Assembly: GCA_022432975.1 (NCBI GenBank)
Contig: CM039508.1
Coordinates: 47,581,646-47,645,645, forward strand
Source of the DNA: Begonia masoniana
Lineage: Eukaryota > Streptophyta > Magnoliopsida > Cucurbitales > Begoniaceae
DNA: 64,000 nt
Direction of reading: 5' to 3'
The notes beneath the pieces were generated by a model. That model saw only the letters and a list, made by a program, of their open reading frames with translations. It did not search any database and was not told where the DNA came from. Position numbers and translations under genes: made by a program. This document shows, piece by piece, positions 1 to 64,000 of the stretch (the first letter of the stretch is position 1; every line of letters begins with the position of its first letter).

Positions 1-1979
1 ATCGATCTTCTGGGCTTCCTTAATTCGGTCCAGAATGGTTGGCCGTATTGTTAGATCCGCTAGTACGGCCGATAACTCAGAAATTATCTCCATATCGAAC
101 TTCTGAATTTCTGTCCTCAGAGGCATCAATACGGCCAACATAGCTGGTTGCATAGTAGCCGGCATCCTGCGCAACGCATCGGCTACCACGTTAGCTTTCC
201 CTGGGTGGTATTTAATCTTGATATCATAGTCTTTCACAAACTCGAGCCACCGCCTCTGCCTTATGTTTAACCCCTTCTGGGGTAAAGATGTATCTCAAAA
301 TTTTATGATCTGAAAATACTTCACATGGCTGTCCATATAAATGGTGTCTCCATACCTTCAGTGTATAAACAACTGCCGCTAACTCCAGATCGTGAGTAGG
401 GTAATTTTGCTCGTAATTCTTCAATTGTCTGGACGCGTACGCCACCACTTTTCCCTCCTGCATTAAGATGCATCCCAAACCAATCTTTGACGCATCGCAG
501 TATACACTGAATTTGCCGTCTTCGACCGGCAATACTAACAAAGGAGCAGTGGTTAATTTCTGCTTAAGTGTCTGAAAACTCTCTTCGCAAGTTTCAGACC
601 ACTTGAACTTGATGTCTTTCCTCGTTAAGCTGGTCATAGGCTTTTCTATCACAGAAAATCCTTGATAAACTTTCTGTAATAACCAGTTAGTCCAATAAAA
701 CTCCGTACCTCACTGGCATTCCTCGGCCTCGGCCTTGGCCATTCCTTCACCGCCTGAATCTTGGCCCGATCCACGAAAATTCCTTCTGCAGATACCATAT
801 GACCTAGAAAATTAATCCTACTCAACCAGAATTCACACTTCGACAATTCGACGTACAATTGGTGTTGTCTCAACGTCGATAGCACAATCGCCAAATGCTC
901 TTCTTGCTCTTTTTCATTCCGAGAATAAACCAGAATGTCGTCGATGAAGACGATCACAAATTTGTTCAGGAAATCCTGAAATATCCTGTTCATCAAGTCC
1001 ATAAATGCCGCCGGAGCATTAGTTAACCCGAACGATATCACTAAGAATTCGTAGTGTTCGTACTAGGTCCTGAATGCGGTCTTTGGATTATCACCGGCTT
1101 TGACTTCAATTGGTAATAACCGAAGCGCAAATCTATCTTTGAAAATACCCGAGCCCTTTGTAGCTGGTCAAATAAGTTGTCGATCCTCGGCAACGGGTAC
1201 TTATTCTTGATAGTTAACTTGTTCAGCTCTAGGTAATCAATACACATAAGTAGGGACCCATCCTTCTTCTTAACAAATAGGACTGGCGTACCCCACAGAG
1301 AGAAGCTAGGGCGTACGAAGTCCTTGTCCACAAATTCCTTTAGCTGAACCTTCAACTCCCTTAGTTTTATTGGCGCCATTCGGTACGGGTTCTTCGATAC
1401 CGGTTCAGCACCAAGACATACTTCAATCTCGAACTCAATCTCACGGTCTAGAGGCAACCCCGGTAAGTCATCTAAGAAAACCTCTGAGAAGTTTCGAACT
1501 ATCGCAATATCTTGGAGCTCCACCTCACCTTGCCTTTGAACATCCACTACATAGGCTAGAAATCCGACACATCCTGACCTCATCAGCTGTTGAGCTTTCA
1601 GGGAGGATACAACAGGTATACTGCGTTTCTTTGGTATAGCCTGATAAGAGAACTCTTTCTCGTTCGGGCGCTTAAAAGACACAAGCCCAGACCTGCAGTT
1701 GATGGTGACGTGATGTCTAAACAGCCAATCCATTCCCAGAATTACATCGTACCCTTTCATACTGATAATGATAAGATTGGCATACAAATTCTGGTTCTCT
1801 ACTGACACTATATCGCCCTGCACTACCTGCTCAGAGTGCATAAACTCTCCAGATGGTAGCATGACACTATAGGGTTGATCTGTCGGCACAAGACAAAATT
1901 CCTCCCTAACCATGAAGTCTCTAGCCACAAACGAGTGTGTGACCCCCGTGTCCAACAATTTATGTATAGGAAGGTGCAT
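1..1979 (-). pseudogene. gypsy pol: protease, reverse transcriptase, RNase H (frameshifted)
   Basis: Reading leftwards from 1979, a retropepsin-like site ([10 protein letters not shown], with DTGV in place of the usual DTGA) is followed by the start of RT, including [13 protein letters not shown] and [12 protein letters not shown]. The frame breaks near 1040-1130. RT continues at 1041-649 with [15 protein letters not shown] and the catalytic FIDDILVYS, then [13 protein letters not shown]. RNase H follows at 652-224 ([41 protein letters not shown]). After another shift near 230 the sequence [20 protein letters not shown] leads into the linker toward integrase at the left edge. At least three frame breaks are visible, so this is a dead pol gene. 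Confidence 0.85.
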
Positions 1980-2208
1980 TACATATCAAAATTGTACCTG
2001 TGATCACTGTGTGTTGGGCATCGTCATCATTCTCTATCATAGCAAATACTCTTGGTGTGGCACGATTTGGCCTCCTGTCAGGCATTGGGCAATCCCAGAC
2101 GTGATGGCCCTCCTTGTCACACCGGAAGCAACAGCTGGTAAAGAGACTACATTCACCTATGTGACTTCTCTGGAAACGCGGGCATACAGGAAGCTGAGGA
2201 GCTCCCAT
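1960..2208 (-). pseudogene. gypsy gag remnant with CCHC zinc knuckle
   Basis: A short frame upstream of the protease contains CFRCDKEGHHVWDC, a perfect CX2CX4HX4C nucleic-acid-binding knuckle typical of the nucleocapsid part of gag. It is the only recognisable gag piece. The expected 300-400 residue capsid domain is absent or too decayed to see in the DNA to its right. It overlaps the start of the protease frame by a few codons. Confidence 0.7.
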
Positions 2209-2283
2209 TGGTCTTTGCGCAAACTCTCAGATTGTAAGCCAACATCTACGAAATTTCATCTACCTCAGTTTCCTTTACGATGA

Positions 2284-3731
2284 TTCCTCCTAAACCTTTT
2301 TACCAATATTACCCCTAGTCACCCACTACCTTGGGCAACTTACCCTTCTCGATAATTATTTCAGGGCGGGTTTCACAACTACCTCAAACTATATCCTCAA
2401 AATTCTTCAAAATCTCACTGAGTCCAACGGTTATTTTCTTAAGGCTCTCATTCCTTTGTGAATAAGGTCCTATAAGTATCACTTTTCCTTCTAAGTCACA
2501 ATAGCGAGCCCTCTCGCTATGCTCTTAGCTAAAACTCTCTTACCTCCTATGTTATGCTCATTCTTCTAACTTAAATCTCTATTAGCTCCGAGTAGCGTCA
2601 AGTCCATAAGTTCTACCATCGGTGTGCTCTAAACTATTCCTTCTAACCTTAAGTCACTTGGGTATCCATTGGTCCCGACTGGTCAAACACGAGTCGAACC
2701 TCTGAAAATCATCATTTTTCTTAAGTTTACTTAAATGGTTTCTATGAAAATCATCATTCTCTTTATTCTAACTTCAAATCTCAATCTCTCATAGAATCCT
2801 ACAATCTCCTTCACCTATCCCTAATATTGCACGAGGATTGCCTTAACGTTACTGAATGACCTTACCCTCTTTCGTTCCTCCTAGTCGGTTCTGAATATTC
2901 TACTTTGTTCCCTTGCAACGATTTATCCCACGATCTTCTTGTTAGCAAACTTGTTGTAGGTAAGTTTACGCCTTTATTCCAATTCTCCTTAAGTCCTCAA
3001 ATCCTACCATTTTTATTCTCCAATAATTTGAAACGTTCCTCAAACACTAATGCTTCTACCTTCATCCTGGAGGTAGCCTCATGTTTGTGGCTCCTAACTT
3101 AAATTGTACCAACTATAGATTCACAACTTAACTCCTATATCTTTTGCTTCATAATCTAATCAAGCAACACTAATTGTCTGACGTGTCCCCAACTCGTCGA
3201 TTATTCTTAACTTCTCCAAGTCTCCCCCTTACAGTGTGTCGATCAAAGTCTTTTCACGAGCTAACAATTGTCCTTTATTTTTCAGTCTGCTTTAATTCCT
3301 GAATATCATTTTCATCTAGATACTTCCAGTTTCATGTAGGTCTAGGATCTACAAGGCTCTACTATATTTTCTTATTTGCTTACGTGCACTTATTATACCT
3401 TGGCAATCCAAAGCATTCCTCGATACGTTCATATCTAAGTTTCAAACTTATCTCTGATTCGTCGTACTATAAAACTCCAAGGATTTGTCAACTAGGTTCA
3501 GTTTCTATCTCCTTAAATTTTAGATCTCATAAATTGCACCCCTCTAATAGTAACCCGAATTCTAAATGCACAATTCTTGTGGTTAAGTCAGGCTAGTCCT
3601 ATTAACGCATAATTCCCTTTCTATGAGGTCCACATTGTTCTATATTTAGCCTATTGTCCTCTCTTACTAGTTTGCCTAGTAACCCTTCTTACCCACCTTC
3701 TATTATATTTTTACCTCTCTATTTCCAACCT
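2284..3731. other. non-coding internal region of the gypsy element
   Basis: About 1.4 kb of C/T-rich, stop-laden DNA lies between the gag knuckle and the hexamer array. By position it should hold gag capsid and leader sequence of the minus-strand element, but no gag motif is recognisable in any frame. The short open frames at 2905-3102 and 3384-3596 have no family resemblance and look like chance. Confidence 0.5.
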
Positions 3732-5231
3732 AAATCGAAATCGAAATCGAAATCGAAATCGAAATCGAAATCGAAATCGAAATCGAAATCGAAATCGAAA
3801 TCGAAATCGAAATCGAAATCGAAATCGAAATCGAAATCGAAATCGAAATCGAAATCGAAATCGAAATCGAAATCGAAATCGAAATCGAAATCGAAATCGA
3901 AATCGAAATCGAAATCGAAATCGAAATCGAAATCGAAATCGAAATCGAAATCGAAATCGAAATCGAAATCGAAATCGAAATCGAAATCGAAATCGAAATC
4001 GAAATCGAAATCGAAATCGAAATCGAAATCGAAATCGAAATCGAAATCGAAATCGAAATCGAAATCGAAATCGAAATCGAAATCGAAATCGAAATCGAAA
4101 TCGAAATCGAAATCGAAATCGAAATCGAAATCGAAATCGAAATCGAAATCGAAATCGAAATCGAAATCGAAATCGAAATCGAAATCGAAATCGAAATCGA
4201 AATCGAAATCGAAATCGAAATCGAAATCGAAATCGAAATCGAAATCGAAATCGAAATCGAAATCGAAATCGAAATCGAAATCGAAATCGAAATCGAAATC
4301 GAAATCGAAATCGAAATCGAAATCGAAATCGAAATCGAAATCGAAATCGAAATCGAAATCGAAATCGAAATCGAAATCGAAATCGAAATCGAAATCGAAA
4401 TCGAAATCGAAATCGAAATCGAAATCGAAATCGAAATCGAAATCGAAATCGAAATCGAAATCGAAATCGAAATCGAAATCGAAATCGAAATCGAAATCGA
4501 AATCGAAATCGAAATCGAAATCGAAATCGAAATCGAAATCGAAATCGAAATCGAAATCGAAATCGAAATCGAAATCGAAATCGAAATCGAAATCGAAATC
4601 GAAATCGAAATCGAAATCGAAATCGAAATCGAAATCGAAATCGAAATCGAAATCGAAATCGAAATCGAAATCGAAATCGAAATCGAAATCGAAATCGAAA
4701 TCGAAATCGAAATCGAAATCGAAATCGAAATCGAAATCGAAATCGAAATCGAAATCGAAATCGAAATCGAAATCGAAATCGAAATCGAAATCGAAATCGA
4801 AATCGAAATCGAAATCGAAATCGAAATCGAAATCGAAATCGAAATCGAAATCGAAATCGAAATCGAAATCGAAATCGAAATCGAAATCGAAATCGAAATC
4901 GAAATCGAAATCGAAATCGAAATCGAAATCGAAATCGAAATCGAAATCGAAATCGAAATCGAAATCGAAATCGAAATCGAAATCGAAATCGAAATCGAAA
5001 TCGAAATCGAAATCGAAATCGAAATCGAAATCGAAATCGAAATCGAAATCGAAATCGAAATCGAAATCGAAATCGAAATCGAAATCGAAATCGAAATCGA
5101 AATCGAAATCGAAATCGAAATCGAAATCGAAATCGAAATCGAAATCGAAATCGAAATCGAAATCGAAATCGAAATCGAAATCGAAATCGAAATCGAAATC
5201 GAAATCGAAATCGAAATCGAAATCGAAATCG
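3732..5231. repeat. perfect hexanucleotide array, (AAATCG)250
   Basis: The unit AAATCG repeats head to tail for exactly 1,500 bp with no visible substitution or indel. Each 60-base stretch holds ten identical units. One frame of the array encodes alternating Lys-Ser and creates a spurious 541-codon open frame, which should not be read as a gene. The array lies in the internal region of the gypsy element, between the primer binding site and the gag remnant. A three-copy tract of the same unit sits at 5607-5624, inside the LTR. The array is far longer than ordinary plant microsatellites and its homogeneity implies recent expansion or an assembly effect. Confidence 0.98.
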
Positions 5232-5500
5232 TTTCCTACTTCCTTAAATAATCAAATTTATATTCACCCAAATACCTAGTTATCCTTACTTGAACTTTTC
5301 GACTAACCTATAAGCCATAGTGTGACAACAATTAACTCCTCGAACAATGATGCTTTCTTAACTATTCTAACACCATCAATTATAACAAAGCAAATAGAAA
5401 AATCAAGCATAACTAAAGAATATACTTACAGTTGATGAATGATGTCCGCGTAGTGGCTGTGCAGTCGAGCAGTCTACAGAACCGATTTTAAAACCCGGGG

Positions 5501-5512
5501 GCTCTGATACCA
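5501..5512 (-). promoter_or_regulatory. primer binding site of the left gypsy element (Met-tRNA type)
   Basis: On the minus strand this reads TGGTATCAGAGC, the standard plant LTR-retrotransposon site complementary to the 3' end of initiator Met-tRNA. It lies four bases inside the LTR edge at 5517. It fixes both the minus orientation of the element and the LTR boundary. Confidence 0.85.
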
Positions 5513-6482
5513 TAATTGTGACAACCCTAACACTGTACCCGATTTTCCCACATTATATATTTTGTTTTTATCTTTATATCCTAATATGAACTCTAGGCGG
5601 AATTCTAAATCGAAATCGAAATCGTTAATGTTACGAAAAAAAATTTGGAAACCATATTTTTAACACCACTTAGATAAACTTTAAAACAATTAAGATGAAA
5701 CAATTAAAATAGTTAAAACTCCTTCCTCTTTCTTTTCCTTTCCTGCATACACACTTAAATATGCCCAATTTCTTCCACAATCACCACTAACATCACACTT
5801 GACAATACAACTTAACATCAAGCACCCAATACTCATACGTCTTCCGAAATACCACCCCTAAACTGACTCGAAACACAACTATAACAAAGTACATTTTCAC
5901 GAACATAAACTGCGTGGTTCCGTTTGAAAGTTTAACATATCCTCCTGTTTTAAAATTACAAAACAGTTCCAAAACGTTTAAAACATTAATATATAACCTA
6001 TCAACTATCCAGAGCCAAGCATCCTAAAATGTTCTAACAGTGCAATTATCCATTTTAATTCACCATCAACCAGAAAATTCCCAAATAAACCTCAAAACAT
6101 CAAATCATGAATCCCACAGGTCAAAATGCGCCTCGACTGCGCCAGCATACCACCGCAAGCCATCCTCCGTCAACTGCATCACTCCTCAGGTGGAGGGACC
6201 TCGTCCTCGCCTATGTCGAAGTTACCTATACCATACAGACACACTATGAGCTAAAGGCTCAGTAAATTCTACGTAAATGCAGATGCGTGCAGTGTATATG
6301 GAGTTCAGAAATCATGCATAACATACAGAGCGTCGCAGACAGTATATCACTGAGATCTCATCCCCCTAACCGAAGGGGGCCCATCCAGCGGTTGGACTAC
6401 CCCGTGCGGTTAGAGGAGGGGGGTACACGCTTACAACACGTACAGCCGTGCCTGAGCCCCACCTCGCGTGACCAGATAACAG

Positions 6483-8190
<1,708 letters not shown>

Positions 8191-11100
8191 TGACATAACA
8201 AGAGTTTGTAATTTTGCCGGGTCCCAGGGAGGGATAAAAGACATATTGTCCGTGGCGAGGACGGTTTTATAAGAGTCCCAGGGAAGGACAAGAATAGGAT
8301 GCCAGCCCCCGTCCCACACTTAACCGTACATTACATTCATATTTTATCTTTCTTAACTTCAAATCTCGTGCATAAAACATTTACATGACTTTCGAGAAAA
8401 CGTGTATGCATGAACATATATAGTGCGTAAACGTAACATATAAAAAGACAGGTCAGAGCATACATGAACAACGGGTCATAGAACTATACACAGAGCATTA
8501 CACTTAACTTAGGATGTATTCTACGACTTAACTACCCAACAACAACCCGACAGAAATAAAAAACCTAGTACCTCCGTGATGTAGGGCCTTAAGGGCTAAA
8601 CCTATACGTATGAACTTACCTGATGCCCGTAGAGTTGCAAGCATGCACGTACGTCCTCGGCGATTCACGAACCTATATTATGCATAACCGGACCATTAAC
8701 CCTAAACTTCAACAAAACTAAGGAATAACTAACCTAAACTCGTTAACTAACGTAAATACCTTCAACGGAGAAAATGGGAGAAAACAAGAGAAGATGAAGT
8801 TTGGAAATCGTCGCACGTTGTCTGGAAGAGATAAAACGGAGAGAAGAAAGAGCAGAGATTAGAAAGAAATGGAAGGGTTTCACGTTGAAGAGAAGGAGGA
8901 GGGAGTTCATGCTTCTCCCACAAGCTTGGACAAGTGTCAAGCATGCATTGACTCCCTTCCAACCACCTTAATTGCCTTCCAAAATTGTCCCTCCATTGGT
9001 TCCTAACTAATGGTTTTTCTTTGGTTACTCTTTAGTTTGGCTTTTCCACTAAACATTCCAACAATTCCAATAAAATTTATATTATATTAATAGCAAATTA
9101 ATCCCGTTCAAGGGATAATTACATGGCCAAAAATGTCGGGTGTTACATGAATAATTATATGCTATATTTTTTAATAATAATAAAGTTATTATTTCTCAGA
9201 ATGATTGAAATATTTGTTTAGATTCAATGGAAAAAATTTTTTTTATGATAAGGCCTATCATAAATTTATTACTGTTGAATACTGAAATGTTTTTAGTTGA
9301 ATTGCCTAAATCCAAGAAGCAAAAGATTTCACATACTGATGATACATATCTATCGCACCTTAGACTTGGTCATATTAACCTTGAAAGAATTAACAGACTT
9401 GTTAAGGATGGTTCTTTAAAAGATCTAACCATTGGATATTTACTTATTTGTGAATCATGTCTGGAAGGCAAAATGACTAAGAGGTCATTTATTAGAAAGA
9501 GGCAAAGAGCTCAAGAAACACTTGAGCTAATACATTCAGATGTATGTGGCCCAATATTAACACCGGTTAGAGGTGGCTATGAGTACTTTGTGACATTCAT
9601 AGATAATTACTCTAGATATGGATATACTTACTTAATTCAGCTTAAATCTGAAACATTTAGAAAGTTTCAAGAATTTAAAGCTAAAGTAGAGAACCAATTA
9701 GGTAAGACTATCAAGTGTCTTCGATCAGATCGAGGAGGTGAGTACCTTGACAGTGAATTCAAGGATTATCTGTTAGAATATGAGATGGTATCCCAACTAA
9801 TAGTACCAGGCACGCTTCAGCAAAATGGTGTTGCTAAAAGAAGAAATCGAACATTGCTTAATATGGTAAGATTCATGATGAGCTATTCCTCTCTTCCAAA
9901 GTCATTTTGGGGATATGCTTTACAAACAGCAACCTAGATACTTAATGTAGTTCCATCTAAGTCTATATCTAAAACACCCTTAGAGTTGTGGAGTGGTCGC
10001 AAACCTAGTTTGAGACACTTTCACATATGGGGATGTTCCACCACATGTGATAGTTGGTAAGATTGAGAAATTTGAACAAAGAACTGAGGTTCGCATGTTT
10101 GTTGGATATGCATAAGGCACGAGAGAATGTTTGTTTTATAGTCCTCAGGATAATAAGGTCTTTGTATCGAAAAATGCCACATTCGTAGAGTATGACTATA
10201 TAACAAATTACAAACCTCATAGTAAGATTGTTTTAGAAGAGATTCTATCTGACCAGGTTAGACCTGCTACAACAACAGTTGTTGATTCACGAGGTACAGA
10301 AAACACCACCTTCTCTAGTCAGTATATCATTACACATCGTCATAGCAAAATGGTAGTACGACTATCATCTCGATATCGACATGATGGTGAAGCACAAGTT
10401 GTTATCACTGATGATGGAAATGATGATCCATTGACATATAGATGTGCAATGGAAGACTCTGACAAAGAAGCATGACTTGATGCTATGAAACTTGAAATAG
10501 AATCTATGTATTCCAACTCAGTTTGGGATCTTGTAGATTTATCTGAAGGGGTAAAACCAATTGGGTGTAAATGGATCTACAAGAGGAAACTCGGAGTAGA
10601 CGAGAATGTAGAGACATTCAAAGCTAGACTAGTGGCTAAGAGTTATACCCAAAAAGAAGGGATTGATTATGAAGAAACCTTCTCACCAGTAGCGATGCTT
10701 AAGTCTATTCGTATTCTGCTTTCTATAACTGTTCATTATGATTATGAGATTTGGCAGATGGACGTTAAGATGACTTTTTTGAATGACCATCTTGAGGAGA
10801 CTATCTACATGGAGCAGCCAAAAGGTTTCATAGCTCAAAATACACAACAAAAAGTTTGCAAATTGCGTAGGTCTATTTATGGACTCAAGCAAGCATCCAG
10901 GTCATGGTATATGAGATTTGATTATGCGATCAAATTTTATGGATTTTTGCAATATCTTGATGAATCTTGTGTATACAAGCTCTTCAAAGAGAAGCAAATG
11001 ATTTTTCTAATACTTTATATCGATGACATTCTACTTATTGAGAATAATGTAAGATTATTATCGGACATAAAAGCTTGGTTGGCTAAGCAATTCCAAATGA

Positions 11101-11935
11101 AAGATTTGGGAGAACGAGCTATATTCTTGAGATTCGTCTTTTTAGAGATCAGAAGAATAAGTTTTATAGCCTTGTCTCAGACATTGTATATTGATAAGTT
11201 GCTTGTCAGATATTCAATGCAGAACTCTAAGAAGGGTAATTTACCTTCTCGTCATGGAGTTACTTTTTCTAAGAAGTAGTGTCCTGACACGCCTAAAAAA
11301 AAAGAGGATATGAGACGCTATCCATATGAATAAGCAGTTGGTAGTTTAATGTATGCTATGTTATGCACAAGACCTGACATTTGCTATGCAGTAGGGATAG
11401 TTAGTAGATTTAAGTCGAATCTAGGATTAGATCACTGGATAGCAGTCAAACAAATTCTCAAGTATCTTAAGAGAACCAGAACTTATATGCTTGTATATTC
11501 TAGTAGGGATTTGATTCCTGCAGGATATATTGATTCTAATTTTCAGACTGATATAGATAATCGAAAGTCGATATCTGGATCAATATTTACTCTTAGTGGT
11601 AGAGCCATCATTTGGAGAAGTACCAAACAAGAAGGAATTGCTGACTCGACTATGGAAGCCGAGTAAATAGCTACTTCAGAAGCTGTATGGCTCTGCAAGT
11701 TCTTTAGTGATCTAGAAATTGTTCCAGATATGAATAAATCACTCACACTTTATTGTTATAATAGGGGTGCAGTGGCGAATTCTAAAGAACCTATAAGCCA
11801 CAAAAAGTCAAAGCATATAGAGATGAAATATTATCTAATAAGAGAGATCGTGCAACGTGGAGACGTCGCCGTTATGAAGATTCCAACTACTGAGAATCTT
11901 GCTGATCCCTTCACCAAGACGTTGCCTGCAAAGAG

Positions 11936-12332
11936 TGTAACGACCCCTTTTTCTAGTAAGATATTGTCCGCTCTCGGGATTGGGCCGCAGCCCAATATCC
12001 TCCCCTCACGGCTTTGTTTTGGCGAGGACTTCTCAGTCGGTCACCCAACCTGGTACTACTCTCACCGAAACACTTTTAACTTCGGAGTTCTTATGGGATC
12101 CGTTGTCAATTGTCCTCCAAAACACGTCTTACTATGTTTCATTTCCATATACCTTCCCAAGTGATGTGGGATTGTGACGACCCCCCTTTCTACGACTGAA
12201 CACTCCGGCTCAAGTCCAACTTGGGATCGGTGGAGTTTTAACCCAGCACGTCACCCTCAGGCCTAAGTCCCACTCGGGATTCGCAGAGCACTGGGTGGTT
12301 CCTCCTCATACGTGTCCATTCGGGTCATCACA
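11936..12332 (-). repeat. Cassandra left LTR (3' LTR of the element), 397 bp, retains 5S homology
   Basis: The plus strand starts TGTAACGACC and ends GGGTCATCACA. The adjoining CACCCCCCCTAGGGGG is a polypurine tract on the minus strand and marks the inner edge. It contains the block CCAGTAAGATATTGTC also present in the right LTR, and the 5S-like stretch that the right LTR lacks. Confidence 0.85.
12021..12102 (-). ncRNA. 5S rRNA-derived segment inside the Cassandra LTR
   Basis: Read on the minus strand it follows plant 5S rRNA from GGATCCCAT through AGAACTCCG, GAGAGTAGTACC and TTGGGTGACC to GAAGTCCTCG. The box C region (TTGGGTGACC) is close to the 5S consensus. The box A equivalent (AGTTAAAAGTG) is altered, and the 5' third of 5S is missing or diverged. 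This is a retrotransposon-borne derivative, not a functional ribosomal 5S gene. Whether RNA polymerase III still reads it is unknown. Confidence 0.85.
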
Positions 12333-12388
12333 ATCACCCCCCCTAGGGGGCCCAACGTCTTTGTTTGCCACATTTCCGGTTGGGTATA

Positions 12389-12402
12389 GGCTCTGATACC
12401 AT
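12389..12402 (-). promoter_or_regulatory. Cassandra primer binding site
   Basis: On the minus strand this reads ATGGTATCAGAGCC, complementary to initiator Met-tRNA, one base from the right LTR at 12404. It shows that the element lies on the minus strand and that the right LTR is the 5' LTR. Confidence 0.85.
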
Positions 12403-12403
12403 T

Positions 12404-12652
12404 TGTGACGATTCCTTTTTCCAGTAAGATATTGTCTGCTCTGGGGATTGGGCCGCAGCCCAATATTCTCCCCTTAAGATATTGTCTGCTCTGGGGATTG
12501 CACGACCACCCTTTCTACGACGTCACCCTCCGGCCCAAGTCCAACCCGGGATCTACGTAGTTTTAACCCAGCACGTCACCCTCCGGCCCAAGTCCCACTC
12601 GGGATTCGCGGAGGGTGGTTCCTCCTCATACGTGTCCATTCGGGTCATCACT
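12404..12652 (-). repeat. Cassandra right LTR (5' LTR), 249 bp, 5S segment deleted
   Basis: It starts TGTGACGATTCC and shares both ends and several inner blocks with the left LTR (TTCTACGAC, CCCAGCACGTCACCCTC, TCATACGTGTCCATTCGGGT). It lacks about 150 bp, including the whole 5S-like stretch. Near the breakpoint the block AAGATATTGTCTGCTCTGGG is present twice, suggesting that the loss came with a local duplication. Confidence 0.85.
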
Positions 12653-13428
12653 AAGAGTTTTGATAAACAACTAGAAGGATTAGAGATTAGAGATATGTCA
12701 CATTTGCTTTAGGACAAGTGGAAGATTGTTGGGTATAATGTGCCCAATAAGTGCCCAACAAGCAAATGTTATGAATATTTTTATTGCATGTGATTAATAA
12801 ATAATTTTTATGATTAATTTTTTATGCTTGCATTATACAATATACTTTATAAATTCAAAGAAAAATCATTGATTATTTGTGTAATTTTAAATTTATATAT
12901 ATTTTAATATATGTGGAATTAAATTTAAAAAAAATAATTACATTAATCCATGACTTATATTTGAAGTATAAGATCTTCAAATTAATAAAGTTATAAATAC
13001 ATATCACTTCGTTGAGAACGTATAGTCATATCTCGACTATATATGTAATGACATAAAGTGATTGTATTTTATAGAACTGGACCAGATAAAGTTATATTGT
13101 CCTTATAATATCCGTTAAATGAAATATTAATTTTATCATAATGATAATCCTATTTTATTTCAATTTATTCTTTCATTTTCTCGGTATACTTTTGTACGTG
13201 CTACATTACATAAACCTTGTATTTTGGTAATACATTAAATGAGTAGTTTGTGAATGCTAGCATTGATACAATAAAATCCATAATACAAGATTATTTTGTT
13301 TGTTAGTTCAGAAATTGAATAAATGACGCATAAATTCATAAATATTATAAATTAATTATTTAATTATCAACTAATGGTAGTCAAAAATAAAACTGTAATA
13401 TGAGAGGGTAACGGATTTTATACCTAGC

Positions 13429-16049
13429 TGTGACGACCCCCGACCCGGTCGGGGACGAGGCGCCATCACTCCGGGACATTTACAGAAACGGGGACTATTT
13501 TTTTTTTATCAGGGAACAGAACGTTTACAAACTTTAAAGCAAAACAGGTTTCGATAATGGATAGCAGAAGGAACCGAAATGCAGGAAGACATGGACATTA
13601 AGAAAACTTAAACTGGAGAAGAAGTGAGCAGGAAATATAAATGGACCGGACCGGAAAAGGTAAGGCAAAAGATGTATTTAAAACGGGGCAGGAAGAATAA
13701 TTAAACTGGGCGGAAAACTGGCGGAAGATGTGGATGACGTCATCGGAAGATGTAATGACGTCATCGGCAGATATAGATAGTAAACGTAATCGGCAGAAGG
13801 TAATGATGTCAGCCGGAAGATGGATGACGTCACCGGAAGATGCAGGCAATAAACGGAATCGACAGAAGGGGATGAGGTCAGCCGGAAGATGGATGACGTC
13901 AGCCGGTAGATGCGACTTTTAAAACAGACGGAATTGCACTACTCACCGGTGGATTATATAAGACAAAATAGATGACGTCATCGGAAGATGTGATGACGTT
14001 ATCGGCAGATATAGGCAGTAAGCGTAATCGAAATATGCGATGACATCATCGGAAGATGTGATGACGTCATCGGAAGATAAAGTTAAACTGAGAGACAGAT
14101 GAAACCGGCAGAAGCAACTAAGACTGATGAAATCAACTGTTCATCGGTGGATGAGATAAGACAAAATGTGAACAGTGACTATCGGTGGATGTGAACCACA
14201 AACAGAATTGAGTTCACCGGTGGATGTAATCGGAAGACATAGTTTAACAACTTTTAACAGGAAGACTTACCAACAGAGAGCAGAAAAACATAAAACATGA
14301 AAGACTTAGATTCTCAAACCAATTCAAAACGTGGTTCTCGAGCACAACAGAAGGCATGAAAACTTCAAACTTTAGAGACTGATTTAAAAACATTACTTGA
14401 ACACATGTTTAAAGGAACACGACGGATTTTCAAGAAAACAGACTGCATGGATAACTCTAAAACCAGAAGTCATCCATACACAAGCTGACAGATAATATCC
14501 CAAACAATTCCAGAATATTCAGAACATGAATTCAACTGTCAAATACAGCAGTTTTTAAAACTTAGACGTCAGAACCTGTACATTATTTTAAAATCTGAGG
14601 ATCAGTACAGAACCTAACATATATTTGCAGAATTCCCCAAGAACAGAAGTTTTTACAACAAAACCAGAATTTCCAGAAAACTTTACAGATATAGACATTA
14701 CAGAAAACTTAAACCTCAGGGACAGAATTTGTCTGACAGCAGCAACCACACCCCCATGAGCTCGATCTACCAGCCACCTATTCATCAGACTGAGGCACGA
14801 GGTCCTCATTTTCGGGTTCAGTACCTACATCAAAGAGTTCATCTATGAGCCTAAAGCTCAGTAAGAACATATTATAAATGCAGTGATGCAAAATGCTATG
14901 CATGCAGTTTTCAGAATACAGTGGCAGAACAGAACTTTACGTTACAGTGGCAGAGGGGTATAAGTGGGGCTTATAGGGGAACTGGCAAACAGAGGGTGCA
15001 CTATCAGGCACAGCAGTTTTCAGAATCCCAGGGAGGGATAAAACCAGAGGGCCTTGCTAGGGACAATAAATTTTCAAATTCCCAGAGAGGGATAAAACCA
15101 GAGGGCCAGTCACCGTCCCACACCTAACCAGTACATTTCAGTCAGATTTTATCTTGTTTAGTTTCAAACAGTGTACAGAAATCGGTTTTGCATGAACTTT
15201 CAGTGAAAACGTGTATGCATGAACTTTCACAGTGCATAACTTGAAACAGCAGTTAACAGAATAATACAACAGAATCTAGAGAGAAAACAGATAACTCAGA
15301 ACTTAACTCTAACTTTCTACCCGAAAACACCCGACAAAAGAAATTCCTAGTACCTCCGTGATGTAGGGTCTTAAGGGCCAACCTACGGATATGAACTTAC
15401 CTGTCTGCTGCGGTGTCAGAAGTCCTGAACGTCTCGGAAATGCTTGAACCTGTACATGCACGTTCAGAAAATAAACAAGCTGCAAATGCTAACAAATAAG
15501 TTAGAAGAATTTCTTCCAAACTCATTCAAACTCTTAGAAAACAAACCGGTGTGTTTTCATCCAAGAACAGTGAGTTTTCTCCAAATACCATAACCCTAAA
15601 CTTCAGTAAAAACTCACATTAAACTTGTCCAAACTTGTTAGCAATAAAAGAGGCTTACCTTAGCGGAGAAACAGAAAGGAACCGAGGAGATCGAAGTAGC
15701 TTCGACGATTGTTTTGTCGACAGGAAGGGAGAATGTCGAGAAGAGAAATGGAGAGAGAGAGCAGAGCGGAGAAGTGAAGAGGGTTTCACGCAAGAGGGAG
15801 AACTTAGCTTCTTCACCAAGTTGCCAGATGCCACTCAACCATTGGCTATCTCCCACCAACCTTAATTTCTCCCCGATTTACCCTTCCATGCATTTTAAAC
15901 TTAGTGTTTAATTTAGTTACTCATTAGTTTGGTTCTCCCCACACTAAATGCTCCAAAATTTACAATATAATAGTTATTGTATTTATGGCAATTTAAATCC
16001 ATACAATAATTCAACAGATTATTACATGGCAAAAATGCCTGGTGTTACA
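13429..16049 (-). mobile_element. solo LTR of a gypsy element (2,621 bp, target duplication CTAGC)
   Basis: The plus strand begins TGTGACGACC and ends GGTGTTACA. The 5-bp direct repeat CTAGC flanks it exactly (13424-13428 and 16050-16054), and the flanks join into continuous copia LTR. There is no primer binding site, polypurine tract or coding sequence, so it is a solo LTR left by recombination between the two LTRs of a full element. The right third matches 8211-9147 of the left gypsy LTR, which gives the family and minus orientation. The left third holds a cluster of palindromic TGACGTCA motifs. Confidence 0.92.
13735..14069. repeat. degenerate tandem repeat with six TGACGTCA palindromes
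   Basis: Units of the form GATGACGTCATCGGAAGATG recur across 335 bp of the solo LTR. Perfect TGACGTCA octamers occur at 13735, 13756, 13825, 13894, 13973 and 14062. One-base variants include TGATGTCA, TGAGGTCA, TGACATCA and TGACGTTA. TGACGTCA is the classical binding core of bZIP factors (CRE/C-box; TGA and HY5-type factors in plants). Any regulatory effect is inference. Confidence 0.85.
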
Positions 16050-17274
16050 CTAGCTCTATTACAAATCTTAATGGAAGATTAATACATATGTAATGACTAT
16101 ATCAATGGACATTACTTTGAGTAAATATATTCTGTAGTTCTAAGAGTGCAACTTTAAGTATTTAATGAAATTACTCTAGAGTTAATAATTATGTTAATTA
16201 ATATAAATAATTTATATTAATTAACAAATATTGTTAGAGTTTCGGACTATAGGTCAATCGGTCTCTCTGTCATCTTATATCACTATTTAAATTTCTATGT
16301 TATAAGAATAAATATATAAATGATTAATTATGATTAATCATTTATAATCACTCAAATGAATATATTATGATTCAAAATATATAAATAATTTTTATATTTT
16401 GAATTCAAAATAAAATGTCTAATGAGATTATTTTAAGGGATTTAAATTAGATTTGAAGAATCTCATCGGATGAGATTTCATCTACAAATTTAAATTGAAG
16501 TTTGTTATTTAATAAACTGTCAAAATCAAATTTTTGAAATTTGATTGAAAAGTAGATCTAAAGAATCTGATCAGATAGATTTGATTTACAATTGTCTTAT
16601 AGTTTGTTTAAAAACTTAAAATAGATCTAAAAAATCTCATAAGATAAGATTATTTTGAAAATTTATTTTCATAAATATATTCTAATTTTTTTTTTAGATT
16701 TTATGATTAATCGATAAATTTGATTTATTAGATTAATCATCTACTAATGAAATCTAGTAGATTTGATTAGTTAAGATTTATTTTTAAAAATTAGTTTTTA
16801 TTAAAATAAATATGAAAAGTTTGTTAAAGAGAGTTCTATAGAAATGTCAAATGTGATTTGACAAAGGAGTGAGAGATCTAATCATTTCTCGTATTTGTTT
16901 TTAGAAAAACGTTTTCTAAGATGGAAGAGAGACGTCTCATATGTTGAAAACACGTCTCTTTACAAAATAAGAGTGTTATTTTCGTAAGGTTGATGCTCAC
17001 ACGTCAGGAATTTAAGTGAAAAGATTTTCAATGAAAATTCGACGGTTTCAAATTTTTCGAAAAATACTTGATCCTAAGTTAAGGCTGTTAAGATCATACG
17101 AGAGTACCTGTCCAAAAAACATTTCTAAAAAATATATTTTCTTTCATTCTTCTATAATCTAAATCTAATATTTTTTTATTATAAATTGTTTACATTTTGA
17201 AAAATGCATATTTCTCAAAAATATTTTCTTTTAACAATTCTATTTATGGTTATTTGTAATTTTAAAATCACGAT

Positions 17275-17386
17275 TGTAACTTATGTCGTCATTAATATGA
17301 ATAATGGGGAATTTCGTCATACGTGGGAACTGTAACTTATGTCGTCATTAATATGAAAAATTGGGAATTTCGTCATACGTGGGAAC
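17275..17386. repeat. two-copy tandem duplication of about 56 bp
   Basis: The unit starting GTAACTTATGTCGTCATTAA and ending CGTCATACGTGGGAACT is repeated directly with two or three differences. It lies between the copia LTR end and the P450 fragment and has no coding content. Confidence 0.85.
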
Positions 17387-17394
17387 TATCAAAA

Positions 17395-17590
17395 CCAACA
17401 CATGGGTCTGTCCATATTTTTGGGTCTCTTGGGATTGCCCAGGCGATGACGATCACTTTTGTTTTGGCCGGAATGTGGTAGCCGTTGATTTCGCCATCGT
17501 TCCTGCTTTCTCTCGAGAGTAGTAATGGGCCTGGAGGTGTTGAATCGAAAACTTGTCTGCTTTCTGCTGGTCTGTTGAGCTTTAATTATG
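17395..17590 (-). pseudogene. CYP71-type P450 exon-2 fragment
   Basis: The minus strand shows [21 protein letters not shown] and [12 protein letters not shown], matching the stretch after the K helix in exon 2 of the intact gene next door ([27 protein letters not shown]). It is joined, with an internal deletion and frame change, to a piece matching [12 protein letters not shown]. The heme-binding region and everything 5' are missing. It lies just downstream of the intact P450 and is probably a partial duplicate of it or a sibling. Confidence 0.85.
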
Positions 17591-17994
17591 GCGTTTAGCC
17601 ATGTCATGATAGTATCTTCAACATCCATATTTTGTATTCTTTCTTATACAACTGTAAATCCACTGTGCTTCTCTAATAAAACAAAAATAAATAAAATTTT
17701 AAGTCGGTAGATATTTGATATCTTCAGACAAAATCTTCATGCATGGGATATCGGTTTTCTAAAACCTTTTTTTTTTTCTCTCACACATGACAGACCCTCC
17801 AATTAATTATTTCGTTGACAAACCAGGAAGAACAAGCTGCAATTCAGTAGGCAGTGGATACATTTTAATTCTTGAAATATAATATCACTTTTACAAGTAA
17901 ATAACGTCTGCAACATGCATCGGAGAGTGTTATTGATCGGCGGATTGCATCCGAGATTCGACTCAGCAAACCAGTTACTGGAGAACCATGGTTG

Positions 17995-19643
17995 TCAAAG
18001 TGTTGTCTTGATCGGACGATTATAACGAACCGGAATCAGTTTCAATCCGTTCAGCCTTTTGCTCGTTGCTCCATTAAAGACAGACATATCAAGCTCTTCT
18101 GGTTTTCCTCCGTCTGGAACTAACCAGTTGAAATGGTAGAGCAAATTCGCCAGAATTATCTCCGAATTCGCTAACCCTAGTGCCATTCCTGGGCAAATTC
18201 TTCTTCCAGCTCCGAACGGAATTAGCTCAAAGCTTGCTCCTTTAAAGTCTACGTCTCTTTGCATAAATCTTTCTGGGTTAAAACTTTCTGGGTCTGTCCA
18301 TATTTTTGGGTCTCTTGCGATCGCCCAGGCGTTGACGATCACTTTTGTTTTGGCCGGAATGTGGTAGCCGTTGATTTCGCCATTGCTTCTGCTTTCTCTC
18401 GGGAGTAGTAATGGAATTGGAGGGTGTAGTCTCAGCGTTTCTTTAATGATCAACTGGAAATATTTTAGTTGTTGGAGACCTGATCCGTCTATTTCTCCTT
18501 TCGAATCGAAAACTTGCCTGATTTCTGCTTGAGCTTTCTTCATCATATTTGGGTGTTTTACGAGCTCTGAGATCGCCCACTCGATCAGCGTGGCTGATGT
18601 TTCTGTTCCTGCAACGAAAACATCCTAAAAATGGAAAATATAAACTATGTTAATTAATTCCTAATTCTGCAAAAGAAATTGAACTACTATACAATTATTA
18701 GTGGTTGAATCTCGATTTTTAATGGAAAAAGTAAGTGAATACGTACCAAGATAATTGCTTTGATGTTCTCGTTTGCCATGCGAAACGGAAGGCCGTCTTT
18801 CTCCTGAAATTTTACAAGAACATTGACAAGATCCTCTGGTTCTTGAACATCTCCATCGGATTTCCCCTTGTCTGACTCTGATCTATGTGCATTTATGATG
18901 TTTTCCAGGATTCGATCGCATACTTTATGAACTTTTTCTGCTTTGTTATTAGATCCACCAACAAAATGAAGAAATTTAAGGGAAGGAAAAACATCGGCCA
19001 ACTCAAAACCAGTCATCAAAAGCACAATCTTTTCCGACACAGCAAGAAACTCTTCCTGGTCGTTACACTTTCCTCCTAACGCAGCGTTGGAAGTGATGGT
19101 ATTAAGAGTGGAAAATATCATTTTACTCAAACTCACCACCGACCCGTTATTAGATTCGAGCTCTGCCACCATTTTTGCTGTTTCTCGGTTCATGATTGGC
19201 CGAAATGACTGAACCCTTTTTGCGCTAAAAAGTTCAAGCGTACATAGTTTTCTAATCTCTCTCCAGTAATCTCCATAGGGAGCAAAGGCGATGTCTTTTA
19301 GTCCATACGTGAAGTAAGAGCCTAAGAGAGTAGCAGGTCGGTTAGCAAAATTAAGGTCGTGGGTTTTCATGACCTCTCTTGCGATTTCGGCGGAGGAAAC
19401 GACGACGGTGGAGATTTCTCCGAGTTGCAGATGCATCACCGGACCGTATCTATCGGCCAATTGTTTCAATCGGGTGTGGGGGAGGTCGCCGATCAAGCGG
19501 TGCATATCGCCAACGATGGGAAATTTCCATGGGCCGGGTGGCAGTTTTAGAGATGAGTTGTTTCGTTTGGTTATCCTCACCGCCATGAGCAGAAGAAGCA
19601 AGAAGGAGCAGATCATTGGGAAGGAGATATATGACTCGTCCAT
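17995..19643 (-). CDS. CYP71-type cytochrome P450, two exons, apparently intact
   Basis: Exon 1 is 19643-18747 and exon 2 is 18624-17995, separated by a 122-bp phase-0 GT-AG intron. The product is 508 residues, the usual size. It has an N-terminal membrane anchor (about residues 5-25, rich in Leu), the hinge PPGPWKFPIVG, the C-helix WREIRK, the I-helix AGTETS (split from exon 1 by the intron), the K-helix ETLR, FNPERF, and the heme loop PFGAGRRICPG with its cysteine ligand. It would be an ER-bound monooxygenase using NADPH-P450 reductase. The closest resemblance is to CYP71D/CYP71BE enzymes, many of which oxidise terpenoids; the substrate cannot be inferred. Met at 19643 is chosen because the anchor follows it and a TATA box lies 49 bp upstream. 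An in-frame upstream Met near 19666 is less likely. Confidence 0.92.
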
Positions 19644-19691
19644 GGCAAACAATGGTTTGTAGGTCATATTATTTTGCTCCATCTCTTCCTG

Positions 19692-19698
19692 TTTTATA
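19692..19698 (-). promoter_or_regulatory. probable TATA box of the intact P450
   Basis: The minus strand reads TATAAAA about 50 bp before the chosen start codon. The equivalent place in P450 copy 3 (about 47305-47312) has TATAAAAA, so the element is conserved between duplicates. Confidence 0.5.
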
Positions 19699-19727
19699 GA
19701 CTTCAAAACTATATAGTAATCTTTCAA

Positions 19728-21063
19728 ATAATGTCACACTTTATTAAATCTATTTATTTATATTTAAAATATTTAATTCAAATTATAAAATAACTACGCG
19801 TGGAACATTTGCTCAACAATTATTGTAACATATTCAATACAAAAACATAAAATAATTTACTTAAAATTGTCGCATATAAGATTTGCATACCCTTAGTCCA
19901 AAATAAGTATTTCATACATGTGTACGTAGCATTTAATTTTCTCGTAGTCATTAATTTTATTGAAAATATTATGTTCGGCAAATATTAGTATAATGGAAGG
20001 GCGTTTTGAGGTATATAACACCTTCGATGACGCCTCATATAATATACATATAACCTTGCAAGTTAAAATTCAATATATTAAGTTTCGTCTTGATATGCCC
20101 CATTAATTATTTGCGTTGACATTTACATATAATTTAGATAGAAACGTGCAACATGTTTGAATTTAATTCTCTAAATTTTAAACCATAACAATTTTTTTTT
20201 TTCAATTTAATCATCAAATTAAATTTGATTAGGTCATTTCTAAACACTAATTTGATTACATTCATAAATCTTAGATCAATATTTAAATTTGCTTGTGAGA
20301 TTAATCCTAACTATATTTATATTATAATGCAACCGTTCTCCTTCAGCAATTTGTGTGCTGGGGATCTTCATCCTCAAAAGTGTCCACGTAAAGTCGTTTT
20401 TTACATATTTTCAACACTTTGAATTTTTTTTGGACGAAAACAAAGTTTGAGCCGTTTTTTAAACTAAATGAATAGTTGGAGTCGTTTTTTGGATTTTACC
20501 CTAAAATTTAACGTGACACAATGATATGCTCGGTTAACTATTTTTCCAACACTGTATAATTTAATGAGTAAAGTATAATATATGTTTGAATTTAGCGTGA
20601 ATTCGCAATCGTAATGAATAGTATCATAATTTAAAAAGTTATTTTGAATGTCTAGAAAATATAGAATAAGTAATTACTTGAAATTATAGTAATGTGTGAC
20701 ATCATACACACAACTAGTCAAAAACGTTATGGTTATTTTTTGCCAATTAGGAGACCTTTGAATTTCATGTGGTATAATTATCAAGCCAAATGACTTCACC
20801 TTTTCCCATTTCTAATATTATTAGACTATTGACCATTAGTGGGTTGTTTGGTGATGTTATTAAGAATAATCTCAGAATTATCTATATTTTAATCTTATCT
20901 CATGTAATATTATTTCATGACGTGCGTAATTAGTGTAATAATTAAATAAATTATAAATAATTAAAATAAGTTATACTAACTAAAGAGTGACACATATTAT
21001 TTTATGTTTATATTACGATGTTTAATTAATAATTATTGAATAGCGATAGTAGATTATTTCTTT
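19728..21063. other. intergenic DNA upstream of the intact P450
   Basis: AT-rich DNA without a credible gene. The first few hundred bases resemble the DNA upstream of P450 copy 3 (47310-47540): GTGGAA.ATTTGCTCAAC, AATAATTTACTT, TTTGCATACCCTTAGTCC. The duplications therefore included the promoter. The short open frame at 20225-20422 has no recognisable homology. Confidence 0.55.
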
Positions 21064-21068
21064 ATACG

Positions 21069-23334
21069 TGTAACACCCCGGGTTATCTGAATCCAGTTCA
21101 CTACGCTCACTCACTATACCGTACTAGAAAATTCGCGAAAAATTTAAAACTTTACTCCCCTCATTAAATATCATCATTTAAACACGTTTTAAAAATACAA
21201 TTTAAAACGTTGCAGCGAAAGACTTTCGTAGAAAAATTAACTTTAATAAAATTTTGAGTCAAAACATGAACACTCTTCATAAAATCCAAAACAACTTTCC
21301 TTTAGAAATTTGGGCGGCATAACGCATAATTCTCTTAGAAAACCAAAACCTCTTGCAAATTTTATTCTCAAATCAATCAACCAAAACTATTATCTATAAA
21401 ATCCTCATCCAGTACCAAAAGTATTTATATGCATCCAAATTAACTACTAAAAGTTGAAATCCAACGATAAAACCCAAAATGATTCAACACGGTTCAAAAT
21501 GAATCCAAACTGTTCACCCACACACCATGGTCAAAACGCCCTAACAGTCGGCCGGATCGTACCACGAGCGCACTTCTTCAACTACCACCTAGTCCTGGGC
21601 ATGCTCTGAGTACTCACCGAGAATCACTTCGTTACCTACATCACATAACTCATTTATTAGCATAATGCTAAGCAAGTAATGCATAATAAAAGTACATACT
21701 AAAAACCATGCACATCCTAACATATGCAATCTCTACTGTTTCGTCTCTATAGTCGTTTCTGCTTTCGTTTACATCACATTCTTACTCTTTCTTTATCTTA
21801 CTACTGGGTTCTTCTTAACGTGCTAGGTCAAGGCGACACACCTCGCGGTCCACCTAACGGGACAAGGCCAACCTTGACCTAGTAAGAGTGACACACCTCG
21901 CGGTCCACCTCACGGGATAAGGCCACCACGTAAAGCGGGGGAAGAAGTGACGCACCTCGCGATCCACCTCACGGGACCAGGCCACTCAACCCACCTTTAT
22001 TATCTTCTTACGTATTTTACTGTTCATTCTCATGTTTCACATCCTACTGTTTTATTTCATAAAGACATGGAAATTCATTTTCGTTTCGTTCTCGTATCGT
22101 AAAACCATAATGCATGCTCTATTACACATAAAAACATAAAACACACATGCATACAAACCTACCGAACTGTGATGTAGGCCTGAAGGCAAATGCACCTACA
22201 TACACTACTTACCTGACGTCCTTAGCAATTTCTCGTAGATCGTTCGCTAAACTGGGGAATTGAAGAACCTAGAAAATATAATACATACCATTAATTCAAC
22301 ATCCACTAAACCTCATTATCAAACTCTCAAAAGAAGACTAATGTTTCACCCAAAACTCCTAAATTCCGAAATCCTACAATTTTAGCCAAACTTCAAAATC
22401 GCGAAACTAATCCTACACTTGTCCGTTTTAGACGATTCAAGCGCCTACGGACTCTTTAGAATGTCTACTTTCTAATTGTGAAGCTCATTTATCAAAATCC
22501 ATTCATATATACTGGCAGAAAAACCAAAACCAAAACTGCTCGTTTCTTAAATCATAATTTTTTTATCCAACTTCAAAAACTCATAATAAATTGAATACAG
22601 GTCCGAATTCGATGGTTCAAGGTGCTATACAAACCTTAAGGTGTCTAGTTTTTAATGGTTAAATTCATTCAACAACCAGTATCATCAGCCTAGCCGAATT
22701 TTGCTGAAACAGGAACTGTCCTGTAAATTTTTCAATTTTTTTTGTGAAATTGAAGAAATTTGATACTCTTCATCCGTTTATCATTAATAACTAACAATAA
22801 TCGATAATAATACGGTATAATAAACGAAATCCGAAACCCTAACCTAAAATCCACCGATTTATCATCAAAACCTAACCCTAAACCAAAAAGCTAAACTCCT
22901 AACTAATCAAGCTTACCTTAAATCGACGGAACGGAGGAGAAAAACGGAAGGAGATCGGCGTTGCGTCGATCGCCGGCGTGAGGAGAGCAGAGGGCGAGAG
23001 ATGGGAGGGGGATCTCTCTGGAGGGGGGTGGTTCTCGTGGGGGAAGAAGAATGAACAGAAGAGGGGAAGTTTTTATTTTTATTTTTTTATAATATTTAAG
23101 CTAATTACCTTTGTGCCCTCAACCATTAAGCGTTTAACCTAACGGTTGTTTGACCCGTTCTCGGCCAGATTCTTATAAATCTAACTTTCCGGTTAGTTTC
23201 AAAATAATCTCTTTGTTACCCGCGTAAATTTTTCGCTCTCAATTCCGACTACAACTCCGCCGTTTAACGACACGTAGAGCTGAAAATTGCATAAACTGGA
23301 ATAAACTGTGTGAACGGAAATTTCGGGTGTTACA
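21069..23334 (-). mobile_element. solo LTR of a gypsy element (2,266 bp, target duplication ATACG)
   Basis: It begins TGTAACACCC and ends with the exact inverted repeat GGGTGTTACA. It is flanked by the perfect 5-bp duplication ATACG (21064-21068, 23335-23339). No internal region or coding sequence is present. It shares the general plan of the other gypsy LTRs here (a GTGATGTAGG...CTTACCTGACG block and a promoter-proximal GC-rich stretch near 22920-23040), suggesting the same lineage and minus orientation. Boundaries are certain; orientation is inferred. Confidence 0.92.
21831..21990. repeat. three tandem repeats of about 55-60 bp in the solo LTR
   Basis: The block GACACACCTCGCGGTCCACCT followed by A/CACGGGA..AGGCCA occurs three times in tandem with a few differences each. 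It is GC-rich compared with its surroundings. Function unknown. Confidence 0.8.
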
Positions 23335-23339
23335 ATACG

Positions 23340-23743
23340 CTTGTCATACTGATCTCACGTTTCATCGTTTTCTCCGGTTGGTTTTTTTTTTAGATTATTT
23401 TGTTTTTTAAGCTGGAATTTGATTTTATGTACGTTAAAACGATCATGACTACTAATTAAAAAAACATATATTTACCCAAAATTGGAACTTTCTTCATAAA
23501 AATTAATCATTTGTCAAAATCACAAACAACCAAAAAAAAAAAAAAAAATGAAAAGAGAGGAAAACAAGAAAGAAGGAAGGAGTCAAAACAAAGAACTTTC
23601 AAGCTGGACTACTAAGGAGTAAGGAGTTGGTTCAAGACAAAATTTAAGATATTTCTACACTAGAAGTTTCAACCTAAGTTGTTCTAAACATATCATGTTA
23701 TAGAGCTTACAATTGAGAAAATAATCCTCTTGTTTGACCACAC
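23340..23743. other. non-coding gap
   Basis: AT-rich DNA with a poly-A/poly-T tract near 23533-23549. Nothing recognisable. Confidence 0.5.
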
Positions 23744-23749
23744 CTAATT

Positions 23750-24364
23750 TTGTGCTATTTCACTTTTGATTCTTCTATAGCAAACTCCTTGAGTGAATTT
23801 TGACAATTTATGGAGATATCGAATTATAGCCAGCAGTGACGAGAAGAGTTGTTCTTGCAAGGACACAAAGAGAACTTCCAATTGCCAGGGCCATATAAAC
23901 AATAGTAAGTTTAGAACCTTGGACAATGGACATTCGGCTTCACATCCTCGGAGACCAGAGATGCCCAAGCCATCCAGTAATTGATTCCTATTTGAAGAAT
24001 CTGAAAGAGAATCTGAGAGAGTAGTATAAACGACACAAGAGCTCCTCCAAATGGAGATGTAAGATATTTCCAATAAACTGCAAACCCAACTTTGCCTTTC
24101 TTTCTCTTCATCTTGAACCAGCTGGCCTTTCGATTTAGTTTCACCTTCTGCTTTACCATCTTGAATATCTCTGTTTTCTTCGTCTCTAACAACACCATTT
24201 ACATCTTCAATGGTATTGGATAAGTTTTCCGTAGCAGGCTCTCTATCTACACAATCAATTGCTGACAGAGCTTCCTTATGTGCCACGAGTGTCATAAAAT
24301 CAATTCCTGCAGCAAGAATTCATTGTACTTTCCAGCTTTAGTGATCTTTCCATCCTTCATTACC
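23750..24364 (-). pseudogene. ABCC (MRP-type) ABC transporter fragment
   Basis: Reading leftwards from 24364, an apparent intron end is followed by VMKDGKITKAGKYNEFLL, MTLVAHKEALSAIDCVD, a variable linker with ENRDIQDGKAEGETKSKGQL, then KVGFAVYWKYLTSPFGGAL and ILQIGINYWMAWASLVSEDV. This is the linker after nucleotide-binding domain 1 plus the first helices of membrane domain 2 of plant ABCC transporters. Several frameshifts break it, and the rest of the roughly 1,450-residue protein is absent. The homology fades near 23750. It lies immediately left of P450 copy 2. Confidence 0.85.
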
Positions 24365-24645
24365 TAACAAGATGGCGCAGCAATAATAAGATCAATTGTT
24401 CAAATTTCTCCGAAAAATTAAAAGTAAACACTATACTGAACTTACGATAAATCTTTCTGGTTCTGTCCATATTTTACCGACCGCCCAGGCATTGACGATC
24501 ATTTTTGCTTTGGCCGGAATGTGGTAGCCGTTGATTTCGCCATTGTTTATGCTTTCTCTCAGGAGAAGTAACGGGAGTGGAGTCTCAGCCTTTCTTTTAT
24601 GATTAGTTTGAAATATTTTAGTTCTGAGATCTAATTCGTCTATTT

Positions 24646-26802
24646 TGTTGGAATGAGGAAGAGAGATTTTTTTATAGAAAGGAAAAATATAAGTAGGGAT
24701 GAGAGAACTTGAGAGAAACTATTTGTATTGAAATGATTTTGGTTATTGGCTTCTCTTACAAAAGTCTAAACTCACATCTTATTTATAGGACTATTTTGTA
24801 CATGTATAAAACAATACATGAACCATCTATTTAATGTTCTAACACTTAATGAGACATCTAAGTACATGAACTAATGTACTTATACATACATGAATCACAG
24901 CTCCCTAGATGCTCTTTCACAAATACATTGACTTCAACCAAAACCATATTAAAAACATACATTAACTAAAACATCTTATTTGAATTAAGTTATATTTTCA
25001 ACATCCTCCCTTAAGTTTAATTCCTTATAACTTCGAGCATTATCCTTAGCTTGCTGAAACTTCATAGGACAACGCCACCTAGCGTGCCTACTAAGAGTCC
25101 TTTAACACTTAGCTGTTTTTGGCATGCCTTAGGAGAAAGCCCAGCTCCTCCTTCCTCGATTGTGGCAATCCGAGCTTATGCCTCTGTTCGCAGTGCTTTA
25201 CCTACGCGGTGCACTCCTCCTTGTTGCGCCCACATTGTATCTGTCTGGGTCGCAATACTTTGCCCAAGCTATTGCGATGCTCTGCTTGTATCCTAGGTTC
25301 GTCATGCTAGCCATCCTACCCTCGGCTATGTTCACTCTTTTGAAGATAACTTATGGACTGCGCCACCCACGCAGCCCAGCGCGCCCCACCAAGTGTACAT
25401 CACACTTAGCTGATTTTTGCGTGCCTTAGGAGAAGCCCAGCTTCTCCTTCATTGGGGCTTTGGCCCGCGCCTTCATGCTCCATGAGTAATGGGGTGTGAC
25501 AAACCACCCTCGCCAAATGAAATTGACGACCTTGTCAATACCCAAGCTAGGTAGTCTCTGACTTGCTTCTCGAATTATCAAAGATTGACCTCTTGCTCCC
25601 ACGTGGTTTTGTCTTCATGTTCCCATTGCACAAGAAATTTCTGCCGTTTTTTATTTTTTATTGTTCTGTGGTTGAGTATTTTTACCAGCTTCTTGGTGAA
25701 TTCCACTCGCATCCCAAGTTGTGCTCTTTGCACATAACTCTGATCTCCTTCAAAATATGGTTTAAGAAAACTTACATGAAAAATAGGATGGAGCTTGAGC
25801 CGTTCGGGAAGTTGCAATCGATAGGCAACCGATCCAACTCTCTTGATGACAACGAATGGTCCATCATATCTTGGAAGGAATCCTTTGGGGAATCCCGGGT
25901 CCTCATCCTTACTCCAAAGTAGTGGATTGAGCTCAAGGAGAACCTTATCTCCTCGCTTGAATTCTTTAATCCACTTGGGTTTCGTGCCTCTAATGTGATG
26001 TGGTGTTCTTGCCTTTGGAACTACTTCTAGTTCCCGCCCTACTACATGAGCCATCCCTTGCCCTTGAGGTTTCCACGATCTCATCACCTTCCTAGGTACT
26101 TTGCATCCTCGGTCACTTTTGACCCTACTCGATGAGGTTGTAACGATTTCCTTTAGCACCTTGCTGACACCGGCAAGCACCTTGCCTATTCCCATAACAG
26201 TGCCCGCAACGCATTGTTCGATGGTGAGGCCATCCGTCCCCAATGATGCTTGAAGTTTATCCAACTTCCTCCTGGTCAACCGGAGTTTCGTAACAAATAG
26301 GTTGTCCCTGGTCATTGCCGTTGATACACCCATGAAACTCTCAAGCCTCGAGAGTCTTGCAAGGAACATGTCCATCTAATCTTGCACAATTGTCGCCATG
26401 AGTGGGTGATGTCCATCGGTTGTTCCAAATAGCCGTAGCTCTGATACCAGTTTGTTGGAATGAGGAAGAGGAATTTTTTAGAGAAAGGAAAAATATAAGT
26501 AAAGATGAGAGAACTTGAGAAAAATTATTTGTATTGAAATAATTTTGGTCATTGGCTTTTCTTACAAAAGTCTAAACTCACATCCTATTTATAGGACTAT
26601 TTGGTACATGTATAAAGCAATACATGAACCACCTATTTAATGTTTTAACACTTAATGAGACATCTAAGTATATGAACTAATGTACTTATACATACATGAA
26701 TCACAATTCCATAGATGATCTTTCACAAATACATTGACTTCAACCAAGACCATATTAAAAACATACATTAACTAAAATATATTATTTGAATTAAGCTATA
26801 TT
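24646..26802 (-). mobile_element. small non-autonomous gypsy element inside P450 copy 2
   Basis: The left LTR (24646-25005, TGTTGGAATGAGG...TTCAACA) and right LTR (26453-26802) are near-identical copies. The right one lacks the last few bases and joins foreign copia DNA. A polypurine tract (minus strand AACTTAAGGGAGGA) abuts the left LTR and a Met-tRNA primer site (26438-26449) abuts the right, giving minus orientation. The interior is only 1.45 kb and retains the start of gag and the C-terminal tail of integrase with a chromodomain. Protease, RT, RNase H and the integrase core are gone, so it must depend on a helper. Confidence 0.85.
25578..26375 (-). CDS. 265-residue fusion: gag N-terminus joined to integrase tail and chromodomain
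   Basis: The first about 90 residues ([38 protein letters not shown]) look like a gypsy gag N-terminus. After a basic stretch the frame continues with [28 protein letters not shown] and [13 protein letters not shown], which are integrase C-terminal motifs. It ends with [16 protein letters not shown], a chromodomain signature of chromoviral integrases. The frame is open without stops despite the loss of several kilobases between the two parts. Whether it is translated is unknown; a chromodomain tether to chromatin is possible. Confidence 0.7.
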
Positions 26803-26806
26803 CGCC

Positions 26807-27216
26807 CTCTTGTGAGGAATGAGTCCTAGACTCTGATGCCTCGCATCACATTACCACCGATCTTGCGAACTTATCATCTCACTCACCCTACATCGAATGT
26901 GACTCGGTGGTTATCGGTGATGTCTCTGGTTTGTCTATCTCTCACATTGGCTCTATGACACTGCCTACTCGATTTTCTCCCATTTTACTCACTAATGTTC
27001 TTTATGTTTCGCAGATGTCGACAAATTTAATCTCTGTTTCTGCCCTTTGTGCCTCTAATCGTGTTGAGATTGTGCTCTTTGATGCTTATTTTCAGGTGCA
27101 AGACCGTCGCACGGGCACTATCCTTATTCTAGGAGCGCGTAGGGACGGTATTTATTACTGGCCAACCAATGTTCGACCCTCATCGCCGGTCAAAAGCATT
27201 GTCAATCACCAATGAG
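26807..27216 (+). pseudogene. copia protease / GAG-pre-integrase fragment
   Basis: The plus strand reads VLDSDASHHITTDL (the protease active site, DSGA changed to DSDA), then VIGDVSGLSISHIGSM, LLTNVLYVSQMSTNLISVS and GARRDGIYYW. These are the copia protease end and pre-integrase start. The fragment has no LTR and lies between the truncated gypsy LTR and P450 exon 2, probably carried in by repair or recombination. Confidence 0.8.
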
Positions 27217-28150
27217 CTCTGAGATCGAAAACTTGTCTGATTTCTGCTTCAGCTTTCTTCGTCATTTCTGGTTGTCTTGTGAGCTCTGAGATCGCCCACT
27301 CGATCAGCGTGGATGATGTATCTGTTCCTGCAATGAAAATATCCTGAAAATGGAAAATATAAATAAGTTAATTACTTCCTAATTCTGCCAAAGAATTGAA
27401 AGTTCTTCACTTGAAATAATTCTTAATTGAAAAAGTAAGTGAAGACGAACCAAGATAATTGCCTTCACATTTTCGTGAGCCCTCGAAACGGCAGGCCGCC
27501 GTTTTCTTGAATTTTGAGAAGAACATTAACAAGATCGTCTGGTTCTTCAACATCTCCATCGGATTTGCCATTGTCTGGCTCTGATTTATGTGCGTTTATG
27601 ATGTTTTGCAGTATTCGGTCGCATTCTTTATGGATTTTTTCAGCTTTATTCTTAGATCCACCGACGTAATGCAGAAATTTGAGGGAAGGAAAGACATCAG
27701 CCAGCCGAAAACCAGTCATAAAAAACACAAGCTTTTTCGATGCAGCAAGAAACTCTTCCTGCTCGTTAGACTTTCCTCCCAACGCAGTGAGGGCATTGAT
27801 GGTATTAAGAAGGGAAAATATCATTTTACTCAAATTCACCACCGACCCATTGTTAGATTCGAGCTCTTCCACCATTTTCGATGTTTCTCGGTTCATAATT
27901 GGCCGAAATGACTAAACCCTCTTCATTCTAAAAAGTTCAAGCGTACATATTTTTCTCATCTCTCTCCAGTAATCTCCATAGGGAGCAAAGGCGATATCTT
28001 TTTGGCCATACAAGAAGTAAGAGCTCAAGAGAGTAGCAGGTCGGTTAGCAAGATTAAGGTCGTGGGTTTTCATGACCTCTTGCCATTTCTGCAGAGGAAA
28101 CGACGACGGTGGAGATTTCTCCAAGTTGCAGATGCATCACCGGTCCGTAG

Positions 28151-29317
28151 TAATTTTGTACATAGATTGTCTGAGTATAATGTTTTCTAAGAATTATATT
28201 CATCAATACTTTTTCAAGCAATTTATTTCTCAACACAAAATTATATACTAATTTTGCACAGAAATTAAGTCTTAGATAATTGCCGAGATACACTAGGTCC
28301 AAAACACCATGTCGAGGTTCGCCAAAAAGTCCCTTGAATCGCCAAAGGTCTCTTGAAGCGGTTCAACCCGCCCGCACATTTTAAGAAAATCATTTATGTG
28401 CATTGCACGGATGATTTAACAACAAAAGTAACAACATCGGATAAATCGTTCACAACCCTGATGTTAGGGTTTATTTTCATCCGACTCGTTTAATAATAGA
28501 GATGAACTCAACTTGGCTCGACTGTTGGATCATATGAGATTTTTCAGACTCCATGAGGCTGGTTTATGTCGTCTTTCAAACCATCTTCGATAATGCCAAT
28601 TCAATCACCATACTTGCATAAAACGTGGATTTTAGAATTGTTGGGGGACACACTAGCCAATAACTATCCAACCTATGAATATCCTAAAATTGCCATAATT
28701 GAGCTTTACCATCGTATTTTTATTATACAACCTATAGGCTAATCTACTTAATAAAGGTCGAAGGGCAACTTTTATTTTAGATTTTTTTTTTTGATTTGGA
28801 CTGTCATTTAGTTAGTTTAGACTCATTTTGGCCTTGTTTTGGTCGGTTTCTTCTTTTTATTTTTTGTAATTTTTGAAATTAAAATTAATGCAATATTATG
28901 ATATTTTAATATTGGTTCGATTCATTTTCTACTGGTTTTCGACAAAAGAAAATGTGAACGGAACTGAAAACTTTGGTTTCACTGATTCCAAAATTGATTT
29001 TCCAGAAATTGAATCTGAAACAAACCTAAATTATCGGTTCAGTTTGGTTTGATTTATCAGTTCAACCCGAACCAATCCACCTAGCTGGAACATGTCTATC
29101 AGGCTATCATTACGACTATGACCGACCCTCCAATTAATTATTCCGCTTAACAAGGAAGAAGAAGCTGCAATTCAGTAGACAGTGGATACATTTCAACGAA
29201 ATATAATATCACTTTTACAAGTAAATAACGTCTGCAACATGCATCTGAGAGTGTTATTGATCGGCAGATTGCCTTCAAGATACGACTCAGCAAACCAGTA
29301 ATTGGAGAACCAGGCTC
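28151..29317. other. intergenic DNA between P450 copies 2 and 3
   Basis: From 28151 to about 29100 no gene is recognisable. Around 28910-29090 there are GGTTCGGTTTGG-like blocks reminiscent of hAT subterminal repeats, but no terminal repeats could be fixed. From about 29110 to 29317 the DNA matches the 3' flank of the intact P450 (CAATTCAGTAG.CAGTGGATAC, AATATAATATCACTTTTACA). Confidence 0.5.
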
Positions 29318-29891
29318 TCAAGGTGTTGTCTTGATCGGACAATTATAACGAACCGGAATCAGTTTCAATCCGTTCATCCTTTTGCACGCTACTCTATTAA
29401 AAACAGCCATGTCAAGCTCTTCTGGTTTTTCTCCATCTGGAACTAACCAGTTGAAATGGTAGAGCAAGTTCTCCAGAATTATCTCCGAAGTCGCTAGTCC
29501 TAGCGCCATTCCTGGACAAATTCTTCTTCCAGCTCCGAACGGAATTAGTTCAAAGCTTGCTCCTTTAAAGTCTACGTCTCTTTCTAGAGATCTTTCTGGG
29601 TCAAAACTTTCTAGTTCTGTCCATATTTCTGGGTCTTTGAGATCGCCCATGCGTTGACAATCACTTTTTTTTTCGCCGGAATGTGGTAGCCGTTGATTTC
29701 GCCATGTTCCTTCTTTCTCTTGGGAGTAGTAATGGGAATGGAGGGTGTAGTCTCAGCGTTTCTTTTATGATTAGGTTGAAGTATTTTAGCTCTTGGAGAC
29801 CTGTTTCGTCTATTTGTTTTTTTAAATCGAAAACTTGGCTGATTTCTGCTTGAGCTTTCTTCATTATTTTTGGATGTTATACGAGCTCTAA

Positions 29892-30180
29892 TGTCATGGA
29901 AGAGGCCTAGTGATGAATTATACAGTTGGGCTTCCAAGAAAGAGGCGCAGAGCCCAGGCCCAAGAGTGCAAGCTGTTGATTGACGTGGCCATTCTGTTAG
30001 GAAGGGAAGCAGATAAATGCAGACGAGAGAGGGGTGAGAAGGGTGTGAATTGAATTGTCTGTTTTCTTATTCGTTTTCTCTTTATCGTTTTCCAGTAGTT
30101 TATCTCTTTCCTTTCATTCTGTAAACGCTTGTGAGAATTACAGAGGAGTATTTTCTATCAAAACCAGCATTCTCACAACA
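29892..30180 (+). repeat. left LTR of the gene-capturing element
   Basis: 289 bp, TGTCATGGAAGAGG to TTCTCACAACA. It is directly followed by GTGGTATCAGAGC, the Met-tRNA primer binding site (30182 on). Confidence 0.95.
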
Positions 30181-30208
30181 GTGGTATCAGAGCAGCTATG
30201 ATCAGAGA

Positions 30209-33082
30209 ATGACGGAGACCAGAGCAGCCACGATGGGAGGGATGGCTGAAACGAGAACAAAATCAATTGAAGAAATGATGGCAGAGTCGACAGCACAGCT
30301 GGATGCGATTTTATCCATAGTTACAAAATTGGCTCAGTCTCAGTTGATCACTGCCGCAGATATGGCGCCGACTCTCCAGCAATCGACCGAATCTGGACAG
30401 GAGAAATATGTGGGGACCTATTTTTGGAGACAACAGCAAGCAGGGGAAGATTCATCTCTACCTCCTTCCAGCGCACCAGTCGAAGCAGCTGAATCGGGGC
30501 CGAGGGTAGCCGTAATCGGAGAGCACGGACAGAAGCAGCCTGTACACAGTGCCCCATCCCTGCCATTTTACACAAAACCTCAGCCCTCTCTTTTTCCTCC
30601 GTTTGAGTCTCCCGTTCCTTTTCAATCTTCGCCACTGCAGCAGTCTTATTATTCACCTCATGATCAGCATCAGACATCTCACAATTATGCCCCATCGACC
30701 TCTTCTCTTTTCGCCAACTTTGCCTCTGATCTGACTTTGAGTTCCAATTCTCAGTACTCGTCCGAGCAATATGCTCCTTTTGGATCCTCCGTTTCGCATG
30801 TATACAAGGACCCCTATGAGAATGCTGTGAAATTTAATCAGGGTAGTGGATTTGTTGATGATAAATATGGAAGTTACAATCAAAGCAAATCTGGTTTTGG
30901 TTTGGATCTGTACGGGAGGAGGATGGACAATGGTGTGACCCGTTATGAATCTAGTTATGATGATGGCTATGGGGACGGCGTGTTTGCTTACCAAGGGGGT
31001 ACGGTTGAGCCATATGGAGCTCGTGGTATCTCCCCCAACTCTTCGACGTGGACTGGATTTGATGAGTATGGGAGGCCAATCAGTTTTCCTGCTAGAAAAG
31101 AGCCTTCCAGTGGTTCAAGCAAGATTGTGCGAGCCACTCCAAAAGCAGATACTCAGGAAGACTTCAAGGGCGAGATTAAAAAAATTAGTTTAGCTGGAGA
31201 TAATTCGAGTAGTGACTTGGATACGTCAGAATTTGAGGAGGATGCAGCAAGCGGAGAATCGGAGTATGAGGTAGACATGGATAAAGATGAACTAGACGAT
31301 GTGGTTTATGAGGGAGATGTTCCGGTAGAAACCGTGCCCGAAACCGAAAAAGAAACTGACTTGCTTGCAGTTTTTAAGATGGATTGGAGGTACATTAAGC
31401 CTGAACACTTGTACATGATGTTGAGTTCGTTTCTTCCAAAAGGTGGACAAATTTTGTGAATATCAATTTATCCATCTGAGTTTGGACTACAGCGTATGAA
31501 AGAGGAAACAGTTCATGGTCAGGTTGGTGGTGGTGAGATCGATGATGAGATATTGCGTTCTTATGAGTTGAGTAGACTAAGGTACTACTATGCTGTGGTA
31601 GAATGTGATTCTGTTGTCACGGCTGACTATCTCTATAAAACTTGTGACGGAGTTGAGTTTGAAAGATCATCTAATGTTCTTGATTTGAGATTTATTCCTG
31701 ACTCAGTGGAACTCAAGCACCCACCAAGGGACATTGCTACTCTGGTACCAGGAAACTATGAAGCTATCGATTTCCATACTTCTGCCCTGCAAAAGAGTAA
31801 GGTTGATTCTAGTCTGGGGGAGGATCTACCAGATGAGTATAAATGGGCTGATTACAGCATTTTGACTCGGCTACCAAGGTTGGGTTTGATTCTGATCAAG
31901 GCAGCTTTAGGATCCTCCTGGAAGGAAATTCTTTGTGGAGAACAAATTCTGGAAGGAAAAATGGACCCCGGGAGTCCAGCAGTTCTTATCGTAAGTTCAT
32001 TTGACGTTTTAGTTTTTAAGATCCTGAACTATAAATCGACAAGAAAAAAAAAATTGTATTATAAGCCGCCTCAATTGTGTATTTTCCTGGAGGGAAGTGA
32101 ACTTCTCAACACTTTATAGAGAGGTATTTCAATTGCATCTAGGGAAGAAGAAGGTAAGGGTGAGGAATGCAGTAGTAGTCCAGTGGGAGAGAATTCTGGT
32201 TTGCCCCATATATGTTTTGCTGGATTGAGTGAAGACAAGGCTACTTTGAGAGGTGAACATATTACTTCTGGAGTAGTTATAGAGAATTTGAATGCTGAAG
32301 TTGTCAAAGCAGTCATGTTGGTTGACTCTGCTCAAATATGTGAGGATACTATACACCATGGGAAAGATAATGTGTGTGGTCTAGATGTTTCGGCTGGTGA
32401 AAGAGATGCTGCAAAGTGTGAATTGCATGATGTTTCAGAGAGAAGCATAGAGTTGAGAAAGAAATTAAATGGGTTGGAGAATACAGAGAGAATGGCGATG
32501 GAAGAAATTGAGAAATTAAGACTTCACTGCAAAAGTGTTGAGGCCAAAGATGAAGAGCATCTAGCTACAATTGATGAAAGGAGGAGAGAATTGGATCTGG
32601 TTAAGAGGAAATTGGCAGAGTCAGAGGAGATGATAGCAAATTTAGAGAGTAAAACTCATGAAATTTTACAAGAGAAAGAAGAGAAAGAACTTGAAAAAGG
32701 TGGGCTGGAGTGGATGATTGAAGAGTTGAAACGAAACCTAAAGCAATTGAACTCGACTGAGATGAGTCTAACTGGAGCAAAGAAATTAGTGGCCGCAAAG
32801 ATTTTGGAGTTGGAGAAGAATTTACACGAGGCATGGCAGAATAACCCTGCCATGGTTATAGAGATTAAGAAGTTGGCTGGGGAGCTGAAGGAGGAGAAAA
32901 AGGCCATTCAGATGTTGATAAATAAACACGATTCACTTGCACCAGATTTGAACTTGACTAGAGAGCAATCAAAGGGTGCGGCATATAAGATCGAGAACCT
33001 GATTCGAGAAAAGGAGATGGAGGAGGAAAAAGTGAAGGAAGAGAGTACGATTCTGGACTTGCAAAGAGAATTAGGCGACTGA
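30209..33082 (+). pseudogene. chimeric frame: gag start + FREE1-like + ESF1-like + CMSS1-like + coiled coil
   Basis: One frame runs 958 codons with two internal stops (TGA 31457, TAG 32117). First comes a gag-like start (MAETRTKSIEEMMAES). The second part is Ser/Tyr/Pro-rich and ends with VEPYGARGISPNSSTW, FDEYGRPISFP and SKIVRATPKADTQEDF, resembling plant FREE1/FYVE1, an ESCRT protein. The third part has MDWRYIKPEHLYMMLSSFLP, SRLRYYYAVVECDS, YLYKTCDGVEFERSSNVLDL and DFHTSALQKSK, characteristic of the pre-rRNA processing protein ESF1. The fourth part, GSSWKEILCGEQILEGKMDP, resembles CMSS1 and ends at a GTAAGT donor-like site (31990), so some intron DNA was kept. The last 300 residues are a Glu/Lys-rich coiled coil of unknown origin. 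Confidence is high for ESF1 and moderate for the others. Confidence 0.75.
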
Positions 33083-33321
33083 ACGTAGATCTAGTTAGAT
33101 TGGATGATAAATGCAGGGTTGAGGAAGAAAAGAGCAAGCAATTAATTACCAAGGTCAACCACCGTAGCTCTGTTTTAGGCAGAATGACACTCGGAAAAGA
33201 ACACGCAACGAAAGGTCTCGATGCTGAGAGGATGGAAGCAGAAAAGTTAAGATTGGAACTTTCTTGCAATTTTTCTTGCATTTTTATCCTTGAGGACAAG
33301 GATATTTTAAGGGGGAGGATT

Positions 33322-33610
33322 TGTCATGGAAGAGGCCTAGTGATGAATTATACAGTTGGGCTTCCAAGAAAGAGGCACAGAGCCCAGACCCAAGAGTGCA
33401 AGCTGTTGATTGACGTGGCCATTCTGTTAGGAAGGGAAGCAGATAAATGCAGACGAGAGAGGGGTGAGAAGGGTGTGAATTGAATTGTCTGTTTTCTTAT
33501 TCGTTTTCTCTTTATCGTTTTCCAGTAGTTTATCTCTTTCCTTTCCTTCTGTAAACGGTTGTGAGAATTACAGAGGAGTATTTACTATCAAAACCAGCAT
33601 TCTCACAACA
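33322..33610 (+). repeat. right LTR of the gene-capturing element
   Basis: 289 bp, the same length as the left LTR, with five substitutions by hand comparison. The polypurine tract immediately precedes it and the TCTAA target duplication follows it. Confidence 0.95.
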
Positions 33611-33826
33611 TCTAAGATCGTCCATTCGATCAGCGTGGCTGATGTTTCTAATCCTGCAGCGAAAACATCCTGAAAATGGAAAATATAAACTAAGTTAATT
33701 AATTCCTGGTTCAGCCAAAGAAATTGACGACTAGACAAATTATTAATGGTTAAATCTCGATTTTTAATGGAAAAAGTAAGTGAATACGTACAAAGATAAT
33801 TGCTTTTACGTTTTTGTTTGCCATGG

Positions 33827-35314
33827 TGATAAGTGTGTATTTTGCACACTTATTCGTGCTTTTCATTCTTGTTTCGATTAGTTGTTGGTGAGATTGTGCA
33901 GATAAATTGAGTTTTAACAGGTAATGGCGGAATTGGTTTGAAATTAGGAAATAAAGAAGAAAAGGAAGCAAAGAAGAAAAAGAATCGGATCACGATCGAT
34001 CGTGATCGTACTGCGATCGATCGTGATTCAAGAGAAATTCATTCCAGAATCCAGAGCCTGCCCGATCGATCGGGCTCAGCACCTCGATCGATCGTGATCG
34101 AGAGAAGTTTCGTTCAAAAGTTCCCGAGCCTGCCAGATCAATCGGGCTTAGTATTGCGATCGATCGTGATCGAGAGAAGTTTTCTCCAAAAATCCAGAGG
34201 CCGATCGATCGGGCTTTGCATCTCGATCGATCGTGATTAGCAAAGATTTTGTGCTTAAGTGTCGCGCGATCACGATCGATCGTGATCACATTACGATCGA
34301 TCGTGATTGCAAGAAATTATTAAAATCCTATTCTTCAATTTATTGATCGGGTCGATCTCGGCCGTTGATTGATGGACCGCGGCCCTAAGTCGAAAAAAAA
34401 AAAAGATAAAAGTCTATGGAGGAGGCAAGTAAAAGAGACAACGAGATAGAGAGAAAAATCCTACGGAGACATCGGAGGCCGGATCAAAGCAATTGGCGAG
34501 GAACGAGCGAATTCGACGGAAACTTCATAGTGTTTTCTTTCTTCTCTTCTTTTCTGATATCATGAACTATTTTATTTTCTCTGTAATTTTCTTTAACTTT
34601 ATCATGAACTAAATTTTCTATTCTAGGGTTTCGACGTAACTTTGTTATGAATATTTATTTTTCTTAATTCAAGTTTTTAGTTTTCTGTTCCTTTTTTGTG
34701 TTGAGTAATCTATTCTGAACTTAATGCTTAGGTTTGCTTGATCACCAAAACTAAGAATTTTAGGGTTAATTCGGGATGCGAGAGCGGAGAATTTAACCGT
34801 GCATTGAATATTTTACCTTAAAAAGGACCCTAGACTAGAGATAGTTAGGGCGTTTGAGTGGTAATTTAATTTCTTGCTCGTAATGTATTTAATTGATTGT
34901 AGGGTTAGAGACCGAGAGGTAATAACACATCAATTGAGTAAGTTTATTAATACTTGAGAGAGTTTAATAAACAGCATAGAGAAATAACCATCAACACGAA
35001 GGAATATGAATTAATTATTTGAATTAGGATTACTAAATAGGATTAGCTAAGTGAAATCGGAACCCTGGAATTATTCTCATCATATAATCTTAACTTTTTA
35101 CATTCGAATCTGTTATTTAAATTGTTTGATTTATTTTATTTGAATTATTTTAGTTTAAAATCCAAAATCATCAACATACTGTTTCTTTTCAAATTAACCT
35201 GAAATTTAGATAATCAATACTTAACATATTTATTCCTCGTGGGATCGACACTCATGCTTGCACACACTTTACTACTTTTGCGACACGTGCACTTGCGTGT
35301 AGTTTTTCGCAACA
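33827..35314 (+). repeat. left LTR of the Athila element
   Basis: Starts TGATAAGTGTGTATTTTGC and ends TTTTTCGCAACA. Between 33987 and 34308 it carries about ten short palindromes with the core CGATCGATCG, most inside the longer palindrome ATCACGATCGATCGTGAT, some as CCCGATCGATCGGG. The LTR is non-coding; open frames here are chance products of the palindromic repeats. Confidence 0.95.
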
Positions 35315-35320
35315 AGTATT

Positions 35321-35338
35321 TGGCGCCGTTGCTGGGAA
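35321..35338 (+). promoter_or_regulatory. Athila primer binding site
   Basis: TGGCGCCGTTGCTGGGAA starts six bases after the left LTR. This sequence type is characteristic of Athila/Tat-lineage elements and differs from the Met-tRNA site used by other elements in the window. Confidence 0.8.
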
Positions 35339-35436
35339 ACTAATTTTTGTTATTATTGAATTATTTGAATTTAGTTTATATTTGAGTTTTCTTTCGCTAC
35401 TGGAATTAAATCGCATTATTTGCACATTACAGGTGT

Positions 35437-36991
35437 ATGCGAAAACTAGGTACTGCCAACCTAATCCCTATCGACCTTGAAATTGAACGAACCTGCCGTA
35501 GAAATCGAAGGGAAACAAAGCAAGCAAATATGGCAGATAATCAAAATGCGGATGTACAACAAATTATCGAAACTGAGGGAGTCGGGCGACGAACATTGCT
35601 CGATTATGTTATGCCATCCATGGACAGGGTTCAATCAGCAATTCGAAAGCCTGCCATCACGTGCAACAATTTTGAAATTAAGCCGGGAACGATACAAATG
35701 ATTCAACAGTATCAATTTTGTGGTCTGCCTAACGAGGACCCTAAAGATCATATTGCTAGCTTCGTCGAGGTCTGTGATACTTTTAAATACCATAATGTCT
35801 CTGATGATGCTATCAAGCTCAGGTTATTCCCCTTCACACTAAGAGATCGCGCGAAGAACTGGTTGAATTCCTTACTCTTGGATTCAATTACCACGTGGAA
35901 TGAATTAGTGCAGAAATTTCTATCCAAATTCTTTCCCTTTGAAAAGATGGCAAAACTCCACAATGAGATCACTAATTTTACTCAATTTGATGGTGAGACA
36001 ATTTATGAAGTATGGGGCCGATTCAAGGAGCTTTTGAGAAGATGCCCCCAACATGGTCTACCACAATGGATGCAAATACAGACATTCTTCATAGGCCTAT
36101 CAATTTCTACACGGACTCTTGTTAACTCAGCGGCTGGTGGATCACTACTACAAAAGATGGAAGTGGAAGCGTTCAATCTGTTAGAGGAGTTATCCCTCAA
36201 TAATGATCAATGCCCGGTTGAACGTCAGATTTTGAGGAGACAGCCAAATACCCCAAAAATGGATGCGATAAAAGCATTGACTACACAAATTGCATCCCTC
36301 ACTCAGCACATCCAAGGTAACCAAGCTCCAGTTAATGCAATTCACTCCCCGATCATACAATGTCAGTGGTGTCAAGGACCATATTCTAGTGATAACTGTC
36401 TGCAAATTAACCAAATGGCTAGGATTTCATTTGAACAAGCTCAATATGTGGGCAATTATACTAGACTGATATACCAGAATTCAGGGAATAATTTATTGGG
36501 GGCACAACAATCACCCGAATTTTTCATGGAAAAATCAGAATAACGCCGTGCCAATTCCTCAAGTGCCTCAACAAGGACCACCAGTGCACGATAGGAAAGT
36601 TAATCTTGAAGAGTTAATTGCCAAAATGGGCGAGCGCACTAGTAGTATCATTGCCGAAATGGGGGAGCATACTAATAATTTTATGGCTGAAACGCGCACT
36701 ACTCTGCAGAACCAATCAGCACAAATCAGAAGTTTAGAAACTCAAATGGGTCAGTTAGCCAATGCAATCAGTGGTCGACCTCAAGGTGCATTATCGAGTT
36801 CTACAGAAATAAACCCCAAGGATCACTGTAACGCAATCACTCTTAGAAGTGGAGCGGTGATTGACAATTCGGGAAAAGTTGATGAAAATATGAAGAAAAA
36901 GGCTGAGAATGACTCGTCCAAAGATGTACCGAGTGACAGTGAACAGCAAAAGGCACAGAAAATTACACCTGCCCTAAGCAAGACGAAATGA
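35437..36991 (+). pseudogene. Athila gag (two frameshifts)
   Basis: The capsid region matches Athila-type gag: ITCNNFEIKPGTIQMIQQYQ, FCGLPNEDPKDHIASFVEVC, FPFTLRDRAKNWLNSL and WNELVQKFLSKFFP. The zinc knuckle reads CQWCQGPYSSDNC, with Tyr where family members usually have His. Near 36480 the frame shifts; NFSWKNQNNAVP is readable only in the new frame, which continues to 36991 with a coiled-coil-like stretch (QNQSAQIRSLETQMGQLANA). A second shift near 36988 leads into pol. Roughly 515 residues in total. Confidence 0.85.
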
Positions 36992-39900
36992 CTTCCAGGA
37001 TTCTATTTCTTCAACGGTTGAAACATGTGAAGACTGACAAGCAGTTTGGAAAATTTTTGGAAGTATTCAAGCAGCTCCACATTAATATTCCATTCGCCGA
37101 GGCTTTGGAGCAAATGCCGAGTTATGCCAAGTTCTTAAAAGATATCTTGACTCACAAGCAGAAAATAGAGGATTGCGGTACTATCGCATTATCAGAGGAG
37201 TGCAGTGCTACTATTCTGAGGAAGCTTCCACAGAAGCTTAAAGACCCGGGAAGCTTCACTGTTCCATGCTCTATTGGAGATTGTGTATTTGAGCGAGCAT
37301 TATGTGACTTGGGTGCTAGTATTAATCTAATGCCGTTATCTATTTTTCAAAGGCTGAATCTAGGAGAAGCAAGGCCAACTCGGGTGATATTACAAATGGC
37401 TGATCGTTCCATCAAGCACCCGCGGGGGGTAATTGAAGATGTTCTAGTTAAGGTAGACAAGTTCATATTCCCAGCTGACTTTGTCGTTCTTGATATGGCG
37501 GAGGATCGGGATATTCCTATTATCTTGGGCTGCCCATTCTTAGCCACAGGAGATGCTTTGATCGATGTCCAGAGGGGAGAGTTGAAGTTGCGCTTGCAAG
37601 ATGAAGAAGTGACTTTTAACGTATTTCACTCCATTAAGTATCCAAAGGCCAGCGATGATATATTTCGGATCGACTCTCTCGATTCGGTGATAGATGGAGC
37701 ATCCATACGATCAAGTGACTCTCTTGAGGTAGCACTGACAAACCCAGACTTTTCTTTAGATCTTGACTCCTTTGTGCAGGAATTTATTTCATGGATGGAT
37801 TCATTCGAGCCAAATCGACGGAAGTATTTCGAGAGTTTGGGGGAGCCTCCGATTCGTGTCCTACCTTCCATTCAGAGCCCACCAACTTTGGAGCTGAAGC
37901 CATTGCCATCACACCTCAGGTATGCATTTATTGGTACTAATTCAACTCTTCCAGTCATTATTGCAGGTGATTTATCCAAGACGGAGGAAGAGAAATTACT
38001 GCACATTCTTCAGACATATAAGCTGGCCATCGGGTGGACATTATCTGACATCAAGGGAATCAGTTCTTCATTCTGTGTGCACCGAATTCTAATGGAGGAC
38101 GAACATCGACCATCAGTGGAGCATCAACGCCGGTTAAATCCAGCTATGAAAGAAGTTGTGCGAAAGGAAGTTTTAAAGTGGTTGGACGCCGGAGTTATCT
38201 ATCCGATCTCAGACAGTTCGTGGGTGAGTCCAGTGCAGTGTGTGCCAAAGAAAAGTGGAATGACAGTAATCAAAAATGAGAATGATGAGTTGATTGCATC
38301 CAGAACTGTCACCGGTTGGAGAATTGGCATAGATTATCGGAAATTGAACAAGGCTACACGAAAAGATCACTTCCCATTGCCGTTTATTGATCAGATGTTG
38401 AATAGACTTGCCGGGCACGAATATTATTGCTTTCTCGATGGGTATTCTGGATATAATCAGATTGCTATTGCCCCAGAAGATCAAGAAAAGACGACTTTTA
38501 CATGCCCCTATGGTACTTTCGCATTCCGTCGGATGCCATTCAGCTTATGTAATGCACCAGCTACATTTCAAAGATGCATGATGGCTATTTTCTCTGATAT
38601 GGTGGAGCGATTCATAGAGATCTTCATGGATGATTTTTCAGTCTTCGGATCTTCATTTGATTCATGTTTAGAAAATTTATCCAAGGTGCTTGAAAGGTGT
38701 GTTGAGACGAATCTGGTACTTAATTGGGAAAAATGTCACTTTATGGTGAAAGAAGGAATTGTACTTGGGCATCGGATTTCATCACAAGGAATTGAGGTAG
38801 ACCGAGCAAAGATTGTAGCAATTGAAAATTTGCCACCACCGACCACAGTTAAAGGAGTACAGAGCTTTCTTGGGCATGCAGGTTTCTATCGGCGTTTCAT
38901 TAAAGATTTCTCAAAGATCACCAAACCGTTATGTCAATTATTGGAGATTGGTGTTCCGTTTGTTTTCACAGCAGACTGTCTTGGAGCTTTCAATGTGCTA
39001 AAAGAGAAACTTGTGACTGCACCGATTATTGATGCACCTGATTGGGAGTTACCATTTGAGATCATGAGTGATGCTAGTGATTTTGCAGTAGGAGCAGTTC
39101 TTGGGCAAAGGAAGGATAAAGTTTTTCACACAATTTATTATGCCAGCCGGACTCTAAATGACGCTCAGCTCAATTATGCTACCACAGAGAAGGAATTATT
39201 GGCAGTAGTCTTTGCATTCGACAAGTTTAGACCTTATGTTCTCGGCAACAAGGTCACAGTTTATACAGATCATTCCGCAATTAAGTATTTGATGGAAAAG
39301 AAGGATGTCAAGCCTCAACTTATTCGTTGGGTTTTACTCTTGCAAGAATTTGATATTGTGATTAAAGACAAAAAAGGCACGGAGAATTTGGTTGCTGATC
39401 ATCTATCTCGATTGGAAACACGAGCCCATGTCTCAGATAGTGAAGTCCAAATAGCTGAAGATTTCCCTGATGAAAAGATCATTGCCATAGACGTGTTACC
39501 GTGGTATGCTGATTATGTGAATTTTCTCGCCGGAGGGGTCATCCCAACCGATTTATCGCATCACTAAAAGAAGAAATTTTTTGCCGATGTCAAGCGATTT
39601 AATTGGGAAGAGCCGATTTTATACAAACACTGTGCAGATCAAGTTATCAGACGTTGTATCCCGGAGGATGAAGTAATATCTGTATTAACACACTGTCATT
39701 CGTTGGAATGTGGCGGACACTTTGGTGGCAAACGGACAGCAGCTAAGATACTTCAGTGTGGGTTCTACTGGCCCACCTTGTTTAAAGATGCCTATGCGTT
39801 TGTTGTAGCCTGTGATCGACGTCAACGGATCGGTAATATTTCCCGCCGTAATGAGATGCCTTTGACGAACATCTTGGAGGTTGAGCTGTTTGATGTATGG

Positions 39901-40785
39901 GGTATTGATTTTATGGGGCCGTTTCCGTCGTCGTACAACAACAAATACATTCTTCTGGCGGTGGATTATGTCTCCAAGTGGGTCGAAGCAATAGCAACGC
40001 CAACCAATGATGGCAAAGTGGTCTTACGTTTCCTGCAGAGAAATATTTTCACTCGTTTTGGGACACCTCGAGCTATCATTAGTGACGAAGGAACACACTT
40101 TTGCAATAGACAGTTTGAAGCATTGCTCAGCAAGTATGGAGTGAAGCATCGCAAGGCGTTGGGATACCATCCCCAATCAAACGGGCAGGCCGAAGTTTCT
40201 AATCGAGAAGTTAAGAAAATCCTTGGGAAGACAGTTGCAAATTCAAGAAAAGACTGGGCTCGCAAGTTGGATGATGCTTTATGGGCGTATCGGACCGCAT
40301 TCAAAACTCCTTTGGGTATGTCACCATATAGGCTGGTATTCGGGAAAGCATGTCACTTACCGGTTGAATTGGAACACCGTGCTTTGTGGGCGATGAAGAG
40401 GCTGAATTTTGAGTTAACAGCCACAGGCCAGCAACGCTTCCTGCAAATTAATGAGCTCGATGAACTTAGAGGCAATGCGTATGAGAATTCAAAGATATAT
40501 AAGGAGAAGACCAAGGCATGGCATGACAAGCACATCGTGGAAAAAGACCTTTCACCGGGACAACAGGTACTTTTATTTAACTCTCGATTGAAATTGTTTC
40601 CAGGAAAATTGAAGTCGAGATGGTCGGGTCCCTTTACGATGGTGCAAATATTCCCTCATGGAGCTGTTGAGTTACGAGGAGCTGATGACACGACATTCAA
40701 GGTGAATAGCCAACGAGTGAAACCTTACTTTGGCTGCCATATTCCACATGCCCCCTCTGTCACTCCACTTATTCCCAACGAGTAA
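36988..40785 (+). pseudogene. Athila pol: protease, RT, RNase H, integrase (one in-frame stop)
   Basis: The protease active site is ALCDLGASINLMPLSIF. RT has WVSPVQCVPKKSGMTVI, RIGIDYRKLNKATRKDHFPL, FDRRMPF-type FRRMPFSLCNAPATFQRCM and the catalytic FMDDFSVFG. RNase H has IMSDASDFAVGAVLGQ, EKELLAVVFAF and YTDHSAIKYL. A single TAA at 39565-39567 splits the frame before integrase. The integrase zinc finger lacks its last cysteine (CDRRQ for the usual CDRCQ). The core keeps its acidic residues ([26 protein letters not shown]). Apart from the stop and the zinc-finger change, the frame is intact for 1,266 codons. Confidence 0.92.
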
Positions 40786-41521
40786 ACGCTACCAGACGTC
40801 AGGCTGACAACGGTAAATCAAGCACTTAGTGGGAGGTAACCCATTGATTCTAGTTTTTCTTTTTAGTGTCGGTCGAGTCGATTTAATTTTTTATTTCTTC
40901 TTATTTATTTTTATTTTTATTTTCAATTCTATTTTTTTTTTCTATTTTTACTTTTCTTTCTTTCTTTTTATTGAGATATTTTTACTGGTGTTGTGTTTAA
41001 TGTTTTAATTAAAAAAAAATAAAAAATAAAAAATAAAACAGGGTGAATGGTGAAAAGCCGACACTTTTCACCCTTCACCGTGTTCTTTTCACCGTTCGGT
41101 GGCGACGCCCACACTCTCAGCTCCGACCACCATCCTCAGCCGTCTGCGCCGTCTTTCAACCGAGTTTCATAACCGCGAGCTTCTCTGTTCAAGCGCTCCA
41201 ACTCTCAGCTATACTCTTTGCTCCTCGACATTTTTAGTCGCACATCTGCCGCACTCTCTGTCCAGGTTTTCATAGTTGGATTGTTGCTATTATTCTGGAT
41301 ATATTTGTTGCACTCTTTGGCTGCTCCATTAGTTTGCTATTGTTATTCGAAAACTTTTTCTTGGACTATTACTCGAGTTTGGGGGAAGTCAGATGGTTTA
41401 AAATTACGGTGCTCAATCTCAGTAACTTCTGCCCACCTACTATTTGACAAATTGCCCGTGAGAGAATTGGCTCTGGGTCTTGGCCTATTTGTGCAGCAAA
41501 CACCGATCTTTAGATTTTACA
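40786..41521. other. non-coding spacer between Athila integrase and the env-like ORF
   Basis: It contains AGTGGGAGGTAACCCA near 40828, a motif often found in this position of Athila elements, then T-rich DNA and poly-A stretches. The open frames at 41043-41237 and 41218-41553 have no recognisable domain. Confidence 0.6.
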
Positions 41522-42844
41522 ATGGCTTCCAAGCGCTTGAGAACGTCTTCTAGTGCCTCCAGCTCTTCACGGCCAAGTCCGTTTCTACATTCGTTCCTCA
41601 ATGATGAGGCGAAGACATTTTATCAACAATTTATGTTAATGGACAAGGCCATAATTTGTGAGGTGCAATTTCAACCAGACCAGAGTGATGGAGATATCTT
41701 GGCAATGCTCCAACAGAGGAATTGGGGGGAAGTAGCTGTCTTAGGGGGTGATGCAAATGCGAGCGTAGTTCGAGAATTTTATGCTAATCTGAAGGCCTCG
41801 AAAACTGACGCACCAGTTACTGTCTGAAATAAAGTGATCAATTTCTCCGCTAAAGTGATCAATGAAAAATTTGGGCTGCCAAACATCCCGGATGACGAGT
41901 TCCAAGCATTACTGGCTGCGGGACCCAATTATGATGAAATTTTATGCGAGATGGGCCATCGACGGGCTCAATGGGTTTACACAAGGTCTGCTAATACATT
42001 GCCGCATTATTTAGTCTCGAGCAGCTTGAATCGATATGCTCAAGCTTGGTGTCGGTTCATTCGGTGTAATCTGATGCCGACTTCCCAAAAGACCGAATTT
42101 ACTAGAGATCGTGCAATGCTCCTTTATTGCATTTTAAAAGGCAAATCGGTTGATGTCGGACGGATTATACATAACAATATTGCAGCATACCGTCAGCACA
42201 CTGTGACCGCTGCCCACATTCATCCGGTCTTGATCACACAGCTTTGTGCCGCCCAGCACGTATCAATGAACTCTGATGATGAACCATGGGTCCAGCAAAC
42301 TATCTTTGGCTCGTCCAACATATCGAGGATAGCTAACTGGCCTCATGGTCGGGCTCGTCCTGATGGACTGGAATTTATTGAATATGAGCCTGATGCGGAG
42401 GTTCCTCCTCAACCCATGCTAGCCCCTGGTCTCTCCAAAGGAACTCCGTCTTTTTCCGTACCAAGAATTCGACAAAATGACGCTGATGCTCGCCTTAAAC
42501 GGCGCTATAAAAGGCAGGGGTCTGCTTCCACTACCATCGGCGCCTCTTCTTCATCTGCTGGGCCACCTCCTTCGCATGCTCCGGATGATGTTAAGCAAAT
42601 GTTCGAAGCTTTAACCCTTGGTCAACAGCGGTTGGAGCACCGCATTCAAGATCTTCAAGCGCGTGATTTGGAGCGTTCACTTTATGAAGCGCAGTATATG
42701 GCTGCCTTCAATGCTTATCATGGCTTTTCCGCCCAATCCACTCCTCCGTTCCCCATGTATGCGGATCGCCTATCTCAGCCATATGACCCTCCACAAGAGG
42801 GTGACGATGCTGATCTTTCTGACTCATTGTCCGACTCTTTATGA
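41522..42844 (+). pseudogene. Athila env-like ORF (one in-frame stop)
   Basis: The ORF begins MASKRLRTSSSASSSSRPSP. It contains VVREFYANLKAS, INEKFGLPNIPDDEF, WCRFIRCNLMPTSQKTEFT, RDRAMLLYCILKGKSVDVGRI and HPVLITQLCAAQHV, the pattern of the large post-pol protein of Athila elements, annotated elsewhere as env-like or putative plant transposon protein. One TGA at 41825-41827 interrupts an otherwise open 440-codon frame. A coiled-coil-like segment (VKQMFEALTLGQQRLEHRIQ) is near the C-terminus. I see no convincing signal peptide or transmembrane segment, so an envelope function is not supported. Confidence 0.8.
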
Positions 42845-42918
42845 GGTACGCTGCTTCACCCCCGCCTTTCAATTTTTTTTTTTATAATTTTGAACACATT
42901 GTGGACAATATAGATTTT

Positions 42919-44297
42919 AAGTTTGGGGGTGTTTGGGTAAATTTTAGCGTACTTTCTGATTAGCCAAAACTTTTTGTGGTCTTATTGTCTGGATTGTTGA
43001 TTTGAGTGTCAATGACTAAATTTGTGATTGCATGTATGCCTTTGCTTCTTGGATAGCTCTAAGTATTTAGAACTTGTGATAATTACATTGACTCTGGTTT
43101 ATTTTGAGATTCTCATCTTGTTGCGCACGTGTTCATCTTCTTTTGACTTACTTTGTTAGTCATAGCACATGCAGTCTATAGAGAGTGAACCAAACACGGT
43201 AAGTGAGCGATTGAGTTTAAACACTGTAAGGAGAGCACCTCCAGTTAAAGTAGGAGAGACAGTGAGAAATGAATCCTCTTAGTTTGCCCTGCATTCGCGA
43301 ATTACTATTTTGCCTATCTGACCAAAAGAGCACTGGGTTATTATCGTTGGTCGAGGGAGAATAGGAGAAAAGGATGGCGAGGGCTAACAAGAACTCTTTT
43401 GTCTTATGATATGTTCATTGTTTTCTGTTTTCATTCCTCTATTCGTGTTGCTGTACAGAAAAAGAAAGAGACGTCAAAGACGCCCAAAAAAAAGTGCAAT
43501 TGTTAGTTTTGAATTCCATTTATGTTGTTTAAATTTTAGTGCAATAATGACAAAGGAGTAAAACTGGGTAACAGTAAGAGAAATAAGTTTGGGGGTGTTT
43601 GGGTAAATTTTAGCGTACTTTCTGATTAGCCAAAACTTTTTGTGGTCTTATTGTCTGGATTGTTGATTTGAGTGTCAATGACTAAATTTGTGATTGCATG
43701 TATGCCTTTGCTTCTTGGATAGCTCTAAGTATTTAGAACTTGTGATAATTACATTGACTCTGGTGGTATTTTTTTTTTTTGTTGGGGGGAAGATTCTCAT
43801 CTTGAATGAATCCTTTCTAGTTTTGCCCTGCATCGCGAATGCAAAACTTGGTTTAGCATGATGAAAGAATGACTTAGGCCACTGTTGAATCGTTTGAGCC
43901 TTTTTGAACACACCCTTTCTGTGTCTGTTATCGACGCCCATAGTCACCTCATTGAGCCTATGATTGACCATTTCATTTGTTACCGTTATGGGAGCTTACC
44001 TTAAAACTATTTTGCTATCTGACCAAAAGAGCACTGGTTATTATCGTTGGTCGAGGGAGAATAGGAGAAAAGGATGGCGAGGGCTAACAAGAACTCCTTT
44101 GTCTTATGATATGTTCATTGTTTTCTGTTTTCATTCCTCTATTCGTGTTGCTGTACAGAAAAAGAAAGAGACGTCAAAGACGCCCAAAAAAAAGTGCAAT
44201 TGTTAGTTTTGAATTCCATTTATGTTGTTTAAATTTTAGTGCAATAATGACAAAGGAGTAAAACTGGGTAACAGTAAGAGAAATAAGTTTGGGGGTG
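42919..44297 (+). repeat. imperfect tandem duplication (about 670 and 700 bp) starting at PPT-like motifs
   Basis: The segments 42919-43584 and 43585-44284 share long stretches: GTTTGGGTAAATTTTAGCG, GTGATTGCATGTATGCCTTT, TTGGTCGAGGGAGAATAGG and ATGACAAAGGAGTAAAACTG. They differ in their middle parts. Each begins AAGTTTGGGGGTG, and a third copy of that 13-mer closes the array at 44285-44297. The true polypurine tract before the right LTR (44858-44870) is the same 13-mer. The duplication is non-coding. Confidence 0.88.
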
Positions 44298-44857
44298 AGA
44301 GAGAGAAAAAGGAAGTGTGAACAAATCTCATTGAGCGAGAAGGGATTGAAAACAATGTTGAGTGGTTGAGATAAGGAAGAATGAATAGTGCTCTCTAATT
44401 AGCCTTGATTCTTAAAAATTCATACCTTTTGACCTGGCCGAACGCTACGAGCCGAATGAAAGTCCTATCGACTTTTGTTTTGTTTTACTGATTTTTGTTA
44501 CTAGTGAATAATGGGCAAAGCTGGAAAACGATCAGAGTGATTGGAGTGTTCTTAAGAGTATTTGCCTTTACCTTAGACGTGTGTGCTAACCTATCAATTT
44601 AAGAAAATTGGGCATGAACACACACACACACACGAGGAACTCTTAATAAGCTAGTGTTGATGATTTATTACAAGTTACTAATTGCAAATAGTTTATCTAA
44701 GATGTTTTGGTCTACTTGTGTCACGCTGAGACGAATTATTGAAATTTGCAATCTAGATTGTTTGATCATGATGTCTTGGCTAGTCTTTTTGAGTGAGGAT
44801 GGGGATATAACTTTAAATTGTGTTGATTTCTTTTCGCTTGAGGACACACTTTCGTTC

Positions 44858-44870
44858 AAGTTTGGGGGTG
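44858..44870 (+). promoter_or_regulatory. Athila polypurine tract
   Basis: AAGTTTGGGGGTG immediately precedes the right LTR start at 44871, where second-strand DNA synthesis would be primed. Confidence 0.8.
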
Positions 44871-46390
44871 TGATAAGTGTGTATTTTGCACACTTATTCG
44901 TGCTTTTCATTCTTGTTTCGATTAGTTTTTCCTTAAGTGTTTGAGTTTATTTGATGTTGTTGGTGAGATTGTGCAGATAAATTGAGTTTTAACAGGTAAT
45001 GGCGGAATTGGTTTGAAATTAGGAAATAAAGAAGAAAAGGAAGCAAAGAAGAAAAAGAATCGGATCACGATCGATCGTGATCGTACTGCGATCGATCGTG
45101 ATTCACAAGAAATTCATTCCAGAATCCAGAGCCTGCCCGATCGATCGGGCTCAGCACCTCGATCGATCGTGATAGAGAGAAGTTTCGTTCAAAAGTTTCC
45201 GAGCCTGCCCGATCAATCGGGCTTAGTACTGCGATCGATCGTGATCGAGAGAAGTTTTCTCCAAAAATCCAGAGGCTGCTCGATCGATCGGGCTTTGCAT
45301 CTCGATCGATCGTGATTAGCAAAGATTTCGTGCTTAAGTGTCGCGCGATCACGATCGATCGTGATCACATTACGATCGATCGTGATTGCGGGAAATTATT
45401 AAAATCCTATTCTTCAATTTATTGATCGGGTCGATCTCGGCCATTGATTGATGGACCGCGGCCCTAAGTCGAAAAAAAAAAGATAAAGTCTGTGGAGGAG
45501 GCAAGTAAAAGAGACAACGAGATAGAGAGAAAAACCCTACGGAGACATCGGAGGCCGGATCAAAGCAATTGGCGAGGAACGAGCGAATTCGACGGAAACT
45601 TCATAGTGTTTTCTTTCTTCTCTTCTTTTCTGATATCATGAACTATTTTATTTTCTCTGTAGTTTTCTTTAACTTTATCATGAACTAAATTTTCTATTCT
45701 AGGGTTTCGACGTAACTTTGTTATGAATATTTATTTTTCTTAATTCAAGTTTTTAGTTTTCTGTTCCTTTTCTGTGTTGAGTAATCTATTCTGAACTTAA
45801 TGCTTAGGTTTGCTTGATCACCAAAACTAAGAATTTTAGGGTTAATTCGGGATGCGAGAGAGGAGAATTTAACCGTGCATTGAATATTTTACCTTAAAAA
45901 GGACCCTAGACTAGAGATAGTTAGGGCGTTTGAGTGGTAATTCAATTTCTTGCTCGTAATGTATTTAATTGATTGTAGGGTTAGAGACCGAGAGGTAATA
46001 ACACATCAATTGAGTAAGTTTATTAATACTCGAGAGAGTTTAATAAACAACATAGAGAAATAACCATCAACACGAAGGAATAGGAATTAATTACTTGAAT
46101 TAGGATTACTAAATAAGATTAGCTAAGTGAAATCGGAACCCTGGAATTATTCTCATCATATAATCTTAACTTTTTACATTCGAATCTGTTATTTAAATTG
46201 TTTGATTTATTTTATTTGAATTATTTTATTTTAAAATCCAAAATCATCAACATACTGTTTCTCTTCAAATTAAGCTGAAAATTAGATAATCAATACTTAA
46301 CATATTTATTCCTCGTGGGATCGACACTCGTGCTTGCACACACGTTACTACTTTTGCAACACGTGCACTTGCGTGTAGTTTTTCACAACA
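44871..46390 (+). repeat. right LTR of the Athila element
   Basis: 1,520 bp, collinear with the left LTR apart from an extra 32 bp near 44926-44960 and small indels. It carries the same palindrome cluster (about 45063-45390). Confidence 0.95.
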
Positions 46391-47257
46391 CATGGGAAAC
46401 GGAAGGTCGTCTTTCTCCTGAATTTTGAGAAGAACATTGACAAGATCGTCTGGTTCTTGAACATCTCCATCGGATTTCCTCTTGTCTGACTCTGATTTAT
46501 GTGCATTTATGATGTTTTCCAGGATTCGATCGCATTCTTTATGAAGTTTTTTTGCTTTGTTCTTAGATCCACCAATGTAATGAAAAAATTTAAGGGAAGG
46601 AAAAACATCGACCAGCCGAAAACCAGTCAGTAAAAAACACAATCTTTTCCGACAGAGCAAGAAACTCTTCGTGCTCGTTACACTTTCCTCCAATGCAGCG
46701 TTGGAAGTGATGGTATTAAGAGTGGAAGATATCATTTTACTCAAATTCACCACTGACCCGTTATTAGAGCCAAGCTCTTCCAACATTTTCGCTGTTTGTT
46801 GGTTCATGATTGGCCGAAATGACTGAACCCTTTTCGTGCTCAGAAGTTTAAGCGTACATATTTTTCTGATTTCTCTCCAGTAATCTCCATAGGGAGCAAA
46901 GGTGATGTCTTTTTGGTCATACATTAAGCAAGAGGTTAAGAGAGTAGCAGGTTGATTAGCAAAATTAAGGTCATGGGTTTTCATGACCTCTCTCGCCATT
47001 TCGGCGTAGGAAACGACGACGGTGGAGATTTCTCCGAGTTGCAGATGCATCACCGGACCGTATCTGTCGGCCAGTTGTTTCAAGCGGGTGTGAGGGTGGT
47101 CGCCGATGAAGCGGTGCATATCGCCAACGATGGGAAATTTCCATGGGCCAGGTGCAGTTTTAGAGTTGAGGTGTTTCTTCTGGTTATCCTCACCGCCATT
47201 AGCAGGAGAAGCAAGAAGGAGCAGATAAGTGGGAAGGAGGTATATGACTCGTCCATG

Positions 47258-48240
47258 GCAAACATATTGGTTTGTAGGTCATATCATTTGGCTCAATCTC
47301 TTCCTTTTTATAGAATTCTAAACTATGCATTAATCTTTAATTATCATTTCACTTTATTTAATCTATGTTTTTATATTTAAAAGTTTTATTTGAAATTATA
47401 AAGTAATCACGAGTGGAATATTTGCTCAACTATTATTCTAACATAAAATAATTTACTTTAAAATGTCACATATAAAATTTGCATACCCTTAGTCCAAAAT
47501 ACGTATTTCATATGTGTACATACATATTGTAATATTTTGCCAATTTTTTGTTCATGATTTTTCTCGAGTAAAACTTTTACGTTGTTCAAGGTCAATTTAT
47601 TTCGTGTTAACTCGGATTGTCTTACTTCGTTGACATTTGACTATGTGTAATTATTCTGCCAGCCAAATGAATAAGTCTCGATTTTAAAATTTCAAGAATC
47701 ACGAGTCATGGTTTGATTCATGGTTTTGGGGTAAAAAACTTAACCCAACCACGAGTTAAAAATCTGACCCGAAACCAGTTAAAATTCGACTCAAAATCTC
47801 AATAACACCGCAAACTTTGAGGTGTCAATTGACGAAATTAAAAGTTTATGGTGTCAATTGAAAAACACTCATTACTTTAAGGTCCATTTTGATGTTTACC
47901 TATTTTAAAACTATTTATGATAATCTTCTTATTATCATTCAGTTTATTAAATCTATATTTTTATATTTAGAAGTCTTATTTAAATTGTATAATAACTACG
48001 TGCAAAATATTTGCTAAAATGTTTGAATAATATAAGGGCATTTAAGGTGTATAGCATCTTTAATGAACCTAGCCTTATTCAAGGGGTGAGCTCATCCTAT
48101 TATTTAAAAAAATTTTGAAAAAAAGGAGAAAAATATCAAGATTCTTTTCAATAGAGATTAAAAGGTGTTTCACGGGGATAGAAAAAGATTAGTGTGAAAA
48201 ATTAGAGTGATTTTTTTTTTTTTTCCATTCAAGTTACGCC
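47258..48240. other. upstream DNA of P450 copy 3
   Basis: A TATAAAAA on the minus strand near 47305-47312 lies about 50 bp before the start codon, as in the intact gene. The next few hundred bases match the upstream DNA of the intact P450, then AT-rich unassigned sequence follows. No gene seen. Confidence 0.6.
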
Positions 48241-48249
48241 ACTAGTTAC

Positions 48250-48650
48250 TTTAGTTAGATTAAACTATCTTTCTCTAATGTGCCGAAATTATTGTTCTTG
48301 CATGTACAACATTAGAGAAAAAAAAAATAGAGTTGTGATGAATTTGCCTCATGAACTGTACTCCTTCGTTCGATTCGACAAAAGGACAGTCCCGAGAGGC
48401 ATGATAGTATCTCTCTGCTCCTTCTCCGACAAACCCGATCAACTCATTGATCGTCTCTGGAGTAACTTCAATCTCGTACCCAGGATGTACGTCTTTATAA
48501 TTTCTGATTTCCAGCTAACGGTCAAGTTCGCAAAAAATAGACGAAGAATTCTGTTATAGCTTTCGCCCCGCACACTGTACACCTCGTGCAGGTCGATTCT
48601 ATCAAACATCTCCTGGATCTCCAGGGATTCTGACACGGTGGCCCTTATAA
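48250..48650 (-). pseudogene. fragment of a retrotransposon 'plant transposon protein'-like gene
   Basis: The minus strand shows EIQEMFDRIDLHEVYSVRGE, YNRILRLFFANLTVSWKSEI and IIKTYILG. After a frameshift it gives YEIEVTPETINELIGFVGEG. The pattern (a short helix, RLFFANL, a strand pair, then TPETINELIG) matches the post-pol or gag-like domains seen here in the SIRE-type element (MFYANLSYP, SYVYGKHIVLTSQSLNELLG at about 60240-60380) and in the Athila env-like ORF. It is short and broken. Confidence 0.5.
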
Positions 48651-50544
48651 AAGGGTCCGTGTAAAACCCACAAATTTAGTCAAGAGAGTGTTCGGGTGTG
48701 TGGTTGTGAATATGGCCGAAAATAAGGAATAAATATGTCAATAAATGCAAAGGAAAAATGAGGTGAGTGATGTGTGTGCTAGTGGCCTAATGTATGATGC
48801 ATAATGAGCATAAAAAAAAATAGAAATAGATGGGAGAAGAAGTAGTGGAATGAAGGAAATCCGTGGAGATGAAAAATACAAGAAAGATGAAGAAGAAAAT
48901 TGCAATAAATTAAAGGTGAGGTGTGTGAGTGTGAGAGCCGAAATTAAAGGTGGAGATGTGTGTGAAAGGTGATGGAAATGCTAGAAATGAAAATATCTTC
49001 GGCGGATCCAAAGAGCTATCTTACGTTTTACGCTATTGGATAAACGATTTTTCCGAAGGAAAAATGACCACCTAGGGCCTAGGTTTTCATCCTCACTTCT
49101 AATCCCAATGGAGAAGACGAGGGAATAGCTAAGAGTTAACCTAACAACTCGAAGGCTAGGTTAACAATGGAGGGCTTCTACATTTGATTCAAAGAATCAA
49201 GCAAAACCAAAGCAAACAAGTTTGGAGAGAAATAGGAGTTTTATAAATTTGGCAAAAGTTCCAATACATGCACCAATGTTATGCTTAAATAGGCAATCAT
49301 AAGGTGGATGGTTAGGGTTTCCATAATGATGAATGAATGGTGGCCCTTGGATGAAAAAATGATGGATGGCCAAGATCAAGGCAAACAAGCACAAATCCTA
49401 GGGAGGAGATGAATGTCATGCCTAAATAGATCAATAGAGGGAATCTTGCCACATCATCAATCCATGAGGCCACTATCTCTTGTCCTTGCAAGGTTAAAAA
49501 TCCAAGTTTGGGCCTCCATTGGGTTGAAACACTATGGGCCTAAGTATCTTCAAAAGAATGGGCCAAATGTGATGCCTCCAAGTGGTGCCTCCAAATGTGC
49601 CAAGTGATGTCCCCAAGTGGGTCTCTAAATGCCTCCAAGTAATGGGCCAAATAATGGGTCAAGTAATGGATCCCAAAATTTGGGCCAAATGGTAAATCCC
49701 AACCAAGCCACCAATATGTGACTAAGGCTAAGTATAATACTAAAGCATGAAAATGACTAATGGCTAAGAGTTTGCCAAAAGAAAAAATAAAAATAAAATA
49801 AAGAAAAATTACAAAACTTGATCTCTAGAAGACAAATTCCGGCTTCTGCTAGTCCAGCTGGTGCTCAAGGATTTTCTTCATTACATTTCGAGCTTTGCTT
49901 CCATGTGAACTCCAAATTCGTTGAACTAGCTTCCCATGCACCGTCCTCTAATAGTTCGTTACCTACACAAGAGAGCAAGTAATAAGTAAGGAGAATAAAT
50001 AAAGTTTTAGCCTTTATCGGATTTTCTCAGAACGGAGGGTCAATAGCCTAACACGGTCGACTGTGTTCGTGGAACATCCAACCGTTCTCCTCCCTTAGTT
50101 TACCAACAGATGGTCAATATCCCATAACAGTCGATTTTTCTCGCAGAACGGGCGGCTGTGCTCGAAGAATTGTTAGCTGTTTGGTGAGAACGATCGACTA
50201 TTCTCCGAAAACAGCCGACCGTTCCTGAGCACTGTGCACCGCACGTGCAACAGAGGGTGTCCACATCTAACCTGTCCGTTTGATCTGACGTGTCAAATGC
50301 CACGTGACACTGTAAATAACGGATGACCGTTTGTTAAAGAATGACCGTTCATTCTATGGCGTTTTTTGAAAATAGGCAAAGATTGGCCGAACAACAAGGT
50401 TTATTTTGTTAAGTTTTTAATAGTTTAAAGTTGGAAGTTTATGATTGAAAATTTAAGGTTTTTGTAAAAGAAAAATGAAAAGTTCGATGTTTTTTTTTGG
50501 TAAAAATCCATTGAAAATAGAATAAAACTTAAAGGGTGCCACGT
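48651..50544. other. unassigned non-coding DNA, probably a decayed repeat
   Basis: No gene is recognisable. Around 49560-49680 short degenerate repeats of CCTCCAAGTGG / AATGGGCCAA appear. Around 50040-50350 motifs such as ACGGTCGACTG, AACAGCCGACCGTTC and GAATGACCGTT recur in both orientations. This may be LTR or leader DNA of the element that left the coding fragment at 48250-48650. Confidence 0.4.
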
Positions 50545-50853
50545 CACGATATTATCTTCAACTCCAATTTTTGTATTCCTTCTTGTTCAACTGTAATCCA
50601 CTTTGCTTGTGTAATAAAACAAAAATATAAATAGAAAAATGCAATCTTCTCTCCTTTGTCACATCTTCAGACAGAATATTCATGCATGGGATATCGATTT
50701 TCTAAAACTTAATTTTTTTTGCTCGCATATGACCGATCATCCAATTAATTATTTTGCAATTATTTTTTCTCGCACATGACCGATCATCCAATTAATTATT
50801 CCGCTTTACCAGGAAGAAGAAGCTGCAATTCAGTAGGCAGTGGATACATTTTA
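50545..50853 (-). other. 3' flank of P450 copy 4
   Basis: Matches the 3' flank of the intact P450 (17610-17860) in order: ATATTATCTTCAAC, GTAATCCACTTTGC, CATCTTCAGACA, TTCATGCATGGGATATCG, CAATTCAGTAGGCAGTGG. A short segment (AATTATTT.GCAATTATTTTTTCTCGCACATGACCG region) is locally duplicated near 50725-50800. The flank is interrupted at 50853 by a transposon and resumes at 56247. Confidence 0.75.
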
Positions 50854-51362
50854 GAGTAATTATCAATTTTAACCTTATACTATATACTTTATTGCAGTTA
50901 TCCCCTTGTAGGGGTGTGCAAAATCGAACCAGAACTGATGAACCGAACCGAAACCGATGCCATCGGTTCGGTTTGGATCAGTTTTGAGCATTTGGAAACC
51001 GATGTTTAGATTAATTTTGTAAGAATCGATTTTTTAGGTTCGATTTTTGGTTTGGATCGGTCAAAACCGAAAGAAACCGAACCGAACCGTTCCTGCATTT
51101 TAAAAGTTAAAACCAAAAAACTGACCTAAAATTTCATCCTTCACTCGAGACTCGACCACTCCTCCAGAGACGACACACGCAGAGTCGTAGATGAAACTAT
51201 CAGGCGAGGCGACGACTAGAGACCCGGCAGGTGACGACAGACACAGGTGACGACAGACGACCGGCGACGACTCTCTACTACAGGCTATCGAGATTCGAGT
51301 ATCGACGACGACAGCAGCACCGACGAAGACACATGATCAAGCAACCAAATAACCGGGTATGT

Positions 51363-51760
51363 TCTGTTCTTTCATTCTTTGCTCGATTTTGTGTTTGAAA
51401 GAGAGCAAAACATGTTGATTTTTCTCTCTGTGAACAAACGATAGAGAGCAAAACGTGTTGATTTTGCTCTCTGTCGTGTTTTTACAGAGAGCAAAATCAA
51501 TTTTTGCTCTCTGTGAACAAATGACAGAGAGCAAAATGTGTTAATTTTTCTCTCTGTCAAAAACGGAAGAGAACAAAATCAAACACATTTTGCTCTCCTG
51601 GTTTTGACAGAGCAAAATCAACACATTTGGCTCTATTTTTGACCCAGAGCAAAATCAAAGATTTTGCTTTCTTTTGTTTTTGACCGAGAGCAATGTTTAG
51701 CATGTTTGTTTTATTGGTAATTTGGTATGTACTATTTTTGACCGAGAGCAATCTTTAGCA
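51363..51760. repeat. tandem hairpin-forming repeats in the hAT 5' region
   Basis: The motif GAGAGCAAAA and its complement TTTTGCTCTC alternate about eight times at 25-50 bp spacing, with AGAGAGCAAAATCAATTTTTGCTCTC as a near-perfect hairpin around 51488-51513. Two further short direct repeats (GGGAGACTCTTCGGG.GTGACCGA) are at about 51830 and 51910. They lie between the left terminus and the transposase and may be part of the promoter or transposase-binding region. Confidence 0.7.
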
Positions 51761-52064
51761 TGTTTGTCGTTTAATTTTGTCATTAATTCATGTGTTTTGC
51801 ACTATATAGTTACATAATATTTCTGTTTTGGGAGACTCTTCGGGTGTGACCGAGAGCAGTTTATGTGTTTTCTTTGTTTGTTATGTGCTATTTTATTAAT
51901 GTTTCTGTCTTGGGAGACTCTTCGGGCGTGACCGATAGCAGTTTATGTGTTTTGTTTGTTTGTTCTGTGATGTTTTATCATGACTTAGAGTTTTAGACTT
52001 TAGAGCAACATGTGTAGTATTTTTTATTTTGTCGTTGATTTTGATTGATTAAATTTGTTTTAGG

Positions 52065-54257
52065 ATGGAAAGTATTAATGATAGTGTAGAGGGTCCTGCA
52101 CTTAGTCAAACGAAAAGGAAAAAATCAGAAGTTTGGAATCATTTTACGAAGATTGAAAGTTCTGATAATAGCAATCCTAGAGCAAAATGTAATCATTGCT
52201 CACAGTCATATGCATGTCATGCATCGAAGAATGAGACATCTAACTTGAAAAAACACATCCTTAATTGCAACAAATTATTGGCAAGTGTTAATAGGAAGCA
52301 TAAGACATTAAGCTATCAGAATATGGGAGGGGGATCGAGTGTAACTTGTTTTAATCTTGCAACTTGTCGAGAATTGCTTGCAAAGATGATTATTGTTGAT
52401 GAATTGCCTTTGAAATTCGTTGGAGGAGAGGGTTTTAGACATATTCGTAATATGTTCAACCTAAGTTTTCCATACCTTCTAGAACTACCATTGGACGAGA
52501 TATTATGAGTATTTATGAGAAAGAAAAATTGAAATTGAAAGATTATTTTAGAAATACATCTCAACGAGTATGCTTGACTACAGATACATGGACTTCTGTT
52601 CAAAATTTGAATTACATGGTATTAACTCCTCATTATATTGATAGTGATTGGATATTGTGTAAGAGAATTATCAATTTTTGCTTGATTTCGAATCATAAAG
52701 GCGAAATGATTGGTAAAGAAATAGAAAGATGCTTGTTTGAATAGAGAATTGAAAATGTTTTGACGATTACAGTTGACAATGCTTCTTTGAATGATGTTGC
52801 GATTCGTATTTGGTCAAAAGTATTAGAAATTAGAATGTGTTAGTTTTGAATGGGGAACACATGCATGTGGAATGTTTTGCACATATTTTGAATTTGATTG
52901 TATGTGATGGTTTAAAAGGTCATCAAGAGTCTATTGTAAGAGTTCGTAGAATGGTGAAATATGTTCCATCTTCTTCTGCAAGGCTACAACAATTTAGAAA
53001 TTGTGTTGAAAATGTAAAGATCACTTGCAAAAGTAATGTTTGTCTTGACGTACCTACTAGATGGAATTCTACATATTTAATGTTAGAAAACGCCGAAAAG
53101 TATGAAAGAGCTTTTACAAAGTTAATTGAAAGTGATGGTCATTATTTTCTTGATTTGGGCGGGGAAAGTGAAAGACCACCCACAATAGAAGACTGAGCTA
53201 ATATTAGAGAGCTTATCAAGTTTTTGAAGATCTTTTACGATACAACTGTTTCGGTTTCGGCCTCCTACAATGTCACCTCCAATATTTATATTAGTGAAGT
53301 GTGTAATTTGAAAATGGTTATCCATGAGCACTCTCAGTGTGATAATCCATTGTTGAGGAGAATGACTATTGTCATGCAAAGAAAGTTTGACAAATATTGG
53401 GGGAGTTGTGATAAATTCAATATGTTTATGTGTGTGGCAATTGTACTAAACCGTAGATGTAAAAGGAAGTTTTTGAAACATTGTCTCACTATGTTGTTTG
53501 ATAGTGACAAGACAAATGATTTAGTGAGACAAGTAGAGATTTTGATGGAAAAATTATATCTCAATTATAAATCTTATTTGAGTTTTGATACTTCAGAAGA
53601 CAATTCTAATATGATGGCTGGAACGACTTCTACCGTGATGAGACAAAGTAGTATTTTGACCCACCATAAGGTGCATGAGATTTTTTTTAATGATCAAAAT
53701 GAGGATGACGATTCAATTAATCAGACTAAAGTTCATCAATATTTATCTGAAGGATTATAAAAGTTTTCAGATAAAATTGATATTCTAGCATGGTAGAAAG
53801 TGAATTCCTTGAAATTTCCATTATTGAGTAAAATAGCAAAGGATGTAATAGTTATCCCCATTTCAACAGTTGCTTCAGAGTCAGCATTTAGTAACAGAGG
53901 ACGTGTGCTCGATTCATTTTGTAGTTATTTGTCTCCAAAGACTGTCGATGTGCTTATTTGCACTCAATGTTGGATTCAGACGGCAAAACATCAACATAAT
54001 ATTAATGAAATTGAACAAGGTATGTACTGTTTTATATCTTTATTTTCTTTTCATTTCATACTTCTATTCATTTGACCTAATTGATTTATCAATTATGTTT
54101 TGCAGATTTCACATCAACTAATGGAGATGAAGATATTTTTCCAATATTGGTGGAATGGTTGAAGCCTTCATCTGAGCCCAAGTGTAGCTGTGCTGAAGTG
54201 ATATTTATAGCAAGGGGAGCGTCGGAGCGATGTGTTTTGTTTGTTGAAGTTCAATAA
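52065..54257 (+). pseudogene. hAT (Ac-like) transposase, multiple stops
   Basis: The N-terminal BED zinc finger is visible in SEVWNHFTKI and CNHCSQSYACHASKNETSNLKKHI. The RNase H-like core has TTDTWTSVQNLNYM (first Asp), TVDNASLNDVA (second Asp), HVECFAHILNLIV and VPTRWNSTYLML. The C-terminal dimerisation part is FPLLSKIAKDVIVIPISTVA followed by SESAFSNRGRVLD, with the catalytic Glu, and VLICTQCWIQ. A GT-AG intron (54020-54105) precedes a final exon ending at 54257. Stops or shifts at about 52506, 52742, 53194, 53758 and 53795 make it inactive. The frames otherwise line up along the whole family length. Confidence 0.9.
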
Positions 54258-54599
54258 AATGATTGAAATATAATGTTTTCATTTTTATTTTTATTTTTGA
54301 GAGATTTCTAAGCACTATTTACTATTTAGCTCTTCATTTTATATTGACAAAATTTTTTAGGAAAAAGTTCAATTTAGTCTCCAACGTATGGGGTCAGTGA
54401 CCATTTGGTACCTAACGTTTTTTTTGTACCCAATCAAACCCTAACGTATAAAACGTTTTCAATTTAAACCCTATCGTCAATTTTTTAGTTAAATTTAACA
54501 GATTCCTTTCAAATTTCCCAAACTACCCTCTCTCTCTCTCTCTCTGAACAGAGGCCGAAGACCAGACCCTGAACAGAGGTATATCTGTGCCTTTATGCT

Positions 54600-54903
54600 G
54601 GGAGTATATCTGCGCCATTGTTGATCTAACAATATTTTCAAGTTCGGGGCAGGTATTGTGATAGTAATCATATTGCAGACCAGAAAGCATAGAGAAGAGA
54701 TCTATGCGGCCATTGTAAGGTTGATCAGAGGAAAGATCCAAGGAAAAAGAAGATGCTTCCGATTGAATTGGAGGATCTTGGGAGAAAGAGAGCGTGAATG
54801 CTTTCTCCATTTCACCCCTAGGTTTTCTCAGTGCTAGTGACATCAGAACGGAGATCATTAGCACTCCTAAAATCCAGCCATTCTTGGCGCTCAACATTCT
54901 CAT
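54600..54903 (-). pseudogene. captured class III peroxidase N-terminal fragment
   Basis: The minus strand reads MRMLSAKNGWILGVLMISVL (a plausible signal anchor), a spacer, then LQYDYYHNTCPELENIVRST and MAQIYSQHKGTDIP. LxYDFYxxxCPxxExIVRxxM is the start of the mature domain of plant secretory peroxidases. The distal-histidine motif (RLHFHDC) and the rest of the enzyme are absent, so this is one captured exon. The open frame runs on into the TIR as a non-homologous tail to about 54523. Confidence 0.8.
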
Positions 54904-55013
54904 CGACTGCAGAAATTAGAACGAATCCAGCGAAATACTTAGATTTTTCTCCAAGAAAGAAAATAGAAAGAGATTTTCAGACGGAGAGGAATAGTTGAGA
55001 GCAGCCATTTAAG

Positions 55014-55015
<2 letters not shown>

Positions 55016-55087
<72 letters not shown>
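55016..55087. repeat. (GA)n microsatellite, about 36 units
   Basis: An uninterrupted GA run in the right arm of the Pack-MULE-like element. It corresponds to a much shorter (CT)n run (about 54531-54546) in the left arm, so it expanded after the TIRs formed. Confidence 0.95.
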
Positions 55088-55091
<4 letters not shown>

Positions 55092-56383
55092 AGGGTAGTT
55101 TGGGAAATTTGAAAGGAATCTGTTAAATTTAACTAAAAAATTGACGGTAGGGTTTAAATTGCAAACGTTTTATACGTGAGGGTTTGATTAGGTAAAAAAA
55201 AAATGTTAGGTACCAAATGGTCACTGACCCCATACGTTGAGGACTAAATTGAACTTTTCCCAAATTTTTATTATCGTTGCATGTGAATATATATAATATA
55301 TTTTTTATTTTTTTATTTTTTTGAAATGGGTTGTAGAACCAGAACCGAATCGGAACCGGAACTAGAACTTTTGTTTCAGTTTCGGTTCGGATATTGCGAA
55401 ATCGAAAGGTGACCGGTTTGGTTCAGTTCCTCTCCAAAACCGAACCGAACCGGGTTTTTCACACCACTAGCCCCTTGTATTAAAAAAATCGGCAAACCAA
55501 ATCCTGTACTTTGATTCTGTTATCAGTTTTGACATTTTATCAATAATTTCATAAATCCTTATTTAAAAAATTAACAAATGATATTGGATTCACTTGAAGT
55601 TTTTACCACATGTTCACTATCTAATGAGAAGATAATCTGAAAATTTTCGTATTTTTTAACACATGTACAATTTATTGTAATTTTATTTTAATATTTTATA
55701 AAAATATTATAATAAATCAAACAAATTTTAGAAAATCAAGAAAATATTTCTATTATCTACCCATGATGTGATGAGCATGTAGAAAAAGTTTCAAAAAAAT
55801 CTAATATTTTTTGGTATTTTTTAAAATTAATCTCATTTTCTTCTTTACTTTATAAATTAAATTTTAAAAAAATACCAGACGATGTTGGATTTATTTGAAA
55901 CATTTTTCACGTGTTCAAAATTGTTCGTAATTTTCTAAAACTTGTATGATTTATTATAATACTTTTATAAATTACTAAAATAAAATTATAATAAATCGTA
56001 TACGTGTTAAAAAAATCACAAAAATTTTAGATTATCTTCTCATTAAGTAGTGAATATGTGGTAAAAATTTCAAATGAATCCAATATCATTTGGTAATTTT
56101 TTAAATGAGGGTTTAACAAAATTGTTGATGGAAGGTCAAAATTGATAACAGAATCACGGTACAAGGTTTGATTTGCCAGTTTTTTTTAGTACAGGGGGCT
56201 AACTGAAATAAAGTGCATATTAGATAGTTAAAATCGATAATTACCTTACATTTTAACTTCTTGAAATATAATATCACTTTTACAAGTACATAACGTCTGC
56301 AACATGCATCAGAGAGTGTTATTGATCCGCGGATTGCATCCGAGATTCGCCTTAGCAAACCAGTTACTGGAGAACCATGGTTG

Positions 56384-56680
56384 TCAAGGTGTTGTCTTGA
56401 TCGGACGATTATAACAAACTAGAATCAGTTTCAATCTGTTCAGCCTTTTGCACGCTATTCCATTAAAGACAATCATATCAAGCTCTTTTGGTTTTCCTCC
56501 GTCTAGAACTAACCAGTTGAAATGGTAGATAAAATTCGCCAGAATTATCTTTGAAGTCGCTAACCCTAGTGCCATTCGTGGGCAAATTCTTCTTCCAGCT
56601 CTGAACGGAATTAGGTCAAAGCTTGCTCCTTTAAAGTCTACGTCTCTTTCCATAAATCTTTCTGGGTTAAAACTTTCTGG
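56384..56680 (-). pseudogene. CYP71-type P450 copy 4, C-terminal exon-2 fragment
   Basis: It matches the intact gene from ESFNPERFMERDVDFKGASF to the end RPIKTTP. The heme loop reads PFRAGRRICPR: the glycine after PF and the glycine after CP are both changed to Arg, so it would not be functional. At 56681 it is cut by a copia LTR fragment. The 3' flank continues to the left (56247-56383 and, beyond the transposon nest, 50545-50853). The remaining P450 exons, if they exist, lie right of the window. Confidence 0.9.
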
Positions 56681-56929
56681 TGTTGGGTATAATGTGCCCA
56701 ATAAATAAATAATTTTTTATATTTGTATTATACGATATACTTTATAAATTCAAAGAAAAATCATTGATTATTTATGCAATTTTAAATTAACATATGTGGA
56801 ATTAAATTTGAAAAGAAATAATCACATTAGTCCATGACTTATATTTGAAGTATAAGATCTTCAAATTAATAAAGTTAAAAAGACAGATCACTTCGTTGAG
56901 AACGTATTGTCATATCGCGACTATATATG
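56681..56929 (+). mobile_element. truncated copia LTR, same family as the LTR at 12727
   Basis: Starts TGTTGGGTATAATGTGCCCA and follows the 12727 LTR (CTTTATAAATTCAAAGAAAA, TTCAAATTAATAAAGTT, CACTTCGTTGAGAACGTAT) with an internal deletion of about 60 bp after CCCAATAA. At 56930 it is cut off by the SIRE-type LTR, so its other end must lie right of the window. Whether it is a solo LTR or part of a full element cannot be told. Confidence 0.8.
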
Positions 56930-58211
56930 TGTAGGATCGAGATTGTCTAAGAGGGGGGTGAATTAGACCTTTTTAAAATTATTAATCTAACAGCAAATTA
57001 ACACAACAATAAAAATAACAGAGAGAGAGAGAGAAAAAAAAACCAACACAAGAGTTTTTACGTGGTTCGGCCTAAACTTGCCTACATCCACGCTTCAAGG
57101 TTCCCCTTTGAAGATCCTTAACCTTCTCCTCACGAGAATAAACAGATCAGAATTCCGGGCTCCGATCAACTGCCTTTTACAGATCTGGATTGAACTTGAC
57201 GGGCGTCAATCCACTGCCTTTCTGGTTTTACAGGTTTGAATGAATGAATACAACAAACTACAAACTCTCAAATCAAATTCTCAAGTTTAGGAATCGAGAG
57301 ATGTAGTTGAAGAATACATAGTATGATTAATTGCAAGTTAGGGCTCAAGAATAAAATTCGTAAAAAGTTGTTCCTTCGTGCTCTAACCTTGGCTTAAATA
57401 CTCTGTCTTCAAATCAGCTCTTGACTTTAATGCTCCTTATCCAATAATGGAAACTTTGTTACCGTTGGAGCAGCTTTCATACAAATGCAGGTAGCCGTTG
57501 CTTTCTGAAATCGAAAATCTCCCGACGCCATTAATGCTCTGGACTTTAAGCTTCTGGGCGAGGTACACTGTAGCTTTCACGGTATATTTAAAATCTAGCG
57601 GAAGATGTTGCTTTACAAAGCTTGAACCGGCTTTGGTAGATGTAGTGTTGTGAAGCTTGAGCCGAAACGGTGGATGCAACTTCAAAATGTTGAACCGACA
57701 TAGGATGATGAATCTTTAAACGCTGAACCGGTGTCGGATGAAGAAATTATAGACGTCTTACGCTTTTGTCGTCTAGCAAACGTAGGATCTCTTCATGAAG
57801 TCTTCTACCCTTGTCGTCTAGCGAACGTAGGATCTCTTCATGAAGTCTTCCGCCCTTGTCGTTTAGTGAGCGGTGGAGTTCTTCATTTCTCATCCGCCTT
57901 TGTCGTTTAGTGAGCGGTGTGGAGTTATTCATTTCTCATCCGCCTTTGTCATTTAGCGAGCAGTGGAGTTCTTCATTTCTTATCCGCCTTTGTCTAACGA
58001 TTGTTTCAGCCCTGTTAAATAACTATACAACCCTGTATACTTAACCACATTCATTAGATAACTAAAATATCCTTTTCAAGGGTATTTCCAACAGATTAAA
58101 ATCCTTGCATAATTCATTATTCTCATTTAATAAACATAATCAAATTAGATATTTAACATTCAAATACATCATCGAAAACTTAGTTAGACTTAAACACTAA
58201 TTAAGTCAACA
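56930..58211 (-). repeat. 3' LTR of the SIRE-type element (1,282 bp)
   Basis: On the minus strand it begins TGTTGACTTAATTAGTG and ends CGATCCTACA. It contains five tandem units of about 46 bp at 57766-57998 (TTGTCGTCTAGC.AACGTAGG / GTCGTTTAGTGAGCGG types). It is non-coding, and the short open frames inside are chance. The 56925-56929 bases ATATG should recur beyond the window as the target duplication. Confidence 0.8.
57766..57998. repeat. five tandem repeats of about 46 bp in the SIRE LTR
   Basis: Two units carry TAGCAAACGTAGGATCTCTTC-type sequence and three carry TAGTGAGCGGTGGAGTTCTT-type sequence, so the array holds two subfamilies. Each unit ends in a TCC/TACC...CGCC block before the next TTGTC. 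Confidence 0.8.
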
Positions 58212-58578
58212 ATATCCCCCTTTTTGATGATGAGAACCTATAAATTTGATTAAGTATAACTCTCCCCCATAATCCTAGCTCCCCCACAGTATATGTATAC
58301 ATTTCAGTTTCATTCCTGTTTTTCAAAACATGCATACACAATTCATATCAATTCTTTCAAAACATGCACACACAATTCATAGCATATCTGATTTATGTCT
58401 CAAGCAGCATCAATCAATCAAATATGTTGTTCAATCAATCAAATATGTTCTCCCCCATTGACATTATCAAAAACAAACAAAGAGACAGTAGAAACAATGC
58501 AGGCACCAAAAAAAAGGAAGAGAAACATCAGAGAAATGTCATTAGAATAGCAATAAAAGTGGTTACAAACAAAATCCT

Positions 58579-60636
58579 CTACTTAAAGAAAGCTAAAAAA
58601 TGAGTCCAGAAAGCTTGGCTAATCCAAGCGGGAACTTCATGATCTGAAAGAAAATAAGTATCCACAAGTGCGCGAAGGGAAGCAATAGTGGGAGTAAGTG
58701 ATGCTTGACAGATCACTATATCCTGGCATGCAGAAGGCTCTGGCTGAGGAGCAGCAGATGGAGAGGGTCCTTGATAGACCACCAAATCCAAGCAGAGAGC
58801 TGAAATTGAAGAGATTTCTGGAAACAGCAGCATGTCCAGACAAGGAAGAGGCTCTACAGCAGGAGAGGCAGTAAGATATGCATCCAGAGGACTGGAGGAC
58901 ACTATAAATGGCTCATGGACAGAAGAAGCAGTAGGTGGAGAGAATGTCAGAGCAGCCTCCTAAAGATCTAAGGGCAGTAGCCGAGCATTGTCACCTTCCT
59001 CTGGTCGGATGATCAGAGGGAGGAAGTCTTCAGAACAAGCCACTGAGACTAAACTGGATGGTTCAGGGGCGGGTTCGGGGTTCAGATCTTCAACTGAAGA
59101 TCTGAGAGACTCAAGTTCTCTAACAACAAGGCTTCTGTGACCATCCACTTTCTTTGCCAACGGCTCAAGACCAGTATCCACAACAATGCTCATGTTCTTT
59201 TGGGTCTGGTCAAGCTTGGCATCTAGAGATTTCTCAAGCTGACCGAGGGCTGATCCTAGACTGTCAATAGAGGCCTTTAAATCATTGTACTGAGCCTCAC
59301 TCAACGAAAATCTCCGTTGATAAGTCAGAGGAGTGGCAGGAGTAACTGATGGAATTGGTGAGGAAACGGGGACAAGTGGAGCTGTTAGTAGTGGAGGAGT
59401 TCGTTAGATTGGTGGAGAAAGTTAGACTGGAGGAAGTGTTTGGACTTGAGGAGGAAGTGGGACTAGAGGAGGCCGAGAAGGTACCAAAAGAGTAGGTGAA
59501 AGAGATGGCTGAGGAACTGATATGGCCTCAAAAAGATGGGATAGAGAGGATGAAGCAGGGGGTCTTGGGACTGGTGGAGGAAAGTGGGAGCGTGAGACCA
59601 AAGAATGAGGAGGGGAAATATCAAATGTGGGTATCTCTGAGTCACCACCTCCTTCTTGCATGGAGGACTCTTCATCCAAAATCAATTTTCTTTTTCCTTT
59701 TCTGACGGCTGCGACCTTAGCAGCCCTTTGCTTGGACTGATCCAAAACAAAAGTCCCTTGACGGGTTCTCTTAATTCCCATCCTTGACAAAGTGGATTTA
59801 GAGTAGTAACTGGATGGTTTGAGACAAGAAGGATCCTCATCCTCGGGAAATTCAACCTCGAATTTCTGAAAGATCTTCATGAGAATGAGGTTATAGGGAA
59901 AAGATGTAGGCCCTGAAGAAACACACTGAATCATCCTCCTCAGAATCATGTATCCTATATCAACCGGGGTCTTTTGATAGATGGCAAAAAGAATAATAAA
60001 TTACATGCTGCTGATATCATCATAATGACCACCCTTAGGTATAACATTATAACTGATCATTTGATGTAGAAGTTGAGCTCTAATTGTTAAATGTTTGCTC
60101 TTTAAGAAATTTAGAATGTTGTGCGGGTCTAGGGCAATTTCTTTCAGAAATTGTTTGCCATCGGGTGTTCCAAGAAATGGGGGTTCTAGCCCTGTTGAAT
60201 AGATTTTGGGATGTTGATCTAGATGAGGACTTCCCAGAAGCTCATTTAGTGATTGGGAGGTAAGAACTATGTGTTTTCCATACACATAGCTCGAAATGGT
60301 AGATTGGTCAGAAGGATAACTAAGATTAGCATAGAACATTCTAATGGCAGTAGGGTAAAAGAAAGATTCAACTTCAAACAACCCTATTAAACCAATGTCA
60401 GTCAAGGGTGCCACTAAATTCAAAGCTACTAACTCGTCTTGAACAATACCACGACTTGAAATCAATTTCTTATCTTTAAAGTCGTCGTGATACCTGGCTT
60501 CAGCAGACTGATTGAGGAAGTAGATCGACGGCCAACTATTTGCACGAGGGATCACAGGAGGTGGACGAGTAGAGACTTTGGCCTTCTTTTTGGCCGGTTC
60601 GGAAACTTCACAAGATGATGAAACCAGATGATCCAT
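58579..60636 (-). pseudogene. SIRE-type post-pol (env-like / gag-like) ORF with in-frame stops
   Basis: The ORF starts MDHLVSSSCEVSEPAKKKAK. A conserved-looking N-terminal half includes FEVESFFYPTAIRMFYANLS, SSYVYGKHIVLTSQSLNELL and TIRAQLLHQMISYNVIPKGG, then GYMILRRMIQCVSSGPTSFP and PYNLILMKIFQKFEVEFP. A Pro/Ser-rich middle follows, then a coiled-coil-like stretch (SEAQYNDLKASIDSLGSALG). One frame spans nearly 690 codons, with a TAA at 60001, a stop at 59422 and at least two more before 58579. The N-terminal half resembles the 'plant transposon protein' type domain also seen in the Athila env-like ORF. No transmembrane segment is evident. Confidence 0.7.
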
Positions 60637-60950
60637 TGAAAAGATAAGAACGAGAGAGAGAGAGGATTTGTAGGGCAGGGGTTTTCAGAAAGAGCCCAAA
60701 ATATGAAGCGTCTCGGTGAAGAAATAAGAATTTAAAAGAAATAAAACACTGCCCGACGTGATGAAGTCACACGTGTAACATCGATATCGTCCGATTGATG
60801 ACACGTGTCAGCAGATTAGAAAATGCATCATCCGATGCATAGACATCATCCAGTCAGTGGAGAAAACATATCATCCGGTTATCTATATCCACCGATGCCA
60901 ACAATAAAACAGATCACTCTTTCACAGGAAGAAATTCCAACAGAAGAAAC

Positions 60951-63900
60951 TTAGCAATTCTCAAACCGAATGAGACCTAACCTTATTATTATATTATTGA
61001 AAGTCTTTTCATCTAACGATTTTGTAAAGATGTCAGCTAATTGATCTACAGAATTAACAAATTCTAAGGATATATCACCTCTTTGAATATGATCACGGAT
61101 GAAGTGATATCTTACATCTATATGCTTGGTTCTAGAATGCTGAATAGGATTTTTAGAAATATTGATGGCACTGGTGTTATCACACCGAATAGGAATCCTA
61201 TTATAAAACAGATTATAGTCTTCTAAGGTTTGTTTCATCCACAACATTTGTGCACAACAACTGCCAGCAGCAATATATTCACTTTCTGCAGTTGACAATG
61301 CAACAGAATTTTGTTTCTTAGAATACCAGGAAACTAAAGATTCACCAAGGAATTGACATGTCCCACTGGTACTTTTTCTATCAACTAGACTACCAGCATA
61401 GTCAGAATCTGAGTATCCAATCAGATCAAAAGAGATGCCTTTAGGATACCATAGACCAAGATCATAAGTTCCACTCAAATATTTAAATATCCTCTTGACT
61501 GCATTTAAGTGGGATTCTTTAGGAGAAGCTTGGAACCTCGCACATAAACAGACGCTAAAGAGTATATCTGGCCTACTTGCAGACAGATATAACAGTGAAC
61601 CAATCATACCACGATATTTCTTAATATCAACACTAATTTCTTTTTCATCTTTATCCAATTTAGTTGTGGTACTAATGGGAGTCTTGGAAGACTTAGAAGA
61701 TTCTAATCCAAATTTCTTAAGAAGTTCCTTAATATATTTTTCTTGACAGAAGAAAATTCCATCAGGAGATTGACTAATCTGGAAACCTAAGAAGAATTTT
61801 AACTCCCCCATCATACTCATTTCAAATTCACTTTGTATGAGGGAAAAAAATTCATTACACATTGTGACATTAGTTGATCCAAAAATAATGTCATCGACAT
61901 AAATTTGAACTAACAGAATGTCTTTATCCTTTTGCATGGTAAATAGAGTTGAATCTGTATTTCCCTTTTTGAAATTCCTTTCCTCAAGAAAATTCTTCAA
62001 TCTATCATACCAAGCTCTAGGAGCCTGCTTAAGACCATAAAGAGCTTTCCTTAATTTATAGACATGATCGGGTTTATCAAAAGCTTCAAAACCTAAGGGT
62101 TGCTCAACAAAAACTTCTTCATTGATGTAACCATTTAAGAATGCACTCTTTACATCCATTTGAAAGATTGTGAAGTTCTTGTAGCAGGCAAAGGCTAGGA
62201 GCATCCTAATTGACTCTAATCTAGCTACAGGGGCAAAGGATTCCTCAAAATCAATACCTTCTTCTTGAGAGTATCCCTTAGCAACTAGTCTAGCCTTGTT
62301 TCTAACCACAATATCATTTTCATCCAACTTATTCTTGAAAACCCATTTAGTTCCAATGATGGGATGAACCTTAGGCCGTGGAACAAGTTCTCATACCTTG
62401 CTCCTTTCAAATTGATTTAGCTCCTCCTGCATAGCTAAAATCCAATTTTCATCACACTCGGCCTCTTCAAACTTCTTAGGATCTATTTGAGAGATAAATG
62501 CCACATTGGCACAGAGATTCCTAAGAGAGGATCTAGTCTTAACTCCTAAAGAAGGATCACCTAAAATTTTATCTATTGGATGGTCTTTGACATACTTCCA
62601 ATCTCTAGGAAGATCAGGATTTTCACCTTTGACAGGAATAATATCTAGAGAAGTAGAAGAGGGTTCTAAAGATTTTTCTACTTGAAGGGGATCACTAGGC
62701 TTTTCTAAAGAGAGAGAGTCCAGTTGTCTATCCAAAGTATCATCTTCATCCACATTGATTGTGGGTTGAGGGGTCTCATCAAAGTTGACATGGACTGATT
62801 CTTCTACAACTAGAGTTCTCCTATTGAAAACTCTATATGCTTTACTTGAAAGAGAATAACCGAGAAAAATTCCAAGATCAGATTTGGAATCGAATTTTCC
62901 TAAGTTATCCTTAGTGTTGAGGATAAAGCATTTACTACCAAAGGCTCTAAAGTACTTGACAGAAGGAGTTTTTCCACTCCAGAGTTCATATGGAGTTTTC
63001 TCAAGAATAGGTCTTATTGAGACCCGATTAAGCACATAACAGGCTGTTGCAACAGCTTCAGCCCAGAAGTATTTAGGAAGAGAATTCTCATTGAGCATAG
63101 TTCGAGCTAGCTCTTGGAGAGACCTATTTTTCCTCTCAACAACACCATTTTGCTGAGGGGTTCTAGGGGAGAAAAATTGTGCTCAATTCCATGCTTGAGA
63201 CACAACAGTTCACATCTCCCATTTTCAAACTCTCCACCATGATCACTACGAATAGCAACAATAGAGAGTTCCTTTTCATTTTGAACTCTTTTCCTAAAGC
63301 TAGAGAAAGTATCAAAGGTTTCATCCTTTGACTTCAGAAAGAATACCCAAGTGAATCTAGAGAAGTCATCGACAATGACATAAGCATAGAATTTTCCTCT
63401 TAAGCTGGCTATATTAGAAGGACCGAAGAGGTCCATAAGAAGGAGTTGGAGAGGCTTTGAAGAAGTAATTGCATTCTTAGATGCAAAGGAACTTTTGATC
63501 TGCTTACCCATTTGGCAGGTTTCACAGACCTTATCCTTCTCAAAGGATATCTTAGGCATCCCTCTAACTAAATTCTCCTTAGTAATCTTAGCTAAAGTAT
63601 CCATCCCTACATGTCCTAATCTCCTATGCCAAATCCAAGAATCATGGGAAGAATTAACAGTAAAGCATTTCTCATCAACATGCTCAAAATCATTCAGATC
63701 AACAATATAGACATTTTCTTTCCTAAATTCTTTAAACAGAACATTGTTATTTGAAACGTCTTTGATCACACAAGCATTTGATTTGAATATTACTTTATAA
63801 CCTTTGTCACACAACTGACTTATACTTAGCAGATTATGTTTTAATCCTTCCACTAATAAAACATTTTCAATGATTGGTTTAGAAGGATTACCTATATTGC

Positions 63901-63994
63901 CGATGCCAACAATTTTGCCCTTTTGGTTTCCACCAAAAGTAACACTACCTTTCTTTTTGTTGACAACTACAAACTTGGTTGAGTCTCCTGTCAT
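60951..63994 (-). pseudogene. SIRE-type copia pol: integrase, RT, RNase H (one frameshift, one stop)
   Basis: Pre-integrase and zinc-finger motifs are WHRRLGHVGMDTLAKI and CETCQMGKQIKSSFASK. Integrase acidic residues are in LLMDLFGP, IRSDHGGEF and, after a frameshift near 63165, NGVVERKNRSLQELARTM. RT has [40 protein letters not shown] and the catalytic [11 protein letters not shown]. RNase H has [20 protein letters not shown] and [24 protein letters not shown] at 62391-62393 replaces the Trp expected in V.ELVPRP. Two single lesions in about 1,010 codons suggest recent loss of function. The protease active site lies just off the edge. Confidence 0.92.
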
Positions 63995-64000
63995 ATGCCT

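Follow-up and report, generated by a model that had tools for sequence, protein, structure and literature searches.

Does an LTR retrotransposon that holds pieces of several unrelated host genes in one reading frame represent a single accident, or does it belong to a family that collects such pieces, and do its open frames mean anything? We studied this question for an element in a stretch of 64,000 nucleotides of Begonia masoniana (the window, C7:47581646-47645645), and the genome searched comprised 795 Mb in 308 contigs. Positions refer to the window unless preceded by q, which denotes the element position (window position minus 29891). We consider it highly probable (about 88%) that the element belongs to a non-autonomous LTR retrotransposon family which has been active recently and collects host gene pieces, with template switching as the likely route of capture.

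The coordinates of the element and its parts are given in the table. A sequence-only reading had described LTRs, a primer site, a polypurine tract and a TCTAA duplication, and the analysis bore out all four: the direct terminal repeats have TG...CA ends, and both the primer binding site and the purine tract of an LTR retrotransposon are in place. The primer binding site reads TGGTATCAGAGC, with the tRNA identity assumed. The LTRs are alike in 284 of 289 bases (5 differences, K2P 0.0175), which agrees with the divergence of about 1.7% estimated before. At a rate of 7e-9 per site per year the insertion would be 1.25 My old and at 1.3e-8 about 0.67 My old, both with a wide error as they rest on five differences. 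The rate of 1.3e-8 is the one used in the available text of PMC5664825. Pfam scans of four plus-strand ORFs with their pieces and of seven further element ORFs (six of them on the minus strand) returned no pol domain, as the sequence-only reading had it; the protease, reverse transcriptase, RNase H and integrase of an autonomous element were thus absent from the scanned ORFs. Gag and pol models gave no match that would assign the window element to the Ty3/Gypsy or the Ty1/Copia lineage.

Table: Coordinates of the element, its insertion site and the pieces in its interior
Feature	Position	Strand	Remarks
Cytochrome P450 copy, 5' side of the insertion	29318..29886	-	with frame breaks; Pfam p450, translations
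Target site duplication TCTAA	29887..29891 and 33611..33615	+	both element ends
5' LTR	29892..30180	+	
Primer binding site	30182..30193	+	
Family leader	30209..30576	+	open frame ("gag start"); common to sister copies; no gag match
FREE1 piece	30578..31172	+	from donor exon 1 (C1:81432149-81432743); N-terminal, disordered
ESF1 piece	31157..31798	+	covers the acidic stretch and the RRM; built of five joined C9 exons; 36 nt deleted in frame; overlap with the FREE1 match at the start
TGA stop	31457..31459	+	within ESF1 piece
Middle module	31804..32406	+	common to many family copies; holds the segment earlier read as CMSS1
TAG stop	32117..32119	+	sister copies L015, L019 and L022 open across the region
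Coiled-coil host gene piece	32392..33268	+	donors at C13, 93-94%; frameshift near 33070
Interior 3' end with purine tract	33282..33321	+	kept in sister copies
3' LTR	33322..33610	+	

The element was inserted in a cytochrome P450 copy. When it is removed, the joined flanks align across the joint over 610 bases with a P450 paralogue at 18169-18780 (88.7%), which represents the empty site; the paralogue and both pieces adjoining the 5' end were identified as P450 by Pfam. The interrupted copy may have been a pseudogene before the insertion because it contains further frame breaks. Related tandem arrays with a unit of about 72 nt containing CGATCGATCG lie beside P450 copies at 34014-34237 and 45068-45317. 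A short LTR element at 24665-26770, again within P450-like sequence, has 300-nt repeats that are 93% alike, and its ORF 25578-26375 on the minus strand matched only C-terminal parts of integrase and, weakly, a chromodomain in Pfam; we report it as a putative deletion derivative. Elsewhere in the window there is a perfect array of 250 copies of AAATCG (3732-5231). The direct repeats at 11936-12613 (about 353 nt with a 5S rRNA match of 51 bits at 12014-12124 on the minus strand, about 210 nt without it) are accompanied by a primer binding site on the minus strand at 12390, and we take them to be a Cassandra-type TRIM. Rfam snoR71 (RF00097, 62 bits) was matched at 35953-36059 on the minus strand, within the gag ORF 35410-36543 (PF03732), so either a snoRNA was captured or the Rfam family was seeded from retrotransposon DNA.

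Three of the interior pieces could be traced to host genes. For the FREE1 segment we found 47 database proteins at E 0.001 or better (best 8e-57), of which 46 are FREE1-type (41 with a FYVE domain) and one is ESF1-type. The likely donor is a 353-codon ORF at C1, which matches q687-1281 without gaps at 94.6% and whose exon departs from the consensus of FREE1 after VLCQ; at C4 there is another FREE1 gene, with only 79%. The likeness to FREE1 proposed before is therefore real. The synonymous divergence from the donor ranges from 0.039 to 0.095 over seven copies and is 0.074 for the window copy, about four times its own LTR divergence of 0.0175, which indicates from the sequence comparison that FREE1 was captured before this insertion and carried into it. 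Of 62 columns that FREE1 proteins conserve, the window piece retains 49, the lowest share of all 47 sequences (next 46/52), and in a tree of 41 sequences (six relatives were dropped for low coverage) it has the longest terminal branch, with 0.45 barely above the next at 0.44. Both the low retention and the long branch are consistent with a capture older than the insertion. As the FREE1 piece is a single exon, it is uninformative on splicing.

The ESF1 piece is informative in this respect. The claimed likeness was confirmed by a match to Pfam PF25121 (4e-36) and by an intron-bearing donor gene at C9:6592397-6595625, which is about 93% alike. Five exon blocks of this gene align one after another along the element, and GT-AG ends fit each of the four intervening gaps in exactly one placement. 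Because four GT-AG donor introns are absent, the ESF1 piece of the window copy comes from spliced RNA. The coiled coil noted before is also a host gene piece. Its donor is a stop-free ORF of 642 codons at C13 (93.6%), whose reading frame agrees with that of the element; a second C13 locus reaches 93.3% and two C14 loci 76%. The donor ORF is uninterrupted and cannot show splicing, so that ESF1 is the only piece that does. A structure model from the single sequence predicted the coil to be helical (pLDDT 66.9). Pfam gave no match to the 642-codon ORF, which may resemble peroxisomal and mitochondrial division factors; no protein relatives of the coil were found among candidates limited by length and word sharing, and it was the search of the genome that yielded the donor. 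SMC/Rad50 models of NCBIfam matched the coil far below their cut-offs, and these matches were rejected. Likely donor loci for all three genes were located in the same genome, with the mapped exon junctions of ESF1 joined in the element, and the claim of at least three host genes in one frame holds for FREE1, ESF1 and the coiled-coil gene.

The two remaining segments fared differently. No gag model matched the leader or the window ORFs, so the proposed gag start found no confirmation, and a Pfam Phage_Gp19 match to 30209-30538 (24 bits, cut-off 22) was taken as chance. The proposed likeness to CMSS1 received no support from profile and protein searches of the window segment (47 candidates, none at E 0.001). 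A genome search with PF14617 at E 0.001 gave no match either, and it also missed the host CMSS1 gene itself, which marks low sensitivity and does not amount to disproof. For 31991-32119 we had considered a kept intron (GTAAGT at 31991, AT-rich). We withdrew this reading because chance alone would give about one GTAAGT per 3.1 kb, because an AT content of 62-63% recurs nearby, because the stretch belongs to the shared middle module, and because L015, L019 and L022 have open frames there.

The leader (30181-30560) has at least 71 matches in the genome, with 40 of 156 candidate places scored. Besides the window copy we examined 13 loci (L015, L016 with its continuation L017, L018-L022 and L023-L028) and four more, all picked by DNA match and not by frame. 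LTR pairs were present in six of the 13 (L018, L019, L020, L021, L022 and L028), each at least 98% alike, and four sister copies showed 287/287, 287/287, 275/276 and 258/258 identical positions; for the other seven (L015, L016 and L023-L027) there was no pair within the fetched stretch. Two of the four later loci have pairs, at 93% and 77%. FREE1 was found in seven copies including the window copy, ESF1 in six and the coil in two (window and L015). Based on Pfam matches above the cut-off, inside LTR pairs unless stated otherwise, we detected the following further cargo: FKBP_C and BRO1 in L020, HSP70 and PPR in L021, Arm in L019, Arm and Vps39_1 (23.3 bits, cut-off 22) in L022, Arm, DnaJ and HSP70 in L028, AAA in L040 (LTR pair 93% alike), and NEMP with UCH in one frame between element matches in L041. 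H_PPase in L018 stayed below its cut-off. The share of scanned pieces with a match was 2/3 in L019, 3/3 in L020, 1/3 in L021, 2/3 in L022 and 3/4 in L028, and 5/10 pieces exceeded the cut-off in a further batch including L040 and L041. In several copies stretches of 71 residues to 933 nt are left over beyond the matched pieces; the end of L021 may be eIF5B-like and one stretch of L020 glycine-rich. The search for other copies thus yielded a family, but its members do not have the same content: each copy carries pieces of two to four genes in shifting mixtures. These different subsets support the claimed serial capture in several steps. L015, which has the cargo of the window copy (at 1211-1804 and 4380-7303 of that locus), has a FREE1 piece split by some 2.5 kb; similarity to the window copy is only 75% in the 5' part and 96% in the rest, and we read this pattern as either a nested insertion or the result of recombination among family members. 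In L028 a long simple repeat (3290-4327) lies between HSP70-like pieces and is open in several frames on both strands.

Capture from RNA followed by reshuffling is well supported by these data. The reverse transcriptase would switch from element RNA to a co-packaged host message and back, and later switches between family members would reshuffle the cargo; as the ends, primer site and purine tract are retained, enzymes supplied in trans could replicate and integrate the hybrid. No partner element with pol came to light. The available text of PMC13317346 and PMC1950507 describes template switching between RNAs that are packaged together. The joins of the window copy would fit such switches at short similarities, which is no proof: the donor match of FREE1 shares q1266-1281 with that of ESF1, the middle-module and coil matches overlap at q2501-2515 (the L022 match fades earlier, in one ungapped register), and the leader ends at q684-685 with FREE1 beginning at q687.

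The frame 30209-33082 was said to be open but for two stops, and this is correct, with stops at 31457 and 32117 and an end at 33080; the coil piece continues frame-shifted to about 33268, past that end. The open runs of 444 and 320 codons in the window copy are longer than any run in 1000 simulated interiors (Markov-1, maximum 292), and a run of 219 codons was reached in 6 of the 1000. In terms of the longest sense open run and its share of the interior we observed 425 codons (0.41) for the window copy, 327 (0.33) for L018, 1059 (1.00) for L019, 921 (0.89) for L020, 744 (0.74) for L021, 891 (1.00) for L022 and 745 (0.53) for L028. Hence a single open frame covers 74-100% of the interior in four of seven full-length copies, with up to 1059 codons. 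The Markov maxima for the full-length copies were 151-208 codons and the antisense maxima 125-395, the 395 lying in simple repeat. L015 is open for 923 codons through FREE1, ESF1, middle module, coil and 3' end. Open runs in the four further loci, where LTR pairs are older or none was detected, reach only 211-433 codons. Frames are broken in the window copy and L018, L020 shifts before FREE1, and L021 and L028 contain a frame change. Among joins with known frames, 9 of 10 are in frame (FREE1-ESF1, ESF1-coil, ESF1-Arm, ESF1-FKBP, FKBP-BRO1, FREE1-HSP70, HSP70-PPR, Vps39-Arm and DnaJ-Arm) and one, HSP70-DnaJ in L028, is out of frame. At one third each the chance is 3.6e-4 if the joins are independent, which they are not fully, as some are common to several copies and some run via the same middle module. 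Counting the putative PPR-eIF5B-like join in L021 as a further out-of-frame case gives P 0.0014 for 9/11. NEMP-UCH in L041 is one additional in-frame join.

To see whether the encoded proteins are under selection we polarised the changes in FREE1 and ESF1 against the donors, leaving out 39 sites where no copy agrees with the donor. There were 153 changes, 111 nonsynonymous, 39 synonymous and 3 stop, compared to 109.5, 36.6 and 6.9 that the mutation spectrum would predict. Amino-acid drift looks neutral: the ratio of nonsynonymous to synonymous changes is 2.85 against 2.99 expected without selection. The stop deficit is weak (P 0.083), and pairwise dN/dS between copies ranged from 0.37 to 6.96 on small counts. 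Distinct indels measure 36, 138 and 3 nt in frame and 1 and 4 nt frame-shifting (2/5). It is thus very unlikely that the hybrid proteins are selected for function, e.g. as a gag substitute that combines a coiled coil with a condensate-forming and an RRM-type region. The long frames and the predicted helical coil would fit such a role, and the captured part of FREE1 lies in its N-terminal disordered, condensate-driving region (available text of PMC11525194), but besides the neutral ratio the cargo differs between copies, 13 of the conserved FREE1 columns are lost, and the P[TS]AP motif sought in the element is absent. It is likewise very unlikely that the pieces came in as DNA, whether they were inserted or the element took up a patchwork made by a DNA transposon. 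Pack-type transposons often contain patchworks (available text of PMC13317346), and both the FREE1 and the coil piece run colinear with the genome; however, the Pfam-checked pieces in LTR-bounded copies are all in sense orientation, and the precise absence of four introns refutes DNA entry for ESF1 barring an intronless genomic copy, of which the protein search gave no sign, with one intron-bearing gene (C9) and six element pieces among the ten matches listed.

For the open frames themselves there are two readings. We are evenly divided on whether capture took place as described and the frames are meaningless, the coding pieces being naturally open, the joins lucky or co-inherited and the cargo decaying. 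Neutral drift of the amino acids, the non-significant stop deficit, the inheritance of several joins together and the broken window and L018 copies all agree with this, while the in-frame joins (P 4e-4 if independent, 0.0014 for 9/11), the openness of L019 and L022 over the whole interior and of L020 over 89%, and the selection of loci by DNA match speak against it. Open frames and in-frame joins in the absence of selection on the protein suggest that it is the RNA that is filtered, e.g. through escape from nonsense-mediated decay. Plant nonsense-mediated decay targets RNAs with long 3' untranslated regions, and RNAs with a frame open over most of their length may survive better, through decay escape or a need for translation in cis. 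We put forward only tentatively, and on balance lean against, the idea that the family is a continuing gene-fusion machine which joins spliced messages and whose copies persist only with a mostly open frame, without selection on the protein.

Returning to the family of non-autonomous elements that collects host gene pieces, multi-gene capture by plant LTR retrotransposons is usually illustrated by Bs1 of maize alone. Here a young family in a single genome offers many mixtures, located donors, intron evidence and datable insertions, and allows testing how retrotransposons assemble host messages and whether the reading frame filters the joins. If such a filter exists, these elements would supply host domains already fused in frame, from which new genes could arise directly. 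We found no described family of this kind in the open-licence literature, and no paper on ESF1, FREE1 and retrotransposon together.

Helitrons also form patchworks of host gene pieces within a family. So do Pack-type DNA transposons (available text of PMC13317346); unlike both, the Begonia elements have LTRs, primer site and purine tract and show RNA capture with intron loss. Plant LTR captures of single genes likewise place host gene fragments between LTRs. In the available text of PMC2774510, 425 maize LTR elements contain gene fragments from at least 189 captures, and under the criteria of that survey 0 of the 425 hold more than one standard nuclear gene; counts for rice and sorghum are given in PMC7264820, and for pepper PMC5664825 reports two or three genes inside single LTR elements, each as far as the available text goes. 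In contrast to single-gene captures, the Begonia copies carry two to four gene pieces each, in shifting mixtures. Bs1, an LTR element with segments of three host genes in a hybrid frame (PMC13317346), is the only plant multi-gene transduction named in the available text of PMC13317346, PMC3726574, PMC7264820, PMC5664825, PMC2774510, PMC11525194 and PMC1950507. The comparison with Bs1 drawn in the sequence-only reading is apt, as pieces of several genes and the loss of donor introns were both observed. Like Bs1, the Begonia elements hold pieces of at least two unrelated host genes between LTRs, in a hybrid frame. The Bs1 product is reported to be transcribed and translated, whereas the Begonia family is known here from its DNA. 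The genes and the element are different, and unlike Bs1 we are dealing with a family of differing mixtures, for which three likely donors were located and in which the ESF1 piece shows four lost introns.
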